Shown piece by piece: positions 1 to 64,000 of a stretch of 64,000 nt of DNA; positions within the stretch are counted from its first letter, which is position 1; every line of letters begins with the position of its first letter. A model generated the notes under the pieces. The model was not told the origin of the DNA, did no database searches, and saw nothing but the letters and a program-made list of their open reading frames with translations. Source of the stretch: Prochlorococcus sp. AG-436-C14 (GTDB lineage Bacteria > Cyanobacteriota > Cyanobacteriia > PCC-6307 > Cyanobiaceae). The DNA is taken from assembly GCA_003209755.1 (NCBI GenBank), contig QCPD01000008.1:1-64000 (forward strand). Direction: 5' to 3'. The position numbers and the translations under genes are program-made.

Positions 1-4
1 ATAA

Positions 5-1354
5 ATGAGCACAGTGCAAATAACTAAAAACAAAATACAGCCTGCTGTTGTTGCTTCTATTGAAGAAGGTTCGATCGGCGAGGAACTTGGATTTGAAGTT
101 GGAGATCAATTAATAAGCATTAATGGTATAAAACCAAGAGATCTTATCGATTACAAATTTCTTATTGCAGAAGAAAATATTCAACTAGAAATATTAGATG
201 AAAAAGGTAAAAAACATATAATAGACATCGAAAAAGATTATGATGATGAGTTGGGACTTGCTTTTACTGAAGCTTTATTTGATGGATTAAAACAATGCAA
301 TAATCAATGTCCATTTTGTTTTATTGATCAGCAGCCTTCAGGAAAAAGAAAAAGTCTATATCTAAAAGATGACGACTACAGGCTAAGTTTTTTATATGGT
401 TCTTACTTAACGCTTACAAATCTTTCCGAACAAGATTGGCTAAGAATTGATCAACAAAGACTCACTCCTTTATTTGTATCAGTGCATGCAACAGAACCTT
501 CTTTAAGGTCGAAATTACTAAGGAATCCTAATGCTATTGACCTGTTAAATCAGTTGACTTGGTTCTCAGAAAAAAGAATACAAATTCATGCTCAAATTGT
601 TGTTTGCCCTGAAATAAATGATGGGAAAGCTTTAGAAAGAACCATTAATGATCTATATAGTTTTGCGCAAGGAGATTTTCCTGTGGTCCTTTCAGCAGCA
701 GTAGTTCCAGTTGGGTTAACAAGGTTTCGCCCCAGTCATGATGGGCTCATACCCGTTGATTCTGATTGTGCAACAAAAGTCATCGATCAAGTTGAACCAA
801 TGCAGAGAATTTTTTATAAATCAATTGGTTCCCGTTTTGCTTGGTTATCCGACGAATGGTATTTAATAGCGAAGAAGCCTTTACCATCCTTAAATTCTTA
901 TGAGGATTTACCTCAACAAGAGAATGGAGTAGGAAGTATTCGCAGTTTTCTGAAATCAATGGATGAAACAACAAGAAATCTGCCAGTCCAAATTAATCAA
1001 AAGAGAACCTGCAGTTGGGTTGTTGGAAAACTGGTTGAAAATGAATTACAAAAGCCTTGCAAACGACTAAATAAAATTACCAATTTCACACTGCATCTTT
1101 ACGGGGTTCCAAGCCCTTATTGGGGACAAGAGCAAATAGTGACAGGTCTACTAACAGGTCAAGATCTTATACAAGGGCTACAAGGAAAAGACTTAGGGAA
1201 TGAATTACTTCTCCCCTCGGTCATGCTAAGGCAAGATGAAAAAATCTTTCTTGATGACATGACTCTTCAAGAGCTCTCTTTGTCACTTAATGTATCTATA
1301 AGAATTGTCCATGATGCACAAGACATCGTGAACAAAGCACTTGGTAAAGCATAA
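5..1354 (+). CDS. DUF512 / TIGR03279-type cyanobacterial FeS protein (PDZ plus radical-SAM-like)
   Basis: The 449-aa protein opens with a PDZ-like segment (about residues 12-75, with the GDQLISINGI pattern). Three cysteines follow, C98, C102 and C105, in a CxxxCxxC arrangement typical of a radical-SAM-type 4Fe-4S cluster, and then a long conserved C-terminal domain. This architecture matches the cyanobacterial 'putative FeS-containing oxidoreductase' family (DUF512). The reaction is unknown, so the redox or radical role is inferred from the cysteine motif only. The ATG lies at the window edge, so its upstream region cannot be judged. A TolC-like gene follows after 38 nt on the same strand. 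Confidence 0.85.
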   Translation: MSTVQITKNKIQPAVVASIEEGSIGEELGFEVGDQLISINGIKPRDLIDYKFLIAEENIQLEILDEKGKKHIIDIEKDYDDELGLAFTEALFDGLKQCNNQCPFCFIDQQPSGKRKSLYLKDDDYRLSFLYGSYLTLTNLSEQDWLRIDQQRLTPLFVSVHATEPSLRSKLLRNPNAIDLLNQLTWFSEKRIQIHAQIVVCPEINDGKALERTINDLYSFAQGDFPVVLSAAVVPVGLTRFRPSHDGLIPVDSDCATKVIDQVEPMQRIFYKSIGSRFAWLSDEWYLIAKKPLPSLNSYEDLPQQENGVGSIRSFLKSMDETTRNLPVQINQKRTCSWVVGKLVENELQKPCKRLNKITNFTLHLYGVPSPYWGQEQIVTGLLTGQDLIQGLQGKDLGNELLLPSVMLRQDEKIFLDDMTLQELSLSLNVSIRIVHDAQDIVNKALGKA

Positions 1355-1392
1355 TTGCTTTACTGAATCCATCTCAGTTTTTTCTTATAACT

Positions 1393-2970
1393 ATGAGGAG
1401 AGTGAAGAGAAAGTTCCTAATTGTTGCAGGTTTATTTATATCTGGGCTAAATCCTTTATGGGCTACAAGTTCGCAAAAAATAACTTCCAATATAAAGATA
1501 AAAGAAGACTCAAGTAAAAGCCATAGAAAAAAACAACAAGGGGTTTTATATGAATTAAATTCACCTGAAGATCTTTTTTTACCCTCTAGATCTCGTGAAG
1601 TATTAGTAAAAACTTATCAAAAAGTTAACCTTGATCAGTTAGAAAATATACTTATAAATAACAATCGAACAATTAAAATCTACTTAGAAAAAGTTGACCA
1701 AGCCAAATCAATATTAAAAAGTTCATTATCCTCATGGTACCCAACATTAAATCTAACAGCTAATGGCTTTCCTCAATATTTTGAATCTAATAATTATAAT
1801 GAAGCAAATATAATTCAAGACACTTCAAGTAAACAATGGAGTTCATCAATCTCAGCTCAAATAAAATGGGATTTAATTAATCCTGCAAGAGTCCCTGAGA
1901 TAAAATCAGCTAGAGACAGTTTTGAAAAATCAAAATATTCATACTCAATAGTCTTAAGAGATTTAAAATTAGAGGCAAAAAAACGTTACTTCAATTTGCA
2001 AAAAGCAAATGAGGAAATAGAAGTAGCAAAGAAATCCATTGAATCCTCGAATCTTGGATTAAGAGACGCAGAAATTAGATTTGAATCAGGTATTGGTACG
2101 AAATTAGAAGTTTTAGAAGCTAAAACTCAATTAGCAAGAGATCAGCAATTATTTAATATTAAATCAGGAGATCAAAAAATTGGTCAAAGATCTCTTGCTG
2201 AAATACTTAATTTTCCAGAAGATGTAACCCCATTAATCGGTTCAAAAACTCAAGTCACAGGTATATGGGATTTATCTTTAGAAGATAGTATTATTGCTGC
2301 TTATGATTCACGAGAAGAACTCGAAAGCATCCTATTAGATATATCAATTAATAATAGTAATGCCAATGCTGCACTTGCTTCTAGCCAACCAAAATTAAGC
2401 ATAGTAAATACATCAACCTCTTCATTTGCAAAAGGTGAATTAAATCAGATATCTCCAAATACAAATAATAGATCCTCCAATTTCTCTAACACCATTGGAC
2501 TCAATGCAACATGGTTTATTTTTGATGGAGGCAATTCAAGATCTTTATACAATTACAATAAAAGTAAAGCAAAAGAAGCAAAGCTAAATTTTGCTGCAAG
2601 AAGAGCTCAAATCAGAAAAGAAGTTGAAGAAGTATTCTTCAAACTAGAATCGGCCAAACTAAATATTTCTTCTTCTTATACTGAAGTTTTATCTGCAAGA
2701 GAGTCTCTAAGACTTGCCAAGCTTAGATATAAATCAGGGATTACTACACAAAGAGAAGTTGTAAACAACCAAAGAGATTTAACTGATTCAGAGGTTCGTT
2801 ATATTATTTCTGTCACTAGCTACAATACCTTGTTAGCTGATTTAAGTAGACAAACTGGTTTAGATAACATTAAACCATGTAACATCCAAGTCAATCAGCA
2901 AAATCAAAGCAACATAAACAGCGAATCAAATCTCTATGAATCGAATTTAATTCCTTTATGTCAGCTATAG
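1393..2970 (+). CDS. tolC: TolC-family outer membrane efflux channel
   Basis: The 525-aa protein has a basic N-terminus and hydrophobic core (about residues 6-22) ending in WATSS, consistent with a signal peptide for export to the outer membrane. The body has the repeated heptad-rich helical architecture of outer-membrane efflux proteins. Two halves are visible, each with an 'LEVLEAKTQLARD'-like or 'TTQREVVNNQRDLTD'-like helix that starts an alpha-barrel hairpin. It should act as the outer-membrane exit duct for type I secretion or RND/ABC efflux. No inner-membrane partner is adjacent. ATG start, with a purine-rich region overlapping the start (ATGAGGAG). The symbol is by family; orthology to E. 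coli TolC is not claimed. Confidence 0.85.
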   Translation: MRRVKRKFLIVAGLFISGLNPLWATSSQKITSNIKIKEDSSKSHRKKQQGVLYELNSPEDLFLPSRSREVLVKTYQKVNLDQLENILINNNRTIKIYLEKVDQAKSILKSSLSSWYPTLNLTANGFPQYFESNNYNEANIIQDTSSKQWSSSISAQIKWDLINPARVPEIKSARDSFEKSKYSYSIVLRDLKLEAKKRYFNLQKANEEIEVAKKSIESSNLGLRDAEIRFESGIGTKLEVLEAKTQLARDQQLFNIKSGDQKIGQRSLAEILNFPEDVTPLIGSKTQVTGIWDLSLEDSIIAAYDSREELESILLDISINNSNANAALASSQPKLSIVNTSTSSFAKGELNQISPNTNNRSSNFSNTIGLNATWFIFDGGNSRSLYNYNKSKAKEAKLNFAARRAQIRKEVEEVFFKLESAKLNISSSYTEVLSARESLRLAKLRYKSGITTQREVVNNQRDLTDSEVRYIISVTSYNTLLADLSRQTGLDNIKPCNIQVNQQNQSNINSESNLYESNLIPLCQL

Positions 2971-2987
2971 CTTTTAACTGAATAAAA

Positions 2988-3806
2988 ATGAATCAAAACC
3001 CAATATCTAAACCTCTGAGCAACTCTCAACTAATCTCAATTCATCATTTAGTTGATGAGATAGGAAAACGTCAACTTCAAGATTTTGGTCAAATCAACTC
3101 GGATATAAAACCTGACGGAACACTTATTACAGAATGTGATAGGTGGAGTGATAGGACAATAGTTCAAGGTTTATCAAAAATTGCTCCAGGAGAGGGAGTC
3201 CTAAGTGAAGAAGGTAATAAGTCAATTCCCACCTCCAGTGAGTATTGGGTAGTTGACCCACTTGATGGCACAACTAATTTTGCAGCAGGCATTCCATACT
3301 GGGCAATATCAATAGCACGTTTCACTAATGGGGAACCTGAGACCGCTTTTCTTGATATACCAGCTCTGAAAAAAAGAATTTTTGCCATCAAAGGGAAAGG
3401 AGTTTGGCTAAACGACAAGCCACTTAAGCCTGAGTCTCGCTCCAAAAAAAATAGTGACTGCATTTCTCTTTGTAGCCGGTCAATAAAAGTTTTACAAATG
3501 AAACCAGAGCAAACTTTTCCAGGGAAAATAAGACTACTTGGGGTCTCAAGTTTAAATATGACTAGTGTTGCCATAGGTCAAACCATTGCGGCTTTAGAGG
3601 CAACACCAAAAATCTGGGATGTTGCAGCTGCATGGTTAATACTTGAAGAACTTAATTGTCTTATAAACTGGTTGGACACCAATCCAAAAGACATTCTCTC
3701 CGGAACAGATCTTACTTCTGTGAATTTTCCATTATTAACAGCATCTTCTAATGATCAATTGAATAAGATGCTGCCCTGGGCGACCGCATTAATTCAAGAC
3801 AGTTAA
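2988..3806 (+). CDS. Inositol monophosphatase family phosphatase (SuhB/HisN-like)
   Basis: The 272-aa protein carries the Mg2+-binding signatures of the family: an EE pair at 74-75, DPLDGTTNF at 90-98 with metal ligands D90 and D93, and a C-terminal WDVAAAW motif near 210. Family members hydrolyse inositol-1-phosphate, histidinol phosphate or related sugar phosphates in the cytosol; the substrate cannot be decided from sequence alone. It starts 17 nt after tolC, so the two may be co-transcribed. Confidence 0.85.
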   Translation: MNQNPISKPLSNSQLISIHHLVDEIGKRQLQDFGQINSDIKPDGTLITECDRWSDRTIVQGLSKIAPGEGVLSEEGNKSIPTSSEYWVVDPLDGTTNFAAGIPYWAISIARFTNGEPETAFLDIPALKKRIFAIKGKGVWLNDKPLKPESRSKKNSDCISLCSRSIKVLQMKPEQTFPGKIRLLGVSSLNMTSVAIGQTIAALEATPKIWDVAAAWLILEELNCLINWLDTNPKDILSGTDLTSVNFPLLTASSNDQLNKMLPWATALIQDS

Positions 3807-3941
3807 TTAACTATATAATTTTTTTATCACTAAATAATAAAATCAGCTCATCTAAACCACTTATGATTTTAAATCTACCGATTCAACTAAGCAAAACCCT
3901 CTTCCAAGGAGCTAGCTTAAAGTAAATACTTCAAAACCAAA

Positions 3942-4856
3942 GTGGGCTTGAACTGGAGCAAAAAAGCGAGATGGTTTTTTAGTAGCCTCTGGAGAGCTTA
4001 TGAAAGATGGTCTAAGTGTGATTGCGTAGATTTAAGCGCAGCATTTGCTTACTACACTCTTCAGTCCTTTTTCCCAATACTACTAATCTCTCTATCAGTT
4101 GCATCGTGGTTTTTGGGAAAACAACAAGGAATAGAGCAAAGAATAATTGAATTAACTGCTGAAGTTTTACCGTCTGAAGTAATAGCATTGGTCTCGACAA
4201 CTTTAGAACAATTAATTAATCAGGGGTTTGGAGCAGGAATACTTGGAGCAATGTTTTTAATGATCACTGCTGGCAATGCATATCTAACATTACAAAGAGG
4301 AGCAGATCGATTATGGGAAGACGTTCTACCAGTTAAATCAAAGCCTGATCCGCTAAAAATTCAAGCGTTTAGATTTATTAGAAATCGTATTGAAGCCTTT
4401 TTTGTAGTTCTTTTAGTTGGAATTTTTATGGTTATCGACCAAATCAGTGCAAATATCCGTTTAATTCCCGAGGCAGTTTTAGAAGACTTAGCCAACACAA
4501 CCCCTTGGATTGAAAATGCAATTACAAAAATACCTGTACTTCAAGTAGGTCAATTTATACTTCCTCTAATAGGTTTTTCAACTATGGCATTACTTTTACA
4601 AGGTTTACTCCCAAGTAGAAGAGTGCCTTTAAAACCACTAATTCCTGGGGCTTTGATGATCGGAACTTTGCTAACCGTTCTAAATTTGGCAGTTAGTAGA
4701 AGTATCCTTTCGTTGGGATCAAGATTTCAAGCATATGGATTCATTGGTGGAGTCCTCGTATTGACTCTTTGGGTTTGGATGGTAGGAGTGATTATTTATT
4801 TTGGTCAATGTTGGAGCGTTGTTATTGCGAGCATGCGTCGCAATCGATACGTTTAA
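3942..4856 (+). CDS. YihY/BrkB family inner membrane protein
   Basis: The 304-aa protein has about six hydrophobic helices and the family-typical N-terminal stretch with DLSAAFAYYTLQSFFPILL. The C-terminal helices contain a conserved FQAYGFIGGVLVLTLWVWM-type region. BrkB/YihY proteins are inner membrane proteins of unclear function; the old name 'ribonuclease BN' was an error. The reading frame begins at GTG (3942-3944), the first start before the conserved residues. A 135-nt gap separates it from the phosphatase. Confidence 0.85.
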   Translation: MGLNWSKKARWFFSSLWRAYERWSKCDCVDLSAAFAYYTLQSFFPILLISLSVASWFLGKQQGIEQRIIELTAEVLPSEVIALVSTTLEQLINQGFGAGILGAMFLMITAGNAYLTLQRGADRLWEDVLPVKSKPDPLKIQAFRFIRNRIEAFFVVLLVGIFMVIDQISANIRLIPEAVLEDLANTTPWIENAITKIPVLQVGQFILPLIGFSTMALLLQGLLPSRRVPLKPLIPGALMIGTLLTVLNLAVSRSILSLGSRFQAYGFIGGVLVLTLWVWMVGVIIYFGQCWSVVIASMRRNRYV

Positions 4857-4917
4857 ACATCAATGAAACAAGCTACTAAATTTAAATTATACTATTTAAT
4901 AAATCTCTTAATTACTC

Positions 4918-5247
4918 ATGAATAAGCCATCTTCATTAATTTGGATGGTATTTATTTTACTTGTTATTTTACCTACACCAGCTGGGAAACTTATTGTTGA
5001 TTTAGCAGGTGGAATATTCCTTATAATTACAATAATACCATTAATCTTAGGAGGAATTGGATGGTTTACGTGGAAAAGAATCCAATCAAAAGTAAAAACA
5101 TGTGAAACTTGTGGCTCAACTTTTCTTAACAGTCAGATGATTTGTCCAGTATGTGGAACAACCATAAAAAACACCGCAGATATCCTAGAAAACATTCCAG
5201 CAAGTGCAGCAACAATTGATATAAAATCCGAAGATATAGATTTATAA
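4918..5247 (+). CDS. Small membrane protein with C-terminal zinc ribbon
   Basis: A 109-aa protein of unknown function. Two hydrophobic helices (about residues 7-22 and 27-50) are followed by a four-cysteine zinc-ribbon pattern, CETCG near 61-65 and CPVCG near 75-80, then an acidic tail. The cysteine knuckles show metal binding is likely; nothing indicates what it binds. It converges on xseB, with only 2 nt between the two stop codons. Confidence 0.7.
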   Translation: MNKPSSLIWMVFILLVILPTPAGKLIVDLAGGIFLIITIIPLILGGIGWFTWKRIQSKVKTCETCGSTFLNSQMICPVCGTTIKNTADILENIPASAATIDIKSEDIDL

Positions 5248-5249
5248 CG

Positions 5250-5501
5250 TTAATCTAAGTCCAAAAATTCTGAACTAATTTCATTAATCTCTTGTTCACA
5301 AAACTGAAGAAGTTCTTCACAATGTTTAAGAAGTAGATGACCTTTCATATAATTACTCTGAATTTTATCCAGTGAAATATTTTCATCTTGTAAATTGTTT
5401 AAGATAGATTCTAATTCAGATATAGATTCTTCATAACTTAATTTATGAATATCTTTTTTAAAGATTTCTATATTTTTTTTGTTAAAAACTTTTTTAGACA
5501 T
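5250..5501 (-). CDS. xseB: Exodeoxyribonuclease VII small subunit
   Basis: The 83-aa protein has the XseB pattern SYEESISELESILNNLQ followed by SLDKIQSNYMKGHLLLKHCEE-like helices, the short helical hairpin that packs on XseA. With XseA it forms exonuclease VII, a metal-independent nuclease that degrades single-stranded DNA into short oligonucleotides. It lies 66 nt downstream of xseA on the same strand, the standard operon order. Confidence 0.9.
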   Translation of the reverse strand: MSKKVFNKKNIEIFKKDIHKLSYEESISELESILNNLQDENISLDKIQSNYMKGHLLLKHCEELLQFCEQEINEISSEFLDLD

Positions 5502-5567
5502 TGATAAATAATTTGGGATGTCTCCATCTTAAAATGACATAGAAAAACAAATTTTTATTCAATAAAT

Positions 5568-6728
5568 TCATATTTTATCATAATTAAGACTATCAACCTC
5601 TGCTGTAATTTTTCCATCACAAAATTGAACTATTAACTTATCTTTTTCCTTTACATTTTGTACACTATAAATCGAATTACCTGATTCGTCAGTAATAAGT
5701 GCAAAGCCTCTTTTTAACAATTTTTCTGGCGAAAGTGCATTCAAAATTCCATACATATAATTTATTTTTGTTCTTTTATTTTTTATTAATAGTCTGGGGG
5801 AGTAAGATTGAAAAAAAGATTTTTTTATAATTAAAGATTTCTTTGTATTCTGAAAAAACAATTTCAAATAATCTTTAAGTATTTTTTTATTTTGCAAAAA
5901 CTTATTTTTTTCAATTTCTCTTGAGGGTAATAGATCAACAATCGCAGCAGTTGGAGTGGCAGATCTATGATCTGAAACAAGATCAGAAACAGTTAGATCA
6001 TCTTCGTGACCTATTCCTGTAATTACTGGTATTGGGAATGTTGCGATTTCTCTGGCTATGATTTCACTATCGAACAACATTAAATCTTCTCTGCTGCCTC
6101 CTCCTCTAGCTATAATTACAGCCTCTAATTTTAATTTATTTATTTTTAATTTACTTAAAATAGATTTTAATTCCGTTTCATTATTACCTTGAACAGGAAT
6201 AGGAATTATTTGCAGTTTTGTTAAAGGCCATCTCTCCTTAGATGTTCTAAGCATGTCAGCCAAAGCAGAGCTTGGAACACTTGTAAGAATACCAATTGAA
6301 TGAGGGTATTTTGGCAATTTTTTTCGTAACGAATCATCTATCAATCCTTCTTTATAAAGTTTTGATTTTACTATTTCAAACTTCTTAAGAACAGTAGAAA
6401 TACTTGGTCGAATATCAAAAACTTGTACCGATACTCTTGCTTGAGATTCCCAGAAATTTAATTTACCAAAAATAACAACTCCATCATCTTGCTTTGGTAT
6501 AAATTTTAAAGATTTTCTTGTTGATGACCATGCTACCCCATCTATACTTGCTTTTCCGTCCGTTAAAGTTAACCACAAATGACCTTTTTTTATTTGCGAT
6601 TTAGAGACGGTGGCTTTAAGTATAAAATTTGGTGCAAAACCCCTTGAGAGTAATAAACCAATAGATTCGTTTAATTCCTTAACACTATATGTAGTTAGAG
6701 ATTGTTTAGCGTTATTAAGATCAGTCAA
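5568..6728 (-). CDS. xseA: Exodeoxyribonuclease VII large subunit
   Basis: The 386-aa protein has an N-terminal OB-fold (about residues 12-105, with LWLTLTDGKASIDGVAW) that binds single-stranded DNA. The conserved catalytic region follows, with GILTSVPSSALADML, ARGGGSREDL and TGIGHEDDLTVSDLVSDHRSATPT-type motifs. The C-terminal 'LSPEKLLKRGFALI' repeat element is also present. It is somewhat shorter than E. coli XseA because the coiled-coil region is reduced. It sits upstream of xseB and just downstream of a 48-codon hli gene, with which it may be transcribed. Confidence 0.92.
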   Translation of the reverse strand: MTDLNNAKQSLTTYSVKELNESIGLLLSRGFAPNFILKATVSKSQIKKGHLWLTLTDGKASIDGVAWSSTRKSLKFIPKQDDGVVIFGKLNFWESQARVSVQVFDIRPSISTVLKKFEIVKSKLYKEGLIDDSLRKKLPKYPHSIGILTSVPSSALADMLRTSKERWPLTKLQIIPIPVQGNNETELKSILSKLKINKLKLEAVIIARGGGSREDLMLFDSEIIAREIATFPIPVITGIGHEDDLTVSDLVSDHRSATPTAAIVDLLPSREIEKNKFLQNKKILKDYLKLFFQNTKKSLIIKKSFFQSYSPRLLIKNKRTKINYMYGILNALSPEKLLKRGFALITDESGNSIYSVQNVKEKDKLIVQFCDGKITAEVDSLNYDKI

Positions 6729-6761
6729 ACTATTAAAAATAAAAAACTAAAAATTAGTTTT

Positions 6762-6908
6762 TCAACCAATTCCCATCTGAGTTAAAATGCCTTGCCCTGT
6801 TAAAAGCTCTGTTGTTAAACCTATTAAAATACCCATCATGGCTAAACGGCCATTCCATATTTCAGCAAAATTGACAAATCCATAACGAGGTTCAAAGTTA
6901 TCTTTCAT
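6762..6908 (-). CDS. hli: High-light-inducible protein (single-helix CAB-like)
   Basis: A 48-aa protein read directly from the minus strand. It contains the chlorophyll-binding motif E-I-W-NGR-LAMMG in one transmembrane helix (residues 16-37), ending in ELLTGQGILTQMG. Hli proteins bind chlorophyll and carotenoid in thylakoids and protect photosystem assembly under light or nutrient stress. The gene is 34 nt upstream of xseA on the same strand. The ATG at 6908 is the only start before the motif. The length is typical of the short picocyanobacterial hli genes. Confidence 0.9.
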   Translation of the reverse strand: MKDNFEPRYGFVNFAEIWNGRLAMMGILIGLTTELLTGQGILTQMGIG

Positions 6909-7009
6909 TTGTAAATCGAAATCAATTTAATAATACTAAAGAAATGCTCACAATGAGAAAACATATAAATTGACTCTTGAAATTAATTTATTTTTAAATT
7001 TATCAAAGT

Positions 7010-7393
7010 CTATCTAACGTGTCTTGCCCCATCAACTGGATGATAATCCTCTCCAGTTAGTTCCTCGTAAATAATTGCTGGTAATCCAGTTTCGAACATA
7101 GTTTGAAGAGCTTCTTTTAAATAAGGATTCCATCCACCAGTACTAACTTCTCCATGTCTTACAGTCCAATCCCATGTTCCTTGTAGATCTCTAGGCATTC
7201 TTCCTTCTCTGTCTCTTCTAGCAACCAAATCAAGAGACTCGACTAACCCAACTTGAATAGGATCTTTTCCATAAGCTGGGGTAAGGCTTAATTCAAGCCT
7301 TACTGGATCTTCCTTTAATAATCTGAGCCGAAACCTTGGCGGTAACTTCATGTTTTTCAAAACTGCTGCGACTATGCGAGTTCTTTGTTCCAA
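7010..7393 (-). CDS. Conserved picocyanobacterial protein, function unknown
   Basis: The 127-aa protein is soluble and charged, with a basic N-terminal half (LPPRFRLRLLKEDPVRLELSL) and a tryptophan-rich middle (GTWDWTVRHGEVSTGGWNPYL). I do not recognise a named domain. It has no membrane segment and no obvious metal site. It lies on the same strand as, and 101 nt upstream of, the small hli gene. The well-conserved-looking composition and normal start support a real gene; no function is inferred. Confidence 0.7.
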   Translation of the reverse strand: MEQRTRIVAAVLKNMKLPPRFRLRLLKEDPVRLELSLTPAYGKDPIQVGLVESLDLVARRDREGRMPRDLQGTWDWTVRHGEVSTGGWNPYLKEALQTMFETGLPAIIYEELTGEDYHPVDGARHVR

Positions 7394-7448
7394 AATTAAA
7401 ACCTCTTTGATAACTATGTAATGTCAAAACCAAAAAATCTAATGAAAA

Positions 7449-7733
7449 TTATTCAGAAGGCTTTTCAGATGATTGTGGATGATCAGTGTCCTTAGAAAAA
7501 CGAACTGTGAGCAAATCTTCATCAGTAATGCAGCCATCTTTGTCTAAAAGCTCAGGATGAACAGTAACCAAACCTGTTCGATCATCGCTTTTTTTCTTTG
7601 AAAATGAACTTTGAGTCTTAAATGATGCTTGACCTGAGAAAAAACCATTTAGCATTATTCTGGCAGCCAAAATCAACAAAACAAAAACTGAAAGGCCATA
7701 AACAAAAGGTAAAAAATTGTTCAACATTTGCAA
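7449..7733 (-). CDS. Small membrane-anchored protein, DUF2973-like
   Basis: The 94-aa protein has one N-terminal transmembrane helix (about residues 9-27), a polar linker, and a C-terminal segment (TVHPELLDKDGCITDEDLLTVRF) that resembles the short cyanobacterial DUF2973 family. The function is unknown. It lies 55 nt upstream of the 127-aa gene in the same direction. The family assignment is from memory of the pattern and is moderate in confidence. Confidence 0.6.
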   Translation of the reverse strand: MQMLNNFLPFVYGLSVFVLLILAARIMLNGFFSGQASFKTQSSFSKKKSDDRTGLVTVHPELLDKDGCITDEDLLTVRFSKDTDHPQSSEKPSE

Positions 7734-7958
7734 AGATGATAAATCAAAAAGCTGAATGCATTAATTCAGATTAAGTTTTGAAGTCGCTCTAGTTTCATCG
7801 TCAATCAAGGAATAAATCAGAATAATATTCTAGAGGAAAGAAAGTTCAAAGAATAGTTCTTTATTAAAAATCTACGGTAATTAAATTAGTGGGCCTTTGA
7901 GTTTCCAAATTAGCTATGATTAGTTTTAATAATAAGAACTAATCCCTTTCAACAGATC

Positions 7959-9137
7959 ATGCATGGATTAGATGCAAAGAGACTATTAATAGGATCCCTA
8001 AAATTACGCCAAAAAAAATATTTTAAAATTTTTGTTTTAGTTGTTCTTATTTTTTTTAACTTACGATATGAAACTCCTCTGCATTCAAGTGAAGCTTTAC
8101 TGTCATCTCCACAAAATCACAAAAAACAATCTTTCGTATCAAAAGCATTAAATATCAGTGGAGATGCTGTGGTCACAATTGAAACACAGCGTAAGGTTTT
8201 ATCTTCAAGTGATGGTGTATTTCCACCTGGGATTTTAAATGATCGATATTTTGAACGATTCTTTGGTCTAAGAGGCCTGCAAGTTCCACGATCTCGAATT
8301 GAAAAAGGACAAGGCAGTGGAGTGATTTTTTCTACAGAAGGTCTAGTCCTAACCAATGCTCATGTAATAGAAAAAACTGATCAACTCATCGTGGGCTTAT
8401 CAGATGGAAGGAGAGTGCTTGGAAATGTTATTGGAGAAGATTCTCTAACAGATCTTGCAGTTATTAAACTCAAAGCGAAAGGTCCCTGGCCTACTGCCCA
8501 ATTAGGAGACTCCGATAATTTAAAAGTTGGTGATTGGGCAATTGCAGTTGGAAATCCTTTTGGACTTGAAAATACGGTTACTCTTGGAATAATTAGTAAC
8601 CTCAACAGAGATGTTGCTCAATTAGGTATATCTGACAAAAGAATAGATCTCATTCAAACTGATGCAGCTATTAATCCCGGTAATTCTGGAGGACCATTAT
8701 TAAATTCTGTTGGAGAAGTGATTGGTATTAATACTCTTGTTCGCACAGGACCAGGAGCAGGATTAGGTTTCGCAATACCAATAAATAGAGCTAGAAAAAT
8801 CGCCAAAGATTTAATCACCAGTGGCAGAGCCAAACATCCGATGATAGGAGTAACACTTGCAAGCAATATCAAACAAAAAAGTAATTTCCTTTCCCAAACA
8901 GAAGATGGAGCCATTATTAAATATTTAATGCCAAATGGTCCTGCCGACAAAGGTGGATTAGAAGTAAATGATCTAATAATTTCAATCAATAATGAAAGAA
9001 TTTCAACTCCTGCCGATGTGGTACAAAAAATCAATAGAAGTAATTTACAATCGACATTAAGAATTAAAATACTTAGAAAAAATATAGAGTCTATAAAAAT
9101 TATCAAACCAGTTGATATTTATGATCTTCAACTATAA
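7959..9137 (+). CDS. HtrA/Deg-type serine protease with PDZ domain
   Basis: The 392-aa protein has an N-terminal hydrophobic signal or anchor (about 21-34), a trypsin-like domain with catalytic H135 (TNAHV), D165 (DLAVI) and S243 (NPGNSGGPL), and one C-terminal PDZ domain (about 295-385). This is the DegP/HtrA/HhoA architecture: a periplasmic or lumenal protease for damaged or misfolded proteins. Which of the cyanobacterial paralogues (HtrA, HhoA, HhoB) it represents cannot be settled here. A 225-nt intergenic region before the ATG carries its control signals. Confidence 0.93.
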   Translation: MHGLDAKRLLIGSLKLRQKKYFKIFVLVVLIFFNLRYETPLHSSEALLSSPQNHKKQSFVSKALNISGDAVVTIETQRKVLSSSDGVFPPGILNDRYFERFFGLRGLQVPRSRIEKGQGSGVIFSTEGLVLTNAHVIEKTDQLIVGLSDGRRVLGNVIGEDSLTDLAVIKLKAKGPWPTAQLGDSDNLKVGDWAIAVGNPFGLENTVTLGIISNLNRDVAQLGISDKRIDLIQTDAAINPGNSGGPLLNSVGEVIGINTLVRTGPGAGLGFAIPINRARKIAKDLITSGRAKHPMIGVTLASNIKQKSNFLSQTEDGAIIKYLMPNGPADKGGLEVNDLIISINNERISTPADVVQKINRSNLQSTLRIKILRKNIESIKIIKPVDIYDLQL

Positions 9138-9166
9138 GTTAGAAAAATTTCCTATAATGTTTACTT

Positions 9167-10879
9167 TTATTTATTTTTTTTCTTCTTTCGCTGCTTTTCT
9201 CGATTAGCCAACCTTTTTCTTTCACGTTGAGCTAATTTTAATTCTTTTTCTTTTTCTTCGGCTTCTTCCATTTTTTTCTCTTTATAATATTTGTAATCAC
9301 CTTGATACTTAATTAATTGACCATCTCTTATTTCTACAATTTTATTTGCAACTTTTGAAATAAAATATCGGTCATGAGAAACTATTAATGCATTACCATT
9401 ATAATTAGACAACGCCTTCTCTAGCATTTGCTTTGAGGGTATATCTAAATGGTTTGTCGGTTCATCAAGAATAAGCAAATTTGATGGCTTAATAATCATT
9501 AAAGCTAGAGCAAGCCTTGCTTTCTCTCCTCCACTTATCTGACTAACCTCCTTAAAAACCGAATCATCAGTTAAACCAAAACTACCTAGTAAAGAACGTA
9601 TTTCTGTTTGAGTCCAGTTAGGTACAGATTGAGAAATTGTCTCAATTACTGTTTTTTCTAATTCTAAGGCTTCTGCCTGATTTTGTTCAAAATAACTAGG
9701 GATAATATTATATTTTCCTATCATAATAGATCCTTCATCAGGTTCTTCTAAACCCATAATCAGTCGAAGTAAAGTAGATTTTCCAGAACCATTTGGTCCT
9801 AAAAATGCTATCCTTTCACCAGGCTCAAGCTCTAAAAAGGCTCCTAAAAATAAAATATTATCTGCATAGCTATGGGTTAAATCCTTAATGCTTAAAATAT
9901 CCCTACCAGCGCGGGGTGCATCCGAAAATCTAAAATTAGGCCCTTTTAAGTTATTTTCAGGAGCTTCAATTCTTTCAACTTTATCTAATAACTTTTCTCT
10001 ACTTTTAGCTTGTGTACTTCTTGTAGCACTTGCTCGAAATCTTTCTATATATGCCTTTTGAACTTGCATATCCTTTTGTTGTTTCTCGTATGCAAGTTTA
10101 GTTGATTCCAATTCAAAATCTCTCTGTTGAATATATGAAGTATAATTTCCAAGATAGCTTTTAGATTTACCTCTCTCAGTATTAACAATTCTTGTGCAAA
10201 CTTTGTCTAAGAAAGATCTATCATGGCTTACAATTACCATAGCAACTTTCTGATTAAGTAAATAGTTCTCTAGCCACTCAATAGTTTCTAAGTCTAAATG
10301 ATTAGTGGGTTCATCTAGTAACAATAAATCAGGACTTTGCAAGAGAATTTTTCCTAAAGCTATTCTCATCTGCCAGCCACCCGAGAAGTCTCCAACTAGT
10401 CTGTCTCCTGCATTTTGGTTAAAACCAATGGTGGGTAATAACTTTTCAACTTTAGATTCTAAATCGTAGCCATTTATTGAATCAAATTTGCTTTGAATAA
10501 TGCCTAATTCTTTGATTAATGAATCCAAATACTCTAAATCTTTAGAGGCTAATTCAGATTCCATTTTTTCTTGAATTAATTTTTGACTGTGAAGTAAATC
10601 GGATGCTTCTTGAAATGCCTCAAATAACTCTTCTCTGACAGTTCTTGAAAGATCAACATCAAATTCCTGTTTTAAATATGCAATAGATGGATCCCCTTCA
10701 GTAATCAAAGATCCATCCGTTGCCTCTTCTACTCCAGCAATAATTTTTAATTGTGTTGATTTCCCTGCTCCATTGACTCCAACCAAGCCAATTCTCTCTC
10801 CATTTCTTATTTCCCAACTGACATCTTTCAAGACTTCGCCAGTGGGATAAATCTTACTAATCTTCTCAAGTCGCAACAC
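9167..10879 (-). CDS. ABC-F family ATP-binding protein (translation/ribosome-associated type)
   Basis: The 570-aa protein has two nucleotide-binding domains without membrane segments. Walker A sites are GVNGAGKST (near 34-42) and GPNGSGKST (near 358-366). Signatures are DFSGGWQMR and ISGGEKARLAL, and each half has a LLLDEPTNHLD or LILDEPTNHLD Walker B. A charged linker joins them, and the C-terminus is lysine/arginine rich. ABC-F proteins such as EttA and Uup act on the ribosome rather than in transport. The gene converges with the protease gene, 29 nt between stops. Confidence 0.9.
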   Translation of the reverse strand: MLRLEKISKIYPTGEVLKDVSWEIRNGERIGLVGVNGAGKSTQLKIIAGVEEATDGSLITEGDPSIAYLKQEFDVDLSRTVREELFEAFQEASDLLHSQKLIQEKMESELASKDLEYLDSLIKELGIIQSKFDSINGYDLESKVEKLLPTIGFNQNAGDRLVGDFSGGWQMRIALGKILLQSPDLLLLDEPTNHLDLETIEWLENYLLNQKVAMVIVSHDRSFLDKVCTRIVNTERGKSKSYLGNYTSYIQQRDFELESTKLAYEKQQKDMQVQKAYIERFRASATRSTQAKSREKLLDKVERIEAPENNLKGPNFRFSDAPRAGRDILSIKDLTHSYADNILFLGAFLELEPGERIAFLGPNGSGKSTLLRLIMGLEEPDEGSIMIGKYNIIPSYFEQNQAEALELEKTVIETISQSVPNWTQTEIRSLLGSFGLTDDSVFKEVSQISGGEKARLALALMIIKPSNLLILDEPTNHLDIPSKQMLEKALSNYNGNALIVSHDRYFISKVANKIVEIRDGQLIKYQGDYKYYKEKKMEEAEEKEKELKLAQRERKRLANREKQRKKKKNK

Positions 10880-10963
10880 TACAACAAAACCTCAAGTGAA
10901 CTACCTTCAATCATTTAGCTTTAAAGATGCTAACTGATTTAAATTACATTAATTAAGTAAGCC

Positions 10964-11128
10964 ATGTTAAGACTCGAACAAATAACTGCTTTAGTTCTCG
11001 CCGCAGCTCTTGCAATCCCTAGTTATTGGTTTTTTTGGACCATGGCAGGCGGAGGTGGATACGAGAGAAGAGGAATTAGAGAAAGTGGTCAAGACGCATT
11101 AGAAATACCCTCATCTTTCAAAAATTAA
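10964..11128 (+). CDS. 54-aa single-helix membrane protein, conserved-looking
   Basis: Translation of 10964-11128 gives a 54-aa protein with one transmembrane helix (about residues 8-27, ITALVLAAALAIPSYWFFW). A glycine-rich hinge (AGGGGYERRG) and a polar tail follow. It is too short for standard gene callers. The composition is like the small cyanobacterial thylakoid-membrane subunits, but I cannot match it to a named one. It is transcribed divergently from the ABC-F gene and converges on the Nif11-like gene, 8 nt apart. Confidence 0.65.
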   Translation: MLRLEQITALVLAAALAIPSYWFFWTMAGGGGYERRGIRESGQDALEIPSSFKN

Positions 11129-11136
11129 TCACATAA

Positions 11137-11367
11137 TCACAAGCCACCCCTAGCCTTGATTAACCATTGCTTGGTATCCAAATCATCAATTTTAGTCAAA
11201 TATTCTTTTACCTCTTCTGAAGTAACTGGTAAATTCATTTCAATTCCAAATGCACATATAGATTGCATCGCACCTTTTGGGTTTTGAAGAGCTTGACGAA
11301 AAAGATCTTTCTTTTTCTTAGGATCTGCATTTATAAGCTTATAAAGCTCAGCAGCATTGCCGCTCAT
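11137..11367 (-). CDS. Nif11-like small protein ending in GGL
   Basis: The 76-aa protein is helical and acidic/basic mixed. The region LYKLINADPKKKKDLFRQAL...FGIEMNLPVTSEEVKEYL resembles the Nif11 domain, the leader fold used in some RiPP precursors including prochlorosins. It ends ...WLIKARGGL, placing a double glycine at the extreme C-terminus with no core peptide after it. It may simply be a stand-alone Nif11 protein. No LanM-like modifying enzyme or C39 transporter is in the window. Nif11 assignment is by eye and moderate. Confidence 0.6.
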   Translation of the reverse strand: MSGNAAELYKLINADPKKKKDLFRQALQNPKGAMQSICAFGIEMNLPVTSEEVKEYLTKIDDLDTKQWLIKARGGL

Positions 11368-11400
11368 AAGAAAAACATGGACTAGCTAAAGAATATTCAA

Positions 11401-11757
11401 TTATGCAACTTTTGTCTCGCAACCGGTAGATTCATGGCACATATCTAAATCACTTTCCTTTAAACCTAAAGCAGACGCGTCCTTCATACTTCTCGCATCC
11501 ATACAAAGTACTTTACGAAGTTGAGCAAAGTTTGCAGCATGAGAAGATCTTCCTTCTTTGCTGGCACCATATTCCGCTCTTTGTAAAACATGGTGTAAAT
11601 GAGTCAATAAATAAGAACTCACTACAGCAGAAATCAGAACATCTGCATTCTTACCATTACTACGACTCTTCCTTCTTTGTCGTTTTCCAATAACTTTATC
11701 GGGAACAACATTTTTAGAAAGAGGTCTAGATGTTTTCGGAAGAGATGGCTTAGACAT
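11401..11757 (-). CDS. Basic hypothetical protein, 118 aa
   Basis: No domain is recognised. The first 35 residues are rich in K, R, S and P (KVIGKRQRRKSRSNGK), which suggests nucleic acid binding. A helical middle (ISAVVSSYLLTHLHHVLQRAEYG) and a C-terminal part with three cysteines (CMDARS, MCHESTGCE) follow. It lies 33 nt upstream of the Nif11-like gene on the same strand and is divergent from the ribbon-helix-helix gene across a 138-nt region with palindromes. Confidence 0.6.
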   Translation of the reverse strand: MSKPSLPKTSRPLSKNVVPDKVIGKRQRRKSRSNGKNADVLISAVVSSYLLTHLHHVLQRAEYGASKEGRSSHAANFAQLRKVLCMDARSMKDASALGLKESDLDMCHESTGCETKVA

Positions 11758-11833
11758 GAAATACTCCTTTTAAATCAAAAAATTTAAACAAAGGTTGATT
11801 AGGCAAAACTGGCCAGATTAGTAAGTATCATAC

Positions 11834-11867
11834 ACAAGGATACTACCCTTGTATATAAGTGTACACT
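11834..11867. promoter_or_regulatory. Adjacent palindromes upstream of the RHH gene (possible operator)
   Basis: Two symmetric elements lie side by side: ACAAGG-N7-CCTTGT (11834-11852) and the perfect 10-bp palindrome AGTGTACACT (11858-11867). They sit 29 nt or more before the start of a ribbon-helix-helix protein and in the shared region with a divergent gene. RHH repressors usually autoregulate through tandem short palindromes, so an operator role is inferred from position and symmetry. Confidence 0.45.
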
Positions 11868-11895
11868 ATTTACTACTTGGTAGTTCTTTGTACGC

Positions 11896-12198
11896 ATGGC
11901 TACTCGTCAAAACTCATCGAACGGAAAGCAAAAATCGCCTCGAATACAAGTGGTTTTGCCAGAAGATTTGTGTGAAAAATTGTCAGAATTAGCCGAAAGA
12001 GAATCTAGAACTGTGAGCAATATGGCCAAAGTTTTAATTCAAGAAGGAGTCAAGAAACACGAATTGAAAGAAAGTTCCGGATCCAAAGTATTAGAAACAA
12101 AAAAAACTAAAACACAAAATTTTATAAATGCATTAGAAAAACAAAAAACACAAAGATTAAAAGGCATTCCGAAAAGATTAAAATTCAAAAGAAATTAA
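11896..12198 (+). CDS. CopG/Arc-type ribbon-helix-helix DNA-binding protein
   Basis: The 100-aa protein has the RHH fold at about residues 16-55: a beta strand (RIQVVLPEDL), helix 1 (CEKLSELAERE), a turn (SRTVS) and helix 2 (NMAKVLIQEGVKKH). A lysine-rich tail follows. RHH proteins bind DNA as dimers and are often autoregulated or act as antitoxins. No toxin gene is adjacent on the same strand, which argues against a simple toxin-antitoxin pair. The stop is 17 nt from the convergent anmK stop. Confidence 0.75.
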   Translation: MATRQNSSNGKQKSPRIQVVLPEDLCEKLSELAERESRTVSNMAKVLIQEGVKKHELKESSGSKVLETKKTKTQNFINALEKQKTQRLKGIPKRLKFKRN

Positions 12199-12215
12199 CT
12201 ATTAAATCATTTAAT

Positions 12216-13352
12216 TCAAGGATCGACTCTTACTCCATATAAAATAGGTTTATTTGCTCCTGTGATGTACTTCGGATTAATTTTTTTTCCTAAATAGTGC
12301 CACCAAGATAAAGTTGCAAATACCAAGGCCTCCCTAAATTGTGATGGAATACCAATTTCATTTATTTGACGAATATGAACACCACGACATTGCTTCTTTA
12401 GTTGATTCATTAAAAACAAATTTCTAGTTCCCCCTCCAGCAACCAAAAGCTCAATTAAACGTATGTTTTTCAGCCTAAAAAGATTATCTAAATCTTGAGA
12501 TATTATTGATGCAGAAAATGTGGTTAATGTTGATAGTAAATCTTCTGTTGAGATATCTCCCAATTGCTTTTTCCTTTTTTGTAAATCTTTAGAACCGAAT
12601 TGCTCTCTACCTGTAGATCGTGGAGGTTCTAGATGAAAAAAAGGATCCCCCAACCACTTTTCGATAATTTCTAATTTAGGTACTCCACGAGATGCAAATG
12701 ATCCATTCTGATCAAATGTTAAAGATGAATTAGTACTTTCTTTAATAGCTAAATCAATTAAAGAGTTAGCCGGTCCGCAATCCCAACCTAAACATTTAGA
12801 GGTTTTATCAATTCCAGTTTTAGGAGGAATAATTGTAAGATTAGCAATGCCACCAAGGTTAAGAACTCCTCTCCATCCATATAGTCTTCCAAGCAAGGCT
12901 TCATCTACTAACGCTACCAAAGGAGCGCCGTGACCACCTGAGGCAATATCCTTTGATCTAAAATCATAAATGACAATTTGATCTAAAATATTTGCAAGTA
13001 AAGGTCCTAAAAGAATTTGAAGACTACCTCCTCTTTTAGATTTTTTTACACTTCTATGAAATAAGGTTTGTCCATGACATCCAACAACCTCTGCAGTTGA
13101 ATTAGGATCACAATCTCTAGCAGCAAAAGCATTTAGTTCAGTAATTTCCTCAGCCAACTCAAGCCAATCTTTGCTATTAATTTTTAATCCTTGACCAACT
13201 TGTATTATTTTTTCTCTAGTTGAGGCAGGATATTCATAAGATCCTGTATTTAAAATTTTCCATTTTGGTTTTGAAGGATTCCCTTTGAATTCAACTAAAA
13301 CCGCGTCTATTCCATCAGCACTAGTACCACTCATCAAACCCAATGCACGCAT
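12216..13352 (-). CDS. anmK: Anhydro-N-acetylmuramic acid kinase
   Basis: The 378-aa protein has the AnmK signatures: [12 protein letters not shown] at residues 5-16, [17 protein letters not shown] and [13 protein letters not shown]. AnmK hydrolyses and phosphorylates 1,6-anhydroMurNAc to MurNAc-6-phosphate, recycling peptidoglycan sugars. It starts 3 nt after the ktrA stop and is probably translated from the same transcript, although its function is unrelated to ion transport. Confidence 0.93.
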
Positions 13353-13355
13353 ATA

Positions 13356-14060
13356 TCAAGTTTGGGGCAACTTTTGAAGATCTTCCATGGAACCCATTAC
13401 TACAAGAACATGGTCTTTTTCTAAAATATATTTCGCTGGAGGATTTACCGTTAATAATTGAGCAGGACCAGCGGCTAAAACATTAACAAAATAATTTTTC
13501 CTAAGATTCAAATCTCGTAAAGAACGACCCACAAATACCTCAGGCACTTTTATCTCATCAATACCCGTTTGATCATCGAGTTCTAATCTTTCAATCAAAT
13601 TAGGTCTGACCAATTCCAAACCTAATCTTTCTCCTTGCATTCTTGAGGGGAATACAACTCGATCAGCACCAACCCTTTTCAGCATTTTTTCATGCAGATC
13701 ACTTGTTGCTCTAGCAATAACCTGCTTAACCAAACTTCCATCTGTATCTTTTGCAATAAGAGTTGTCGTAATACTTGCCTCAATTGGCTCACTAATTCCT
13801 ACTACTACAGTCCCCATTTCAAGCACACCTGCTTCTTTCATAGACTCTTCATCCGTTGAGTCAACTACCCTCGCTTCAATAGTTGGTTCGAGTTGACGTA
13901 ATTCCTCTATTGCCTTCTCTGATGAATCAACAGCTAAAACATCAGCACCATTTCTCAATAGCTCCCTGCAGACCGCGCTTCCAAAACGACCAATTCCAAC
14001 CACGGCAAAACCAAGTTTCTGGTTCGCTTTTATTGGAGACCATTGCCACCAATCACTCAT
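13356..14060 (-). CDS. ktrA: KtrA/TrkA-type K+ channel regulatory subunit
   Basis: The 234-aa protein has one RCK-N Rossmann domain with GIGRFG (22-27) and the acidic residue D45 at the end of beta-2, which binds the nucleotide ribose. An RCK-C domain follows (about 150-225). As a cytosolic octameric gating ring it controls the KtrB/TrkH pore in response to ATP/ADP or NAD(H). It lies 12 nt downstream of the pore gene. A single RCK unit fits KtrA rather than the double-length TrkA. Confidence 0.9.
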   Translation of the reverse strand: MSDWWQWSPIKANQKLGFAVVGIGRFGSAVCRELLRNGADVLAVDSSEKAIEELRQLEPTIEARVVDSTDEESMKEAGVLEMGTVVVGISEPIEASITTTLIAKDTDGSLVKQVIARATSDLHEKMLKRVGADRVVFPSRMQGERLGLELVRPNLIERLELDDQTGIDEIKVPEVFVGRSLRDLNLRKNYFVNVLAAGPAQLLTVNPPAKYILEKDHVLVVMGSMEDLQKLPQT

Positions 14061-14072
14061 GATTTGTCCTCC

Positions 14073-15470
14073 TCAAACATAAAGATCCTCCTTCGGGTAG
14101 CCAACTCGATTGCGATTTTGAAGCTTACTTTTATTAAGAGCTTGCCATACAGCGCTCAAGAATAAAAGGATACCCAGTCTGCCAACAAACATCCCAATAA
14201 TCAGAATGAATTGACCTACATGTCCTAACTTAGATGTCACGCCAAGATCGAAACCTACAGTTGCAAAAGCAGAAATACAAGTGAAAAGCATTTCTAAAAA
14301 TGAAAAATTCTCTCCACTATTTAAACCATTACTCAAACTTAATAATAGAGCCATGGTTAATACAAATAAAAATGAACCAACAGTGATACCAACAGCTTTA
14401 AGAATTACTTTGTCAGAGATCTGACGATTCCGAATAATAATTTCATTTTGACCACGTAAAGTTGCTCTTGTCGCAGCCATTAATGCAGCAATAGTTGTGG
14501 TCTTAATTCCGCCTCCAGTACCACCTGGACTTGCCCCAATAAACATCAAAAACATTATCAATAGAAGACCAGAATCAGAGACACTCTCAATTGATATAGG
14601 TAAACTCATAAAGCCTGCAGTTCGCGCACTAACAGAAGTAAATAGAGCGGTCAAAATCCTATCATCAAAATTAATTAACGAAAAAAAACTACCTCTAGCT
14701 AACGATTCAGTAAAAATCAATCCAAAGAATCCCAGAGAAATTAATATAAAAGATGATCTAATTACTAAACGTGTATGAAGGCTTAAATTTCTTAATTTTA
14801 AAGATCTGCGATTTATCCAAATATCATTAGTTACTCTCCAGCCAAAACCACCTAATATGATTAAAGTAATTAAAATAAAATTTACTACCCAATTGCTTCT
14901 ATAATCTTGTAAACTTCCTGACCATAAACTGAACCCAGCATTATTATAAGCAGAAATACTATGAAAAATTGATGCCCAAGCCCTCTCACTTGAACTAGTT
15001 ATATTATTGAAACCAAAAAAATATAAAGTAATGGCGCCAAGAAAAATAAGAATAGATGCTGTAATCGCAATTCCTTTAAAAGTTCTTCCCACACCACCAA
15101 CTCCAAATTCATCAAGGGTTTTACCTCTATCAAGACGTGTTTTTAATTCTGTTCCACTAACAATAAAGCCCTGTAAAAATGTAGTAACAGCCATTAAACC
15201 TAGGCCTCCAGTTAATAACATAATCGCTAAAATTACTTGCCCAAAAAATGTCAAATCTATTCCTATATCAATAATAGATAATCCCGTAACTGTGACAGCA
15301 GAAGTTGCCGTAAATAATGCCTCCCACAAACCTACATTGGCATGAGAACATAAAGGTGTAGCTAATAATAATGTTCCACAAGTAATCACAAGTAAACCTG
15401 TTACCACAGTGAACTGTGGAACAGTAAGCCTTCTGTAAGTTTCCTGTCTAATACTCACTTTCTTTGACAA
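14073..15470 (-). CDS. ktrB: TrkH/KtrB family K+ transporter subunit
   Basis: The 465-aa membrane protein has the repeated M1-P-M2 organisation of the Trk/Ktr/HKT superfamily. Pore-loop sequences with the selectivity-filter glycines are visible (SAVTVTGLS, AYNNAGFSL, SARTAGFMS, AFATVGFDLG). With KtrA it forms a Na+-dependent K+ uptake system in the plasma membrane. The gene order permease - ktrB - ktrA - anmK on one strand with short gaps suggests one transcription unit. Confidence 0.92.
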   Translation of the reverse strand: MSKKVSIRQETYRRLTVPQFTVVTGLLVITCGTLLLATPLCSHANVGLWEALFTATSAVTVTGLSIIDIGIDLTFFGQVILAIMLLTGGLGLMAVTTFLQGFIVSGTELKTRLDRGKTLDEFGVGGVGRTFKGIAITASILIFLGAITLYFFGFNNITSSSERAWASIFHSISAYNNAGFSLWSGSLQDYRSNWVVNFILITLIILGGFGWRVTNDIWINRRSLKLRNLSLHTRLVIRSSFILISLGFFGLIFTESLARGSFFSLINFDDRILTALFTSVSARTAGFMSLPISIESVSDSGLLLIMFLMFIGASPGGTGGGIKTTTIAALMAATRATLRGQNEIIIRNRQISDKVILKAVGITVGSFLFVLTMALLLSLSNGLNSGENFSFLEMLFTCISAFATVGFDLGVTSKLGHVGQFILIIGMFVGRLGILLFLSAVWQALNKSKLQNRNRVGYPKEDLYV

Positions 15471-15561
15471 TAGATGGAGACTAATTCTGAAAAGATTAAA
15501 TAATCAAAATCAATTGTTAACCTTAGCTTTTTTCCTAAATAAATAATCATTTCCAACATAT

Positions 15562-17379
15562 TTAAGAAATACCATAGTTTAGCAAAATCAGCCCAGGGAC
15601 AAGAAACGTCATCAAGATAGTCAAACCAGCTCCGTATCTAGTGACATCTAAAAACTGATAACGCCCAGGCCCAAATACCATAAGGTTTGTCTGGTAACCC
15701 ATAGGAGTAAGAAAAGATTGACTAGCGCCAAAAAGAACTGTTATCAACAAGGCCAAGGGAGGTAGGCCCATACTTGGCGCCAATTGAACCGCAATTGGCG
15801 CCAAAAGAGCTACTGAAGCAGCGTTACTGACAAATTGAGTAAATATCGTAGTAGAAAGAAAAATTACTAGTAAAGCAGAGTAAGTGGATAAGTCTTGCAA
15901 TATAAAAATTAAAATATTCGCAAAAGCATCAGCAAGACCTGTGTTTTGCATTGCTACACTAAAACTAGAAAGAGATCCAAGCAAAAGAATGACATCCAGT
16001 CGAATTGATCTTTGAACTTCTGCTGGTCTTAAACATCCACCCCAAACCATCCCAATTACAGCCAATAAAACGGAAGCAACCAGAGGCAAGTCAGTAAGTG
16101 AAGGAAGAATCAACATAGCAATGGCAATACCAATTGCTATCGGTTTTCTTGTAACAGTTGGTAGATCATTATCAAATTGATCTAAAACGAGTAGGTCATT
16201 ACTATCTTGCAATCCTCTAATTGAATCTCTAGGTGCTTGAAGAAGTAATACATCCCCCTCTCTTAAAATTGCTTGTCCCAATCTTTCTTGAACAGTTTGC
16301 TGCCCTCGTCTTAAAGCTAAAACAGTTGCATTATGCCTTTGCCTAAATCGTAGTTCTCGCAAACTCGCGCCAGCCAAGGTTGAACCAGCTGGCAAAAGAA
16401 CCTCTACAGTTTGTTGGCCTTCATCAGTATTGGATAGAAAAAAATTCTTTTCAGTATTCAATTTTTTAATCAATTGAACTGTATGTTCTTGTTTTAAACG
16501 CAAAAGATCTGAGCGTGTAATTCTTATCAACAAGCGGTCATCAGTTTGAATTATTCGATCAGCTAGAGGTGGTAAAAGTCTTTCATTGTCTCGCTGTATT
16601 TCTAAAACATCAACATCAAATCTTCTTTGTAAGCGACTATTCCTCAATGAATTCCCAACCAATTCAGAACCAGAAGGAATTGTGACTTCCGTAAAATAGC
16701 CAGTTTGATCCGAACTACCTCCATACTCTGAACTAATTCTTCCTCTATCAGGTAGAAGAGACTGAGGAGCTAACAACATATAGGCTGTCCCAAATAACCA
16801 TATAGGTATACCTATTGCAGTAAAAGTAAAAAGATCAAAACGACCATAGCCAAGTTGATCGCTAATATCGCTTACTAACAAATTTACTGAACTACCTAAT
16901 AGAGTTAAAGTGCCACCTAAAACCGTCGCGAAAGATAGTGGCAGCAAAACACGAGATGGAGATAGTTTTCGCTTTACACACCAAGCCTCAATAACGGGTA
17001 AAAGCGATGCTACCACTGGAGTATTAGGAACAACGCCTGAAACAGGAGCAACAACTAATCCAAGTAAAGCTATTAACCTACGCGGAGTTCGAATACTTTC
17101 AGAAGCAATCAACTCTCTTAACCGATCCAGAGCTCCACTTTTAAAAAGTGCAGCAGAAACAGCAAATAAGCCCATCAATGTAATCAAAGCAGGGCTTCCA
17201 AAGCCAGCCAATGCTTTTTGAGGAGAAAGAACTCCTGTTGCCATTAATAATGCAACACTCAAAAGTCCCGTTAGTTCAGGAGCTAGAGCAGAACTTACGA
17301 ATAAACAAATTGCACTAATTAAGACTGCCAAAGTTATGACAGCTTGTGGATTCTCAAAAACAGTTAATATCTCATTCAT
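15562..17379 (-). CDS. SLC13/DASS-type permease with two internal TrkA-C domains
   Basis: The 605-aa protein has membrane helices at both ends and a soluble insert (about residues 215-405). The insert contains two RCK_C/TrkA-C domains (ending near DRLLIRITRSD and GDVLLLQAPRD). This is the usual form of the cyanobacterial SLC13 permeases, which carry sulfate or other divalent anions, with the insert likely sensing a ligand. The cargo cannot be read from sequence. It is followed after 91 nt by ktrB. Confidence 0.85.
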   Translation of the reverse strand: MNEILTVFENPQAVITLAVLISAICLFVSSALAPELTGLLSVALLMATGVLSPQKALAGFGSPALITLMGLFAVSAALFKSGALDRLRELIASESIRTPRRLIALLGLVVAPVSGVVPNTPVVASLLPVIEAWCVKRKLSPSRVLLPLSFATVLGGTLTLLGSSVNLLVSDISDQLGYGRFDLFTFTAIGIPIWLFGTAYMLLAPQSLLPDRGRISSEYGGSSDQTGYFTEVTIPSGSELVGNSLRNSRLQRRFDVDVLEIQRDNERLLPPLADRIIQTDDRLLIRITRSDLLRLKQEHTVQLIKKLNTEKNFFLSNTDEGQQTVEVLLPAGSTLAGASLRELRFRQRHNATVLALRRGQQTVQERLGQAILREGDVLLLQAPRDSIRGLQDSNDLLVLDQFDNDLPTVTRKPIAIGIAIAMLILPSLTDLPLVASVLLAVIGMVWGGCLRPAEVQRSIRLDVILLLGSLSSFSVAMQNTGLADAFANILIFILQDLSTYSALLVIFLSTTIFTQFVSNAASVALLAPIAVQLAPSMGLPPLALLITVLFGASQSFLTPMGYQTNLMVFGPGRYQFLDVTRYGAGLTILMTFLVPGLILLNYGIS

Positions 17380-17449
17380 GTTATTTAATTAATAACCTTT
17401 TCAACTGACTCTGTCCAAGTATTAATTTTTAGACTACTGCGTAAAGGAG

Positions 17450-18652
17450 CTAAGAAGATTGGGAAAAAAAACGATTAATTATTTTTTTACTAAATAGCCA
17501 CGAACCAGAGGATTTAAGCGATAGAAGAAGTCCTGGCATTCTAATTAAATATGCAATACGCCTAATTTCAAATGCAAGGGAGCCTGCCAAAGTAATTCCA
17601 TATCCAGTAATAGATGCATTACCAATGCCAAGACTCAACATTTCTCCAAGATCTTCAAATTTGAATGGTTTAAGTTCATTTCCCTTTCTTAGAGAAATAA
17701 TATTTTGAGCCACTAAAGAACCTTGCTGCATAGCAACTTGAGCGGAAGATGGAAAGGGAGCGTTTTCATAAAATGTGATATCTCCAACGAAAAAAATGTT
17801 TTGATATTCATCCATTTGCATAAATTCATTTACTTTAACCTTCTGATTTTCATTCAAAAAATGATTTACAAATTTTGATTTAGAAGGTTTTAATCCTGCA
17901 GTCCATAATAAATTAGAATAATCTATTTTAATGAAATTATCTGTTTCATTATTAGTGATAGAAAGTTGTAAAAAAGTTTTATCAACAGATTTTATATAAT
18001 AGTTTAGATAAACTCTAATATTTCTCTTATGGATTGCATCAATTGCTTTTTCTCTATTAAATGATTTACAATTAGGTAGGATTTTATCTCCTTTATCAAC
18101 TAAATATATTTCAACCCTATCTTTTATTAAATCAGAAATTTTACATGCAAGCTCAACACCAGTTGGACCAGCTCCAGCAATCACTATAGGATTAATATAT
18201 TCAGAAGAATTATTTATTTTAGTTATTAACTTTTTAATTATTCGAAAGTCATTTAAATTAGAAAAGCCACAAGCATAGTCTTGGAAAGTATCTAGAAAGG
18301 AATAATCCTTTGTAACTCCTGTACTAATAACAAGTTGAGAATAATTTATTTCCATCTCAGATGAAGTAATTAACTTTTGTTCTATTTCATCAATCTCAAC
18401 TACACATTCTTGTAAAAAAATAAATCCTAATTCTGAAGCCAAATCAGAATACTGAGGTGCCACCTCCCATAATTGAAGCTCACCGCTTAATAACTCATAG
18501 AGCAATGGCTTAAAAAGGAATCTATTGCCTTCATCAAGCAAAATAACTGATGTTCCATCTGACTTGGCTAACAAAGCTTGAACAGTAGCCAGTCCTCCGA
18601 AGCCACCACCTACAACAACTATTGGGTCAGGCTTCAAATTATTCAAGTCCAT
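17450..18652 (-). CDS. ndbB: Type II NADH dehydrogenase (NDH-2), FAD/NAD(P) disulfide-type fold
   Basis: Two Rossmann motifs are visible: GGGFGG near the N-terminus for FAD and AGAGPTGVELA mid-protein for NAD(P)H. A GD motif (FFVGDI) and a C-terminal membrane-associating region are typical of NDH-2. The enzyme oxidises NADH and reduces quinone without pumping protons. The open frame extends to 18721, only 2 nt from the divergent cysH start. The ATG at 18652 places the FAD motif about 12 residues in and leaves a normal promoter gap, so I prefer it. The paralogue symbol is tentative. Confidence 0.8.
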   Translation of the reverse strand: MDLNNLKPDPIVVVGGGFGGLATVQALLAKSDGTSVILLDEGNRFLFKPLLYELLSGELQLWEVAPQYSDLASELGFIFLQECVVEIDEIEQKLITSSEMEINYSQLVISTGVTKDYSFLDTFQDYACGFSNLNDFRIIKKLITKINNSSEYINPIVIAGAGPTGVELACKISDLIKDRVEIYLVDKGDKILPNCKSFNREKAIDAIHKRNIRVYLNYYIKSVDKTFLQLSITNNETDNFIKIDYSNLLWTAGLKPSKSKFVNHFLNENQKVKVNEFMQMDEYQNIFFVGDITFYENAPFPSSAQVAMQQGSLVAQNIISLRKGNELKPFKFEDLGEMLSLGIGNASITGYGITLAGSLAFEIRRIAYLIRMPGLLLSLKSSGSWLFSKKIINRFFSQSS

Positions 18653-18723
18653 AGGGACTAGATTTAAGATGATTTTAAAGACCCTAAACAAACTTTGACC
18701 GATTCGGCGTTCAATTTTCAAAT

Positions 18724-19515
18724 ATGCAGAAAGAATCCCAAGACAATTACACTAGTGATTTGAGAGAATCAACTAACTTTGCTCAACCTTTTCAGGTGAA
18801 ATCAATTGATGAAACAAGTAAATATCTTGAAAAACTTTCTGCTCAAGATCAACTTCAATGGGCCCATAAGAAATTTGATGAGAAATTTGTTTTAACAACA
18901 AGTTTTGGAATCCAATCTGCTGTTTTACTTCATATGACGGTGGCTTTAAAATCTAGGAAAAAACCAAAGATAATTTGGATTGATACTGGTTATCTACCTC
19001 AAGAAACTTATAATTATGCAGAAGAACTAACAAAATTATTCAAATTAGATTTAATAGTGGCCCAAAGCCCTATCTCTCCAGCAAGAATGGAAGCATTGTA
19101 TGGAAAACTTTGGGAAACAGGTGAACTAAGAGATCTAAACAAATATCACGAAATACGAAAAGTTGAACCTTTAGAGAATGTCTTATCAGAACTTGGCACT
19201 CTCTGTTGGGCTAGCGGAGTACGTAAAGGTCAAACCAAAAATAGAGAATCAATGTCTCATATTGATTACATTAGAGAACGTTTAACTCTCCGTCCTCTCT
19301 TAAACTGGACTAAAAAAGATATTTTTTATTACATGCAAAATAATAATTTACCTCAACACCCTTTATTTGAAAAAGGGTATTCTACTGTTGGAGATTGGCA
19401 TTCAAGCGTAGCAGAAAATAACAATTCCAAAGGAAGATCAACAAGATTTGGAGGTGTCAGTGAAGAGTGTGGGATTCATGTTGATGAAAATAGTTGCTTG
19501 GGAGAAGGAATATAG
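18724..19515 (+). CDS. cysH: Phosphoadenylyl-sulfate (PAPS) reductase
   Basis: The 263-aa protein has the adenine-nucleotide alpha-hydrolase fold with TSFGIQSAVLLHM, and the C-terminal catalytic ECGIHVDE motif holding the active cysteine. The paired-cysteine motifs needed to bind a 4Fe-4S cluster in APS reductases are absent (LCWASGVRKGQ has one cysteine). It is therefore more likely a PAPS reductase using thioredoxin. It supplies sulfite for cysteine synthesis. coaX starts 3 nt after its stop. Confidence 0.9.
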   Translation: MQKESQDNYTSDLRESTNFAQPFQVKSIDETSKYLEKLSAQDQLQWAHKKFDEKFVLTTSFGIQSAVLLHMTVALKSRKKPKIIWIDTGYLPQETYNYAEELTKLFKLDLIVAQSPISPARMEALYGKLWETGELRDLNKYHEIRKVEPLENVLSELGTLCWASGVRKGQTKNRESMSHIDYIRERLTLRPLLNWTKKDIFYYMQNNNLPQHPLFEKGYSTVGDWHSSVAENNNSKGRSTRFGGVSEECGIHVDENSCLGEGI

Positions 19516-19518
19516 CTT

Positions 19519-20241
19519 GTGTTTTTAGAAAGAAATTACTTAATGATTGGGAATACAAGATGGCATTGGGCATCAAAGATACAAGAAAATTGGAAATATT
19601 TTCATACCACTCCAAATCCAATCGAATTTAAAGATATAAATTTTTCGGAATTATCTTGGGCTTCAGTAGGTCCAATTCCCGAAAATCTTAAATTATGCCC
19701 TTCAAAAAAAATAAATTTAGATGATGTTCCGCTCATCAATCTTCCATCTAATTTAGGTATTGATAGAGCTCTAGCTTCATGGAGTGCTTATCAAAAGCAA
19801 TCATCTCTCAAAAGCAAAAAACAAGACTTAATTGTTATTGATGCAGGAACAATCATGAGCGTCACAAAAATAACAAAAAAAGGAGAGTTCGCTGGAGGGC
19901 AATTAATTTCGGGTTTAAGACTTCAATTATCTTCGATGGCAAATGGTTCATTAAATTTAGATAATCCAATCATTAAGACTATTCCAGTAGAGACATTTCA
20001 ACATGAAACGAAAAATGCTATGATCAGAGGGGCAATAAATGGCTTACTAGGATTAATCTTACAGATTTTTGAAGAGACAAAATTACCGATATGGATCTGC
20101 GGAGGTGACGCACCAATAATATTAAATGAACTTAAAAATACAAATATAGATATAAATCATTTTCCTAATTTAGTTCTAGAAGGAATGATTGATATAGACC
20201 AAAAAATTAATTCAATTGAAGATCGTTTAAAATCTGACTAG
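19519..20241 (+). CDS. coaX: Type III pantothenate kinase
   Basis: The 240-aa protein belongs to the ASKHA kinase fold of CoaX: an N-terminal GNTRWHWA (11-18), LGIDRALA (79-86), the catalytic/phosphate motif DAGT (108-111) and GGQLISGLRLQL. It catalyses the first step of coenzyme A synthesis. The initiation codon is GTG at 19519. The N-terminal phosphate-loop aspartate of many CoaX proteins is replaced by methionine here (LMIGNT), a point to check. Its 3' end overlaps the convergent peroxiredoxin gene by 35 nt. Confidence 0.85.
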   Translation: MFLERNYLMIGNTRWHWASKIQENWKYFHTTPNPIEFKDINFSELSWASVGPIPENLKLCPSKKINLDDVPLINLPSNLGIDRALASWSAYQKQSSLKSKKQDLIVIDAGTIMSVTKITKKGEFAGGQLISGLRLQLSSMANGSLNLDNPIIKTIPVETFQHETKNAMIRGAINGLLGLILQIFEETKLPIWICGGDAPIILNELKNTNIDINHFPNLVLEGMIDIDQKINSIEDRLKSD

Positions 20242-20680
20242 CCATATTTGCTGATTTTACTTTTAAATATATTAATTCTATTTTTCCGTCTTTATCTATA
20301 ACAAAAGTATGCCTCATCATTCCATAATACTCTCTACCCATAAATTTTTTCAAGCCATAACTTTCATATGATGCCGCAACAGGACAAGGCTCACTATCCG
20401 TTAAAAGTATAAAAGGTAACTTATATTTATCAATGAATTTTATATGCGATTTTGAGGCATCTTTACTAATACCTAAAATTTGAATATTGTGTGATTTAAA
20501 AAGCTCCCAATTATCTCTAAAGCTGCAAGCTTCCTTAGTGCAGCCAGGAGTATCATCTTTAGGATAAAAATAAATTACAACTCTTGATCCTTTGAATGAT
20601 GAGAGACTGATATCAACACTATCTTGATTAGGAAGAGTGAAATCTGGTGCAGAATCGCCTATACAGAGAGTCATGACCAT
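20207..20680 (-). CDS. bcp: BCP-type thioredoxin-dependent peroxiredoxin
   Basis: The 157-aa protein has the peroxidatic motif TPGCTKEAC, with C47 as peroxidatic and C52 as resolving cysteine, the atypical 2-Cys arrangement of bacterioferritin comigratory protein. It reduces hydrogen peroxide and organic peroxides with thioredoxin. Two in-frame ATG codons compete, at 20680 and 20674. The second overlaps the start codon of the divergent phosphopantetheinyl transferase gene. Confidence 0.9.
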   Translation of the reverse strand: MVMTLCIGDSAPDFTLPNQDSVDISLSSFKGSRVVIYFYPKDDTPGCTKEACSFRDNWELFKSHNIQILGISKDASKSHIKFIDKYKLPFILLTDSEPCPVAASYESYGLKKFMGREYYGMMRHTFVIDKDGKIELIYLKVKSANMASQILNDLQLN

Positions 20681-21329
20681 AACTCAAATAAACAATATAA
20701 GCGTACTAGGTCTTTGGCTTTTTTTGATGCCATCAAAACTTTTACAAATAAGCAACGATGAAAAAAAATGGGTTCAAAAATTAACGCCAAAGAGAGGGAT
20801 GACTTACCATTTTTCTAGAGGCTGCCTCAGACATGTCATGTCCAGCATTACGGGCTTAGAGCCTCTTGCTATACCTCTCAAGGCATATCCAGGAGAACAG
20901 CCTCTATTGGCGGAAGGATGGGGTCATATCAGCATGAGTCACTGTTCTGATGCTTTGTTAATAGGATGGTCCTCAGGAAAAATTGGGGTAGATATAGAAA
21001 GAACGGATAGACAGTTTCAAGCTTATAAATTGTCAAAACGTTTTTTCACTCACTATGAAAATTGCGAAATAGAAAATTTAACGCCAAGCCAAGCTAAAGA
21101 ACTGATTCTAAAAAGATGGGTAGTTAAAGAAGCCGCAATCAAATGGCAGAGTGGGAAAATAGCAAATGATATAAGCCAATGGATTTGGAAGAATAAATCA
21201 TCATTTGCATATAATAAAAAACTTAAACACAAAGTAAAAGTTTACCAACAAATTCATGATCAATGGACTTATGCAGTTGCATTAGACGAAGATTCGTTAA
21301 CAAATAAACCAATAATTTGTCTGAATTAA
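20673..21329 (+). CDS. 4'-phosphopantetheinyl transferase (Sfp/HetI type)
   Basis: Starting at the ATG at 20673 the protein is about 218 aa and has the family motifs GVDIERTD (Mg2+ site) and WVVKEAAIKW (the WxxKEA motif). It attaches phosphopantetheine from CoA to carrier proteins such as the fatty-acid ACP. An upstream in-frame start at 20637 would run through the divergent bcp coding sequence, so I chose 20673. The stop overlaps the convergent rarA stop by 4 nt. Cyanobacteria often rely on one Sfp-type enzyme for primary ACP. Confidence 0.88.
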   Translation: MTITQINNISVLGLWLFLMPSKLLQISNDEKKWVQKLTPKRGMTYHFSRGCLRHVMSSITGLEPLAIPLKAYPGEQPLLAEGWGHISMSHCSDALLIGWSSGKIGVDIERTDRQFQAYKLSKRFFTHYENCEIENLTPSQAKELILKRWVVKEAAIKWQSGKIANDISQWIWKNKSSFAYNKKLKHKVKVYQQIHDQWTYAVALDEDSLTNKPIICLN

Positions 21330-23530
21330 TTATTATTTTTAGCATGCAACTTAGTATGTATAATCTTCTGTTTTATCGTCCTACCATCCAATCTTTTAAA
21401 TAAATTTTTTAATCGAATTAATGTTTTTTCCTCGTAATTTTTAAGTATAATTTCACGATAATCACTTCCGTGATTAAGCCATCTTTTAATTATAGAGCTA
21501 TCAACTTTTTGATATACGACCTCACTCCATTCTTCAAAATAAATATTCCAACCTAATTCTTTTAATTGTTGAATAAATTTCTTTTTATTATCTTGGTTAT
21601 TTAACCACTTCTCTTCTTTAAAAATCAAATCATTCAATAATGAAAAATCAGTATTTTTATTATTAATATTAACTTCTAAGCTTTCCTTTAAAGAAAGGGC
21701 AGGACCAGAACATGGGTTACTTAAAATCAAACTTAATTCTGTATTCGCGGTACATTTTTCAGTAAGAATCGGCCACAATTTATAAAAATTTGTTTCAGAA
21801 AAAATTTTCCAAGAGATCCTTCCTCCAATTACCTCAAATTTAAGATTATCTTCTAATGCTTTAATTGCTTCAACTTTTGAATCAATTAAAGCCGGTCGCG
21901 CCATAGGAGCCAAAACTTCTAATTCAGCTAAGAACCTAGGATGATTATCTTCTGATACAGCCAAGATAACGCCCCCTTCAGATGCCTCTCTTAAAGGCTT
22001 TAAAGACCAAAGCAAAGAACTAGGTGTTAAGACTAAAACCCTATGATTTCTTTTCCAATTAATACCTGACCATAATTTAGTCATCAAGTTTTTTAATCGT
22101 TCCTCCTCTTGCAAAGCTTGACTAGATAACCATTTCTCCAAATCATTATCAACTTTTCCAGATGTAATAGTTAAAGGATTTTGTTGTTCAACTTCAACTA
22201 ATGAAGCTAACTGTTCGGCTCTTCTTTCATTCAAAAGAGATCGTCTTTGTCCTTCCCATCCATGCTTAGTTGGCTCCCAAAAAATTTCATTTAGCAAACT
22301 ATCTGGCAAATATTGCTGTGTAACCCAATTTTTTGAAAATGAATGTGGATACCTGTAACCCATACCATCTCCAAAAGCTTCTTGATCTCGATTTGCATCT
22401 TTAAGGTGTAATGGAACATTTTGCTTTTGGGAATCTTTAACTTTCTGAACTGCCTTAAAAATAGCCTTCAAACTATTGCTTTTCTCAGTTGAAGCCAAGT
22501 ACAAAGTTGCCTGAGCCAGTGGGTAAATACCCTCTGGCAAACCTATTCGATCAAAAGCCGCAGCGCATGACTCAACAATAACTATTGCATTGGGATCAGC
22601 AAGACCAATATCTTCTCCTGCAGCGATGAGCATACGTCTAAAAATGAATCGTGGATTTTCTCCAGCCTCCAACATTCGAGCAAGCCAAAACAATGCCGCA
22701 TCAGGATCCGAACCTCGTAATGACTTAATAAAAGCGCTGATCGTATCAAAATGAGCATCACCTTTTTTGTCGTATAAAACCGCTCGCTCTTGAATTGAAT
22801 CCTCAGCGATCTTGAGATCAATACTGATTGAACTATCTTGATCTGCGATTGTACTCTCTACAGCAAGTTCAAGCGCATTAAGCAGAACGCGTGCATCGCC
22901 ATTACACACATCAACCAAATGATCCTCAGCTTCACTAGCTAAATTGATCAACTTCAACCCATAACCCCTTTCCTTGTCGCTCAAAGCTCTTTGTAGCAAT
23001 TGATGTAATGCTTTTGAATTGAGACTGTGTAATCGAAATAATCTAGATCTGCTTACCAAAGCTTTATTTACTTCAAAATATGGATTTTCAGTAGTTGCAC
23101 CAATCAGGGTCAAAGTTCCATTTTCAACCCAAGGTAATAAAGCATCTTGTTGAGCAGTATTAAATCTATGAACCTCATCAATAAATAAAATCGTACGTTT
23201 ACCATATTTGTTTAATCTATCGATTGCAGACTCAATCTCAGACCTCAAATCCTTGATCCCAGCCAAGGCCGCATTTACGACGCTAAAGTGAGACAGGGTA
23301 TTTGAGGCGATAATTCTAGCCAAAGTAGTCTTACCAACTCCAGGTGGTCCATAAAGCAATAAATTGCCTACTTTATCAGCAACAATTGAACGTCTCAATA
23401 ATCGTCCTTCAGCAAGAATGTGATCTTGACCCACAAACTCATCAAGTGTTTGAGGCCGTAAGCGATCAGCTAAAGGAGCATTATTCTTTATTAGCTGTTC
23501 ACCCTTAAAAGCAAACAGATCTTTGGACAA
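21326..23530 (-). CDS. rarA: RarA/MgsA AAA+ ATPase fused to a C-terminal domain of unknown function
   Basis: The 734-aa protein has an AAA+ module with Walker [10 protein letters not shown] (61-69), Walker [10 protein letters not shown] and sensor [15 protein letters not shown]. The RarA lid and tetramerisation domain ([34 protein letters not shown]) runs to about residue 435. A further 290 residues lack RarA similarity and look like a Rossmann/methyltransferase-type fold ([27 protein letters not shown]). RarA acts at stalled replication forks. This fusion is a known cyanobacterial form ('RarA/unknown domain fusion'); the extra domain's role is open. Confidence 0.9.
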
Positions 23531-23618
23531 AGCTAATAAACAAACATACTTGTTACTCTAAAAGCAAAAAAAAACTTATAAAGTTGTTTTGATGATTTCC
23601 AATTGGAAGGTTTTTTAT

Positions 23619-25268
23619 CTATGTAATCACTGTCGGAGCGGACATGCCTGTTCGTTTTGAGATCTCAGCTAAAGAATCAATACCTTTAATTAAAGGATCC
23701 AAGGCTAGCTGAGGATCTAGAGTGAGATCACCATCACTTGGAACAAAGCTTTCAAAGTAAACTCTCAACGTGGCTCCTTGAGTGCCAGTACCAGAAAGTC
23801 TCACTAACACTCGACTACCATCATCTAATAAAATTCTCAAACCCTGATGAAGCGTAATTGAACCATCAACTGAATCTGTGTAGCTAAAATCATCAGCTTT
23901 TTTCACTGTCCTTCCAGCAAAAGATTGATGTTCCAAAGTGGGAAGCATCTTGCTCAATCTGGAATAAAGCGAATTTGCAACTTCAGATGGAATAGATTCA
24001 TAATCATGACGAGAATAGTAATGACGACCGAAAAATAGCCAATGATTTCTCATTATCTCAGAAACAGATTTTTTCTTAGACGCAAGTATCTGCAACCAAA
24101 AGAGAACAGCCCATAATCCATCTTTCTCTCTTACATGATCACTTCCAGTTCCAAAGCTCTCCTCTCCACATAGAGTAATTTTTTTAGCGTCCAAAAGATT
24201 GCCAAAGAATTTCCATCCAGTAGGAGTTTCAAAGCAATTGATCCCTAAATGTTTTGCCACAACATCTACAGCGGAACTAGTCGGCATGGAACGAGCGACA
24301 CCAGATAAACCTTTGGAATACCCTGGCACACAGTCGTAATTAGCAGCTAAAATTGCAAGGCTATCACTAGGATTTACAAAGCAACCACGTCCTAAAATCA
24401 TATTTCTATCACCATCTCCATCACATGCTGCTCCGAAGGAAAATAAATTCCCTTTTAAAAGCAAATCAGCAAGGTCTTTTGCATAAGTCAAATTTGGATC
24501 AGGATGAAGACCTCCAAAATCTTCCAAAGGAATTCCATTCCTTACTGTTTCTTCATTAGCTCCCAAATGATCCACAAAAAGACGTTTTGCATATGGGCCT
24601 GTAACAGCATTTAATGCATCAAAAACGATCGGAAAATCTTTGTTGATATAGGAATTGATCAAATCAAAATCAAATATTTTTTTCATTAAATCTAAGTAAT
24701 CTTCTATTCCATCAATGATCTCAACAACCATTGAAGCTAATTTATATTTACCAAGTGAATAAGAATTAGTTGATTGACATTCTATGATCTTATATTCTTT
24801 AAGATTCTTCGAGTAATTATAAATTTCATCAGTTAAAGATTCTGAGGCAGGTCCACCATTTGAGCCATTTAGCTTGACTCCAAAATCACCTTCAAGTCCA
24901 CCTGGATTGTGACTAGCAGATAAAATAATTCCACCTATTGCTTTATTAATTCGAATCAAGTTAGAAGCCGCAGGAGTGGACAAAATCCCATCAACAGTTG
25001 TTATAACTTTTTGAATTCCATGTGCAGCTGCCATTCGAATAATGATATCAATCGCTCTTTTATTGCCATATCTGCCATCACCTCCCACAACTAAAACACC
25101 TCCATGCACCCCAGGGAGGGAACTCAAGATCGACTCAATAAAGCTCTCAAGATAATGAGGCTCTTCAAACTTCAAAGTACTTTTTCTTAATCCAGAAGTA
25201 CCTGGTTTCTGATCAGTAAAAGGTGAGTTTAACTTAACTGTAAGTTGGCTAAATTCTGTAGAAAACAC
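23619..25268 (-). CDS. pgm: Alpha-D-glucose phosphoglucomutase
   Basis: The 549-aa protein has the phosphohexomutase motifs: active-site serine in ILSASHNPGG, the metal-binding loop CDGDGDRN, the sugar-binding CGEESFG and the phosphate-binding RLSGTGTQG near the C-terminus. The length fits the Pgm1-type enzyme that interconverts glucose-1-P and glucose-6-P at the entry to glycogen metabolism. The coding sequence is normal and complete. Confidence 0.94.
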   Translation of the reverse strand: MFSTEFSQLTVKLNSPFTDQKPGTSGLRKSTLKFEEPHYLESFIESILSSLPGVHGGVLVVGGDGRYGNKRAIDIIIRMAAAHGIQKVITTVDGILSTPAASNLIRINKAIGGIILSASHNPGGLEGDFGVKLNGSNGGPASESLTDEIYNYSKNLKEYKIIECQSTNSYSLGKYKLASMVVEIIDGIEDYLDLMKKIFDFDLINSYINKDFPIVFDALNAVTGPYAKRLFVDHLGANEETVRNGIPLEDFGGLHPDPNLTYAKDLADLLLKGNLFSFGAACDGDGDRNMILGRGCFVNPSDSLAILAANYDCVPGYSKGLSGVARSMPTSSAVDVVAKHLGINCFETPTGWKFFGNLLDAKKITLCGEESFGTGSDHVREKDGLWAVLFWLQILASKKKSVSEIMRNHWLFFGRHYYSRHDYESIPSEVANSLYSRLSKMLPTLEHQSFAGRTVKKADDFSYTDSVDGSITLHQGLRILLDDGSRVLVRLSGTGTQGATLRVYFESFVPSDGDLTLDPQLALDPLIKGIDSLAEISKRTGMSAPTVIT

Positions 25269-25333
25269 TTTGAAAATAAATTAGTGAATAATATAAAAAA
25301 TGAATCGAGAATCAAAATGACAACACTTTTAAG

Positions 25334-25504
25334 TCAGTGAGGCATTTCAGAAGTACGAAGCATTGCGATAAACCAAAGAGTACTTAAAATCAATGCACTT
25401 AAAACACCCGGACCAAGTCCTAAATGCTCAATCGTAGTAGGAATTAATAAAGGGAAAGCAATAGCACCTACTAATGGAGTAAAAGCAACAATTAAGCGAA
25501 CCAT
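25334..25504 (-). CDS. 56-aa hydrophobic membrane protein
   Basis: Minus-strand reading from ATG 25504 to TGA 25334 gives 56 aa with two hydrophobic stretches (about 4-23 and 32-49) separated by TTIEHLGLGPG. It is missed by usual length cut-offs. It lies 19 nt downstream of the DUF4912 gene on the same strand and may be its operon partner. The size and helix pattern are those of small thylakoid or plasma membrane proteins; no family is recognised. Confidence 0.65.
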   Translation of the reverse strand: MVRLIVAFTPLVGAIAFPLLIPTTIEHLGLGPGVLSALILSTLWFIAMLRTSEMPH

Positions 25505-25523
25505 TAATTAAGTGGGGTTAGAT

Positions 25524-26609
25524 TTAAAACCATTCTGATTCAGCTTTTGAATTTGGATTAGTATTATCAACTGGAGTAACTCTTTCAAATTTCATTGTAA
25601 TGTTCCTTGAATCAACTCCATCTTTATCTATCGCTTTAATTGAATAGTTCTGAAGACCATCTCTGAATGGGACTTGCAATCTAAAAGTCCCATCATTTGC
25701 AAGTGGAACCGCTTCATCTTCAATAAACAATTTAGCTGAGGGATCTGTAGCTCCGTAAACGATTAATTCAGCGTCTGCAACTAACCAAAAAGAACGTGCT
25801 TGAGGGACCCCTCCAATACCAGATTCATTTAAACCACTGGCCCAAAGACCACTACCAGATTCATTATTTGAATTTAAATCTCCAGGACCACCTTCTTGGA
25901 ATTCTTCTGAACCAACTCTTCGAGTTCTAAATTTTGTAGTAGCTGACTGATATAAGCGCTCATGCAAACCACTATCTGGTTGTTCTGAAACCAAGCTTTC
26001 TATCTTTGGATCACTTGTAGTAACAGGGGCTTCTAAACTAAAAGGGACAAATTGATCAAGAATTTGTTCACTTGGATGTAGTGAAGGTACTTTGGCTGAA
26101 GATGAATGAGCAAGTGACATCCATTTATGGCCAATTCGATAACCAAGCTCAACCTTATAATCTCTTCCGCCTAAGGGAATAGGTAAATACCACTCGGTAC
26201 TGTGACTATCAACAACAACTTCTTGAAGAGTTCCAGGATTAGCTTCTCCATTATTTTTATTGGTGACATCAGCTAAACGCAAACAAAGCCTAATAGCTCC
26301 TTCATTTTGAGCATTAGTACGATCAGTATCTGAGATCTCCCAAAATACATATGCCCACTGGGGATCACGAGGTAGAAAGACGACTTTGGTCTCTGCAGAG
26401 CTTGGGTATGTAGTTTCTTTAGATGGTTCGGTTTTATTATTTATCAACTGTTTTTCTAATTCCTTTTTTTCTTGGTAGAGAAAAACACCTTTAATCAAAT
26501 CAGCTTTTGATTTTCTACTGTAAAGAGGAATACCTAATTCACTCGCTTTAATACGAAGCTGACGAAGTGTTAAACGTGACAGGGATTCTTGATCAAAAGT
26601 CACGCTCAT
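25524..26609 (-). CDS. DUF4912 protein with Rho-N/SAP-like N-terminus
   Basis: Starting at the ATG at 26609 the protein is about 361 aa; a GGAGG lies 4 nt before it, which decides this start over one at 26699. Residues 5-45 (LSRLTLRQLRIKASELGIPLYSR-type) form a Rho-N/SAP-like nucleic-acid-binding helical motif. A DUF4912 domain follows (WAYVFWEISD, LCLRLADV, YKVELGYRIGHKWMSLA). A central low-complexity region and a C-terminal beta-rich repeat (AELIVYGATDPSAKLFIEDEAV) close the protein. Its role is unknown, possibly nucleic-acid or surface polysaccharide related. Confidence 0.75.
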   Translation of the reverse strand: MSVTFDQESLSRLTLRQLRIKASELGIPLYSRKSKADLIKGVFLYQEKKELEKQLINNKTEPSKETTYPSSAETKVVFLPRDPQWAYVFWEISDTDRTNAQNEGAIRLCLRLADVTNKNNGEANPGTLQEVVVDSHSTEWYLPIPLGGRDYKVELGYRIGHKWMSLAHSSSAKVPSLHPSEQILDQFVPFSLEAPVTTSDPKIESLVSEQPDSGLHERLYQSATTKFRTRRVGSEEFQEGGPGDLNSNNESGSGLWASGLNESGIGGVPQARSFWLVADAELIVYGATDPSAKLFIEDEAVPLANDGTFRLQVPFRDGLQNYSIKAIDKDGVDSRNITMKFERVTPVDNTNPNSKAESEWF

Positions 26610-26907
26610 AAACCTCCATTTTTTATTTGGGATCAGTGCGATAAGTATGTGATGAAATGTGCTCTTCTCGTTGATGTGGTCAGCATCTACTGACTCCAAG
26701 AAGAGATCAAAAAGTGGTATCTACAGACAAGAAGCATTGCTATAACTTAAAAGTAGAAGTCCATTATTAATCCACGAATTCCCAACAAAAGAAAAAAATT
26801 CAAAGCTAATCAAAAAAATAATTCCTGATTTTTAAAATTTTGAAGACTTTTTCTTCGGGATCATCCTCTTCACATAATTAATTTCTCATTTAATACGGTC
26901 AACGATC

Positions 26908-27270
26908 TCAAGCTTCATAAGCGTCGATTAAATTTCTCAAGGTCAAATCCAATGGAGCAACCTTTAAATCATTTGACAATCTTTCCAGCTGGATAGCTGC
27001 TCCAGAAAATTGCTCGAACATAACCTGCACAAACTCATCATCTTTGATCATGATGGGGTTCTTCAAGCACCATTCAAGCCATTCTTCCTTCACAGGGATC
27101 AAACCCTTTGGATTGTGCTTTCTCATTGATTTAAAACATTGCAAGCAATGTGCAAGCATCCTTAAATGATGCTTTTCACTCGATGAAAGGTTAGTTAAGC
27201 CGATCAAATTTATATCCTCTTTACTTAAGGGACTATTTTTAGAATTATCGTTAAAAATAGATTCCATCAT
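26908..27270 (-). CDS. Hypothetical protein, 120 aa, helical
   Basis: No domain is recognised. The sequence is all-helical and charged, with two cysteines in HCLQCF and a conserved-looking region EEWLEWCLKNPIMIKDDEFVQ. It has no membrane helix. It faces away from the suf operon across a 480-nt intergenic region. Two ATG codons are adjacent at the start (MM). Confidence 0.6.
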   Translation of the reverse strand: MMESIFNDNSKNSPLSKEDINLIGLTNLSSSEKHHLRMLAHCLQCFKSMRKHNPKGLIPVKEEWLEWCLKNPIMIKDDEFVQVMFEQFSGAAIQLERLSNDLKVAPLDLTLRNLIDAYEA

Positions 27271-27750
27271 CTTTCGACGGGAGCAACTCTTATATGTAAA
27301 GTTTAAAAGAATATTTATCTTTTAATAGATTTTATCTTATTTTTGTCCACTTATAAACAACGGAAAGATATTCATCCATTAACTATTACAAGTCAAAAAA
27401 AAGGAATTGATAAATGAAATCAACAGTATTAATAAGGATTTACATAGCTATTTGTATACATTAGAAAATCTTTTACTAATTAAAAAAAGATTAATAGTTT
27501 ATTCAAGCACAATTAGAACTGGAAACGATTTTAAGCATTATGACTTATGGTGATAGGAGATTAAAACTACTTTCTTAACACTGGGTTTTCCCCCTTGATT
27601 TGACTTAGAATGACATTTGAGATCCAACTATCAAAACACTCTGATCCATTCATGAACCCCAGATGTCATAATTGAAGATTATCTTGGATCTTAAAAGCCA
27701 AACTTTTCATAAATAAAAAACTCCTACGACTTGATTTAATCAAAAATAAA
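27271..27750. other. 480-nt intergenic region upstream of sufB
   Basis: No convincing gene. It should hold the promoters for the divergent 120-aa gene and for sufB. A perfect 13-bp palindrome TTGATTTAATCAA lies at 27731-27743, seven nt before the sufB ATG. A 28-codon minus-strand frame (27567-27653) begins with ATG but has no other support. No sufR-like regulator gene is adjacent. Confidence 0.5.
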
Positions 27751-29193
27751 ATGACCCAATCTAATACTGTCGAAGAAATTGTTTCCAAACCTTATAAATA
27801 CGGTTTTATAACTGAAATTGAAACTGAAAAAATCCCAAAAGGATTGAATGAAGATGTTATTAGGTTAATTTCCGCTAAAAAAAATGAACCAAATTTTTTA
27901 TTAGAATTTCGTTTAAGAGCTTATGAACAATGGTTAAAGATGAAAGAGCCTGATTGGTCTGGCCTAAATTATTCCAAAGTAGATTATCAAGATCTAGTTT
28001 ATTATGCAGCCCCAAAACAAGACATAAAGAAAAAGAGTTTAGATGAAGTTGATCCTAAATTACTTGAAACTTTTGAAAAGCTTGGAATACCACTTAGCGA
28101 ACAAAAAAGATTATCTAATGTAGCCGTTGATGCTGTTTTTGACAGTGTTTCTATAGCGACTACATACAAGGAAAAACTAGCTGAACATGGAGTAATATTC
28201 TGCTCCATTAGTGAAGCCATTAGCGAATATCCAGATCTAATTGAAAAATATATTGGTACAGTTGTTCCAATAAATGATAACTTTTTTGCAGCCCTAAATT
28301 CTGCTGTGTTCAGTGACGGTTCGTTTGTTTATATACCCAAAGGTGTCGAATGTCCAATGGAATTATCATCTTATTTCAGAATAAATTCTGGGGATACTGG
28401 GCAATTCGAGCGAACTTTAATTATCGCAGAAGAATCTTCCTCCGTTAGTTATCTAGAAGGATGTACAGCGCCTATGTTTGATACCAATACACTTCATGCT
28501 GCTGTTGTTGAGCTTGTTGCACTCGATAATGCATCTATTAAATATTCAACAGTGCAAAATTGGTATGCAGGTAATGAGGAAGGAGTTGGAGGAATATATA
28601 ACTTCGTAACAAAAAGAGGCGAATGTAGAGGGAATAGAAGCAAAATCAGCTGGTCTCAAGTCGAAACAGGATCTGCAATTACATGGAAATACCCAAGTTG
28701 CGTATTACAAGGAGACAATTCCATTGGTGAGTTTTATTCAATTGCACTGACTAATAATTGTCAGAAAGCAGATACTGGGACAAAAATGATTCACATAGGA
28801 AAAAATACAAAATCAAAAATCGTAAGTAAAGGTATCAGTGCAGGACAATCTAAGAATAGCTATCGAGGTCTTGTATCCATAAGCCCAAATGCTGAGGGCT
28901 CTCGAAATTACAGTCAATGTGACTCAATGTTGATCGGTGACAAAGCCAGCGCAAATACATACCCATATATTCAATCCAAACAACCTCAGTCAAATATTGA
29001 ACATGAAGCTAGTACTTGTAGGATTTCAGAAGATCAACTTTTTTACTTACAAAGTAGAGGAATTGATTTCGAGGAATCAGTTTCAATGTTAATCAGTGGA
29101 TTTTGTAGTGATGTTTTCAATGAATTACCCCTGGAGTTCGCATCCGAGGCAGATAAACTTTTAGCTTTAAAATTGGAGGGTTCAGTTGGATAA
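27751..29193 (+). CDS. sufB: Fe-S cluster scaffold component SufB
   Basis: The 480-aa protein matches SufB over its length, with the beta-helix core containing [42 protein letters not shown] and the C-terminal [22 protein letters not shown]. Together with SufC and SufD it forms the scaffold on which 4Fe-4S clusters are built, essential for photosystem I and ferredoxins. First gene of sufBCDS. Confidence 0.97.
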
Positions 29194-29243
29194 AAACGAA
29201 TGAAAAACATACTTTTGCTCTCTACAACTCTCTCCCTAATTTA

Positions 29244-30035
29244 GTGATTTCATCAACTTCAGAAACAATATTATCTATTGAAGATCTTCATGCCACTGTT
29301 GAGGATCAAGAGATACTTCATGGAGTCAATCTTGTAGTAAAAGAAGGAGAAATCCATGCGATTATGGGTCGCAATGGAAGCGGAAAAAGTACGCTTTCAA
29401 AAGTTATAGCTGGTCATCCATCTTACAAAGTTTTATCGGGATCTATCCAATTTAAAGGCAAGGATATTCTTGAGCTAGAACCTGAGGAAAGAGCAAGAAT
29501 TGGTATTTTTCTTGGTTTCCAATACCCAGTAGAAATTCCTGGTGTCAGTAATCTAGAGTTCTTAAGAGTTGCCACCAATTCAAGAAGAAAAGAATTACTT
29601 AAAAGTGAATTAGATACTTTTGAATTCGAAGATCTAGTAAAAGAAAGATTGAAAATAGTTGAAATGGATCCAGCCTTTCTAGAAAGAAGCGTAAATGAGG
29701 GTTTTTCTGGCGGAGAAAAAAAACGCAATGAGATTCTTCAAATGGCTCTTCTTGAACCGATCATATCAATACTCGATGAAACTGACTCAGGACTTGATAT
29801 TGATGCTCTAAGGATTGTTGCATCTGGGATCAATAAACTCTCGCAACCAAATTCGGCAACAATTTTAATCACCCATTATCAAAGACTTCTCAATGAAATT
29901 ACTCCTGACTTTGTACACATAATGGCTGATGGAAAAATAATAAAAACTGGCAACAAAGAACTAGCCATTGACCTTGAGAAATCAGGATATGACTTTATTG
30001 ACAAAGATACCAAAGAGAAGGAAATGGCAAAATGA
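29244..30035 (+). CDS. sufC: Fe-S assembly ATPase SufC
   Basis: The 263-aa ABC-type ATPase has Walker [10 protein letters not shown] (42-50), the signature [11 protein letters not shown] and Walker [17 protein letters not shown], the version with SufC's D-loop. It powers conformational change of the SufBCD complex. Translation starts at GTG 29244, 50 nt after sufB. The 3' end overlaps sufD by 4 nt (ATGA). Confidence 0.95.
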
Positions 30036-31282
30036 AATCATCAACTATTTGCAAAGAGTGGCTTGACTCTCTTCCGCCAACTCAAGGTTATTTAAAAAAC
30101 GAACAATCAATAGGACGAGAATTTCTCTTGGAGAAAGGGATGCCCTCTAAGAAAGATGAAGCATGGCGATTATCCAACTTCAATAAGTTAAATAGTTTTT
30201 TGTCATTACCAACAATTATCGATAGCGAAGATATTAAATCTGAATTTAAATCTATCTTTCCCGAAAAGGATGAAAACAGAGAAAGAATTATAATTAATCC
30301 TAATAAAAATCCAATATTAAATATAAATCTACCTAATGGAATTGAGAAGCTGAGCAACAGAGAAATCGAAGAGAATCTTGGACAAATAGTTAAGTCAACT
30401 AATATAAAAAATGACATTTCAGTATGTCTTAATCAGTTAACAAGCTTAGAGCTTCTAGCTTTAAAAGTTAAACGTAATTTCAATCACTCTTTAGAGATAG
30501 TAATTCCATCAATAGAGGAAAAGTCAATCTCAACTAGAATCTTTCTCCTTATAGAAGAGGGAGCAAAATTAGATCTTTTACAAATTTTCATTGGTAATAA
30601 TAATTCAGCACAAAATCATTTAATCGAAATCAAACTAGAGTCTAAAGTTGAGTTAACTCATGGATTAATTTCTTTGGGTGAAGAGAAAGACTCCTCCTCA
30701 ATTTGCACTTTAGCGGTAGAACAATCAGAGAAAAGCAAATACTCTCTTCATTCAATTCATCATGGTTGGGATTATGCCCGATTTGAACCAAGAATAATTC
30801 AAAGTAAAGGAGAAGCTTCAACAATGATCAAAGGGCTTCAAGTCACTAAATCAAAAGAGCAAATAGCCACTCACTCTTTAATTAGATTTGAAGGTCCAAA
30901 TGGAAAGCTTGATCAATTACAAAAAGCCGTAGCTTCTGAACATTCCCATTGCATTTTTAATGGTTCTATTGAAGTTCCTCAAAAAGCACAAAAAACAGAA
31001 GCTTCGCAGCTCAGTAGAAATTTATTACTTTCCAAGCGCGCCAGAATAGATACTAAACCAGAGCTTGAAATAGTTGCTGATGATGTTAGGTGTACTCATG
31101 GAGCAACTGTCAGCCAACTCCAAGATGAGGAATTATTTTATTTACTTAGTAGAGGTATTGATAATAAACATGCTAATTCTTTGTTATTAAAAGGATATTA
31201 TGATGAAGTAATTTCAAGCTTTCCTAAAAGTGCTAAAAAGTGGAATTTTATTGAAAAGTTAATACAAGATATAAAAAAGTGA
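30032..31282 (+). CDS. sufD: Fe-S cluster assembly protein SufD
   Basis: The 416-aa protein shares the C-terminal SufB/D beta-helix domain ([46 protein letters not shown]). The N-terminal half is divergent, as is normal for SufD. It forms a heterodimer with SufB and is needed for iron acquisition by the scaffold. It overlaps both neighbours by 4 nt, indicating translational coupling. Confidence 0.93.
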
Positions 31283-32526
31283 ATCATTTAATAAAAAAGA
31301 TTGCTGAAAAAAGTAGAAATGATTTTCCACTATTTAATGGACATCAAAATAATTTAATATATTTAGATCATGCAGCTACTAGTCAAAAGCCACAAGCAGT
31401 TATAGATTCTCTAAAAAAATACTATAGCTTTCAAAACGCTAATGTTCATAGAGGTGCTCATCAGATGAGTGCAATCGCAACAGAAAAATTTGAAAATTCA
31501 AGAAAGTTAACAGCAAATTTTATTAATAGTAATAATGAAAAAGAGATTATTTTTACTAGAAATGCTACGGAAGCTATCAACCTTGTAGCGTATACATGGG
31601 GAAATTATGAACTTAAGGAAAACGACGAAATCCTCATAAGTTTAATGGAACATCATAGCAATATTGTTCCTTGGCAATTAATAGCCAATGCAAAAAAGTG
31701 CAAGCTCATTTATATCAATATTGATAAAAATGGAGAATTAGACCTTGGTGATTTTAGAAAAAAATTGAGTGATAAAACTAAAATAGTAAGTCTTGTTCAT
31801 GTAAGTAATACACTAGGTTGTTGTAATCCTATCGAGGAAATTTCAGACCTTGCACATCAAAAAGGTAGCTTAGTTCTTTTAGATGCTTGCCAAAGTCTTG
31901 CTCATAAACCTATAGATATTAAAAAGCTTGGAATTGATTTTCTGGCAGGATCTTCTCATAAACTTTGCGGACCTACTGGAATAGGTTTTTTATGGGGTAA
32001 AGAAGAAATTTTAAAAAAAATTCCTCCTTTCCTTGGTGGTGGAGAAATGATTAATGAAGTTTTTAAGGATAATAGTACTTGGGCAGACTTACCGCATAAA
32101 TTTGAAGCGGGTACACCAGCTATTGGAGAAGCAATCGGTATGGGAACTGCACTTAATTATTTACAATCAATTGGATTAAACGAAATCCATAATTACGAGA
32201 AAGAATTAACAAAATATCTTTTTGAAAAATTAGAAGAGATAGATGATTTAAAGATTCTTGGTCCTAGCCCTTTAATTCAGCCTGATAGAGGACCATTAGC
32301 AACTTTTTATATAAAAGGTATTCACTCTAATGATGTTGCTGAGTTACTCGATAACAGCAATATATGCATAAGGAGTGGACATCATTGCTGCCAACCACTT
32401 CATCGCTTCTATGGGATAAAAAGCACAGCCAGAGCAAGCTTGAGTTTTACATCTACTCCATCAGAAATTGATTCTCTTGCTGAAGAACTAAAATCAGTAA
32501 TTTCTTTTTTAAAGAAAAATTCTTAA
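31279..32526 (+). CDS. sufS: Cysteine desulfurase SufS
   Basis: The 415-aa PLP enzyme has the lysine that binds the cofactor at K228 (GSSHKLCGPTG), the conserved EHHSN, and the persulfide cysteine at 370 in RSGHHCCQPLH. It removes sulfur from cysteine for Fe-S assembly. The C-terminal motif is of the group II SufS type, which normally needs SufE; no sufE is in the window. It converges with an S9 peptidase gene, overlapping 4 nt. Confidence 0.95.
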   Translation: MNHLIKKIAEKSRNDFPLFNGHQNNLIYLDHAATSQKPQAVIDSLKKYYSFQNANVHRGAHQMSAIATEKFENSRKLTANFINSNNEKEIIFTRNATEAINLVAYTWGNYELKENDEILISLMEHHSNIVPWQLIANAKKCKLIYINIDKNGELDLGDFRKKLSDKTKIVSLVHVSNTLGCCNPIEEISDLAHQKGSLVLLDACQSLAHKPIDIKKLGIDFLAGSSHKLCGPTGIGFLWGKEEILKKIPPFLGGGEMINEVFKDNSTWADLPHKFEAGTPAIGEAIGMGTALNYLQSIGLNEIHNYEKELTKYLFEKLEEIDDLKILGPSPLIQPDRGPLATFYIKGIHSNDVAELLDNSNICIRSGHHCCQPLHRFYGIKSTARASLSFTSTPSEIDSLAEELKSVISFLKKNS

Positions 32527-34457
32527 ATATTCAGATATTGTCTAAAAAAAGCCTCTGTTTTTTTTAATACATCAACTTTAATTTTACCGTCCTTAAATCC
32601 ATGACCTTCGTTCTCAAATAAATTTATTTCCAATGGAATTCGACGTTTTAATAATTCATCTTTGATTGCAATAGATTGATCAGAAGGTATAATTTTATCT
32701 TTTAATCCATGAAATAAAATTAATGGCTTGTTGATAGAATTAACATTTTCAATTGGTGATCTTTTAAGATATTTTTCATGATCAGTTTGTATATTGCCTA
32801 TTAAATAATCCAAATAAAATTCTTCAAATCTATGCGTTGAATTAGCCATACCTATCAAATCAGTTACAGCATATTTACATGCCCCGATATTAAAAATATC
32901 AGTAGATATCAAACAACCTAAAGCTGTAAAACCCGATGCGCTACTCCCTACAATTGCGATACGATCCTTATCAGCCTTACCAGATGCAATCAATGTCTGA
33001 GCTGCCTTAGTGCAATCCAAAACATCGATTACTCCCCAATTACCTTGCAACCGATCTCTATATTTCCTACCGAAACCAGAAGAGCCTCCATAATTAACAT
33101 CGACAACAGCCCAACCTCTTGATGTCCAAAATTGCACCTCTAGATCCAAACCACAACTAGCCATACCAGTTGGTCCGCTATGACTTTTCACCAATAAAGG
33201 AGGTAATAATACTTGTTTATTAAGAGGCGGATAATACCAAGCATGAACATTCTCTTCATTCGTTCCGATAAACCAAAAAGATTCGCCAATACTTATTTCC
33301 TTTGAATCTAAGCTAAATGAAGAGGCAGGAGTATGTTCCCAACTTTTATGCAATAGATCTATTTCAAAAATTCCTTCAGTAATTTCTGAACTGCTGGCAA
33401 TTGCAACAAGTTTATTGTTATGAGAATGAAGACCCGAAAACTCAATAAAAGGCTGATCAAAAGTAATGATAGATCCATTTTCTTGAAATAAAGCTAAAGA
33501 CCAAATTCCTTCCTGAGCAAAAACTCCAACGATATCATCTCCCACACATGAAAAACTCGACATCCCTAGGACCCATTGCGGAAAAGCAATTTCAGCCTTA
33601 ATAGTCCATTGGTTCTGAGAAATAGTAATTGAATTATTATTAATATCAGCTTTAATCTGCGTGATATTCCACCAGCCACTACTATCTTCAGCGACAAAAA
33701 GATCGCCTCTATCGGACCAAATTGGATTAAAAAATGATACTTTTTCTGCGCATTTTAAATATTCATTATTAAAATTTACTATATTAATTATATTAATATT
33801 TTCATCTAATTTAGCTAATTTTAATTCATTTAAATCCCAAGGCATTGAAGTATTTTCCCATTCAACCCATGCCAATTTTCTATCTTTAGAATTCAGCGCA
33901 AGATAACCTAATAATCCCTGAGATGAATAAATAAATTTTGGATATTGATCAGTCTTTTTTAAAGAATAAGAAACTATATGATCTCCTTCTTCATCTTCCA
34001 TCAATCCAATCCAAATATTTTTTTCAAGGTCAATTACGCCACCTGCAAGAAAATAATTATGTTTTTTTGTAAGACAAATTGATTTTATTTTAGGTATGAA
34101 TTTAAAAGAAGAGGATTTTTCATTTTCTTCCTCATAAGACCAAGCTCTCATCCATAAGCAGTTGTCTTTATTGTCCACCCAAGTCAATATCAGATCTGAT
34201 CCATCAAGAGTAGCTGTTAAAGGAGCACCACCATATCCATGAATTTTTGTCCTTAAATCAATTGGATGCGGTGTTAGCTCCTGAGGTAATACGTCTTTTT
34301 GTCCCCAAGGTCTAATTAAAGCTGTAGTTCTTCCCTTTTCGTTGGGTCTTTGTTCTAACCATAGAACCCAATCACCTATTATCCGAGGCTCTTTAAATAT
34401 GGGGGCTTCTCCATAAACTTTCTCAGCTTCCAAGGTTCTCATTGTTTTGTTCTTCAT
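32523..34457 (-). CDS. S9 family prolyl-oligopeptidase-type serine peptidase
   Basis: The 644-aa protein has an N-terminal beta-propeller region with weak repeats. The C-terminal alpha/beta-hydrolase domain has the nucleophile in GSSASG, GGSSGFGRKYRDRLQGNWG, aspartate in HGLKDKIIP and histidine in NEGHGF. This fits acylaminoacyl/dipeptidyl peptidase-like S9C members, which cleave short peptides in the cytosol. No signal peptide is evident. Confidence 0.88.
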   Translation of the reverse strand: MKNKTMRTLEAEKVYGEAPIFKEPRIIGDWVLWLEQRPNEKGRTTALIRPWGQKDVLPQELTPHPIDLRTKIHGYGGAPLTATLDGSDLILTWVDNKDNCLWMRAWSYEEENEKSSSFKFIPKIKSICLTKKHNYFLAGGVIDLEKNIWIGLMEDEEGDHIVSYSLKKTDQYPKFIYSSQGLLGYLALNSKDRKLAWVEWENTSMPWDLNELKLAKLDENINIINIVNFNNEYLKCAEKVSFFNPIWSDRGDLFVAEDSSGWWNITQIKADINNNSITISQNQWTIKAEIAFPQWVLGMSSFSCVGDDIVGVFAQEGIWSLALFQENGSIITFDQPFIEFSGLHSHNNKLVAIASSSEITEGIFEIDLLHKSWEHTPASSFSLDSKEISIGESFWFIGTNEENVHAWYYPPLNKQVLLPPLLVKSHSGPTGMASCGLDLEVQFWTSRGWAVVDVNYGGSSGFGRKYRDRLQGNWGVIDVLDCTKAAQTLIASGKADKDRIAIVGSSASGFTALGCLISTDIFNIGACKYAVTDLIGMANSTHRFEEFYLDYLIGNIQTDHEKYLKRSPIENVNSINKPLILFHGLKDKIIPSDQSIAIKDELLKRRIPLEINLFENEGHGFKDGKIKVDVLKKTEAFFRQYLNI

Positions 34458-34537
34458 TGATGTTGAGAGTCAATGATTAATTCACTCATGGAACTTAAAA
34501 CAAAGTAAAGTATAAAAGTTGTTGTCTTAAGACTCCT

Positions 34538-35146
34538 TTGGCTGGCAGTTTTGCTCAACTTGCAAAAAATGCAGAAAAAAAGAAGCCCTCAATTTCAGTT
34601 TCGAAAGAACCTGTCAAGAATCCCCCTTTGAAGGTATATCAATTGGGACACGAGGCTTTAAGAACTCCAGCTAATCGTATCGTCAAAGTTGATGATTCAA
34701 TTCGAAAGTTAGTGAAAAATATGCTCATAACTATGTATTCATCAAAAGGTATTGGTTTAGCAGCACCTCAAGTAGGAATACAAAAGAGATTGTTAGTTAT
34801 TGATTTAAATTTTGAAGATCCAAATGCCCCACCGATGGTATTTATAAATCCTGAGATAATTTCATCTAGTGCAAGCTTAGATACATATGAAGAAGGTTGT
34901 CTAAGTATCCCTGGTGTTTACCTGAATGTTTTAAGACCCTCTTCAATCAAATTAAGTTATAGAGATGAAATGGGTAGACCAAAAAAAATGAATGCAGATG
35001 GTCTAATGGCAAGATGCATTCAGCACGAAATAGATCACCTAAATGGTGTCTGTTTTGTTGATAAAGTAACTGATGAAGAAGAGCTGAAAAAACAATTAAA
35101 TGAGAATAACTTCAATCAAAGCGATGTAATAAAAGAAACGAATTGA
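34538..35146 (+). CDS. def: Peptide deformylase
   Basis: The 202-aa protein has the three PDF motifs: GIGLAAPQVG, EEGCLSIPG and QHEIDHLNG, which supply the metal ligands cysteine and two histidines. It removes the formyl group from new proteins. The frame opens at TTG 34538. An extended N-terminus of about 30 residues precedes the fold, as in other cyanobacterial type 1B enzymes; an internal start cannot be excluded. Confidence 0.93.
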   Translation: MAGSFAQLAKNAEKKKPSISVSKEPVKNPPLKVYQLGHEALRTPANRIVKVDDSIRKLVKNMLITMYSSKGIGLAAPQVGIQKRLLVIDLNFEDPNAPPMVFINPEIISSSASLDTYEEGCLSIPGVYLNVLRPSSIKLSYRDEMGRPKKMNADGLMARCIQHEIDHLNGVCFVDKVTDEEELKKQLNENNFNQSDVIKETN

Positions 35147-35214
35147 AAGACTCTATACCTTTGAACTATAAATAATCGCATTAGATTCTTATTATTGGTC
35201 TCTCCTCAAATTCA

Positions 35215-35550
35215 ATGACAACAATTTTCGATAAAATTCTTAATGGTGAAATTCCTTGTGATGAGGTTTTTAGTGATAACAAATGCTTAGCTTTCAAAGA
35301 TATTACTCCTCAAGCACCCACTCACATTTTAATAATTCCTAGAAAACCTATTCAAAGTCTGCAAGATATAAAAAAAGAAGATCAAGAATTACTGGGTCAC
35401 TTACTGCTAAAAGGGACCGAAATTGCCAATGCCGCGGGTTTAAAAAGTTGGAGAACCATAATTAATACAGGAGAAGAAGCAGGGCAAACAGTATTTCACT
35501 TACATATTCATATCATTGGCGGAAGGAAATTAAGTTGGCCACCTGGATAA
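35215..35550 (+). CDS. HIT-family nucleotide hydrolase (HinT-like)
   Basis: The 111-aa protein has the histidine triad HLHIHIIGG near its C-terminus and the N-terminal TIFDKILNGEIP typical of HinT/PKCI proteins, which hydrolyse AMP-lysine or AMP-amino-acid conjugates. Complete, with an ATG start. Confidence 0.92.
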   Translation: MTTIFDKILNGEIPCDEVFSDNKCLAFKDITPQAPTHILIIPRKPIQSLQDIKKEDQELLGHLLLKGTEIANAAGLKSWRTIINTGEEAGQTVFHLHIHIIGGRKLSWPPG

Positions 35551-35601
35551 ATAATTCATTTTCATGATTTTCCTGATCAATCAGAACGATTGCCTTACTG
35601 G

Positions 35602-35621
35602 CTGAGTAACTGACTCAGTTT
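35602..35621 (+). terminator. Possible terminator downstream of the HIT gene
   Basis: CTGAGT (35602-35607) and ACTCAG (35613-35618) form a 6-bp hairpin with a 5-nt loop, followed by only TTT. It is weak but lies 51 nt after the stop codon of the HIT gene. Confidence 0.35.
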
Positions 35622-35633
35622 CACCCATCAATG

Positions 35634-35659
35634 CGCTATAAGGTATTTAACTTATAGCG
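35634..35659. repeat. 9-bp perfect inverted repeat just before a start codon
   Basis: CGCTATAAG (35634-35642) and CTTATAGCG (35651-35659) are separated by 8 nt, and the ATG of the following gene begins at 35664. It could be an operator or an RNA hairpin that hides the ribosome-binding region. No T-run follows, so it is not a terminator. Confidence 0.5.
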
Positions 35660-35663
35660 TAAA

Positions 35664-35945
35664 ATGGATTCCCAAACTGCTGCAGATAAAAACAGCTTTA
35701 TAAATAAAGTAAACACAAATTTACAAGATTTTTGGTCAAATCTTAGTGAAAACCAGCAATCTATTTTAAAAAGAATATGGTCAATTTTAACTTACAAATG
35801 GCAATGGCAGATAATTCTGAATGCTCCTTTTTTGTTTGTTTGGACGCTAGATCAAACTATTCCTGCTGTTCACTCTTTTGATATGCAGCTTATTTCTTCT
35901 CTACCAATACCAACGATCATAAAAACATATTTGGGTTTTAGCTAA
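35664..35945 (+). CDS. Hypothetical protein with C-terminal membrane-associating region
   Basis: The 93-aa protein has a polar helical N-terminus (NTNLQDFWSNLSENQQSILKRIWSIL) and an aromatic, hydrophobic stretch (WQWQIILNAPFLFVWTLDQTIP) that may be a membrane helix. No domain is recognised. It precedes the SbmA/BacA-like ABC protein by 123 nt on the same strand, and a strong inverted repeat abuts its start. Confidence 0.6.
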   Translation: MDSQTAADKNSFINKVNTNLQDFWSNLSENQQSILKRIWSILTYKWQWQIILNAPFLFVWTLDQTIPAVHSFDMQLISSLPIPTIIKTYLGFS

Positions 35946-36068
35946 TATATAAAAATAAATGACTTTGATGGGTTTCTGCTCTGAAAAAAAACTTCAAATT
36001 AACTTAAAAAAATAAGCTAACCTTATTGCTAATCAAGTATTTATTGACTTTGAAATAATCAAATTAAT

Positions 36069-38057
36069 ATGACCTCATCAATTTCGAAAGCTCAAAAAGG
36101 GCTAGTAAGCCAACTTATTAAATTAAGAAAGCTTACTCAGCCATATTTTCTACCTTATACAAAAAACAATGGCTGGCTATTTATCTATTTATTAATAGCT
36201 TTATTATTTTGTGTAGGCGGAACAGTTCTATTTTTACTAACAGGTTTAATGAGCCTGTTAACCAACTTAGCTCCAGAGATAACTAACCAATTTTTAGCAG
36301 GTGTTCAAAATTCTTTAAAGGTAATATGGGATGGTCCCTCAGGAATAATCATTTCAAGCTTATTTGCATTAGGACTTTTTTCATTTATCACAATAAGAGG
36401 TCAATTAAGACAAAGAAGATGGATACCCTGGCTCTTCCTAGGTCTAATAATTTTAATGCTGGTATCTGTTAATGGTATTAATGCTGGAATTAGTTTTCTT
36501 GTAAGAGATATCACTAATGGTTTAATACAAAAAGATGAAAATGCAAGTTATAAGAATTTGTGGATTTTAGGAATTTGTTTTTTTGCAGCATTACCCATAA
36601 GAAGTTTTCAATTTTATTTCACAGCTAAACTTCAACTTTTATGGAGAGAATGGCTATCAAAAAACCTCATAAATGATTACTTAGAAGATCGTACATATTA
36701 TATTTTAAATCCAAATGAAGAATCCGAAACAAATATCGATAATCCTGATCAACGGATTACAGAAGATGCTAAAGATTTTACTGAACAAATAATTGATTTA
36801 TCAATAAATATTTTTGATTCTCTTTTAGTATTTTCCTTAAATATTTTTATTTTATTGAGTATTAGCAAAGAGTTAACAACAGCTCTAATTTTATACGCAA
36901 CAATTGTTTCAGCCTTGCTCATATTTGCAAGTAAAAAGCTTTTTGCAATAAATTATGATCAACTAAGATTTGAAGCTGACTTTAGATATGGGCTAGTTCA
37001 TGTAAGAAATAATGCAGAATCAATTGCTTTTTATTCTGGTGAAAACCAAGAAGAAAATGAAGTTTTTAGAAGATTAAATTCTGTGGTAGAAAATTTCAAC
37101 TTACTCATCATTTGGGAAGCATTTCTTAGGGTTTTACAACGTTCAGGAATATATGGCAGTGTATTTATTCCATTCATAATACTTGCTGCTCCAATTCTTA
37201 GTGGCGAAATGGACTATGGGGAATTTGCACAAGCAAGATTAAATTACAGCCTTCTTGAAGGATCTCTATTTTTTATAATCTATAAAATTGAGAAATTAGC
37301 AAGATTCTCTGCATCTATAGGCAGACTTGAAGGATTTCAATCAAACATGAATGAGGTCAAAAGTAACCAATTTGATGACTTCAAAGTGGAAATCAAAACG
37401 AACGATTCTATTATTCTTAAAAATGTAAGTATCAAAACTCCAGGAAAGGATAATTACCTAATTAATAACTTAAATCTTAGTATTGACTCTGGTCAAAGTT
37501 TACTTGTTGTAGGACCTTCTGGTTGCGGCAAGACTTCTTTACTTAGAGCGATTAGCGGTCTCTGGGCAATCCAATCTGGTGTAATAGAAACACCCTCAAA
37601 TGGTGATTTACTCTTTATCCCTCAAAAACCATATATGACTCTTGGTACTTTAAGAGAACAGCTTTGTTACCCATTAAATAAAAATAGATTCAGTGATGAT
37701 CACCTAAAAGCCGTTTTAGAGGAAGTTAAGTTACCTCAAATTATCCAAAGGTATCCGGACCTAGATATCAAACAAGATTGGCAAAGGCTATTATCTCTTG
37801 GAGAGCAACAAAGGTTAGCTTTCGCAAGACTTTTACTAAATTCGCCTAAATATGTTGTTTTAGATGAAGCAACAAGTGCACTAGACGTAAATACAGAAAA
37901 ACATCTTTATGAACTTCTTAACCATCGTGATATGGCATGCATTAGCGTTGGTCATAGGCCAACCTTGAAGAACTATCATGAAACTGTCCTTGAAATCACT
38001 GAAAACCAAGGTTGGCGATTAATGCCTGCTGCAAGTTACAAATTTACAGAGAACTAG
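36069..38057 (+). CDS. SbmA/BacA-like ABC transporter (fused permease-ATPase)
   Basis: The 662-aa protein has five to six helices in its first 400 residues, with the family element WREWLSKNLINDYLEDRTYY. A nucleotide-binding domain follows with Walker A GPSGCGKTS, a signature of the form LSLGEQQRLAFARLL and Walker B YVVLDEATSALD. This ABCD/SbmA group moves peptides, cobalamin or fatty acyl compounds; the substrate is unknown here. An hli gene follows after 9 nt. Confidence 0.85.
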   Translation: MTSSISKAQKGLVSQLIKLRKLTQPYFLPYTKNNGWLFIYLLIALLFCVGGTVLFLLTGLMSLLTNLAPEITNQFLAGVQNSLKVIWDGPSGIIISSLFALGLFSFITIRGQLRQRRWIPWLFLGLIILMLVSVNGINAGISFLVRDITNGLIQKDENASYKNLWILGICFFAALPIRSFQFYFTAKLQLLWREWLSKNLINDYLEDRTYYILNPNEESETNIDNPDQRITEDAKDFTEQIIDLSINIFDSLLVFSLNIFILLSISKELTTALILYATIVSALLIFASKKLFAINYDQLRFEADFRYGLVHVRNNAESIAFYSGENQEENEVFRRLNSVVENFNLLIIWEAFLRVLQRSGIYGSVFIPFIILAAPILSGEMDYGEFAQARLNYSLLEGSLFFIIYKIEKLARFSASIGRLEGFQSNMNEVKSNQFDDFKVEIKTNDSIILKNVSIKTPGKDNYLINNLNLSIDSGQSLLVVGPSGCGKTSLLRAISGLWAIQSGVIETPSNGDLLFIPQKPYMTLGTLREQLCYPLNKNRFSDDHLKAVLEEVKLPQIIQRYPDLDIKQDWQRLLSLGEQQRLAFARLLLNSPKYVVLDEATSALDVNTEKHLYELLNHRDMACISVGHRPTLKNYHETVLEITENQGWRLMPAASYKFTEN

Positions 38058-38066
38058 TGAATTTTT

Positions 38067-38309
38067 ATGAACTCAAATACCGAAACAAATCAAGAGAGCC
38101 AGTCAACAGAGCCAGAAAAAACTGATTCAGAACTTAAAAATCTTTCACCGAGCGCAACGACAAATGATATTCCTCAATTTGGCTGGAGTGGATATGCAGA
38201 GAGAATAAATGGAAGATTTGCAATGATTGGTCTAATGGCAGTTCTAGTTGTAGAAGCTCTTAGCAAGATATCTTTTTTGGAATGGGCTGGAATAATTAGT
38301 AAACAATAA
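38067..38309 (+). CDS. hli: High-light-inducible protein with polar N-terminal extension
   Basis: The 80-aa protein has a 40-residue polar, acidic N-terminus and then the chlorophyll-binding helix with ERINGRFAMIGLMA. Hli proteins protect the photosystems in thylakoids. It starts 9 nt after the ABC transporter stop and converges on ycf66. The longer form differs from the 48-aa hli at 6.8 kb, so the two are distinct paralogue types. Confidence 0.92.
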   Translation: MNSNTETNQESQSTEPEKTDSELKNLSPSATTNDIPQFGWSGYAERINGRFAMIGLMAVLVVEALSKISFLEWAGIISKQ

Positions 38310-38317
38310 TTGTTGGA

Positions 38318-39286
38318 CTAATCATCAAATCTTGAACTGTTATCTCTTGGTCTCCCCTTTCTTGTGGATGATGAATAAGAGCTTTTAGAAGATGGTCTTT
38401 CATTAGTAGAGCTTGAACCTGAATTTCTTGCGGGTCTTCTACTAGCTCGTCTTACCCCTTTTTCAGTACTAGAGAAGGCAGCATCTTCAATACTATTGTT
38501 AGTTTTAGCAGGCCTACTAGATCCAGTAGAAGGCCTAGTTGAATTATCAGAATTAAGTCTTGAAGATGGAGCTTGTGAGGGACTAGTGGCTCCATTCCTT
38601 CTGCGAGTTGATTTTTGATCATTTGCGATAGGACGAGTACCTCGTCGAGTTTCTTGTCGGCTAGTTCGTCTATCTCCAAAGCTTGATGCTCTATCTGAAG
38701 AGGATTCTGAATTTTTAAATCTTTCCATTCTCCTATCTCTTTCAGCTCCTTGAGAGTTAATTTCTGAAGAACTTATATTTCTTGGCCTTCTACTTACTGC
38801 CTGCTCAGGTATTGCCGCCCTAGATGGACGTCTTCCATAATTTTCATTATCTGTATATTCTTCTAGATAATCTTCTCTACCTGAAAATCTTCTATTGATA
38901 GGTTGAGATTCCTCAAATCGATCATAATCCATATCTGAGCTTGCTCCAGACAAGCCTCCTCTAGAAGATCTTGGCAACTCAGGTTCATCATCAAAATATG
39001 AAGATCTTCGTGCTTGATCGGTAGCAATTCCTCTCAGTCGAACACTTTCATAAGCAAAGAAAACAGTTGTTCCAGCAAGCAAAAACTGTCCGAACTGAAG
39101 GATGGGATCTAAACGCCATCCTTGAAAAAATAGTATTCCGCCACAGAGCAAACCTATAGCAGCAAAAAACACATCGTAATCTCTTGCCAATGCTGGCTTA
39201 AAAGATCTAAGAAAATATAAGCCAGCTCCGCATACAGCAAGAACTATGCCAACAATGCTGGCCCAATTTAGACTGGCATTGACCAA
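38318..39286 (-). CDS. ycf66: Ycf66 family protein with long disordered tail
   Basis: The 322-aa protein begins with four hydrophobic stretches (about residues 8-90), including the Ycf66 pattern NWASIVGIVLAVCGAGLYFLR and an FFQGWRLDPILQFGQ-like element. About 200 residues of low-complexity S/R/P/N-rich sequence follow and look disordered. Ycf66 occurs in cyanobacteria and some plastids; its function is unknown. It sits between hli and psbX, so a thylakoid role is plausible. Confidence 0.85.
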   Translation of the reverse strand: MVNASLNWASIVGIVLAVCGAGLYFLRSFKPALARDYDVFFAAIGLLCGGILFFQGWRLDPILQFGQFLLAGTTVFFAYESVRLRGIATDQARRSSYFDDEPELPRSSRGGLSGASSDMDYDRFEESQPINRRFSGREDYLEEYTDNENYGRRPSRAAIPEQAVSRRPRNISSSEINSQGAERDRRMERFKNSESSSDRASSFGDRRTSRQETRRGTRPIANDQKSTRRRNGATSPSQAPSSRLNSDNSTRPSTGSSRPAKTNNSIEDAAFSSTEKGVRRASRRPARNSGSSSTNERPSSKSSYSSSTRKGRPRDNSSRFDD

Positions 39287-39369
39287 GTTTGCCCTCTTAA
39301 ATAAACATTTTCAGGTTGAAAACAACCTTATTTGAATCAGTCTATGGCATAAATAGGTGTTTGCTAGGG

Positions 39370-39540
39370 CTATCTACTCAATGCATCTTTTTGACTAACC
39401 CAAATCAATGCAGCAGCAGCAGGTGCAACTACCAAAGCTCCAGCCGCAAGAAAACTCCCTATCATTCCAACAGCAGAACTTGTAGCAACTTCACTAGAAG
39501 CTCCAGCACTTAGGAACAAATTTAATAAATGAAAAGCCAT
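39370..39540 (-). CDS. psbX: Photosystem II protein X
   Basis: Minus-strand reading from ATG 39540 to TAG 39370 gives 56 aa. One transmembrane helix (about 24-48, [20 protein letters not shown]) is followed by the PsbX-like C-terminal [11 protein letters not shown]. PsbX is a small subunit at the edge of PSII near cytochrome b559. The position directly upstream of ycf66 agrees with picocyanobacterial gene order. The N-terminus is longer than in model cyanobacteria. Confidence 0.75.
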
Positions 39541-39627
39541 TTCAGCTAATTCTTATGCAAGACCGAGTAATCTTAAGCAATAAAAGATGATTTATACCAT
39601 CTATTCAATAATGCTTTGAGCTTTGTG

Positions 39628-39927
39628 ATGCCTCTGTTGATGAAAAGTCTTCCAACCCTCTATTTTTTAATGGGTTTTTTAATAGGTTCCCTAACCCTTG
39701 CGTTCCTTCTCAGAATTATTTTGACTTGGTACCCAAAAATAGATTTAAGAACTGGTTTTTGGCCAATTATCTACTTACCAACTGAACCCATCCTCGTAGC
39801 TACTCGAAAAATTGTGGCTCCGATAGGAGGAGTAGATGTGACTCCTATAATTTGGGTAGGTCTCTTAAGTCTTTTCCGCGAATTATTTCTTGGCCAACAA
39901 GGTTTGCTAACTCAAATTATATTTTAA
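39628..39927 (+). CDS. YggT family membrane protein
   Basis: The protein is about 99 aa with two hydrophobic regions and the YggT signature (LLRIILTWYP, PTEPILVATRKIVAPIGGVDVTPIIW). The frame is open from a TTG at 39616, but the ATG at 39628 is the simplest start. YggT proteins are linked to cell-division or chloroplast-nucleoid organisation (CCB3/YlmG); here the role is unassigned. Confidence 0.87.
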   Translation: MPLLMKSLPTLYFLMGFLIGSLTLAFLLRIILTWYPKIDLRTGFWPIIYLPTEPILVATRKIVAPIGGVDVTPIIWVGLLSLFRELFLGQQGLLTQIIF

Positions 39928-39940
39928 TCTTTCGACCTAT

Positions 39941-41284
39941 TTACAACATTTCTTGTTCAACAAACTTGGTATGAACATCCCCTTTTGTAAATTCTTTTCT
40001 CTTAAGTAATTTTAAATGAAAATCTATAGTCGTTGTAATTCCTGTAACTGCACATTCATTTAAGGCTCTTTCCATACGTTTAAGTGCAGCTTCTCTATCT
40101 CTTCCCCAAACGATTAATTTTCCTATTAAAGAATCATAAAAAGGAGGTATGTCATAACCGGTATAAACATGACTATCTACTCTGACACCAGGTCCCCCAG
40201 GAGGTAACCATCCTGTTATTTTTCCTGGAGAGGGTCTAAAATTATGATTAGGATCTTCAGCATTAATTCTGCATTCAATTGCATGTCCCTCAAGTTTGAT
40301 CTCTGATTGAGAGAATTGTAATTTTTCTCCGCCTGCAATACGAAGTTGTTCGGATATTAGATCCATACCCGTAACTAATTCCGTTACGGGATGCTCAACT
40401 TGTATTCGAGTATTCATTTCCATAAAGTAGAACTTTCCGTTCCTATCCAATAGGAATTCGACTGTCCCAGCACCCTCATAATTGATACTTTTTGCAGCTG
40501 CAACCGCTGCTTCTCCCATCTTTACTCTCAAGTGATCATCTAAAGCTGGACTTGGTGATTCCTCTAATAGTTTCTGATGCCGTCTTTGAATCGAGCAATC
40601 TCTCTCTCCAAGGTGCACAACATTTCCAAAACGATCAGCAAGAATCTGAACCTCTACATGCCTTGGGCGATCGATGAATTTCTCCATATATAGTCCTGGA
40701 TTACCAAATGCTGCTTCTGCTTCCCCCTGTGCAGCTTTAAAAAGATTATCCAACTCATCAGCATGTCCGACTAAACGCATCCCTCTTCCACCACCTCCTG
40801 CTGTTGCTTTAATCATGACTGGATAGCCCATGTCAGACGCAAGCTGGGATGCATCTGAAACGCTATCTAGCAAACCCTCACTTCCAGGAACGGTTGGAAC
40901 TCCAACCTTCTGCATAGTCGATTTAGCTGTCGACTTATCACCCATTGAACGTATTGCATGAGGAGATGGACCTACAAAAATCAGCCCATGGTCGCCGCAA
41001 ATCTCTGCAAAGCGATCATTCTCAGCTAAAAAGCCATAACCTGGATGAATAGCATCAACACCTCGTGATGTCGCTGCCGCTAGTATATTTGGAATATTTA
41101 GATAACTTTTACTACTAGGAGAATCTCCTACGCAAACAGCCTCATCAGCTAATTGAACGTGAAGCGCATTTTTATCAACGGTGCTGTAGACAGCAACAGT
41201 TGCAATCCCCATCTCACGACAGCTACGGAGAATTCTTAAAGCTATTTCGCCACGATTAGCTATTAGCAATTTACCTATGGGCAT
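39941..41284 (-). CDS. accC: Acetyl-CoA carboxylase, biotin carboxylase subunit
   Basis: The 447-aa protein has an N-terminal [16 protein letters not shown] domain, the ATP-grasp glycine loop [14 protein letters not shown], metal and catalytic residues in [14 protein letters not shown], and the C-terminal [22 protein letters not shown]. It carboxylates biotin on BCCP in the first committed step of fatty acid synthesis. The length matches the family. Confidence 0.96.
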
Positions 41285-41410
41285 TCAAATTAATTAAAGC
41301 CTCAGGCGGATCGTATCAGTATTAGTGCCCAAGGAAGAAACGCATTAAGTAGAAGCTTAATAGGTTTAGGATTATGATCATGGTTACTTGGTGTATAACT
41401 GAGTTAACTT

Positions 41411-41492
41411 GCGGATGTGGCGGAATTGGTATACGCGCATGTCTAAGGAACATGTGGCTTCGGCCTTGCGAGTTCAAGTCTCGCCATCCGCA
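41411..41492 (+). tRNA. trnL: tRNA-Leu, anticodon read as AAG
   Basis: Acceptor stem GCGGATG (41411-41417) pairs with CATCCGC (41485-41491), discriminator A at 41492. The anticodon stem CATGT/ACATG encloses loop CTAAGGA (41443-41449), so the anticodon is AAG (41445-41447). A long variable arm with GGC-TTCG-GCC marks class II tRNA-Leu, and the T-stem is GCGAG/CTCGC. CCA is not encoded. The LpxB-related gene begins 27 nt downstream. Confidence 0.93.
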
Positions 41493-41518
41493 TTTTGAAA
41501 ACAAATGCTCATCAATAA

Positions 41519-42799
41519 ATGAGTAATGATCCTTTAGCAATTATCTTTGTCTCAAATGGACCAGGTGAACTAGCTACTTGGGTGAAGCCACTAGCGAATG
41601 AGCTTCATAATCAAATTTCGCTAAGACCAAAAGCGAAGAAATCTGCAATATCATTAAATCTTGTCTTGGTTCCTTGCCCAAACTCAACTGGAAATGAAGA
41701 GCTCGTTGCCAAAAAGTGGTTGCAATTTGAAAACATAATAAAAGCAAAAAATTTCTGGAAACTTCTCGTAAGACCGAGAAAATTTGGTTCATGGCCATCG
41801 AAAGGATTAGTAATTTTTTTAGGAGGAGATCAATTTTGGAGCGTTCTTCTTTCAGCAAGATTGGGATATTTACACATGACATATGCAGAATGGATCGCAA
41901 GATGGCCTTTTTGGAATAACCGTATTGTCGCGATGTCGGAAAGTATTGTTAAGAGGCTACCAAGACGAATTCAAAATCGGTGTTCAGTTATAGGAGACCT
42001 GACTGCTGACTTAACTGAAACTACAAAAACTGATGATCCAGATCCACTCCCTTCTGGAAAGTGGATTGCTCTGATGCCAGGTTCAAAAAGTGCAAAACTA
42101 AAAATTGGAATACCTTTTTTTCTTGATGTAGCTGATAAAATATCAAAATTAATGCCAGATTGTAAGTTTCTAATACCTATTGCACCAACCACAAATATAG
42201 ATGAAATAAAATACTTTGGCAGCAAAAAAAATCCTATTTCAAAACAATATAAATCCGGGATCAAATCAATTACTAAAGCCAAGAATAAAGAAGCAAGAGG
42301 AATATTAGTAACCAATAATTCGACAGTAATTTTATTACAAGAGAAGCATCCAGCATATAGCGATCTCATCCAGTGTGATATCGCACTTACGACAGTAGGA
42401 GCAAATACGGCTGAACTGGGCTCATTAAATATTCCGATGATAGTTGTTCTACCTACACAACACATTTTAGTTATGGAAGCATGGGATGGTTTGTTAGGTT
42501 TAATAGCTAGATTACCAATTTTAAAATGGTGCCTTGGTTTATTAATTAGCTTTGTGAAACTTAGGAAAAGAGGTTTTATGGCGTGGCCAAATATATCTGC
42601 AAAAAGAATGATTGTCCCTGAAAGAATAGGGAAAATAACTACCGCACAAATAGCTGAAGAAACTATTGATTGGCTAAATTCCCCTTCAAGGCTTTCTGGG
42701 CAAAAGGAAGATCTTCAAGCACTTAGAGGTAACAAGGGCGCAACACAAAAGTTTTGTCAAGAAATTATTAATCTTCTAGAAGAAGAAAAAAGCTTTTAA
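41519..42799 (+). CDS. Lipid-A-disaccharide-synthase-related glycosyltransferase-like protein
   Basis: The 426-aa protein has the GT-B fold pattern of LpxB relatives, with IIFVSNGPGELATWVKPLANEL at the N-terminus, VIGDLTADL, LMPGSKSAKLK and the C-terminal domain with TVGANTAELGSLNIPMIVVLPTQ. It matches the cyanobacterial-specific LpxB-like family rather than true LpxB, so the acceptor is unknown. It may be co-transcribed with the tRNA in front. Confidence 0.8.
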   Translation: MSNDPLAIIFVSNGPGELATWVKPLANELHNQISLRPKAKKSAISLNLVLVPCPNSTGNEELVAKKWLQFENIIKAKNFWKLLVRPRKFGSWPSKGLVIFLGGDQFWSVLLSARLGYLHMTYAEWIARWPFWNNRIVAMSESIVKRLPRRIQNRCSVIGDLTADLTETTKTDDPDPLPSGKWIALMPGSKSAKLKIGIPFFLDVADKISKLMPDCKFLIPIAPTTNIDEIKYFGSKKNPISKQYKSGIKSITKAKNKEARGILVTNNSTVILLQEKHPAYSDLIQCDIALTTVGANTAELGSLNIPMIVVLPTQHILVMEAWDGLLGLIARLPILKWCLGLLISFVKLRKRGFMAWPNISAKRMIVPERIGKITTAQIAEETIDWLNSPSRLSGQKEDLQALRGNKGATQKFCQEIINLLEEEKSF

Positions 42800-42804
42800 G
42801 TTAA

Positions 42805-43848
42805 TCACCAGGGATCTTCAATATCTAAAATTTCTTTATCATTAGATAAAAAATCTTGAGGTTTTTTAATTGATGATTTTTCTACAGACTCGACATCGAT
42901 TGGTTCTTCCTCTCTTGTTATTTTTGATCTATTTTTTATATTTTGAGAGGATTTTTTTGATTGTAAATTATCAGATATATTTTTAAATTTTGATTCAGTA
43001 TAATTTACTTGATCTTCATCAACTTCTGAATAGATTGAAGACTGATTAGGTTCATCTAAATATCTTAATTCTTGATTATATTGTTCTTCTTCTGAATCAT
43101 GTAATTCCACATATTCCATCTCTTCTTCTTCATATATTTCCTCTTGTGATTGCTCTAAAAGTCTTTGATCATCATTATCAATTTCTCCAGATGCCAATTG
43201 ATTCTCGACTGGGACAAGATTAACTCTATACCTTTCTCTTTCGCTTTCTTCCCATCCCGAATTACCTACACCAAGCTTTTCAAGAAAACCGCTATTTAAT
43301 TGTTTTAATTTCTCTTCTGCTCCCTCATAAACAATGATTCGATCCGGACCACTACTTACAATTTCATCAACAGGCATCTCCCAAGTACTTAAAACTCCTT
43401 CACCTAATAATGGAACGCCTAATGCTCCCATAACTAGTGTAAGTAATTCTCCAGTTTCAATATCAAAAGAAAATCCAAGTACTCTCCCTAATTGATCTCC
43501 CGATTCAGTAATAACCTGGCAATTGATAACTTTATTAAATCTTTGAGGAACAAAATTTTCGCTCAAAGAATCTATGGTATCTACCAAAATGACATCACCT
43601 ACTTGACGAATCTGATCAAGAGGAAGCCATCTTGGTAGTCCTGGTAAAAAACGTGTTAAAGGATTATCTCTTAATCCCAAAGCAACAACTTCTCGACGAT
43701 CAATATCAACAACAACCTCTCCTACAAGGCCCAACCTACGCCCACTATCACGAGTAATAACCTGAGTCCCCATCAACTCAGAGCGAAGCCATAATCTGTC
43801 ACTTGGGACAGCAGAGGTTGATTCTTGTGGGGCTTGAGTATTGGTCAA
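42805..43848 (-). CDS. PRC-barrel domain protein with acidic tail
   Basis: The 347-aa protein has two PRC-barrel modules (about residues 18-80, SELMGTQVITRDSGRRLGLVGEV-like, and 95-170, VITESGDQLGRVLGFSFDIETGELL). A long, acidic, disordered tail rich in E, Q, Y and S follows (EEEEMEYVELHDSEEEQ). PRC barrels are small beta folds used in photosynthetic reaction-centre H subunit, RimM and others. It lies 58 nt downstream of smc on the same strand. Confidence 0.8.
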   Translation of the reverse strand: MTNTQAPQESTSAVPSDRLWLRSELMGTQVITRDSGRRLGLVGEVVVDIDRREVVALGLRDNPLTRFLPGLPRWLPLDQIRQVGDVILVDTIDSLSENFVPQRFNKVINCQVITESGDQLGRVLGFSFDIETGELLTLVMGALGVPLLGEGVLSTWEMPVDEIVSSGPDRIIVYEGAEEKLKQLNSGFLEKLGVGNSGWEESERERYRVNLVPVENQLASGEIDNDDQRLLEQSQEEIYEEEEMEYVELHDSEEEQYNQELRYLDEPNQSSIYSEVDEDQVNYTESKFKNISDNLQSKKSSQNIKNRSKITREEEPIDVESVEKSSIKKPQDFLSNDKEILDIEDPW

Positions 43849-43906
43849 CTCAAATATGCAGAAATGAGATTTGTAGAACCATATTGGACCATATTAGTAA
43901 ATTCAA

Positions 43907-46900
43907 TCAAGCTGCGATTGGCAACCCAACAACTTGAGTATGATTTCCCCTCGCTTGCGTAACTCCAATAGTCCTCATTGATGCCCCAATCATAGGTCTT
44001 CTATGACTTACAACAAGAAATTGTGCATTCATAGCTTGTTGTGCAATTAAAGCAGCTAATCTTTCGACATTTACGCCATCCAAGAAACTATCTACTTCGT
44101 CAAGGGCGTAAAAAGGGGAAGGTCTAAAACGTTGTAATGCAAAAAGGAAACTCAAAGCAGTTAAAGATTTTTCTCCACCGGACATAGCGGCAAGCCGTCT
44201 TACAGGCTTACCTTTTGGATGAGCTACCAAAGTCAAGCCACCTTCCAAAGGTTCTTCAGGGTTTTCAAGCTGCAAATGTCCATCGCCTTCAGAAAGGCTT
44301 GCAAAAATTTCACGAAAATGTATATCAACTGCCTGATAAGCCTCCATAAAGGCCTCCTGACGCAAAGTTGCAACTGTCTCTATTCGAAGCAATAACTCCG
44401 ATCTTTCATCAGTTAGCACTTGAAGTCTATTTTCAAGTTCATTTAGTCTCTCTTCTAATTTAGCCAACTCTTCTAGTGCAAGCATATTTACAGGTTCCAA
44501 TTCTTCCATTCTTTTCTGCAAAGCTTCCAATCGAGAAAGTAAAGCATCCAAACCATTGTCTCTTATTTCATCTGAAATCAAAGGTATAGGATTAGGAAGT
44601 TTCTTCTCTAATTCAGTACATCGAATAGTTTCCATTCGCATTTCTTCCTTCATATTTTTTTGATCTGCCCTTAAACGTTGGAGACTCCATTGCATTTCTT
44701 GTAAATTCAAACGTTTTTTAGCAACATCAGCTTCTACGCAATCTCTTTCTCTTCGTTGTTCACCAAAGCGAGTTTCTAAATCTCTTTGTTGATTGATCAA
44801 ATCTTGCCGATTGGTATTAAGTAATTTAGTCTGATCACGCCAAGCGATATGAGCAGAAGCAAGTTGATCTATGGAATCTTTTAAGCGTTTTTCTTCACTT
44901 ATTAAAGAAGCTTCTTGATCATTTAATCGATCAATAGCAAGCTTGTTTTGGGATTTCTTATTTAAAATCTCATCTCTTTTATTTCTAAAAGCAAGAAGAT
45001 TTTTATCAGCATCTTCTAGATCATTTTGTAATTTAGACCAAACAGATGCGTCACTTGATTTATCTATTATTTTTTCTTCCTTCTCTATTTCTGATAAAAC
45101 GACCTCTAAAGGTTTAATGCTCAAATTAATAGATTCTAATTGAAATAGCTTTTCTTTTTTAGATTTTTGAAGATCATTAATCCTTTTTGAGCGATGACTT
45201 TGGCGTTCTAATAAAGGTGAATTTGATCTTTTAGAAGTTACTCTTTCAGCATCAAGTGCAGCTTTCTTCTGTTCTAATGTACTTAGCTGATTTCTTAGAT
45301 TATCTAGCTTATGGATGAGTTGACTTTCATTCTTTTGACAATTAGCTAGAGTCTCACGAACTTCTAATAATCTATTCTTTAAAAAATCACAATCATCGTT
45401 ATCTTTTACTCTTCCAAAACTTAAACCCAAAGCTCTATTATTTAAACTTCCACCAGTCATTGCTCCACTCTTCTCTAACAATTCACCTTCTAAAGTAACA
45501 GCTCTTTTTATGCCAATTTGATCACGAGCTGATAACAAGTCACTAAAAACAATTGTCTCACCAAATACATAAAAAAAGACATCTTTATATATTGAATCAA
45601 ATTTAATCAAGTCAATAGCCTTGCCAATTAATCCAGAAGTTTTATTGAAATTAGTGTGAACAGATCTCTGAAATACATCAGACCTATTTTGATTGTTTTT
45701 TAAAATCTTATTAAGAGGTAAAAAAGTCAATCTTCCAGCTCTTTTTCGTTTTAAAAGATCAATTGATTTTGCAGCAATTCGATCGCTATCCACAACAACT
45801 TGCCCAAGCCTTCCACCAGCAGCCACTTCAAGAGCAATCCTATACTGATCTTCCACTTCACCTAAATTCGCAACAGGTCCATGTATACCATCTATGCCAG
45901 ATTCTAATAACAAAGTTATTGCATGAGTCCCTCGGCTTTCGGATATAATTTCTTTCCTACTTTCTAAACGTGCAATGTCATTTTGAAGCTTTACTTGTTC
46001 TTTCTCTAATCTATCTTTAGTGCGCTCTTGTATACCTTTTTCAGAGACTAATACTTGAAATTCTTCTTTTTTAATAGACAGTAAATCTAAAATACTATCC
46101 CATTCTTTATTCAACTTATTAATTTCTATATGTACTTTATCATTGGAAGATTGATCAGCTTTTTGATCAGTCTCTAATTCTTTTAAAATAACATTTAATT
46201 GCAATAAACTTTCTTCAATATTTTGTTTCTCTTGTTTTTTAGGATCTAATTCCATTCGGATTTTATTAAGATCTTCTCTAGCTTTCTGATGTTTTTCTAT
46301 CCATGCACCAGAACGACCTGCTACATCTGAAAGCTTTCTTCTAGAAGATTCAACCCAAGCCTCAGCTTCTTTACATCTTAAGTCAGCTTCTTCTAGTTCT
46401 TTAGGATTGATCTCATTCAATTTATTTTGTAAATCAGTTTGATAATCTTTCTTTTTCTGTTGAAGGTTTTTTCTTGATTCCTGTAATTTTTCTCCTTCAT
46501 TTTTATGATTAAGACCCTGTCTTTCTAGCTCTCTATGTTGAGATTCAATTCCTGCTAGTTTACCTTGAACTTCAAGCAATTGATCTTCACCGAGTTCTTT
46601 AACATTTTTTTGTAAAATATTTAATTTTTCTATGCATTTACTTAAATCATTTTCATTATTAAGTAACTTTTCTGAATCTATTTTTTCTTTTTTTATCAAT
46701 TCTTGAAGATCTATATCTAATTTTTTCAATCCCTTTTTTGCATTTTCATAAGATAAAACTAATTCTTGCTGTCTACCAATTAATAGTTGATTTTTTAGAT
46801 CTTTATATAAACTTGCTTTCTCACAATCCTTTTGCAAACGCTGTTTGGAAAGAATCAGTTCTTGTTCAACAATCCGACAACGTTCCTGCCTTTCATAAAC

Positions 46901-47512
46901 ATCATCCAACTTTGTACGAGTTTGATCAATACGAGTATCAAATAGTGCAACGCCAGCAAGTTCGTCTATTAGGCCTCTACGATCTTTATTACTCATAGAA
47001 ACAATTCGAGTAACATCTCCCTGCATAACAACATTGCTCCCTTCAGGATCGATCCTTAGACGCCTTAATTGGGTTTGTAATTGCTGTAAGTTACAAGTCT
47101 CACCATCTGAGCTATAAGTGGAAGCATATGACCCTCCTGGCATAACTTTTAATCTTCTTGATACTGTCCATTCTTTTTGATCAGGCTTAATCCAAGGCCC
47201 TTCCTCATTAGGTTCTATCCCTTCTTCAGCTTCATCGGGCTCCCAATCACTTAAATCAAATTTGACAGTTACTATAGTTTCCGAAGATTTTCCAGCTTTT
47301 AATACGCCACTATTGACTAAATCAGGCAATCTGTCTGCTCTCATGCCTCGACTATTTGCAAGGCCTAAACAAAATAAAACTCCATCAAGAATATTACTTT
47401 TACCTGAACCATTTGGACCTGTTACAACAGTGAAGCCTTCTTCAAGTGGAATCGACATGGATCCACCGAAGGACTTGAAATGAGACAAATCTACGTGGTT
47501 GATATGGACCAA
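43907..47512 (-). CDS. smc: Chromosome segregation ATPase SMC
   Basis: The 1201-aa protein has an N-terminal head with Walker A GPNGSGKSNILDG (32-44), two long coiled-coil arms, a hinge (about 530-690, GIDGIHGPVANLGEVEDQYRIAL...), and a C-terminal head with signature LSGGEKSLTALSF and Walker B FYALDEVDSFLDG. It compacts and segregates the chromosome with ScpA/ScpB, neither of which is in the window. Full family length. Confidence 0.96.
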   Translation of the reverse strand: MVHINHVDLSHFKSFGGSMSIPLEEGFTVVTGPNGSGKSNILDGVLFCLGLANSRGMRADRLPDLVNSGVLKAGKSSETIVTVKFDLSDWEPDEAEEGIEPNEEGPWIKPDQKEWTVSRRLKVMPGGSYASTYSSDGETCNLQQLQTQLRRLRIDPEGSNVVMQGDVTRIVSMSNKDRRGLIDELAGVALFDTRIDQTRTKLDDVYERQERCRIVEQELILSKQRLQKDCEKASLYKDLKNQLLIGRQQELVLSYENAKKGLKKLDIDLQELIKKEKIDSEKLLNNENDLSKCIEKLNILQKNVKELGEDQLLEVQGKLAGIESQHRELERQGLNHKNEGEKLQESRKNLQQKKKDYQTDLQNKLNEINPKELEEADLRCKEAEAWVESSRRKLSDVAGRSGAWIEKHQKAREDLNKIRMELDPKKQEKQNIEESLLQLNVILKELETDQKADQSSNDKVHIEINKLNKEWDSILDLLSIKKEEFQVLVSEKGIQERTKDRLEKEQVKLQNDIARLESRKEIISESRGTHAITLLLESGIDGIHGPVANLGEVEDQYRIALEVAAGGRLGQVVVDSDRIAAKSIDLLKRKRAGRLTFLPLNKILKNNQNRSDVFQRSVHTNFNKTSGLIGKAIDLIKFDSIYKDVFFYVFGETIVFSDLLSARDQIGIKRAVTLEGELLEKSGAMTGGSLNNRALGLSFGRVKDNDDCDFLKNRLLEVRETLANCQKNESQLIHKLDNLRNQLSTLEQKKAALDAERVTSKRSNSPLLERQSHRSKRINDLQKSKKEKLFQLESINLSIKPLEVVLSEIEKEEKIIDKSSDASVWSKLQNDLEDADKNLLAFRNKRDEILNKKSQNKLAIDRLNDQEASLISEEKRLKDSIDQLASAHIAWRDQTKLLNTNRQDLINQQRDLETRFGEQRRERDCVEADVAKKRLNLQEMQWSLQRLRADQKNMKEEMRMETIRCTELEKKLPNPIPLISDEIRDNGLDALLSRLEALQKRMEELEPVNMLALEELAKLEERLNELENRLQVLTDERSELLLRIETVATLRQEAFMEAYQAVDIHFREIFASLSEGDGHLQLENPEEPLEGGLTLVAHPKGKPVRRLAAMSGGEKSLTALSFLFALQRFRPSPFYALDEVDSFLDGVNVERLAALIAQQAMNAQFLVVSHRRPMIGASMRTIGVTQARGNHTQVVGLPIAA

Positions 47513-47588
47513 CAGAATGCATCCACAATAAGAATGACGTTAGCGAAATATCAGAGAAACTCAAGTCCTTCAAGCGCAGAAGAAATAA

Positions 47589-47978
47589 TTACGTTTTTTT
47601 ACTGAAAATTCTGCAACCATTTTCATCCAATACCAAATCCACTTCAAACTTGTCCCATATCAGCGATAATTTGATAGAACTACTTTTAATTGATGGCAAA
47701 GATTGCAAAAAAACACCTTGCTTAATTCTTTTAGCAACTCCTCTATTTCCTGAAACGACCTTTTGTTCGATATCCAGCCAGGAAAGATTATGAGGCGCTA
47801 TACAAACAGAATCAACATATGGTCCATCTAATAAAGGAATATCACTTAAGCGCCAAGTTTTACAAAATTCTTTATCTTCTAAAAGCAAATCAAAATGGAC
47901 ACCTTTAATGTCATCCGGTGATCCAATGTGTTTTAACAAAACCCACCTATAAACTTTTTTTTCACCAAGATTACTCAA
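47589..47978 (-). CDS. Conserved hypothetical protein, 129 aa
   Basis: No named domain. The sequence is soluble and beta-rich (RWVLLKHIGSPDDIKGVHFDLLLEDKEFCKTWRL, GNRGVAKRIKQGVFL). The opening is the style of a conserved cyanobacterial protein of unknown function. It lies upstream of smc on the same strand, 76 nt apart. Confidence 0.65.
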   Translation of the reverse strand: MSNLGEKKVYRWVLLKHIGSPDDIKGVHFDLLLEDKEFCKTWRLSDIPLLDGPYVDSVCIAPHNLSWLDIEQKVVSGNRGVAKRIKQGVFLQSLPSIKSSSIKLSLIWDKFEVDLVLDENGCRIFSKKT

Positions 47979-48070
47979 TTGAAAAATATTAAAAAACTAA
48001 ACAGAAAGTTTCCATAAAAATCTTATAAGGAGATAAATCTCCTCAAAAAAATTACTAAACGATAAATTTT

Positions 48071-48208
48071 TTAGCTTTTAGCCTCAGGTACAAACCTTAA
48101 AGCTATTAGAAGAAGGCTTCCAGCACCTGCTATTGCAGCTAAAACTAGGCCAAAATCAGTAGGGATTGTATTAGAAGCAAAAACCATTGATGAAATTCCG
48201 ACGCCCAT
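48071..48208 (-). CDS. 45-aa single-helix membrane protein
   Basis: Minus-strand reading from ATG 48208 to TAA 48071 gives 45 aa with one transmembrane helix (about 18-38, DFGLVLAAIAGAGSLLLIAL) and a short polar tail FVPEAKS. A second in-frame ATG at 48187 would give 38 aa. No clear Shine-Dalgarno is seen. The hydrophobic profile is convincing; the identity is not known. Confidence 0.55.
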   Translation of the reverse strand: MGVGISSMVFASNTIPTDFGLVLAAIAGAGSLLLIALRFVPEAKS

Positions 48209-48424
48209 GGGTCTATAAGAAGATACCAATGACGTTTAGCACTATAAGTATTCGAATAGCAATATTTGTAAGCAAAGACGACGAAATATCCTAATGAAAT
48301 TTTGGACTTCAAACAATTAAAACTCAAAAACAAGAATTTTGTGAGACAACTTTCAACACTGAATTCAATTAAGGGGTTTCGATTAGTGCAATATCTCTCT
48401 ATTCTTTAATAAACCTTTAGGTTT

Positions 48425-48889
48425 ATGGAATCAATGAATTCCTCACCCTCTTCATCATCAAATTCAGTCGAAGCGGAAGAAGCTATTGCTGAAAAGTCTC
48501 CAGAGCAGTGGTTCAATGAGCAATTTGATAGTTTATTGCCAAAAATTCAAGAACGTTGGCCAGATTTAGCTAAACAAACATTAGAAGCAACTAAAGGAAG
48601 TCTCGAAGATTTAATCAATGTCATATCTGTGCATTCAGGAAAAAACAGTTTTGGAGTACAAGAACAACTAGAAGAAATTTTTCATTCGGCAACTGACACA
48701 ACTAGAGGGCTAGCAGAGTCTTTGGAGCCTCTCGAAAAACAGCTTGAAGATCTTCTAGATGAGTTAAACAGTACCCTAAGACCAAGAATTGAGAAGCCAG
48801 TAAGAAAAAGGCCCCTCTTAGCTATAGGCATTGCAGCTGGAATTGGAGTTTTATTTGGCATACTGCTTGGTGGAGGCAGAAGAAATTAA
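48425..48889 (+). CDS. YqjD/DUF883-like protein with C-terminal membrane anchor
   Basis: The 154-aa protein has a polar N-terminus, a long amphipathic region (RWPDLAKQTLEATKGSLEDLINV) and a C-terminal glycine-rich helix (RPLLAIGIAAGIGVLFGILLGG). This anchor is like the ElaB/YqjD/DUF883 ribosome-associated inner-membrane proteins. The stop TAA shares its last A with the next ATG. The following gene is a holin-like protein, the same pairing as E. coli yqjD-yqjE. Assignment by pattern. Confidence 0.7.
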   Translation: MESMNSSPSSSSNSVEAEEAIAEKSPEQWFNEQFDSLLPKIQERWPDLAKQTLEATKGSLEDLINVISVHSGKNSFGVQEQLEEIFHSATDTTRGLAESLEPLEKQLEDLLDELNSTLRPRIEKPVRKRPLLAIGIAAGIGVLFGILLGGGRRN

Positions 48890-49275
48890 TGACCAATTCA
48901 GAACGCAAAAAAGGAATAGGAGCTGCAGCAAGAGTTACTGCACTAGCAAGTTCAGTGATGGATCTTCATGTCCGCATTGCGCTGCAAGAAATGGACAGAG
49001 AAAAACGCCGCCTGATAAGTGGTGTGATTTTCTTAGCTACTGGAGGAGTATTGATGTTATTTGCGCTAGTTGGATCTGAATTAATTTTCGGATATTGGCT
49101 TAGAGACTTACTTGAAATGGATAACAAATCAACAATTTTAATTTTAGTATTAATAAATCTTGTTTTGGCTGGGATGAGTCTAAGAATTGGAGGATATCTA
49201 GCAAAAGGTCCTTACCTTCCAGAAACATTGGAGGGAATCGCAAAAACGACAAAAGCTGTTTTAGGAAAAAATTAA
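48889..49275 (+). CDS. Phage holin-superfamily / YqjE-like membrane protein
   Basis: The 128-aa protein has two hydrophobic helices (about 45-70, SGVIFLATGGVLMLFALVGSELI, and 85-103, STILILVLINLVLAGMSLR) after an amphipathic N-terminus. This matches the phage-holin-III/YqjE type (DUF1469). 'Holin' is a family name only; there is no phage context. It overlaps the upstream YqjD-like gene by 1 nt. Confidence 0.72.
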   Translation: MTNSERKKGIGAAARVTALASSVMDLHVRIALQEMDREKRRLISGVIFLATGGVLMLFALVGSELIFGYWLRDLLEMDNKSTILILVLINLVLAGMSLRIGGYLAKGPYLPETLEGIAKTTKAVLGKN

Positions 49276-49276
49276 A

Positions 49277-50401
49277 TTATTTAATTTTATAATTCAACCA
49301 TCGGCAATCGATCGAGCCATTATTTACTTGAAAACGTCGATTTGCTTTCATCCCTAAATATTTGCTTAGTTTTGGATTCCCATTAAGTAACCAAAGATCC
49401 CAACCAGAGGCATTTTTCTTACAATATTCACCTAATTTTTTATAGAGATTAGATAGTTCATTTTCATCTCCTATCCTTTTCCCATAAGGAGGATTACAAA
49501 TTAAAAATCCTAATCCAGGCGGCAAATGAAATTCTTGAAAAGGACAGTTAATTATTTCTATATAATTTTCCAAGCCCGCTTTTCTAACATTATCAATAGC
49601 ATTATGAGCAGTAATTTCATCAACTTCACATCCAATTATTTTAGGTAACTTTTTAATTAAAGGTTTTATCTTCTGTGCCATTTTTAATTCTTTTTCCCAA
49701 ACATAGGTATCAAAATCAGGCCAATTCTTAAAAAGAAATTGTCTATTAACACCAGAGGCAATTCCAAGCAACATGCTGACTGCTTCAATCAAAAATGTTC
49801 CGGAACCGCATAATGGATCTACTAAATTATTCGTTCCATCCCACTCAGTTATTCGCATCAAACCCGCAGCCAATGTCTCCTTAATCGGAGCCATTCCAAC
49901 AGCTGGTCTATACCCTCTTTTGTGAAGACTCGAGCTACTACCAGCAACGCTCAAAATCGCTTGATGATTTGACAAATGCACATGAAAACAAATATCTGGA
50001 TTATTCAAATCAATGCTTGAACGGGATCCCCATCGTTCTCGTTGTAAATCAATAATTGCATTTTTCACTTGCAAAGCAGTGAAATGAGTATGTGATAATC
50101 CTTCTCCAAAACCAGTTACATCTACTCGAAAACTTTGTCTGGGCTGAAGCCAATTTTCCCAATCAATTGATCTTTGAACTCCGCCATAAAGTTCATGAGG
50201 ACCACGACAAGGAAATCTGAAAATCTCTCTTAAAAATCTAAAGGACAGGCGAGTCCTTAAATGTATTCTGTATAAACAAGCCATATCAGCTTCAAATGAT
50301 ATATGCCTCCTTGAAGCTTTAACTGATTTAGCTCCAAGTTCTATCAACTCTTTTGCACCCTCTTTTTCAAGACCTTGCGAAATAGATGCAACAAGTTTCA
50401 T
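49277..50401 (-). CDS. THUMP-domain class I SAM-dependent RNA methyltransferase
   Basis: The 374-aa protein has an N-terminal THUMP/ferredoxin-like region (about 1-150) and a Rossmann methyltransferase domain. The SAM-binding segment is DPLCGSGTFLIEA, EVD follows, and the N6/N2-methylation motif is NPPYGKR. It resembles the N-terminal half of RlmL (23S rRNA m2G) and Trm14-type enzymes. The exact target base is not determined. Confidence 0.87.
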   Translation of the reverse strand: MKLVASISQGLEKEGAKELIELGAKSVKASRRHISFEADMACLYRIHLRTRLSFRFLREIFRFPCRGPHELYGGVQRSIDWENWLQPRQSFRVDVTGFGEGLSHTHFTALQVKNAIIDLQRERWGSRSSIDLNNPDICFHVHLSNHQAILSVAGSSSSLHKRGYRPAVGMAPIKETLAAGLMRITEWDGTNNLVDPLCGSGTFLIEAVSMLLGIASGVNRQFLFKNWPDFDTYVWEKELKMAQKIKPLIKKLPKIIGCEVDEITAHNAIDNVRKAGLENYIEIINCPFQEFHLPPGLGFLICNPPYGKRIGDENELSNLYKKLGEYCKKNASGWDLWLLNGNPKLSKYLGMKANRRFQVNNGSIDCRWLNYKIK

Positions 50402-50494
50402 TACTTTTCAGTTATTAAAAAAGGAGAAAGAAGCTCTTTAAACACTAATCGATAAATTCCAAAAGATCTGTCAGAATGTATATGTCTATTTTCT

Positions 50495-50729
50495 AATGGA
50501 CTAGGTGATTCACACCAGTATCTCGGACAGCGGTTCGATTCCGCTCAGCTCCACATATGGGGCTGCAATGGCTTCGACGGGGTATCAGGCGAGTGACTGA
50601 AGCCTGCTCGGTCAGAGCAAAACCATAACTGCTAACAACATCGTTAGTTTCTCCCGTCAAACAGCCCCTGTTGCTGCTTGATCTTTTAGGAGATGGGGTT
50701 AGTTCAGCCTTATTACCCAATTGATCCAT
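50495..50729 (+). ncRNA. ssrA: Two-piece, circularly permuted tmRNA
   Basis: The tRNA-like 3' part lies upstream: T-arm GCGGTTCGATTCCGC and acceptor CAGCTCC then ACA (ending about 50555). It is directly followed, after a few nt, by the 5' part starting GGGGCTG (50559). These acceptor strands pair as 7 bp including one G-U. The tag reading frame GCT (50631) to TGA (50679-50681) encodes ANNIVSFSRQTAPVAA. This is the permuted alpha-cyanobacterial ssrA, processed into acceptor and coding RNAs. It rescues stalled ribosomes. The 5' limit is approximate. Confidence 0.92.
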
Positions 50730-50753
50730 GGAGCCTGGAAGGGCTCCCTTTTT
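50730..50753 (+). terminator. Rho-independent terminator of ssrA
   Basis: GGAGCC (50730-50735) and GGCTCC (50742-50747) form a 6-bp GC-rich stem with loop TGGAAG, followed by CTTTTT. It lies at the expected 3' end of the tmRNA coding piece. Confidence 0.8.
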
Positions 50754-51037
50754 AATTACTTTTTCACGAGCGAAAAAGTAATTTTTTCAAAGCTTCGATT
50801 CCCTACAAGAGCAAAAGAAAAAATGCAATGGACAAATAAAAAACTATGATTCAGAAATAAAGAAATTCAAACTAATTATTAGAGGCTCTAAAAGCTAAGA
50901 CAATTTAGCTTTTATTAGCTATTAAATAAATTCATATTTACAAATTTCTCTTATACTTCTGGAATACAATAATTTTTAATAAGTAAATAAATTTATAATG
51001 AATTATCTGATAATATTTATTCTAAATAAGTAAATTC
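50754..51037 (+). other. 284-nt intergenic region with a terminator-like hairpin
   Basis: No gene is seen. AAAAGCTAA (50890-50898) and TTAGCTTTT (50905-50913) form a perfect 9-bp hairpin whose 3' arm ends in T4. It may end a transcript on either strand. The remainder is AT-rich and carries the upstream signals of the 58-aa gene. Confidence 0.4.
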
Positions 51038-51214
51038 ATGCATCTATCTATTTTTGCTTTAGCTTCATCAGAATGGGGCATTGCCAGATTCACAACCGAC
51101 TCTTTTGCTTTAATCGCATTAGGAATATTAGTTAGCCTTCCTATTCAATTACTTAAGGATAAAGCCGGCTTCAAAAACATATGGACAGGCGGAAACGCTC
51201 TCTCAAACAGATAA
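51038..51214 (+). CDS. 58-aa membrane protein
   Basis: Translation of 51038-51214 gives 58 aa. One transmembrane helix (about 21-40, DSFALIALGILVSLPIQLL) lies between a short N-terminal FALASSEWGIARF stretch and a polar tail KDKAGFKNIWTGG. The composition is like a small thylakoid protein, but no family is identified. Confidence 0.6.
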   Translation: MHLSIFALASSEWGIARFTTDSFALIALGILVSLPIQLLKDKAGFKNIWTGGNALSNR

Positions 51215-51303
51215 ATTAATAATTTCTAAACTTTTTTCTTCTCTGTAAAAATTAAAATCAAGTTTTAAATAGTTAATATATTTGTTGAATATGTTGAATA
51301 TAT

Positions 51304-51621
51304 TTAAGACATTTTGTCAAATAAATCCTTGTGATAATCAACAACATTTTGGCAGCTTATAACTGGCGTGATTTCCATATCCAAACCAAACTGAGCTCTC
51401 CATGGAGCGAAGTGTTGAAAAAGTTCCTTATCACCATTTGCATTGCAGAGAATCACAACACGACCCTCCCCAGGAGCATGAACACGAAATAGCATTTCAA
51501 ATCCATCAAATTTGTCTTGCTTAGACATCTCTCCATTTTCCCAAAATTCTACAAACTGCTTATAAGCAGCAATTTGATTATCAGCATCAGTGAACTGGCA
51601 ATCAACCAAATAGAGTTGCAT
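51304..51621 (-). CDS. DUF3303 family protein
   Basis: The 105-aa protein is soluble and fits the DUF3303 pattern: LYLVDCQFTDADNQIAAYKQFVEF, then FEMLFRVHAPGEGRVVILCNANGDKELFQHFAPWRAQFGLDMEITPV, a dimeric ferredoxin-like fold. Function is unknown. It is a small common gene in marine picocyanobacteria. Confidence 0.8.
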   Translation of the reverse strand: MQLYLVDCQFTDADNQIAAYKQFVEFWENGEMSKQDKFDGFEMLFRVHAPGEGRVVILCNANGDKELFQHFAPWRAQFGLDMEITPVISCQNVVDYHKDLFDKMS

Positions 51622-51787
51622 TAGTCGTACAATAAAAGAAAATTTTAGCTAGAAATACAAAATAAATTGTTGATATATCGATGAATACACAAATGATGTT
51701 ATAAAAAGAAGAAGAAAAAAGAAAGTTTAGGATCTAATTTTCAGATCCGGATATTGATGCTTCCTCATCTAAAGATTTATCAAATTC

Positions 51788-51907
51788 TCAAGGAGAGTTG
51801 AAAAATCCATTTGAGCTTAAAAATAAACACATAAGAATCAAAGGTCCTACACCAAATACAAACAGGACAATTTTTGCAGTTCTTGGTGTTGTCTTTTTCT
51901 CCTCATT
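51788..51907 (-). CDS. 39-aa single-helix membrane protein (start uncertain)
   Basis: Minus strand ATG 51907 to TGA 51788 gives a basic N-terminus (RKKKTTPRTAK) and one transmembrane helix (IVLFVFGVGPLILMCLFL) ending in SSNGFFNSP. An upstream ATG at 51959 starts a different frame reading MPRQKSQKKLTPKTTQVNE, which would join this helix only after a 1-nt shift near the purine run at 51890-51900. Either the 39-aa form is real, or this is a frameshifted longer gene. Confidence 0.45.
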   Translation of the reverse strand, partial: NEEKKTTPRTAKIVLFVFGVGPLILMCLFLSSNGFFNSP

Positions 51908-52161
51908 TACTTGAGTAGTTTTAGGAGTCAATTTTTTTTGAGATTTTTGTCTAGGCATATAAAAAAAAGATTGAGAAACTATAATAGCAGTTATAAATTA
52001 AGAGTAAACTATATTAGAAAAAGTTATTCTAATTAATCCACAAAAATTTTTTGAATCTGGACAATCATCAAACGAAAGAATATAATTCTTTAAATATATT
52101 AATAATTGAGAATTTTTTATATAGCCTCGATGTGATTATTAGATTATAGATTAGAAAAATG

Positions 52162-53226
52162 TTAATCAATTTCTTGAATAATTTTTTCTATTGTTCTAGC
52201 GGTCTCAATCCAATTAAAAGACTTTGCTCGCAATGGGCCTTCTCGAAGAGCTTTTTCGAAGCATTTTTTATCATTTATAACTGCATTCATCGCAAAAGCT
52301 ATTGATTGCACATTTAATGGATTAACAAAATAACCATAGCTTCCCATCACCTCTCGAAGCGCTCCCCTTTCAGAAGCAATAATAGGTGTTCCACAAGCCA
52401 TGGCCTCAAGAGCTGGAAGGCCAAATCCTTCCCAAAGACTTGCAATAATAAGTGCATGACATTCGTTTAATAGTGATAATTTTTCAGCATCATCAATCCA
52501 ACCTTTCCAGACACATAAATGTCTAACATTTAATTCATCAATTAGTTTTATAAGACTGGGTGTATACCTTTTATCATAGGGACCTACAAAAATAAGTTTA
52601 TAATCATTAATTTTGGCATATGCGAAAGCTTTGATAACTCTACCCAAATTTTTATGTGGATTATGTCTACCAATAATAAGAAAGAATTTTTTTCTTGTTT
52701 TCTTTATGGGATGATACTTTTTATTATTAAAACCTAATTTAATTGGAAATAATTTATTCCTAGGCACATGATAAAATTCATTCAAATCATTAGCAGTAGA
52801 AATAGAGTTACATAGAATTATCTTTGATTGTTTTAAAATCAAAGGGATATAGATTAAATGATATAAAGTTAATAATGATATTGAAGGATACCTAATCGGT
52901 ATTAAATCATGAGCCAAAACAATAGATTTAATATTAGTAAATAATGGCGCTTCCAATAATGGTGATAAAAAATAATCAGCATTTAAGTTATTCATTAATT
53001 TTGGAACAGCATTTTGAAGCCAATACAATCGTCTAAAATGACTTTTTAATCCTGAGCCTGGAGATAAATTATTGGGTATATAAATATCACCTCTTATGCC
53101 TATATCTTTTGGAATAAGTGTAGTTGTATTTTGGGAAGATAAAGAATTTACTAAATCTATAGAAACGACTCCAATACCTGTATTCTTTTTTGTTATGTAG
53201 CTTCCATTAAAAACTATAGAAGTCAT
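52162..53226 (-). CDS. Glycosyltransferase family 4 (GT-B) protein
   Basis: The 354-aa protein has the GT4 C-terminal donor domain: IIGRHNPHKNLGRVIKAF, FVGPYDKRYTP and the E-x7-E signature EGFGLPALE in ALIIASLWEGFGLPALEAM. It transfers a sugar from a nucleotide-sugar, likely into a surface polysaccharide or glycolipid. It is divergently arranged next to a two-helix coiled protein and an MsbA-like exporter, suggesting a small surface-glycan locus. Slow-evolving core genes are not adjacent, consistent with an accessory origin. Confidence 0.85.
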   Translation of the reverse strand: MTSIVFNGSYITKKNTGIGVVSIDLVNSLSSQNTTTLIPKDIGIRGDIYIPNNLSPGSGLKSHFRRLYWLQNAVPKLMNNLNADYFLSPLLEAPLFTNIKSIVLAHDLIPIRYPSISLLTLYHLIYIPLILKQSKIILCNSISTANDLNEFYHVPRNKLFPIKLGFNNKKYHPIKKTRKKFFLIIGRHNPHKNLGRVIKAFAYAKINDYKLIFVGPYDKRYTPSLIKLIDELNVRHLCVWKGWIDDAEKLSLLNECHALIIASLWEGFGLPALEAMACGTPIIASERGALREVMGSYGYFVNPLNVQSIAFAMNAVINDKKCFEKALREGPLRAKSFNWIETARTIEKIIQEID

Positions 53227-53273
53227 GGTTATAATAACCGCATAGGAATCTATCCTAGATAATAGTCAGTCAG

Positions 53274-53786
53274 ATGTTGAGAGCAAACTTTTTTTTTAAA
53301 TTTTTTAAATACAAAAAAAATAGTAGTCAAAAAATTGTGCAATATAATTGGAATAAAAACTTTTCATCACAAGAGCAAATTACTATTAAAATCGTAGACA
53401 TAGATCAAAAAATATCTGAAAATAGCAAAGCCCTAGTTGAAGCACAAATTGTAAAATTACGATCAACATTCCCAAGATCCAATAGTTTGATAGAACAAAT
53501 TGGAAAGAATGTATATAAAACAAAATTAGAGGACTCAATTAATTGGCATCAAAAAAAACTTAAAGAATTATTTCTTAAACGTAGGGAATTAGAAATCAAT
53601 CTCGAAAAACTTAAAGGTATATTTTGGCTTAATCAAATAAAAAGATTGCTAAAAATTATACTAATAGGTTTTTTTATCGTTTTAAGTCTATTTATTTTCT
53701 TGTCTAGTTTTATGATTATAATTTATTTATTGCCTTTTATTATATTAATCTTTTTAGGATATTTTATATCCACTAAAAGGTATTAA
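53274..53786 (+). CDS. Hypothetical protein with coiled coil and C-terminal membrane hairpin
   Basis: The 170-aa protein has a lysine-rich N-terminus, a heptad-like central region (DSINWHQKKLKELFLKRRELEINLEKL) and two closely spaced hydrophobic helices at about 124-142 and 145-165. It is unusually AT-rich and A/K/N/I-biased. No family is recognised. It precedes the MsbA-like ABC gene on the same strand, divergent from the glycosyltransferase. Confidence 0.55.
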   Translation: MLRANFFFKFFKYKKNSSQKIVQYNWNKNFSSQEQITIKIVDIDQKISENSKALVEAQIVKLRSTFPRSNSLIEQIGKNVYKTKLEDSINWHQKKLKELFLKRRELEINLEKLKGIFWLNQIKRLLKIILIGFFIVLSLFIFLSSFMIIIYLLPFIILIFLGYFISTKRY

Positions 53787-53976
53787 TTCCCAAGTGAATA
53801 CAAATCAAGCTTTAATAATATTAAACTAAAAATAAAGACAATTTTCTCAGAATAATACTTTTTCATAATTTTCTTTATGACTTTTATAGTATTGACGTAA
53901 ACAACTCACAACCAAACACCCAAAGAACTGGCTGAATCAGCATAAATAATTTCTCAAAAGTAAGTAATTTTATAAA

Positions 53977-55812
53977 ATGATCGGTACTAACAAAACATAT
54001 CATCTATTAATGCGCCTTCTGAAGGCACTACCAGCTAGAAGAAAAAGGTCACTATTGAAATTAATTCCTGTAGCAGCCTTGACTGGTTTAGTGGATGTGA
54101 TTGTAGTTGGCATTGTTTCTAGATTATTTACTGTTTTCATAGGCCAACCTAATCAACCTCCCTTACCATTTCAAAATTTCATACCTGAAGACCCAAAAAC
54201 AAAAGTTATCAGTCTAGTCCTCATATACATCGGAATGAATTGGCTTGCATCATTCTCAAAATTATTTCTTAAAGCAGCCCAAGAAAGACTTCGAGTAGCA
54301 GTTTGGAAAGATTTATCAGAACTAGCTCAAAAAAAATTACTATCTCAATCATATGAATTCTTCTTAAACAAGAAAAAATCTGACTTATCATCAAAAGTTT
54401 TGATCAATATTTCGAGAGTATCAGAATTTCTAGTCAGACCAGTGCTTCAAATTTCTAGCGGGTTATGTGTGATTACTTTTATATGTATTGCTGTTCTTTT
54501 TATAGCAAAATCGATAGCTCTATATTTAATCATAAGTCTCTTAATTTTTTATATATTTATTTCATTATTTGTAACACCTTTTATAAGGTATTCTTCTCGT
54601 CAAAGAATCAAATTAGAAAAAGAAACAAATAATATACTGACTGAATCAATGCGTACAATTATTGATGTTCACCTTACTAGCTCAGAATCTTACTTTGAAA
54701 AAAGATATAAATTAGCGGGTAAAAGTTCTTTCCCTTTCATTTGGAAAGCTGAAGTTTTACCTGAATTACCTAGGTCATTAATAGAGCCTTTTGGTATTAC
54801 ATTGATTTTTGCTATTGGTCTTTTCCCATACATAACTGGGCAAAACGATTCAATACTTATTGAGATAGTTCCATTTTTAGCAACAATTGCAGTAGCAGCA
54901 TTAAAACTAACGCCTCCATTACAGGATTCATTCAGAGCATTAACTTCTATGCGTGCATCAATTCCTGATTTAGAAGAAATACTAACTTTAATAGAACTTC
55001 CCTCTACTAGGCTAACTAAAAAATCAATAGGAGTTCCTACAAAACAAGGAATAGAACCTAGAAACAATATAAAACTTGAAAAACTAAGTTATAAGTATCC
55101 GAACAGTAAGGAATACACTCTCAAAGGTATTAATTTGACTATCCCTATTGGCTCAAGAATAGCTTTTGTAGGAGAGACGGGAAGCGGAAAAACCACTGCC
55201 GCTAATCAATTACTATGTCTTCTTAGACCAACTGAAGGAAAATTACTATTAGATGGAGTCGAAGTTACTGATACAGAAGTGCCTGCTTGGCAGGATTGTT
55301 GCTCTTACGTTCCACAATCAATTACTTTATTAAATAGCAATATTATTGAGAATATTGCATATGGATTAGATGCAGAAAAAATAAATAAGGAAAGAGTCTG
55401 GGATGCACTTAAGGCTGCTCAATTAGCAGATTTAGTATCAGAAATGCCAATGGGCTTGTATACCTCGGTTGGTGATAATGGCATCCGTTTATCTGGAGGG
55501 CAAAGACAGCGACTTGCCATAGCAAGAGCTTTTTATAGGCAATCAAAATTATTAGTTTTAGATGAAGCAACAAGTGCCTTAGATAACCGAACAGAAGCAG
55601 AGGTAATGAATGCAATTGAAATTATAGGTAGACGTTGCACAATAATTACGATTGCTCACAGATTATCAACAATTGAAAAATCAGATTGCATATATGAGTT
55701 TAAAAATGGGGAAATCGTCGCCTTTGGCAATTATCAACAACTGCTAAAGCAATCACAAACTTTTTTTAATATGGTAGAGATAGCAAAGAGAACACACGGA
55801 TCAAATATATAA
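53977..55812 (+). CDS. MsbA-like ABC exporter (fused permease-ATPase)
   Basis: The 611-aa half-transporter has an N-terminal six-helix exporter domain and a nucleotide-binding domain. Walker A is GETGSGKTT (about 392-400), the signature LSGGQRQRLAIARAF, Walker B LLVLDEATSALDN and the switch IAHRLSTI. It works as a homodimer exporting lipids, glycolipids or polysaccharide precursors. The neighbouring glycosyltransferase points to a glycoconjugate. The start is ATG 53977. Confidence 0.9.
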   Translation: MIGTNKTYHLLMRLLKALPARRKRSLLKLIPVAALTGLVDVIVVGIVSRLFTVFIGQPNQPPLPFQNFIPEDPKTKVISLVLIYIGMNWLASFSKLFLKAAQERLRVAVWKDLSELAQKKLLSQSYEFFLNKKKSDLSSKVLINISRVSEFLVRPVLQISSGLCVITFICIAVLFIAKSIALYLIISLLIFYIFISLFVTPFIRYSSRQRIKLEKETNNILTESMRTIIDVHLTSSESYFEKRYKLAGKSSFPFIWKAEVLPELPRSLIEPFGITLIFAIGLFPYITGQNDSILIEIVPFLATIAVAALKLTPPLQDSFRALTSMRASIPDLEEILTLIELPSTRLTKKSIGVPTKQGIEPRNNIKLEKLSYKYPNSKEYTLKGINLTIPIGSRIAFVGETGSGKTTAANQLLCLLRPTEGKLLLDGVEVTDTEVPAWQDCCSYVPQSITLLNSNIIENIAYGLDAEKINKERVWDALKAAQLADLVSEMPMGLYTSVGDNGIRLSGGQRQRLAIARAFYRQSKLLVLDEATSALDNRTEAEVMNAIEIIGRRCTIITIAHRLSTIEKSDCIYEFKNGEIVAFGNYQQLLKQSQTFFNMVEIAKRTHGSNI

Positions 55813-55859
55813 ATTCACGAATATCAGAATACAAAATAGGTTGAACTCAAAATTAGACT

Positions 55860-56096
55860 TTAAAAAAGAAGTTTAAAATCTATCAATGCTTTAGCTGAAA
55901 GATAAAAAATCAGAGCGGTTCCAATAATTGATCCAGATAATCCTCCTACAAAACCAAAAAATAGCGTACTTAAATTTTTCCCATCCGTAGTAGGTGGTTG
56001 AGTAGACATAGGCAGTTTTTCAACTACTTTTAAGCGCTCAGTGGCAGGTCTTCGACTGATTTGTTGATGTCTAACAAGTGCTTCGAAATCTGGCAT
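55860..56096 (-). CDS. Small membrane protein overlapping parA (possible ParA partner)
   Basis: The frame from ATG 56096 gives 78 aa. A basic N-terminus with FEALVRHQQISRRPATERLK (about 3-22) and one C-terminal transmembrane helix (STLFFGFVGGLSGSIIGTALIFYL) are visible. The start lies inside parA, 67 nt before the parA stop, on the same strand. A shorter start at 56006 would give 48 aa without overlap. The N-terminal frame has amino acid usage of a real protein, so I prefer the overlapping start, but this is a judgement. Confidence 0.5.
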   Translation of the reverse strand: MPDFEALVRHQQISRRPATERLKVVEKLPMSTQPPTTDGKNLSTLFFGFVGGLSGSIIGTALIFYLSAKALIDFKLLF

Positions 56097-56701
56097 TGAA
56101 TTTGTGTAGCAATAGAACAATAGGCCGACCAACCTGACATTCGTCTGGGATCGGATCGACCTTTATCATCTACGGCATCAATGACAGCGGCTCCCTGGTT
56201 TTCTGCTTTATCAAAAGCAGATAGCAAAGGGATATCGCCTTGTAATACAGTTAAATCAAATTTTTCTAAAGCTTCTCTTGCTTCTTTCGCAATTCGCTTT
56301 TGGCGGAAGTCAACCTTAACTAATAAAACTGCATGAGGAATATTTAAATGTTTTAGTAAAGATGCTAATTCAACGGTTAATTCAACCGACCTTGCTTTTG
56401 GCGCAGTAGGTAAGAGTACAAGGTCAGATCCAGCTGCTAAATGTTTCAATTCTTCTTCATCAGTACTTGCTTGTCCATCTGTAATAACAATTTCTGCGAA
56501 TCTTGTTGCTTTAGCAGCTGCCTCGACAGGGACAATATTAAATTTAAGATTACCTCTAGATCCATAGGCAAGAGCCGATCGATTTCTATCAGCATCGACT
56601 AGACAAACATTTTTTCCTTGAAACGACCATACACTTGCTAGATGAATTGAGGTACAAGTTTTAGCTACACCACCTTTTTGGCCACATACAGTTATGAACA
56701 A
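56030..56701 (-). CDS. ParA/MinD-family ATPase
   Basis: The 223-aa protein has the deviant Walker A motif KGGVAKTCTS with both signature lysines K9 and K14, and CLVDADRNRSA for the switch I region. It lacks a helix-turn-helix domain, as in orphan ParAs that position cellular cargo rather than plasmids. No parB or mcdB-like gene is adjacent. Its 3' end overlaps a small membrane-protein gene on the same strand. Confidence 0.88.
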   Translation of the reverse strand: MFITVCGQKGGVAKTCTSIHLASVWSFQGKNVCLVDADRNRSALAYGSRGNLKFNIVPVEAAAKATRFAEIVITDGQASTDEEELKHLAAGSDLVLLPTAPKARSVELTVELASLLKHLNIPHAVLLVKVDFRQKRIAKEAREALEKFDLTVLQGDIPLLSAFDKAENQGAAVIDAVDDKGRSDPRRMSGWSAYCSIATQIQCQISKHLLDINKSVEDLPLSA

Positions 56702-56788
56702 AGGAAGGAATTTACATCTAAAAATAATCTGCAGGATCTCAACACAAAGTCAAGTAGCAATGAAAAGATTAACCAAACAATACTAATC

Positions 56789-56835
56789 AAAAAAACTATA
56801 TATATAAGCACAGCATATATATATAGTTTTTTTTT
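56789..56835. repeat. 18-bp AT-rich inverted repeat, terminator-like on both strands
   Basis: A run of A (56789-56795) plus CTATATATATA (56796-56806) faces TATATATATAG (56816-56826) plus a run of nine T (56827-56835). This forms a perfect 18-bp stem with loop AGCACAGCA. It looks like a bidirectional terminator but lies between two divergently starting genes, where no gene ends. Confidence 0.55.
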
Positions 56836-56951
56836 GTATTTTAAAATACATTTTTATATCATAATTGATAATCTAATCATCAAAAGGAAATATTTATACT
56901 TGCAAATAGTTTTTTTCTGCTGCATATTAATAGTATGATTAAGAAAAAGAA

Positions 56952-57221
56952 ATGTTAATTAAAAAAATTTTATTAAATACAAAAAGAAACCTTTCTAAGA
57001 TTTTAAGTATTTTCAATCAACAAAAAGAAGAATTATCAGCTAGATGTGAAAACCTTACATCTATCCCGGGTATTGGAGAAAAAAACTGCAATAATTTCTA
57101 TGAAGCAGGATACTTGACACCAGAATCAATTATTTCTGCATCTGATGAGGAACTTTTAACTATACCCGGAGTTGGCATTAGCTTTATTAAAAAATTAAGA
57201 AAAACATTAGGTAGAGTTTAA
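56952..57221 (+). CDS. Helix-hairpin-helix domain protein
   Basis: The 89-aa protein has tandem HhH motifs (LTSIPGIGEKNCNNFYEAGYLT and LLTIPGVGISFIKKLRKTL), each with the IPGIG or IPGVG hairpin that binds DNA or RNA backbone. The N-terminus is lysine-rich. It is a small stand-alone nucleic acid binding protein; the partner process is unknown. The start is ATG 56952. Confidence 0.75.
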   Translation: MLIKKILLNTKRNLSKILSIFNQQKEELSARCENLTSIPGIGEKNCNNFYEAGYLTPESIISASDEELLTIPGVGISFIKKLRKTLGRV

Positions 57222-57298
57222 TTTCAGGCAGCATACGGGGAAAATCAGCATTTTATATTTGAATAAGTAAAATGAATATAAATTATATAAAAAATCTT

Positions 57299-57964
57299 TT
57301 ACCAAGGTAAAATTGTTCCATTTGCATGCCAGAAAGTTCCACTATTCTCAAGTGTAAGTTCATCAATTCTTTGAATCAGTCCTCTAACTGATTCTTTAGG
57401 TTGAATACCATTGGAAGCAAATCCTGTCATACGAGTACTGACTAATCCTGGATGTAAAATTGCTACAGAAATACCATTAGGCTTTAAATCAACAGATAAA
57501 GATTTACCAGCCATACATAAGGCAACTTTTGACATCCTATATCCATAGGAACCACCGGAACTATTATCTTCTATCGAACCCATACGACTAGTTATTAGAG
57601 CTATTTTTGCAGATTTACTGAGGTGACTCAGCATGGTTTGTACACAACACAGAGGGCTGAGGGCATTCACCTCAAATTGATGAAGAATACTTTGCGGGTC
57701 TAAATTAGAAAGCGAGTTAAATTCTGCAATTCCAGCATTTTGAATTAAAACATCGACTGTAGTATCTTGTAAATTCTCTCTAAGCTTAATAACTGAGTCT
57801 CCTGAGGTGATATCAACATTCGTCTCAACTCTTACTGACAAGGAATTCAATTCTTGAGAAGCAGATCGACAAGTAGCAATAACATTTTCTCCTCTATTTT
57901 TCAATTGACGGACAAATTCTAAACCTATGCCTCTATTGGCACCTGTAATTAAATAAGTAGACAA
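57299..57964 (-). CDS. Short-chain dehydrogenase/reductase
   Basis: The 221-aa SDR has the NAD(P)-binding TGANRGIG at residues 7-14, the NAG of QNAGIAEF, and catalytic Y and K in YGYRMSKVAL with a serine in ITSRMGS. It resembles CsgA/carbonyl reductase-like SDRs that reduce carbonyl groups. The substrate is unknown. Confidence 0.88.
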   Translation of the reverse strand: MSTYLITGANRGIGLEFVRQLKNRGENVIATCRSASQELNSLSVRVETNVDITSGDSVIKLRENLQDTTVDVLIQNAGIAEFNSLSNLDPQSILHQFEVNALSPLCCVQTMLSHLSKSAKIALITSRMGSIEDNSSGGSYGYRMSKVALCMAGKSLSVDLKPNGISVAILHPGLVSTRMTGFASNGIQPKESVRGLIQRIDELTLENSGTFWHANGTILPW

Positions 57965-58081
57965 AATTAATTTTAAGCTAAGCTAAGACTAAAACAAAAA
58001 AATAAAAAAATCGATAATCATTCGAATTGATACAAAATCAAAATGTGCATATAAAAATTATTATTAATTATAAAAATATCA

Positions 58082-58492
58082 TCAATAATCTTCATAAATA
58101 GAATTAGATAGATCAGCATTGGGGGCTGAGAGGATATTTGGACCCGACAAAAAAGTAAATCTTACTTGGCCAGGTAATTCTCCAAATAGTCGAATACAGC
58201 AAAAGCCTTTTTTAATAACAAGTAATCGCCAAAACTCATTCCAATCTATACATTGATCTAAAATCTCATTTATATGAAAAGTCTCATCTGAAGAATTAAC
58301 TTCAATTTTCAACTTTTCACGTAAAAAGAAATATTTTGCTAATCTTTCATTTTTTGAAATGATATTACCTATATATCGTGTTTTCTTTAAGTCGTAATCT
58401 AAAGTTTCTAAGTAATTAAGAATCTGATCAATATCAATATTACTGAAACCCTGAATTTTTAAATTTTTTAGAATCTCTAAGTCTTGCTGCAT
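58082..58492 (-). CDS. Hypothetical protein, 136 aa
   Basis: No domain is recognised. The sequence is helical, with ILDQCIDWNEFWRLLVIKKGFCCIRLFGELPGQVRFTFL near the C-terminus. It lies 94 nt downstream of the DUF4912-like gene on the same strand. AT-rich composition and isoleucine/lysine bias are in line with its accessory neighbours. Confidence 0.5.
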   Translation of the reverse strand: MQQDLEILKNLKIQGFSNIDIDQILNYLETLDYDLKKTRYIGNIISKNERLAKYFFLREKLKIEVNSSDETFHINEILDQCIDWNEFWRLLVIKKGFCCIRLFGELPGQVRFTFLSGPNILSAPNADLSNSIYEDY

Positions 58493-58586
58493 CCTTACTA
58501 TATATTAATTGTTAATATATTAAATTAATATATTAAATTCTTATAAAAGTTTAACAAATAGATATTAAATTCAAAAAAATAAGTAA

Positions 58587-59132
58587 TTAAGTATTTTCTT
58601 TTTCATAGGAAATATTCTCAGAACCTCCAACTGGTGTATTTATTGAAAGTTGATAGGCATTTTCATGAAAAGAAGAATCGTTATTTATTATTAATTTTTT
58701 AGAACCAAACCAATTATCATTATCAAAATTCTGAATTACTCTTTTGATTCTATAACCCAAGTTTAGATTTTGATATGCAAGCTTTCTCCACTGACCATTT
58801 TTCTTGCGATAACCAAACTCAAAATAATACACACCTTTATTTATAGGAATAGGAAATATAATAGAAGATTGAAATTTACTTACCTGAATCTCTTTCATAA
58901 TACAAGTTGAATTATTATTATTTCTATTATTACTTATATCAAATAATCTTAAAGCATAAAAACAGCTTTGACTAAACTCGATTCTAAAGTTATCGATGGG
59001 ACTAATTTCCCAAAAGCATTTAATATCTCCATCTCCAAGGTTAGTTACAGTTAATTTACTAAAGCTATTAGTAAATTTATTTAAACTATTCCAAAAATAT
59101 TCCTTCAATTTTAAATGACTACCGATTTTCAT
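58587..59132 (-). CDS. Short DUF4912-like protein
   Basis: The 181-aa protein has the DUF4912 pattern: IKCFWEISP, YALRLFDIS, SSIIFPIPINKGVYYFEFGYRKKNGQWRKLA. It aligns by eye with the DUF4912 domain of the protein at 25.5-26.6 kb (YVFWEIS, LCLRLADV, YKVELGYRIGHKWMSLA). It has no Rho-N/SAP head or C-terminal extension. Function is unknown. Confidence 0.6.
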   Translation of the reverse strand: MKIGSHLKLKEYFWNSLNKFTNSFSKLTVTNLGDGDIKCFWEISPIDNFRIEFSQSCFYALRLFDISNNRNNNNSTCIMKEIQVSKFQSSIIFPIPINKGVYYFEFGYRKKNGQWRKLAYQNLNLGYRIKRVIQNFDNDNWFGSKKLIINNDSSFHENAYQLSINTPVGGSENISYEKENT

Positions 59133-59288
59133 TTTTCTTTATGAATATAAATATTTAATATTATAATTAGGTTTTAAATTTTTACCGTAAATTTTATTAT
59201 AATTAATCTCTTTGGTCATATTCAATACATAAAATTAAAAATTATGCGTAAAAAGAAAAGTAAAAAATTCTAATCTGATTTTAATGAT

Positions 59289-59447
59289 TTAGGCGGCTTT
59301 AGTTCCTTTTCTGTCTGCAAGGATTGCTTCAACAAAGTCTGCGGTAGCCTTTCTTGATGAAATATTACTTGTCTTCCAATGATGAATTAAAGTTTTCAAC
59401 TCAATTATCCGTTGTTCTGCAACTTCAATTTTTTCTTTATTAGACAT
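59289..59447 (-). CDS. 52-aa helical hypothetical protein
   Basis: Minus-strand reading from ATG 59447 to TAA 59289 gives 52 aa: an acidic helix (NKEKIEVAEQRIIELKTLIHHW) followed by a second helix (RKATADFVEAILADRKGTKAA). No membrane segment and no known domain. It is the type of small soluble protein common in Prochlorococcus variable regions. Confidence 0.6.
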   Translation of the reverse strand: MSNKEKIEVAEQRIIELKTLIHHWKTSNISSRKATADFVEAILADRKGTKAA

Positions 59448-59573
59448 CAAAATACGTGAAAACTTCTATCTTTTCAGCCTAACCTTTTAAAAATATATAT
59501 CAATAGAACATGAGAAAATAATAAATTTGGATAATCTTTTTACAAAGATAGGTTTGGTAACCTAGTTAAGCAA

Positions 59574-59601
59574 TAAAAAAGCCAGCTACTATGTAGCTGG
59601 C
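59574..59601 (-). terminator. Strong Rho-independent terminator (minus strand)
   Basis: GCCAGCTAC (59581-59589) and GTAGCTGGC (59593-59601) form a 9-bp perfect hairpin with a 3-nt loop. Read on the minus strand it is followed by a run of T (59574-59580). It lies 24 nt beyond the stop of the 33-codon gene. Confidence 0.85.
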
Positions 59602-59625
59602 TTAATGATTAATAGATCAAGGTAC

Positions 59626-59727
59626 CTATATAAACCTATTAATAATAAAACCCTTCAAGGCAGGAGTAACAGAAGCAAAAAGTTTTTTCATTTCCACTGA
59701 CTCTTGACCGATTGGTTGATGCGACAA
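59626..59727 (-). CDS. 33-aa peptide gene with full-length Shine-Dalgarno
   Basis: A TTG start at 59727 is preceded by AAGGAGGTGATCC (59729-59741), complementary to 13 nt of the 16S rRNA 3' end, with 7 nt between GGAGG and the start. The 33-aa peptide begins MSHQPIGQESVEMKK and ends with a hydrophobic/basic FASVTPALKGFIINRFI. It is closely followed by a strong terminator. The arrangement marks a self-contained and probably highly translated micro-gene; its role is unknown. Confidence 0.7.
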   Translation of the reverse strand: MSHQPIGQESVEMKKLFASVTPALKGFIINRFI

Positions 59728-59741
59728 TGGATCACCTCCTT

Positions 59742-60038
59742 AGATAAACATATTTAGACGATAGCCAAAAAATAATCTTTGTCGGTAAATTCGGTAACAA
59801 TTTTCTAAAAAATAACGATTTTATAATTATTATGAAACGTGATCATTTTTGAAAAATAAAAATTCTAGACAATTAATTGGAAAGCACAAGACTTAGCAAA
59901 TTAAATTTTAAAATTCCCCTTACATCCGCCCTCATCCATTTTTTTCCGGCAAAAAATTAAATAAAAAGAATCAAAATTTATATCTAAATCACGTTAAAAA
60001 GAATTTTCTGCTAAAACAATATTTCTATCACTACTTAC
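59742..60038. other. 297-nt intergenic region between divergent small genes
   Basis: No gene is seen. It must hold promoters for the 33-aa minus-strand gene and the 61-aa plus-strand gene. On the minus strand a tandem TTACCGA-N2-TTACCGA lies near 59786-59803, about 45-60 nt before the Shine-Dalgarno, and may be an operator. Confidence 0.4.
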
Positions 60039-60224
60039 ATGAGTCAATTAATTATTGGCGGTTTGCTATCAACCCCAGCTCCAACAGCACCTATTATAGA
60101 AATTGCTTTTATTGTTCTATTCGTAATCGTAGGAGTAATGGTTGAACCAGATTATAATGGAATGAATGTCAGATTTAAACAATTCAAAAGAAACAAATCA
60201 AACATGATTGTATCTTTCATTTAA
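60039..60224 (+). CDS. 61-aa single-helix membrane protein
   Basis: The 61-aa protein has one transmembrane helix (about 18-36, PIIEIAFIVLFVIVGVMV) and a basic C-terminus (RFKQFKRNKSN). No family is recognised. It starts with ATG 60039. Confidence 0.5.
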   Translation: MSQLIIGGLLSTPAPTAPIIEIAFIVLFVIVGVMVEPDYNGMNVRFKQFKRNKSNMIVSFI

Positions 60225-60299
60225 CTAATGCTGTTCAATTGAAATATAATTATTTATAGACTGAATTAATCTATTAACTATTTTTAATTCATAAGTGAA

Positions 60300-60398
60300 T
60301 TAAAAAATTTCGGGTATTATTTGACCAGTAGTAGCATATGCACCTATGCCAACAACTATGCCTAACATTACCATTAAATCGCTCAGCGCCAGAATTAA
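60300..60398 (-). pseudogene. Frameshifted remnant of an hli gene
   Basis: The minus strand encodes AERFNG, then after a frame change ATG GTA ATG TTA GGC..., reading MVMLGIVVGIGAYATTGQIIPEIF to TAA at 60300. AERFNG(R)xAMxG and the AYATTGQIIP tail are the two halves of a typical high-light-inducible protein. They are joined with about 8 nt missing at the NGR-AM core, so the chlorophyll-binding arginine is lost and the frame is shifted. A 24-aa remnant peptide from ATG 60374 remains possible. Confidence 0.7.
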
Positions 60399-60618
60399 TG
60401 ACTAAAAACTAAAAATCGACGATAAACAATTAGATAAGCTTTTTGAGAGGTAATACCGAATGATTTGAGCCATGAGAAAAAATCTAAATGAGCAAAAAAT
60501 AATTTAATTAGATAAACCAGGAGAAGTCATACTTGAAGCAATCAAAAGGATACTTTGCAGAATCAAAAGAATAGAAAGAATTTCCACTTTAAATAGTCTT
60601 ATTGTAATACTAGTGTAC

Positions 60619-60750
60619 TATAATCGAAAAACTGCGCAAGCCATATCGGTTAATAATTAATTTTCCAGTATTTTATCAATCTGAAAAGGGCTTGTCTCTC
60701 CGACGTTTAGAGACCAGGAAACTAACTCGTTAGCATTAATTGGAGAATGT
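60619..60750 (+). ncRNA. Candidate small RNA with two hairpins (possibly Yfr2-like)
   Basis: A perfect TATAAT (60619-60624) would start transcription near 60631. Downstream, GTCTCT (60694-60699) and AGAGAC (60709-60714) form a hairpin with a 9-nt loop. An unpaired AGGAAA and a second small hairpin CTAA-CTCG-TTAG (60722-60733) follow. No coding frame spans it. The layout recalls the Yfr2-type cyanobacterial RNAs, but I cannot verify the consensus. It could also be a long leader of the DUF2237 gene at 60893. Confidence 0.45.
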
Positions 60751-60892
60751 AGTTATTATTTTCATTAGTAAAAGCACTAGTGAATTCTTCTCCCTCTACC
60801 TAAGAGGAACCCTATCTTCTTAGCGTTGTCATCTTCTTTTACCTTTAATATAAAAAACTTTATCAAGTCATAATATATCTATACGAAATAAA

Positions 60893-61264
60893 ATGAATCA
60901 TGGTGCAAAAAAAAAAAATGTTTTAGGGACGGAACTTAAATCTTGCAGTTGCAATCCCCTGACTGGGTGGTATCGAGATGGGTCATGCAGAACAGACATA
61001 TCTGATCAAGGCATGCATACTATATGTGCTGTTATTACTGAACAGTTTCTGTCTTACAGCAAAGCTCAAGGAAATGATCTATCTACACCTCAAATAGGAT
61101 TTCCTGGATTAAAAGCCGGTGATCACTGGTGTCTTTGTGCTCCTAGATGGAAAGAAGCATTTGAAGATGGTATGGCTCCTTTAATTGATCTTGAGGCAAC
61201 AGAGGAAAGTACTTTGAATATAATTGATATAGAGACTTTAAAAAAATTTTCGAATAAAAGATAA
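60893..61264 (+). CDS. DUF2237 family protein
   Basis: The 123-aa protein matches DUF2237: KNVLGTELKSCSCNPLTGWYRDGSCRT, VCAVITEQFLSYSKAQGNDLSTP (here ICAVITEQ), FPGLKAGDHWCLCAPRWKEAFEDGMAPLI. Conserved cysteines and a tryptophan-rich active-site-like region are visible. Function is unknown, although the family is widespread. The start is ATG 60893. Confidence 0.87.
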   Translation: MNHGAKKKNVLGTELKSCSCNPLTGWYRDGSCRTDISDQGMHTICAVITEQFLSYSKAQGNDLSTPQIGFPGLKAGDHWCLCAPRWKEAFEDGMAPLIDLEATEESTLNIIDIETLKKFSNKR

Positions 61265-61767
61265 GAGAAAAATTATTTAAAGCAATTTTTCAAAAATTAA
61301 TAAGCCTTAAAATTTTTTGAATACATTTCGCATATAAAAATCAAACATAAGTTTTTAAGAAGAAAAATAAAAAATGAAAGTCAAGTAGAAGTCATTGTCA
61401 ATATAGCCAACTCTAAAGCTTTAAATCCATTCCAAAACTTGATTCTTTTTGCAAACTTAGAAAATAGAATTAGAAATAATTCTACTTTTATTTAGATTTG
61501 AGCACAACGAAATAAATATTTAAAAATACAAGAGTCATAAGTAAATTAATAACTCTATTAAAGAGAAATCAATTTCAGGTAGCCAAACCACCTAGATCAT
61601 CTAGAAAAAGAACAGTGAAATCCAAGAACAAGAGAGGATTCAAAGTAGACTAGATAAAAGATTGTAGAAAAAGATTGCTAGCAAATTCAAATTAATTCTA
61701 AAGTTGAATCAACTCAACTTGCACTTCATGTATTTCAAGCTAGAAAGAACAAAATAGATAATTAATC
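61265..61767 (+). other. 503-nt region without a supported gene
   Basis: No gene meets a reasonable standard. A basic frame reading QVAKPPRSSRKRTVKSKNK occurs near 61573-61652 but has no ATG, GTG or TTG start. The region is AT-rich, with no clear hairpin or repeat. Confidence 0.4.
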
Positions 61768-62070
61768 ATGTTAACTACATCTTCTCGTCTTCGCATACAA
61801 GAAATATTAACTCGATTGTCTATGGGAAATCAGGTAACCCTTGAAGAAAGAATTTATATAAATAAATATGCAGCAAAGAATCAAAACGTATCTAATTGGC
61901 TTAGAAGAGCCTCACGAATTCAACGAAACCAACCTATCTCAAATTCAATAGATGAATTACTGAATGGACTTGATCTAAATTCTGACGAACCTCATTCGAC
62001 ATACAATCCCGATCGAGATGATCTAGGAGAATGGTTCTCTGGAGCACCTTCATGGATTAGAAGAAGCTAG
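61768..62070 (+). CDS. Hypothetical protein, 100 aa
   Basis: No domain is recognised. The protein is soluble and helical at its N-terminus (SSRLRIQEILTRLSMGNQVTLEERIYINKYAAKN). An acidic C-terminal part follows (DRDDLGEWFSGAPSWIRRS). It has no membrane helix. The length and composition fit a small variable-region gene. Confidence 0.55.
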   Translation: MLTTSSRLRIQEILTRLSMGNQVTLEERIYINKYAAKNQNVSNWLRRASRIQRNQPISNSIDELLNGLDLNSDEPHSTYNPDRDDLGEWFSGAPSWIRRS

Positions 62071-62128
62071 TAAATTAAATAAAAAATAAAACTTTAAGAA
62101 TAAAAACCTAAATATTGGAGTCGAACAA

Positions 62129-62401
62129 TCAAGCAGCCTCTTTTTTATCTTTCTTTTCCAGCTTTAAGAGATCAATAACATTCGAACTAATAGGTTGAAA
62201 GTCCTCATCCTTGGCAGAAGCAATAGAATCCTTCATCAAAAGTTTTACAAGCGAAGTAATTGAAGAAGTTAGCAATTTTAAGCTCTCAAAAAGATTTCCT
62301 AACTCTTTAGTAATCTCATCTTGATGCTTTCCTTTACTCATTAATGTTGAGAAAGTCCAACCAGCCAGTCCTAAAGCAAGCAGAAAAACAACCGTAATCA
62401 T
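62129..62401 (-). CDS. Membrane-anchored hypothetical protein, 90 aa
   Basis: One N-terminal transmembrane helix (about 2-22) is followed by an amphipathic helix with heptad-like leucines (ITKELGNLFESLKLLTSSITSLVKLLM) and a lysine-rich tail. No domain is recognised. It converges on the 100-aa gene. Confidence 0.55.
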   Translation of the reverse strand: MITVVFLLALGLAGWTFSTLMSKGKHQDEITKELGNLFESLKLLTSSITSLVKLLMKDSIASAKDEDFQPISSNVIDLLKLEKKDKKEAA

Positions 62402-62995
62402 AGTAAAAATTAATACAAATCATGTATATCTACTACTCATAAATAAATCAAGGCAAAACACATATATTCTTTGAAATTTTGATAAATCTAAAAAGTGAGA
62501 TCAAAACAACATATTTGATCAACTTAAGGACTTAAATACAAATTCTAGAAAAATGTTTAGGATATTTAACGTCTACTAATCAAAATACATTATGTTATTG
62601 GATTAGCATTAGAACTCTTAGAAAGATGGATAAGAGCTGTTCTGTTGCCTCCTCTGTTTTCATCTCTACTAAATTTAAATAGCGTTATAGAGAAATGTCT
62701 CGGATTCAACCTAAGTCAACACTCTCCATAAGACGTTTTAAGCAAAGCTTCTCCCGCTGATGGCTTGAACTATTAATTAGGTCAAGTTTACAGCTGTGCT
62801 GAAACGCGATATGAAGTCTTTTTAGGTTTGTCCAAATCATCCGTAAGAAAGGACTTTTTCTCTAAAATGGCGGGTTGCGTATAAATAAATAAATCTCCCC
62901 CTTTATACTCCTACAATCACCTAACCTTATGAAATTATATGCTTGTTGAACCAATTTGATTATCCTTTACTTAAACACAAGAAAACTCTAGAAGA
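62402..62995 (+). other. 594-nt region without a supported gene
   Basis: A plus-strand open frame of about 53 codons (62570-62731, reading LALELLERWIRAVLLPPLF) has no ATG, GTG or TTG. It could be the eroded part of a former gene. Nothing else is recognised; no tRNA, strong hairpin or repeat. Confidence 0.4.
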
Positions 62996-63202
62996 ATGAA
63001 TACAAATACGATTTTCCTTTTTCTTTTAGTAATTGCTGCTTATCTAAATTTATATTTAACATTTACTAAAAAAAAGAAAAAAACAAAACTACCCATATCA
63101 TCTAGAGAATGGAGAGAAAAAGTGGAAGATGAAAACTTTAAATCATGGCTTTCAAATAGAGAAAGATTAAAAGGCAAAAGGAAAGAAGATAATAATCACT
63201 AA
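62996..63202 (+). CDS. Membrane-anchored hypothetical protein, 68 aa
   Basis: One N-terminal transmembrane helix (about 5-22, TIFLFLLVIAAYLNLYLTF) is followed by a lysine-rich cytosolic tail (KKKKKTKLPISSREWREKVEDENFKSWL). No domain is recognised. The start ATG 62996 is preceded by a purine-rich AGAAG (62989-62993). Confidence 0.5.
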   Translation: MNTNTIFLFLLVIAAYLNLYLTFTKKKKKTKLPISSREWREKVEDENFKSWLSNRERLKGKRKEDNNH

Positions 63203-63327
63203 TCTTTAGCAAGATCAAAATGCTTATTGAGAGTAGTTTTATGATTATATGATTTGTTAATTATATTTATTCTTCAAATATGCCAGTATATGAATATATA
63301 TTTCACTGGTTAAACATAATTTAAATC

Positions 63328-63636
63328 TTAAGAAGATGTTCCAGTAAAACAAAATCCATTCTTAATACAAAAATCATAAGCAAATAATTTCAATGATTCA
63401 GGCATTTCCTGCCATTGCATTTCTTCGAGTTTGTTTAATTGATCTGAACTTAAATTCTCTTTAGCTTCATATGCCTCCATCATTTTGCCCCAGCTTGAAG
63501 AAAAGGTATCAAGATAAAAAGCCTTCTGATGCTGATTAAAAAATTTAATTATATCTTCACTAGTAACTACTTCTCTAGAAAGTTTCTTATAGTGTTCAAA
63601 TTCTGAAGACCAGTCTGGAGTTGTGTTGTCAGGCAT
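63328..63636 (-). CDS. Hypothetical protein, 102 aa
   Basis: The protein is soluble, acidic and helical (SSEFEHYKKLSREVVTSEDIIKFFNQHQKAFYLDTFSSSWGKMMEAYEAKE). It has a cysteine pair near the C-terminus (FCIKNGFCFTG). No domain is recognised. Confidence 0.55.
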   Translation of the reverse strand: MPDNTTPDWSSEFEHYKKLSREVVTSEDIIKFFNQHQKAFYLDTFSSSWGKMMEAYEAKENLSSDQLNKLEEMQWQEMPESLKLFAYDFCIKNGFCFTGTSS

Positions 63637-64000
63637 CTAAAATACTATTTATTTTATTATTATAATTTATAAGGTGCATAATTATAAGTGGAATGGCCAA
63701 ATGAACATAATGATTGAATTTAAACTTTCAACCTAAACACGATGCTTAAGGTAATCACATAGAATAGTTATTAAAATGTTTTACCCCTCTATAACAACCT
63801 AGAAAGGTGGGTCAATGCATACGTTGTTCGAAACTATGCAATAAATTTGAGTAAGAAGAAATCAATTACTAACTTTCCTGGTTTTTATTCCAATTCTGTA
63901 AATAAGTAAGATTAGCTATGGTAGATTTGTTGAAATAATTACTTTCTAATTCGATATGAAAAAGAGGTTATTAATTGTCCCATGCAACTGAGAAGTTTAG
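63637..64000. other. 364-nt terminal region without a supported gene
   Basis: Nothing convincing is found. A 9-codon frame with a GGTGGG upstream (near 63810-63842) is too short to support. A possible start at 63957 ends after 11 codons. Confidence 0.35.

Follow-up and report, generated by a model that had tools for sequence, protein, structure and literature searches.

Organization of the locus

The minus strand of the window (the whole stretch of DNA analysed here, 64,000 nucleotides) carries a micro-gene made up of a predicted promoter element, an extended Shine-Dalgarno (SD) sequence, a short open reading frame (ORF) that opens with TTG, two hairpins and an intrinsic terminator (Table 1). 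The predicted transcription start leaves a 5' untranslated region of 22 nt, and terminator-like hairpins are present in the homologues too. Because the flanking genes differ between lineages, and the micro-gene has its own terminator and -10 element, it is, judged from its sequence, a stand-alone unit and not the leader of a downstream gene.

In a preliminary description of this DNA, a TTG start 7 nt past GGAGG on the minus strand and a frame of 33 codons were proposed, and both were borne out at the positions listed in Table 1. The hairpin with a T-run that was described as a terminator is likewise present, with a stem of 11 bp instead of the 9 bp given earlier. The match to the 3' end of the 16S rRNA was found to be 13 nt long as claimed, but the 13-mer named at the time, AAGGAGGTGATCC (59741-59729), was one base off, and the true match is AGGAGGTGATCCA. 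The shift follows from the 16S gene of the same genome (contig 15), which ends in ...GGCTGGATCACCTCCTAACAGGG / ...GGATCACCTCCTAACAGGG, and not in ...CCTCCTT.

Table 1. Features of the micro-gene and their positions in the window.
Feature	Position	Strand	Remarks
Predicted -10 promoter element TATCGT (TANNNT)	59758..59763	-	Alignment of 34 homologues shows no change at T, A or the last T
Predicted transcription start, G of GTTTA	59749	-	8 nt 3' of the -10 element; GTTT at least 90% conserved; inferred
Extended Shine-Dalgarno sequence AGGAGGTGATCCA	59728..59740	-	13 nt complementary to the 16S tail of the same genome
Nucleotide-frozen block, -12 to +14 (SD, UUG, codons 2-5)	59714..59739	-	Control genes vary there
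33-codon ORF	59626..59727	-	TTG start 59727-59725, TAG stop 59628-59626; peptide MSHQPIGQESVEMKKLFASVTPALKGFIINRFI
Hairpin P1 within the ORF	59661..59706	-	Arms 59706-59698 and 59669-59661; moderate support
C-terminal nonapeptide KGFIINRFI, amino-acid-conserved module	59629..59655	-	pN/pS 0.01-0.09
Hairpin P2 spanning the stop codon	59608..59643	-	Arms 59643-59634 and 59617-59608; 95% of cells paired
Intrinsic terminator, 11-bp stem and T-rich tail	59572..59603	-	Stem 59603-59579, loop 3, then TTTTAT

Distribution in Prochlorococcus

By DNA search of the genus, the element was recovered from 30 of 41 Prochlorococcus genomes at 76-90% identity, and from 15 of the 17 that are near-complete; two near-complete genomes (G022 and G030) gave no strong match in this search. 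In a sequence-model search of 400 genomes of the family, about 120 matched at E <= 4e-10, as a rule with one copy per genome, these and the other copies counted below being related sequences and not independent events. The same search found no homologue in the larger Synechococcus-like genomes sampled. The element occurs in high-light (HL), LLI and several other low-light (LL) lineages, and a scan of named genomes for the GFIINRFI codon pattern returned Prochlorococcus almost exclusively among the matches listed. We take genomes G002, G187, G050 and G117 to be strains NATL2A, MED4, SS120 and MIT9211, respectively.

The micro-gene has no match in Pfam, NCBIfam, Rfam or phage records, and the peptide string is absent from the open-access papers searched. 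Within the 1.72-Mb assembly, the 12-mer GGAGGTGATCCA occurs just twice, once in the micro-gene and once antisense to 16S. Since the 12-mer is this rare and the same element recurs in so many genomes of the genus, the 13-nt match is, on these counts, more than chance.

Coding evidence and the C-terminal nonapeptide

Full-length forms of the peptide comprise 32, 33, 35, 39 or 40 aa, the last being the length of the HL form, and the changes in length are of whole codons. Both alternative frames are interrupted by stops in every sequence. The comparison of synonymous with nonsynonymous sites that was proposed as a check yielded a clear signal of selection at the C-terminus: over the last nine codons, pN/pS is 0.01 in HL (40-aa) forms, 0.08 in LLI and 0.09 in other LL forms, and in the middle of the peptide it is nearly neutral (0.72-0.95). 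The nonapeptide motif ends in two fixed sense codons, TTT (164/164 copies) and ATA (163/164), although its remaining Phe and Ile codons vary freely at synonymous sites; ATA makes up only 30% of the Ile codons in neighbouring genes. The freezing of TTT ATA could stem either from decoding during termination or from an AU-rich RNA signal.

In other Prochlorococcus lineages, small ORFs of a second type were identified, which are 26 aa long, start with ATG and follow the pattern MLxxLF..SLLKxKGFIINRFI (e.g., MLARLFDQVSINSLLKSKGFIINRFI). They have the C-terminus alone in common with the micro-gene, encode it through different synonymous codons, and are without an extended SD (L246:864, L263:478, L279:1612 and L162 of G081). 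Selection on the amino acids of KGFIINRFI requires translation. Given this coding selection, together with second-type ORFs that encode the same C-terminus with synonymous differences, pure coincidence is ruled out, and a purely non-coding RNA is unlikely.

The homologues show that the micro-gene is a real gene. A homologous peptide elsewhere, the lack of which had been set beforehand as a refuting observation, was found, with KGFIINRFI under strong purifying selection. The fallback of a coincidental match, reserved for the case that nothing was conserved, is ruled out by the same homologues. We infer with good support that the peptide is translated, a reading offered by the preliminary description. 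A single-sequence AlphaFold model of the peptide predicts two helices (pLDDT 82, pTM 0.33) and provides weak evidence on its fold.

Initiation region and extended Shine-Dalgarno sequence

The stretch from -12 to +14 is nearly invariant, synonymous sites included, and the 30S initiation complex covers about the same stretch. Mean entropy over positions -12 to -1 is 0.01 bits, compared with 0.81 at the start of an SDR gene nearby, measured in the same genomes; for the third positions of codons 2-5, the corresponding values are 0.06 and 0.84. The start codon is TTG in all 167 unique copies, and AUG never substitutes for UUG, so that conservation of the TTG and of the frame, also named earlier as a decisive point, was found on both counts. 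UUG is a weak start codon and a very long SD helix can delay initiation; together they may make for slow initiation and not for the very high translation suggested in the preliminary description.

Predicted pairing of the SD with the 16S tail amounts to -24.8 kcal/mol in the window and -21.9 kcal/mol in the HL form. The strongest pairing among the 52 window ORFs of at least 100 aa is -13.5 kcal/mol (median -5.8), and that among 451 ORFs of related loci is -18.8 kcal/mol, the best of several candidate starts having been taken for each control ORF. With at least 12 contiguous pairs to its own 16S tail (13 nt in the window) and an energy that is an outlier relative to the ORFs compared, the SD of the micro-gene classes as extended. 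A 16S fragment or pseudogene was rejected as its source because the similarity ends after 13 nt. Furthermore, all 83 first-type copies recovered through the C-terminus alone retain the 12-mer, in which A-to-G and C-to-T are the only changes seen, and two more variants in the LLI set, GGGGGTGATCCA and GGAGGTGATCTA, are of the same kind. Each of these changes would preserve pairing with 16S through G-U, a suggestive pattern that comprises about four independent changes.

RNA structure and separable modules

Hairpin P1 has 80% of its cells paired. For P2, the paired fraction given in Table 1 refers to the low-light forms, in which one pair shows an A-U/G-C exchange in 15 of 34 rows, maybe as one or a few events. 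A fold that would hide the SD and the start codon (GGAG:CUCC and CCAUUG:CAAUGG) is 99% paired, but it is uninformative for covariation because it is almost invariant. Single-sequence folding z-scores of the RNA body are unremarkable.

In SS120-like short forms (L105-L108 and L164), the SD block and the hairpin are retained and the conserved C-terminus is lost, and P1, now followed by a T-run or a pyrimidine-rich run, resembles a terminator. In addition, genome G066 holds a short form together with a separate ORF of the C-terminal type 32 kb away. On the basis of these two arrangements, the 5' and C-terminal modules are read as separable, the 5' module being able to exist where the conserved peptide is missing. 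The short forms occur in GTDB genera that also hold full forms, which suggests either that the C-terminus was lost repeatedly or that the split state is ancestral.

Proposed mode of action and alternative explanations

The reading that we consider fairly probable is that of a stand-alone, translated Prochlorococcus micro-gene whose working part is the nonapeptide KGFIINRFI. Transcription from its own promoter would yield about 176 nt of RNA, up to the intrinsic terminator. The 12-13-bp SD/anti-SD helix would then capture the 30S subunit, with initiation in the cell presumably at the UUG, and the product would be a peptide of 33 aa, or of 40 aa in high-light strains. KGFIINRFI, which abuts the stop codon, would be the functional end, and the middle of the peptide would serve as a spacer that also forms an RNA hairpin. 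As for the mode of action, the leading candidate, held tentatively and at somewhat below an even chance, is that the released small protein docks on a partner via its C-terminal helix; the next, possible but rather unlikely, is that at the stop codon the peptide acts on the ribosome that has just made it. A view confined to the peptide leaves the SS120-like forms unexplained, since these have the SD block and hairpin with no conserved C-terminus.

Among the alternatives, it is unlikely, though worth serious weight, that the micro-gene is a nascent-chain device, in which KGFIINRFI and the UUU-AUA-stop stall or slow termination and the mini-mRNA holds ribosomes in place or sets the stability of its own RNA. 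Conservation confined to the last nine residues, with the upstream length free to range over 26-40 aa, would fit such a device, as would the fixed last codons amid variable Phe and Ile codons nearby; the fixed TTTATATA could, however, be an AU-rich RNA signal instead, and no conserved downstream cistron lies in cis, where a terminator is followed by changing flanks. Distinctly unlikely is the view that the RNA itself is the agent and the peptide secondary, the RNA pairing with the 16S 3' tail to hold or titrate 30S subunits, or to sense a ribosome subset or an initiation factor. Selection on the amino acids of KGFIINRFI, with its requirement for translation, argues that this cannot be the whole story; titration would demand an RNA abundance comparable with that of ribosomes, and the second-type genes manage without the SD. 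The RNA would nevertheless account for a 12-13-bp helix preserved through G-U-compatible changes, a block frozen even at synonymous sites, the lack of any switch from UUG to AUG and the persistence of that block in SS120-like forms, and extended SDs of up to 13 bp do regulate rpsU in Bacteroidota via ribosomes without bS21 (PMC9976891). A function in holding 30S may also coexist with a released or ribosome-acting peptide. An improbable combination of these elements is a ribosome trap acting in trans: the extended SD and invariant UUG would lock 30S subunits or a special ribosome subset, KGFIINRFI with UUU-AUA-stop would hold the ribosome at termination, and RNA and nascent peptide together would regulate or sense the state of translation in cells whose protein regulators are very few.

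Very improbable, in turn, is identity with Yfr6 or another catalogued Yfr sRNA of Prochlorococcus. Yfr6 likewise has a 33-aa ORF (PMC1242208), but identity was rejected because leader length, riboswitch motif and genome position all differ: Yfr6 measures 244 nt, with its ORF starting at nt 97 behind a Downstream-peptide motif, and lies at c627729-627972 in MED4 (PMC1242208), whereas the element lies at 661996 in the genome taken as MED4 and has the short predicted leader described above. Searches for a riboswitch motif gave no Rfam match at the gathering threshold in the window, nor at E<=5 around the element. The element is absent from the table of Yfr8-Yfr21, and Yfr103 was rejected on its length (290-328 nt) and copy number (paralogues). 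The LLI sRNAs Yfr106-108 have been validated in NATL2A (PMC7368042), and the element is possibly one of them, in which case the transcript would already be known, though not necessarily the peptide. Finally, a chance match, that is, a random SD-like 13-mer beside a spurious short frame, is given a negligible probability: short ORFs are plentiful, but this one is conserved across Prochlorococcus with selection at the codon level.

Comparison with known systems and significance

For the SD, the nearest mechanistic parallel by analogy appears to be the rpsU mRNA of Bacteroidota, where pairing of up to 13 bp between the leader and 16S lets ribosomes without bS21 select the mRNA and so autoregulates bS21 (PMC9976891). 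Both rpsU and the micro-gene combine long pairing to the 16S tail with the status of a single gene that stands out in its genome. They differ in that initiation in cyanobacteria is reported to be SD-led (PMC6847405), and in that the micro-gene encodes a peptide of 33-40 aa whose start is always UUG. Short RNAs with dual function, such as SgrS/SgrT and RNAIII/delta-haemolysin (PMC2518516), similarly join a conserved peptide to conserved non-coding features; for the micro-gene, in contrast, 16S is the sole pairing partner considered. The Yfr6/Downstream-peptide micro-genes of picocyanobacteria, which belong to a glutamine riboswitch class, are also autonomous short transcripts with a tiny conserved ORF, whereas the micro-gene has no riboswitch, a predicted short leader, an exceptionally long SD and a different locus.

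In arrest and leader peptides of the TnaC and SecM type, the conserved residues are confined to the C-terminus, just ahead of the stop or stall site. The micro-gene resembles them in this C-terminal-only conservation; unlike them, it has no downstream gene regulated in cis, its terminator (59603-59579) being followed by non-conserved genes. The lambda bar minigenes consist of AUG-AUA-stop, and thus also place AUA directly before the stop of a very short ORF, but the micro-gene has 33-40 codons and a conserved peptide and is not a two-codon minigene. In a comparison with type I toxin-antitoxin systems, the peptide is mixed-polar, with two helices predicted.

Prochlorococcus, a photosynthetic organism of very high abundance, makes do with a minimal genome and few protein regulators. 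A micro-gene conserved in most of its lineages deserves a place in the annotation, from which its small size and TTG start have kept it. In addition, a 12-13-nt SD and a UUG that remain unchanged across deep divergence constitute a natural experiment on why maximal anti-SD pairing should be combined with a weak start, and the nonapeptide with its frozen last codons offers a precise and testable handle.

Genomic neighbourhood

In 103 loci the flank compared includes an SDR-family gene, which lies upstream of the element in HL genomes but downstream of it in the window; the other neighbours differ between LLI and HL. In most lineages this gene (57299-57964 of the window, minus strand) is found no more than about 2 kb away from the element, in varying order and on either side. 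In the genome taken as MED4, the element has the SDR gene on one side and, on the other, a convergent gene that we read as a glutamine amidotransferase. A cis-attenuator of a downstream gene was rejected because the flanks are not conserved, and a phage origin because no phage record matches.

Several scattered matches were also set aside. Where the FIINRFI pattern occurs in viral contigs, it falls in unrelated short frames that lack the SD, and its matches elsewhere in cyanobacteria (G507, G516, G446 and G645) are short frames taken as chance. A gammaproteobacterial match (L178) lies antisense within another ORF and is likewise taken as chance, as is a tail-like match in HL genomes, which falls inside a gene read as coxB.

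Just past the terminator, on the same strand, lies a frame of 53 codons (59289-59450, minus strand) that starts at TTG and has an ATG a few codons later; sequence adjoining this frame is shared by some LLI loci. Further away in the window, a cyanobacterial tmRNA is located at 50468-50746, where the permuted tmRNA model matches too, and ARAGORN assigns it the tag ANNIVSFSRQTAPVAA.
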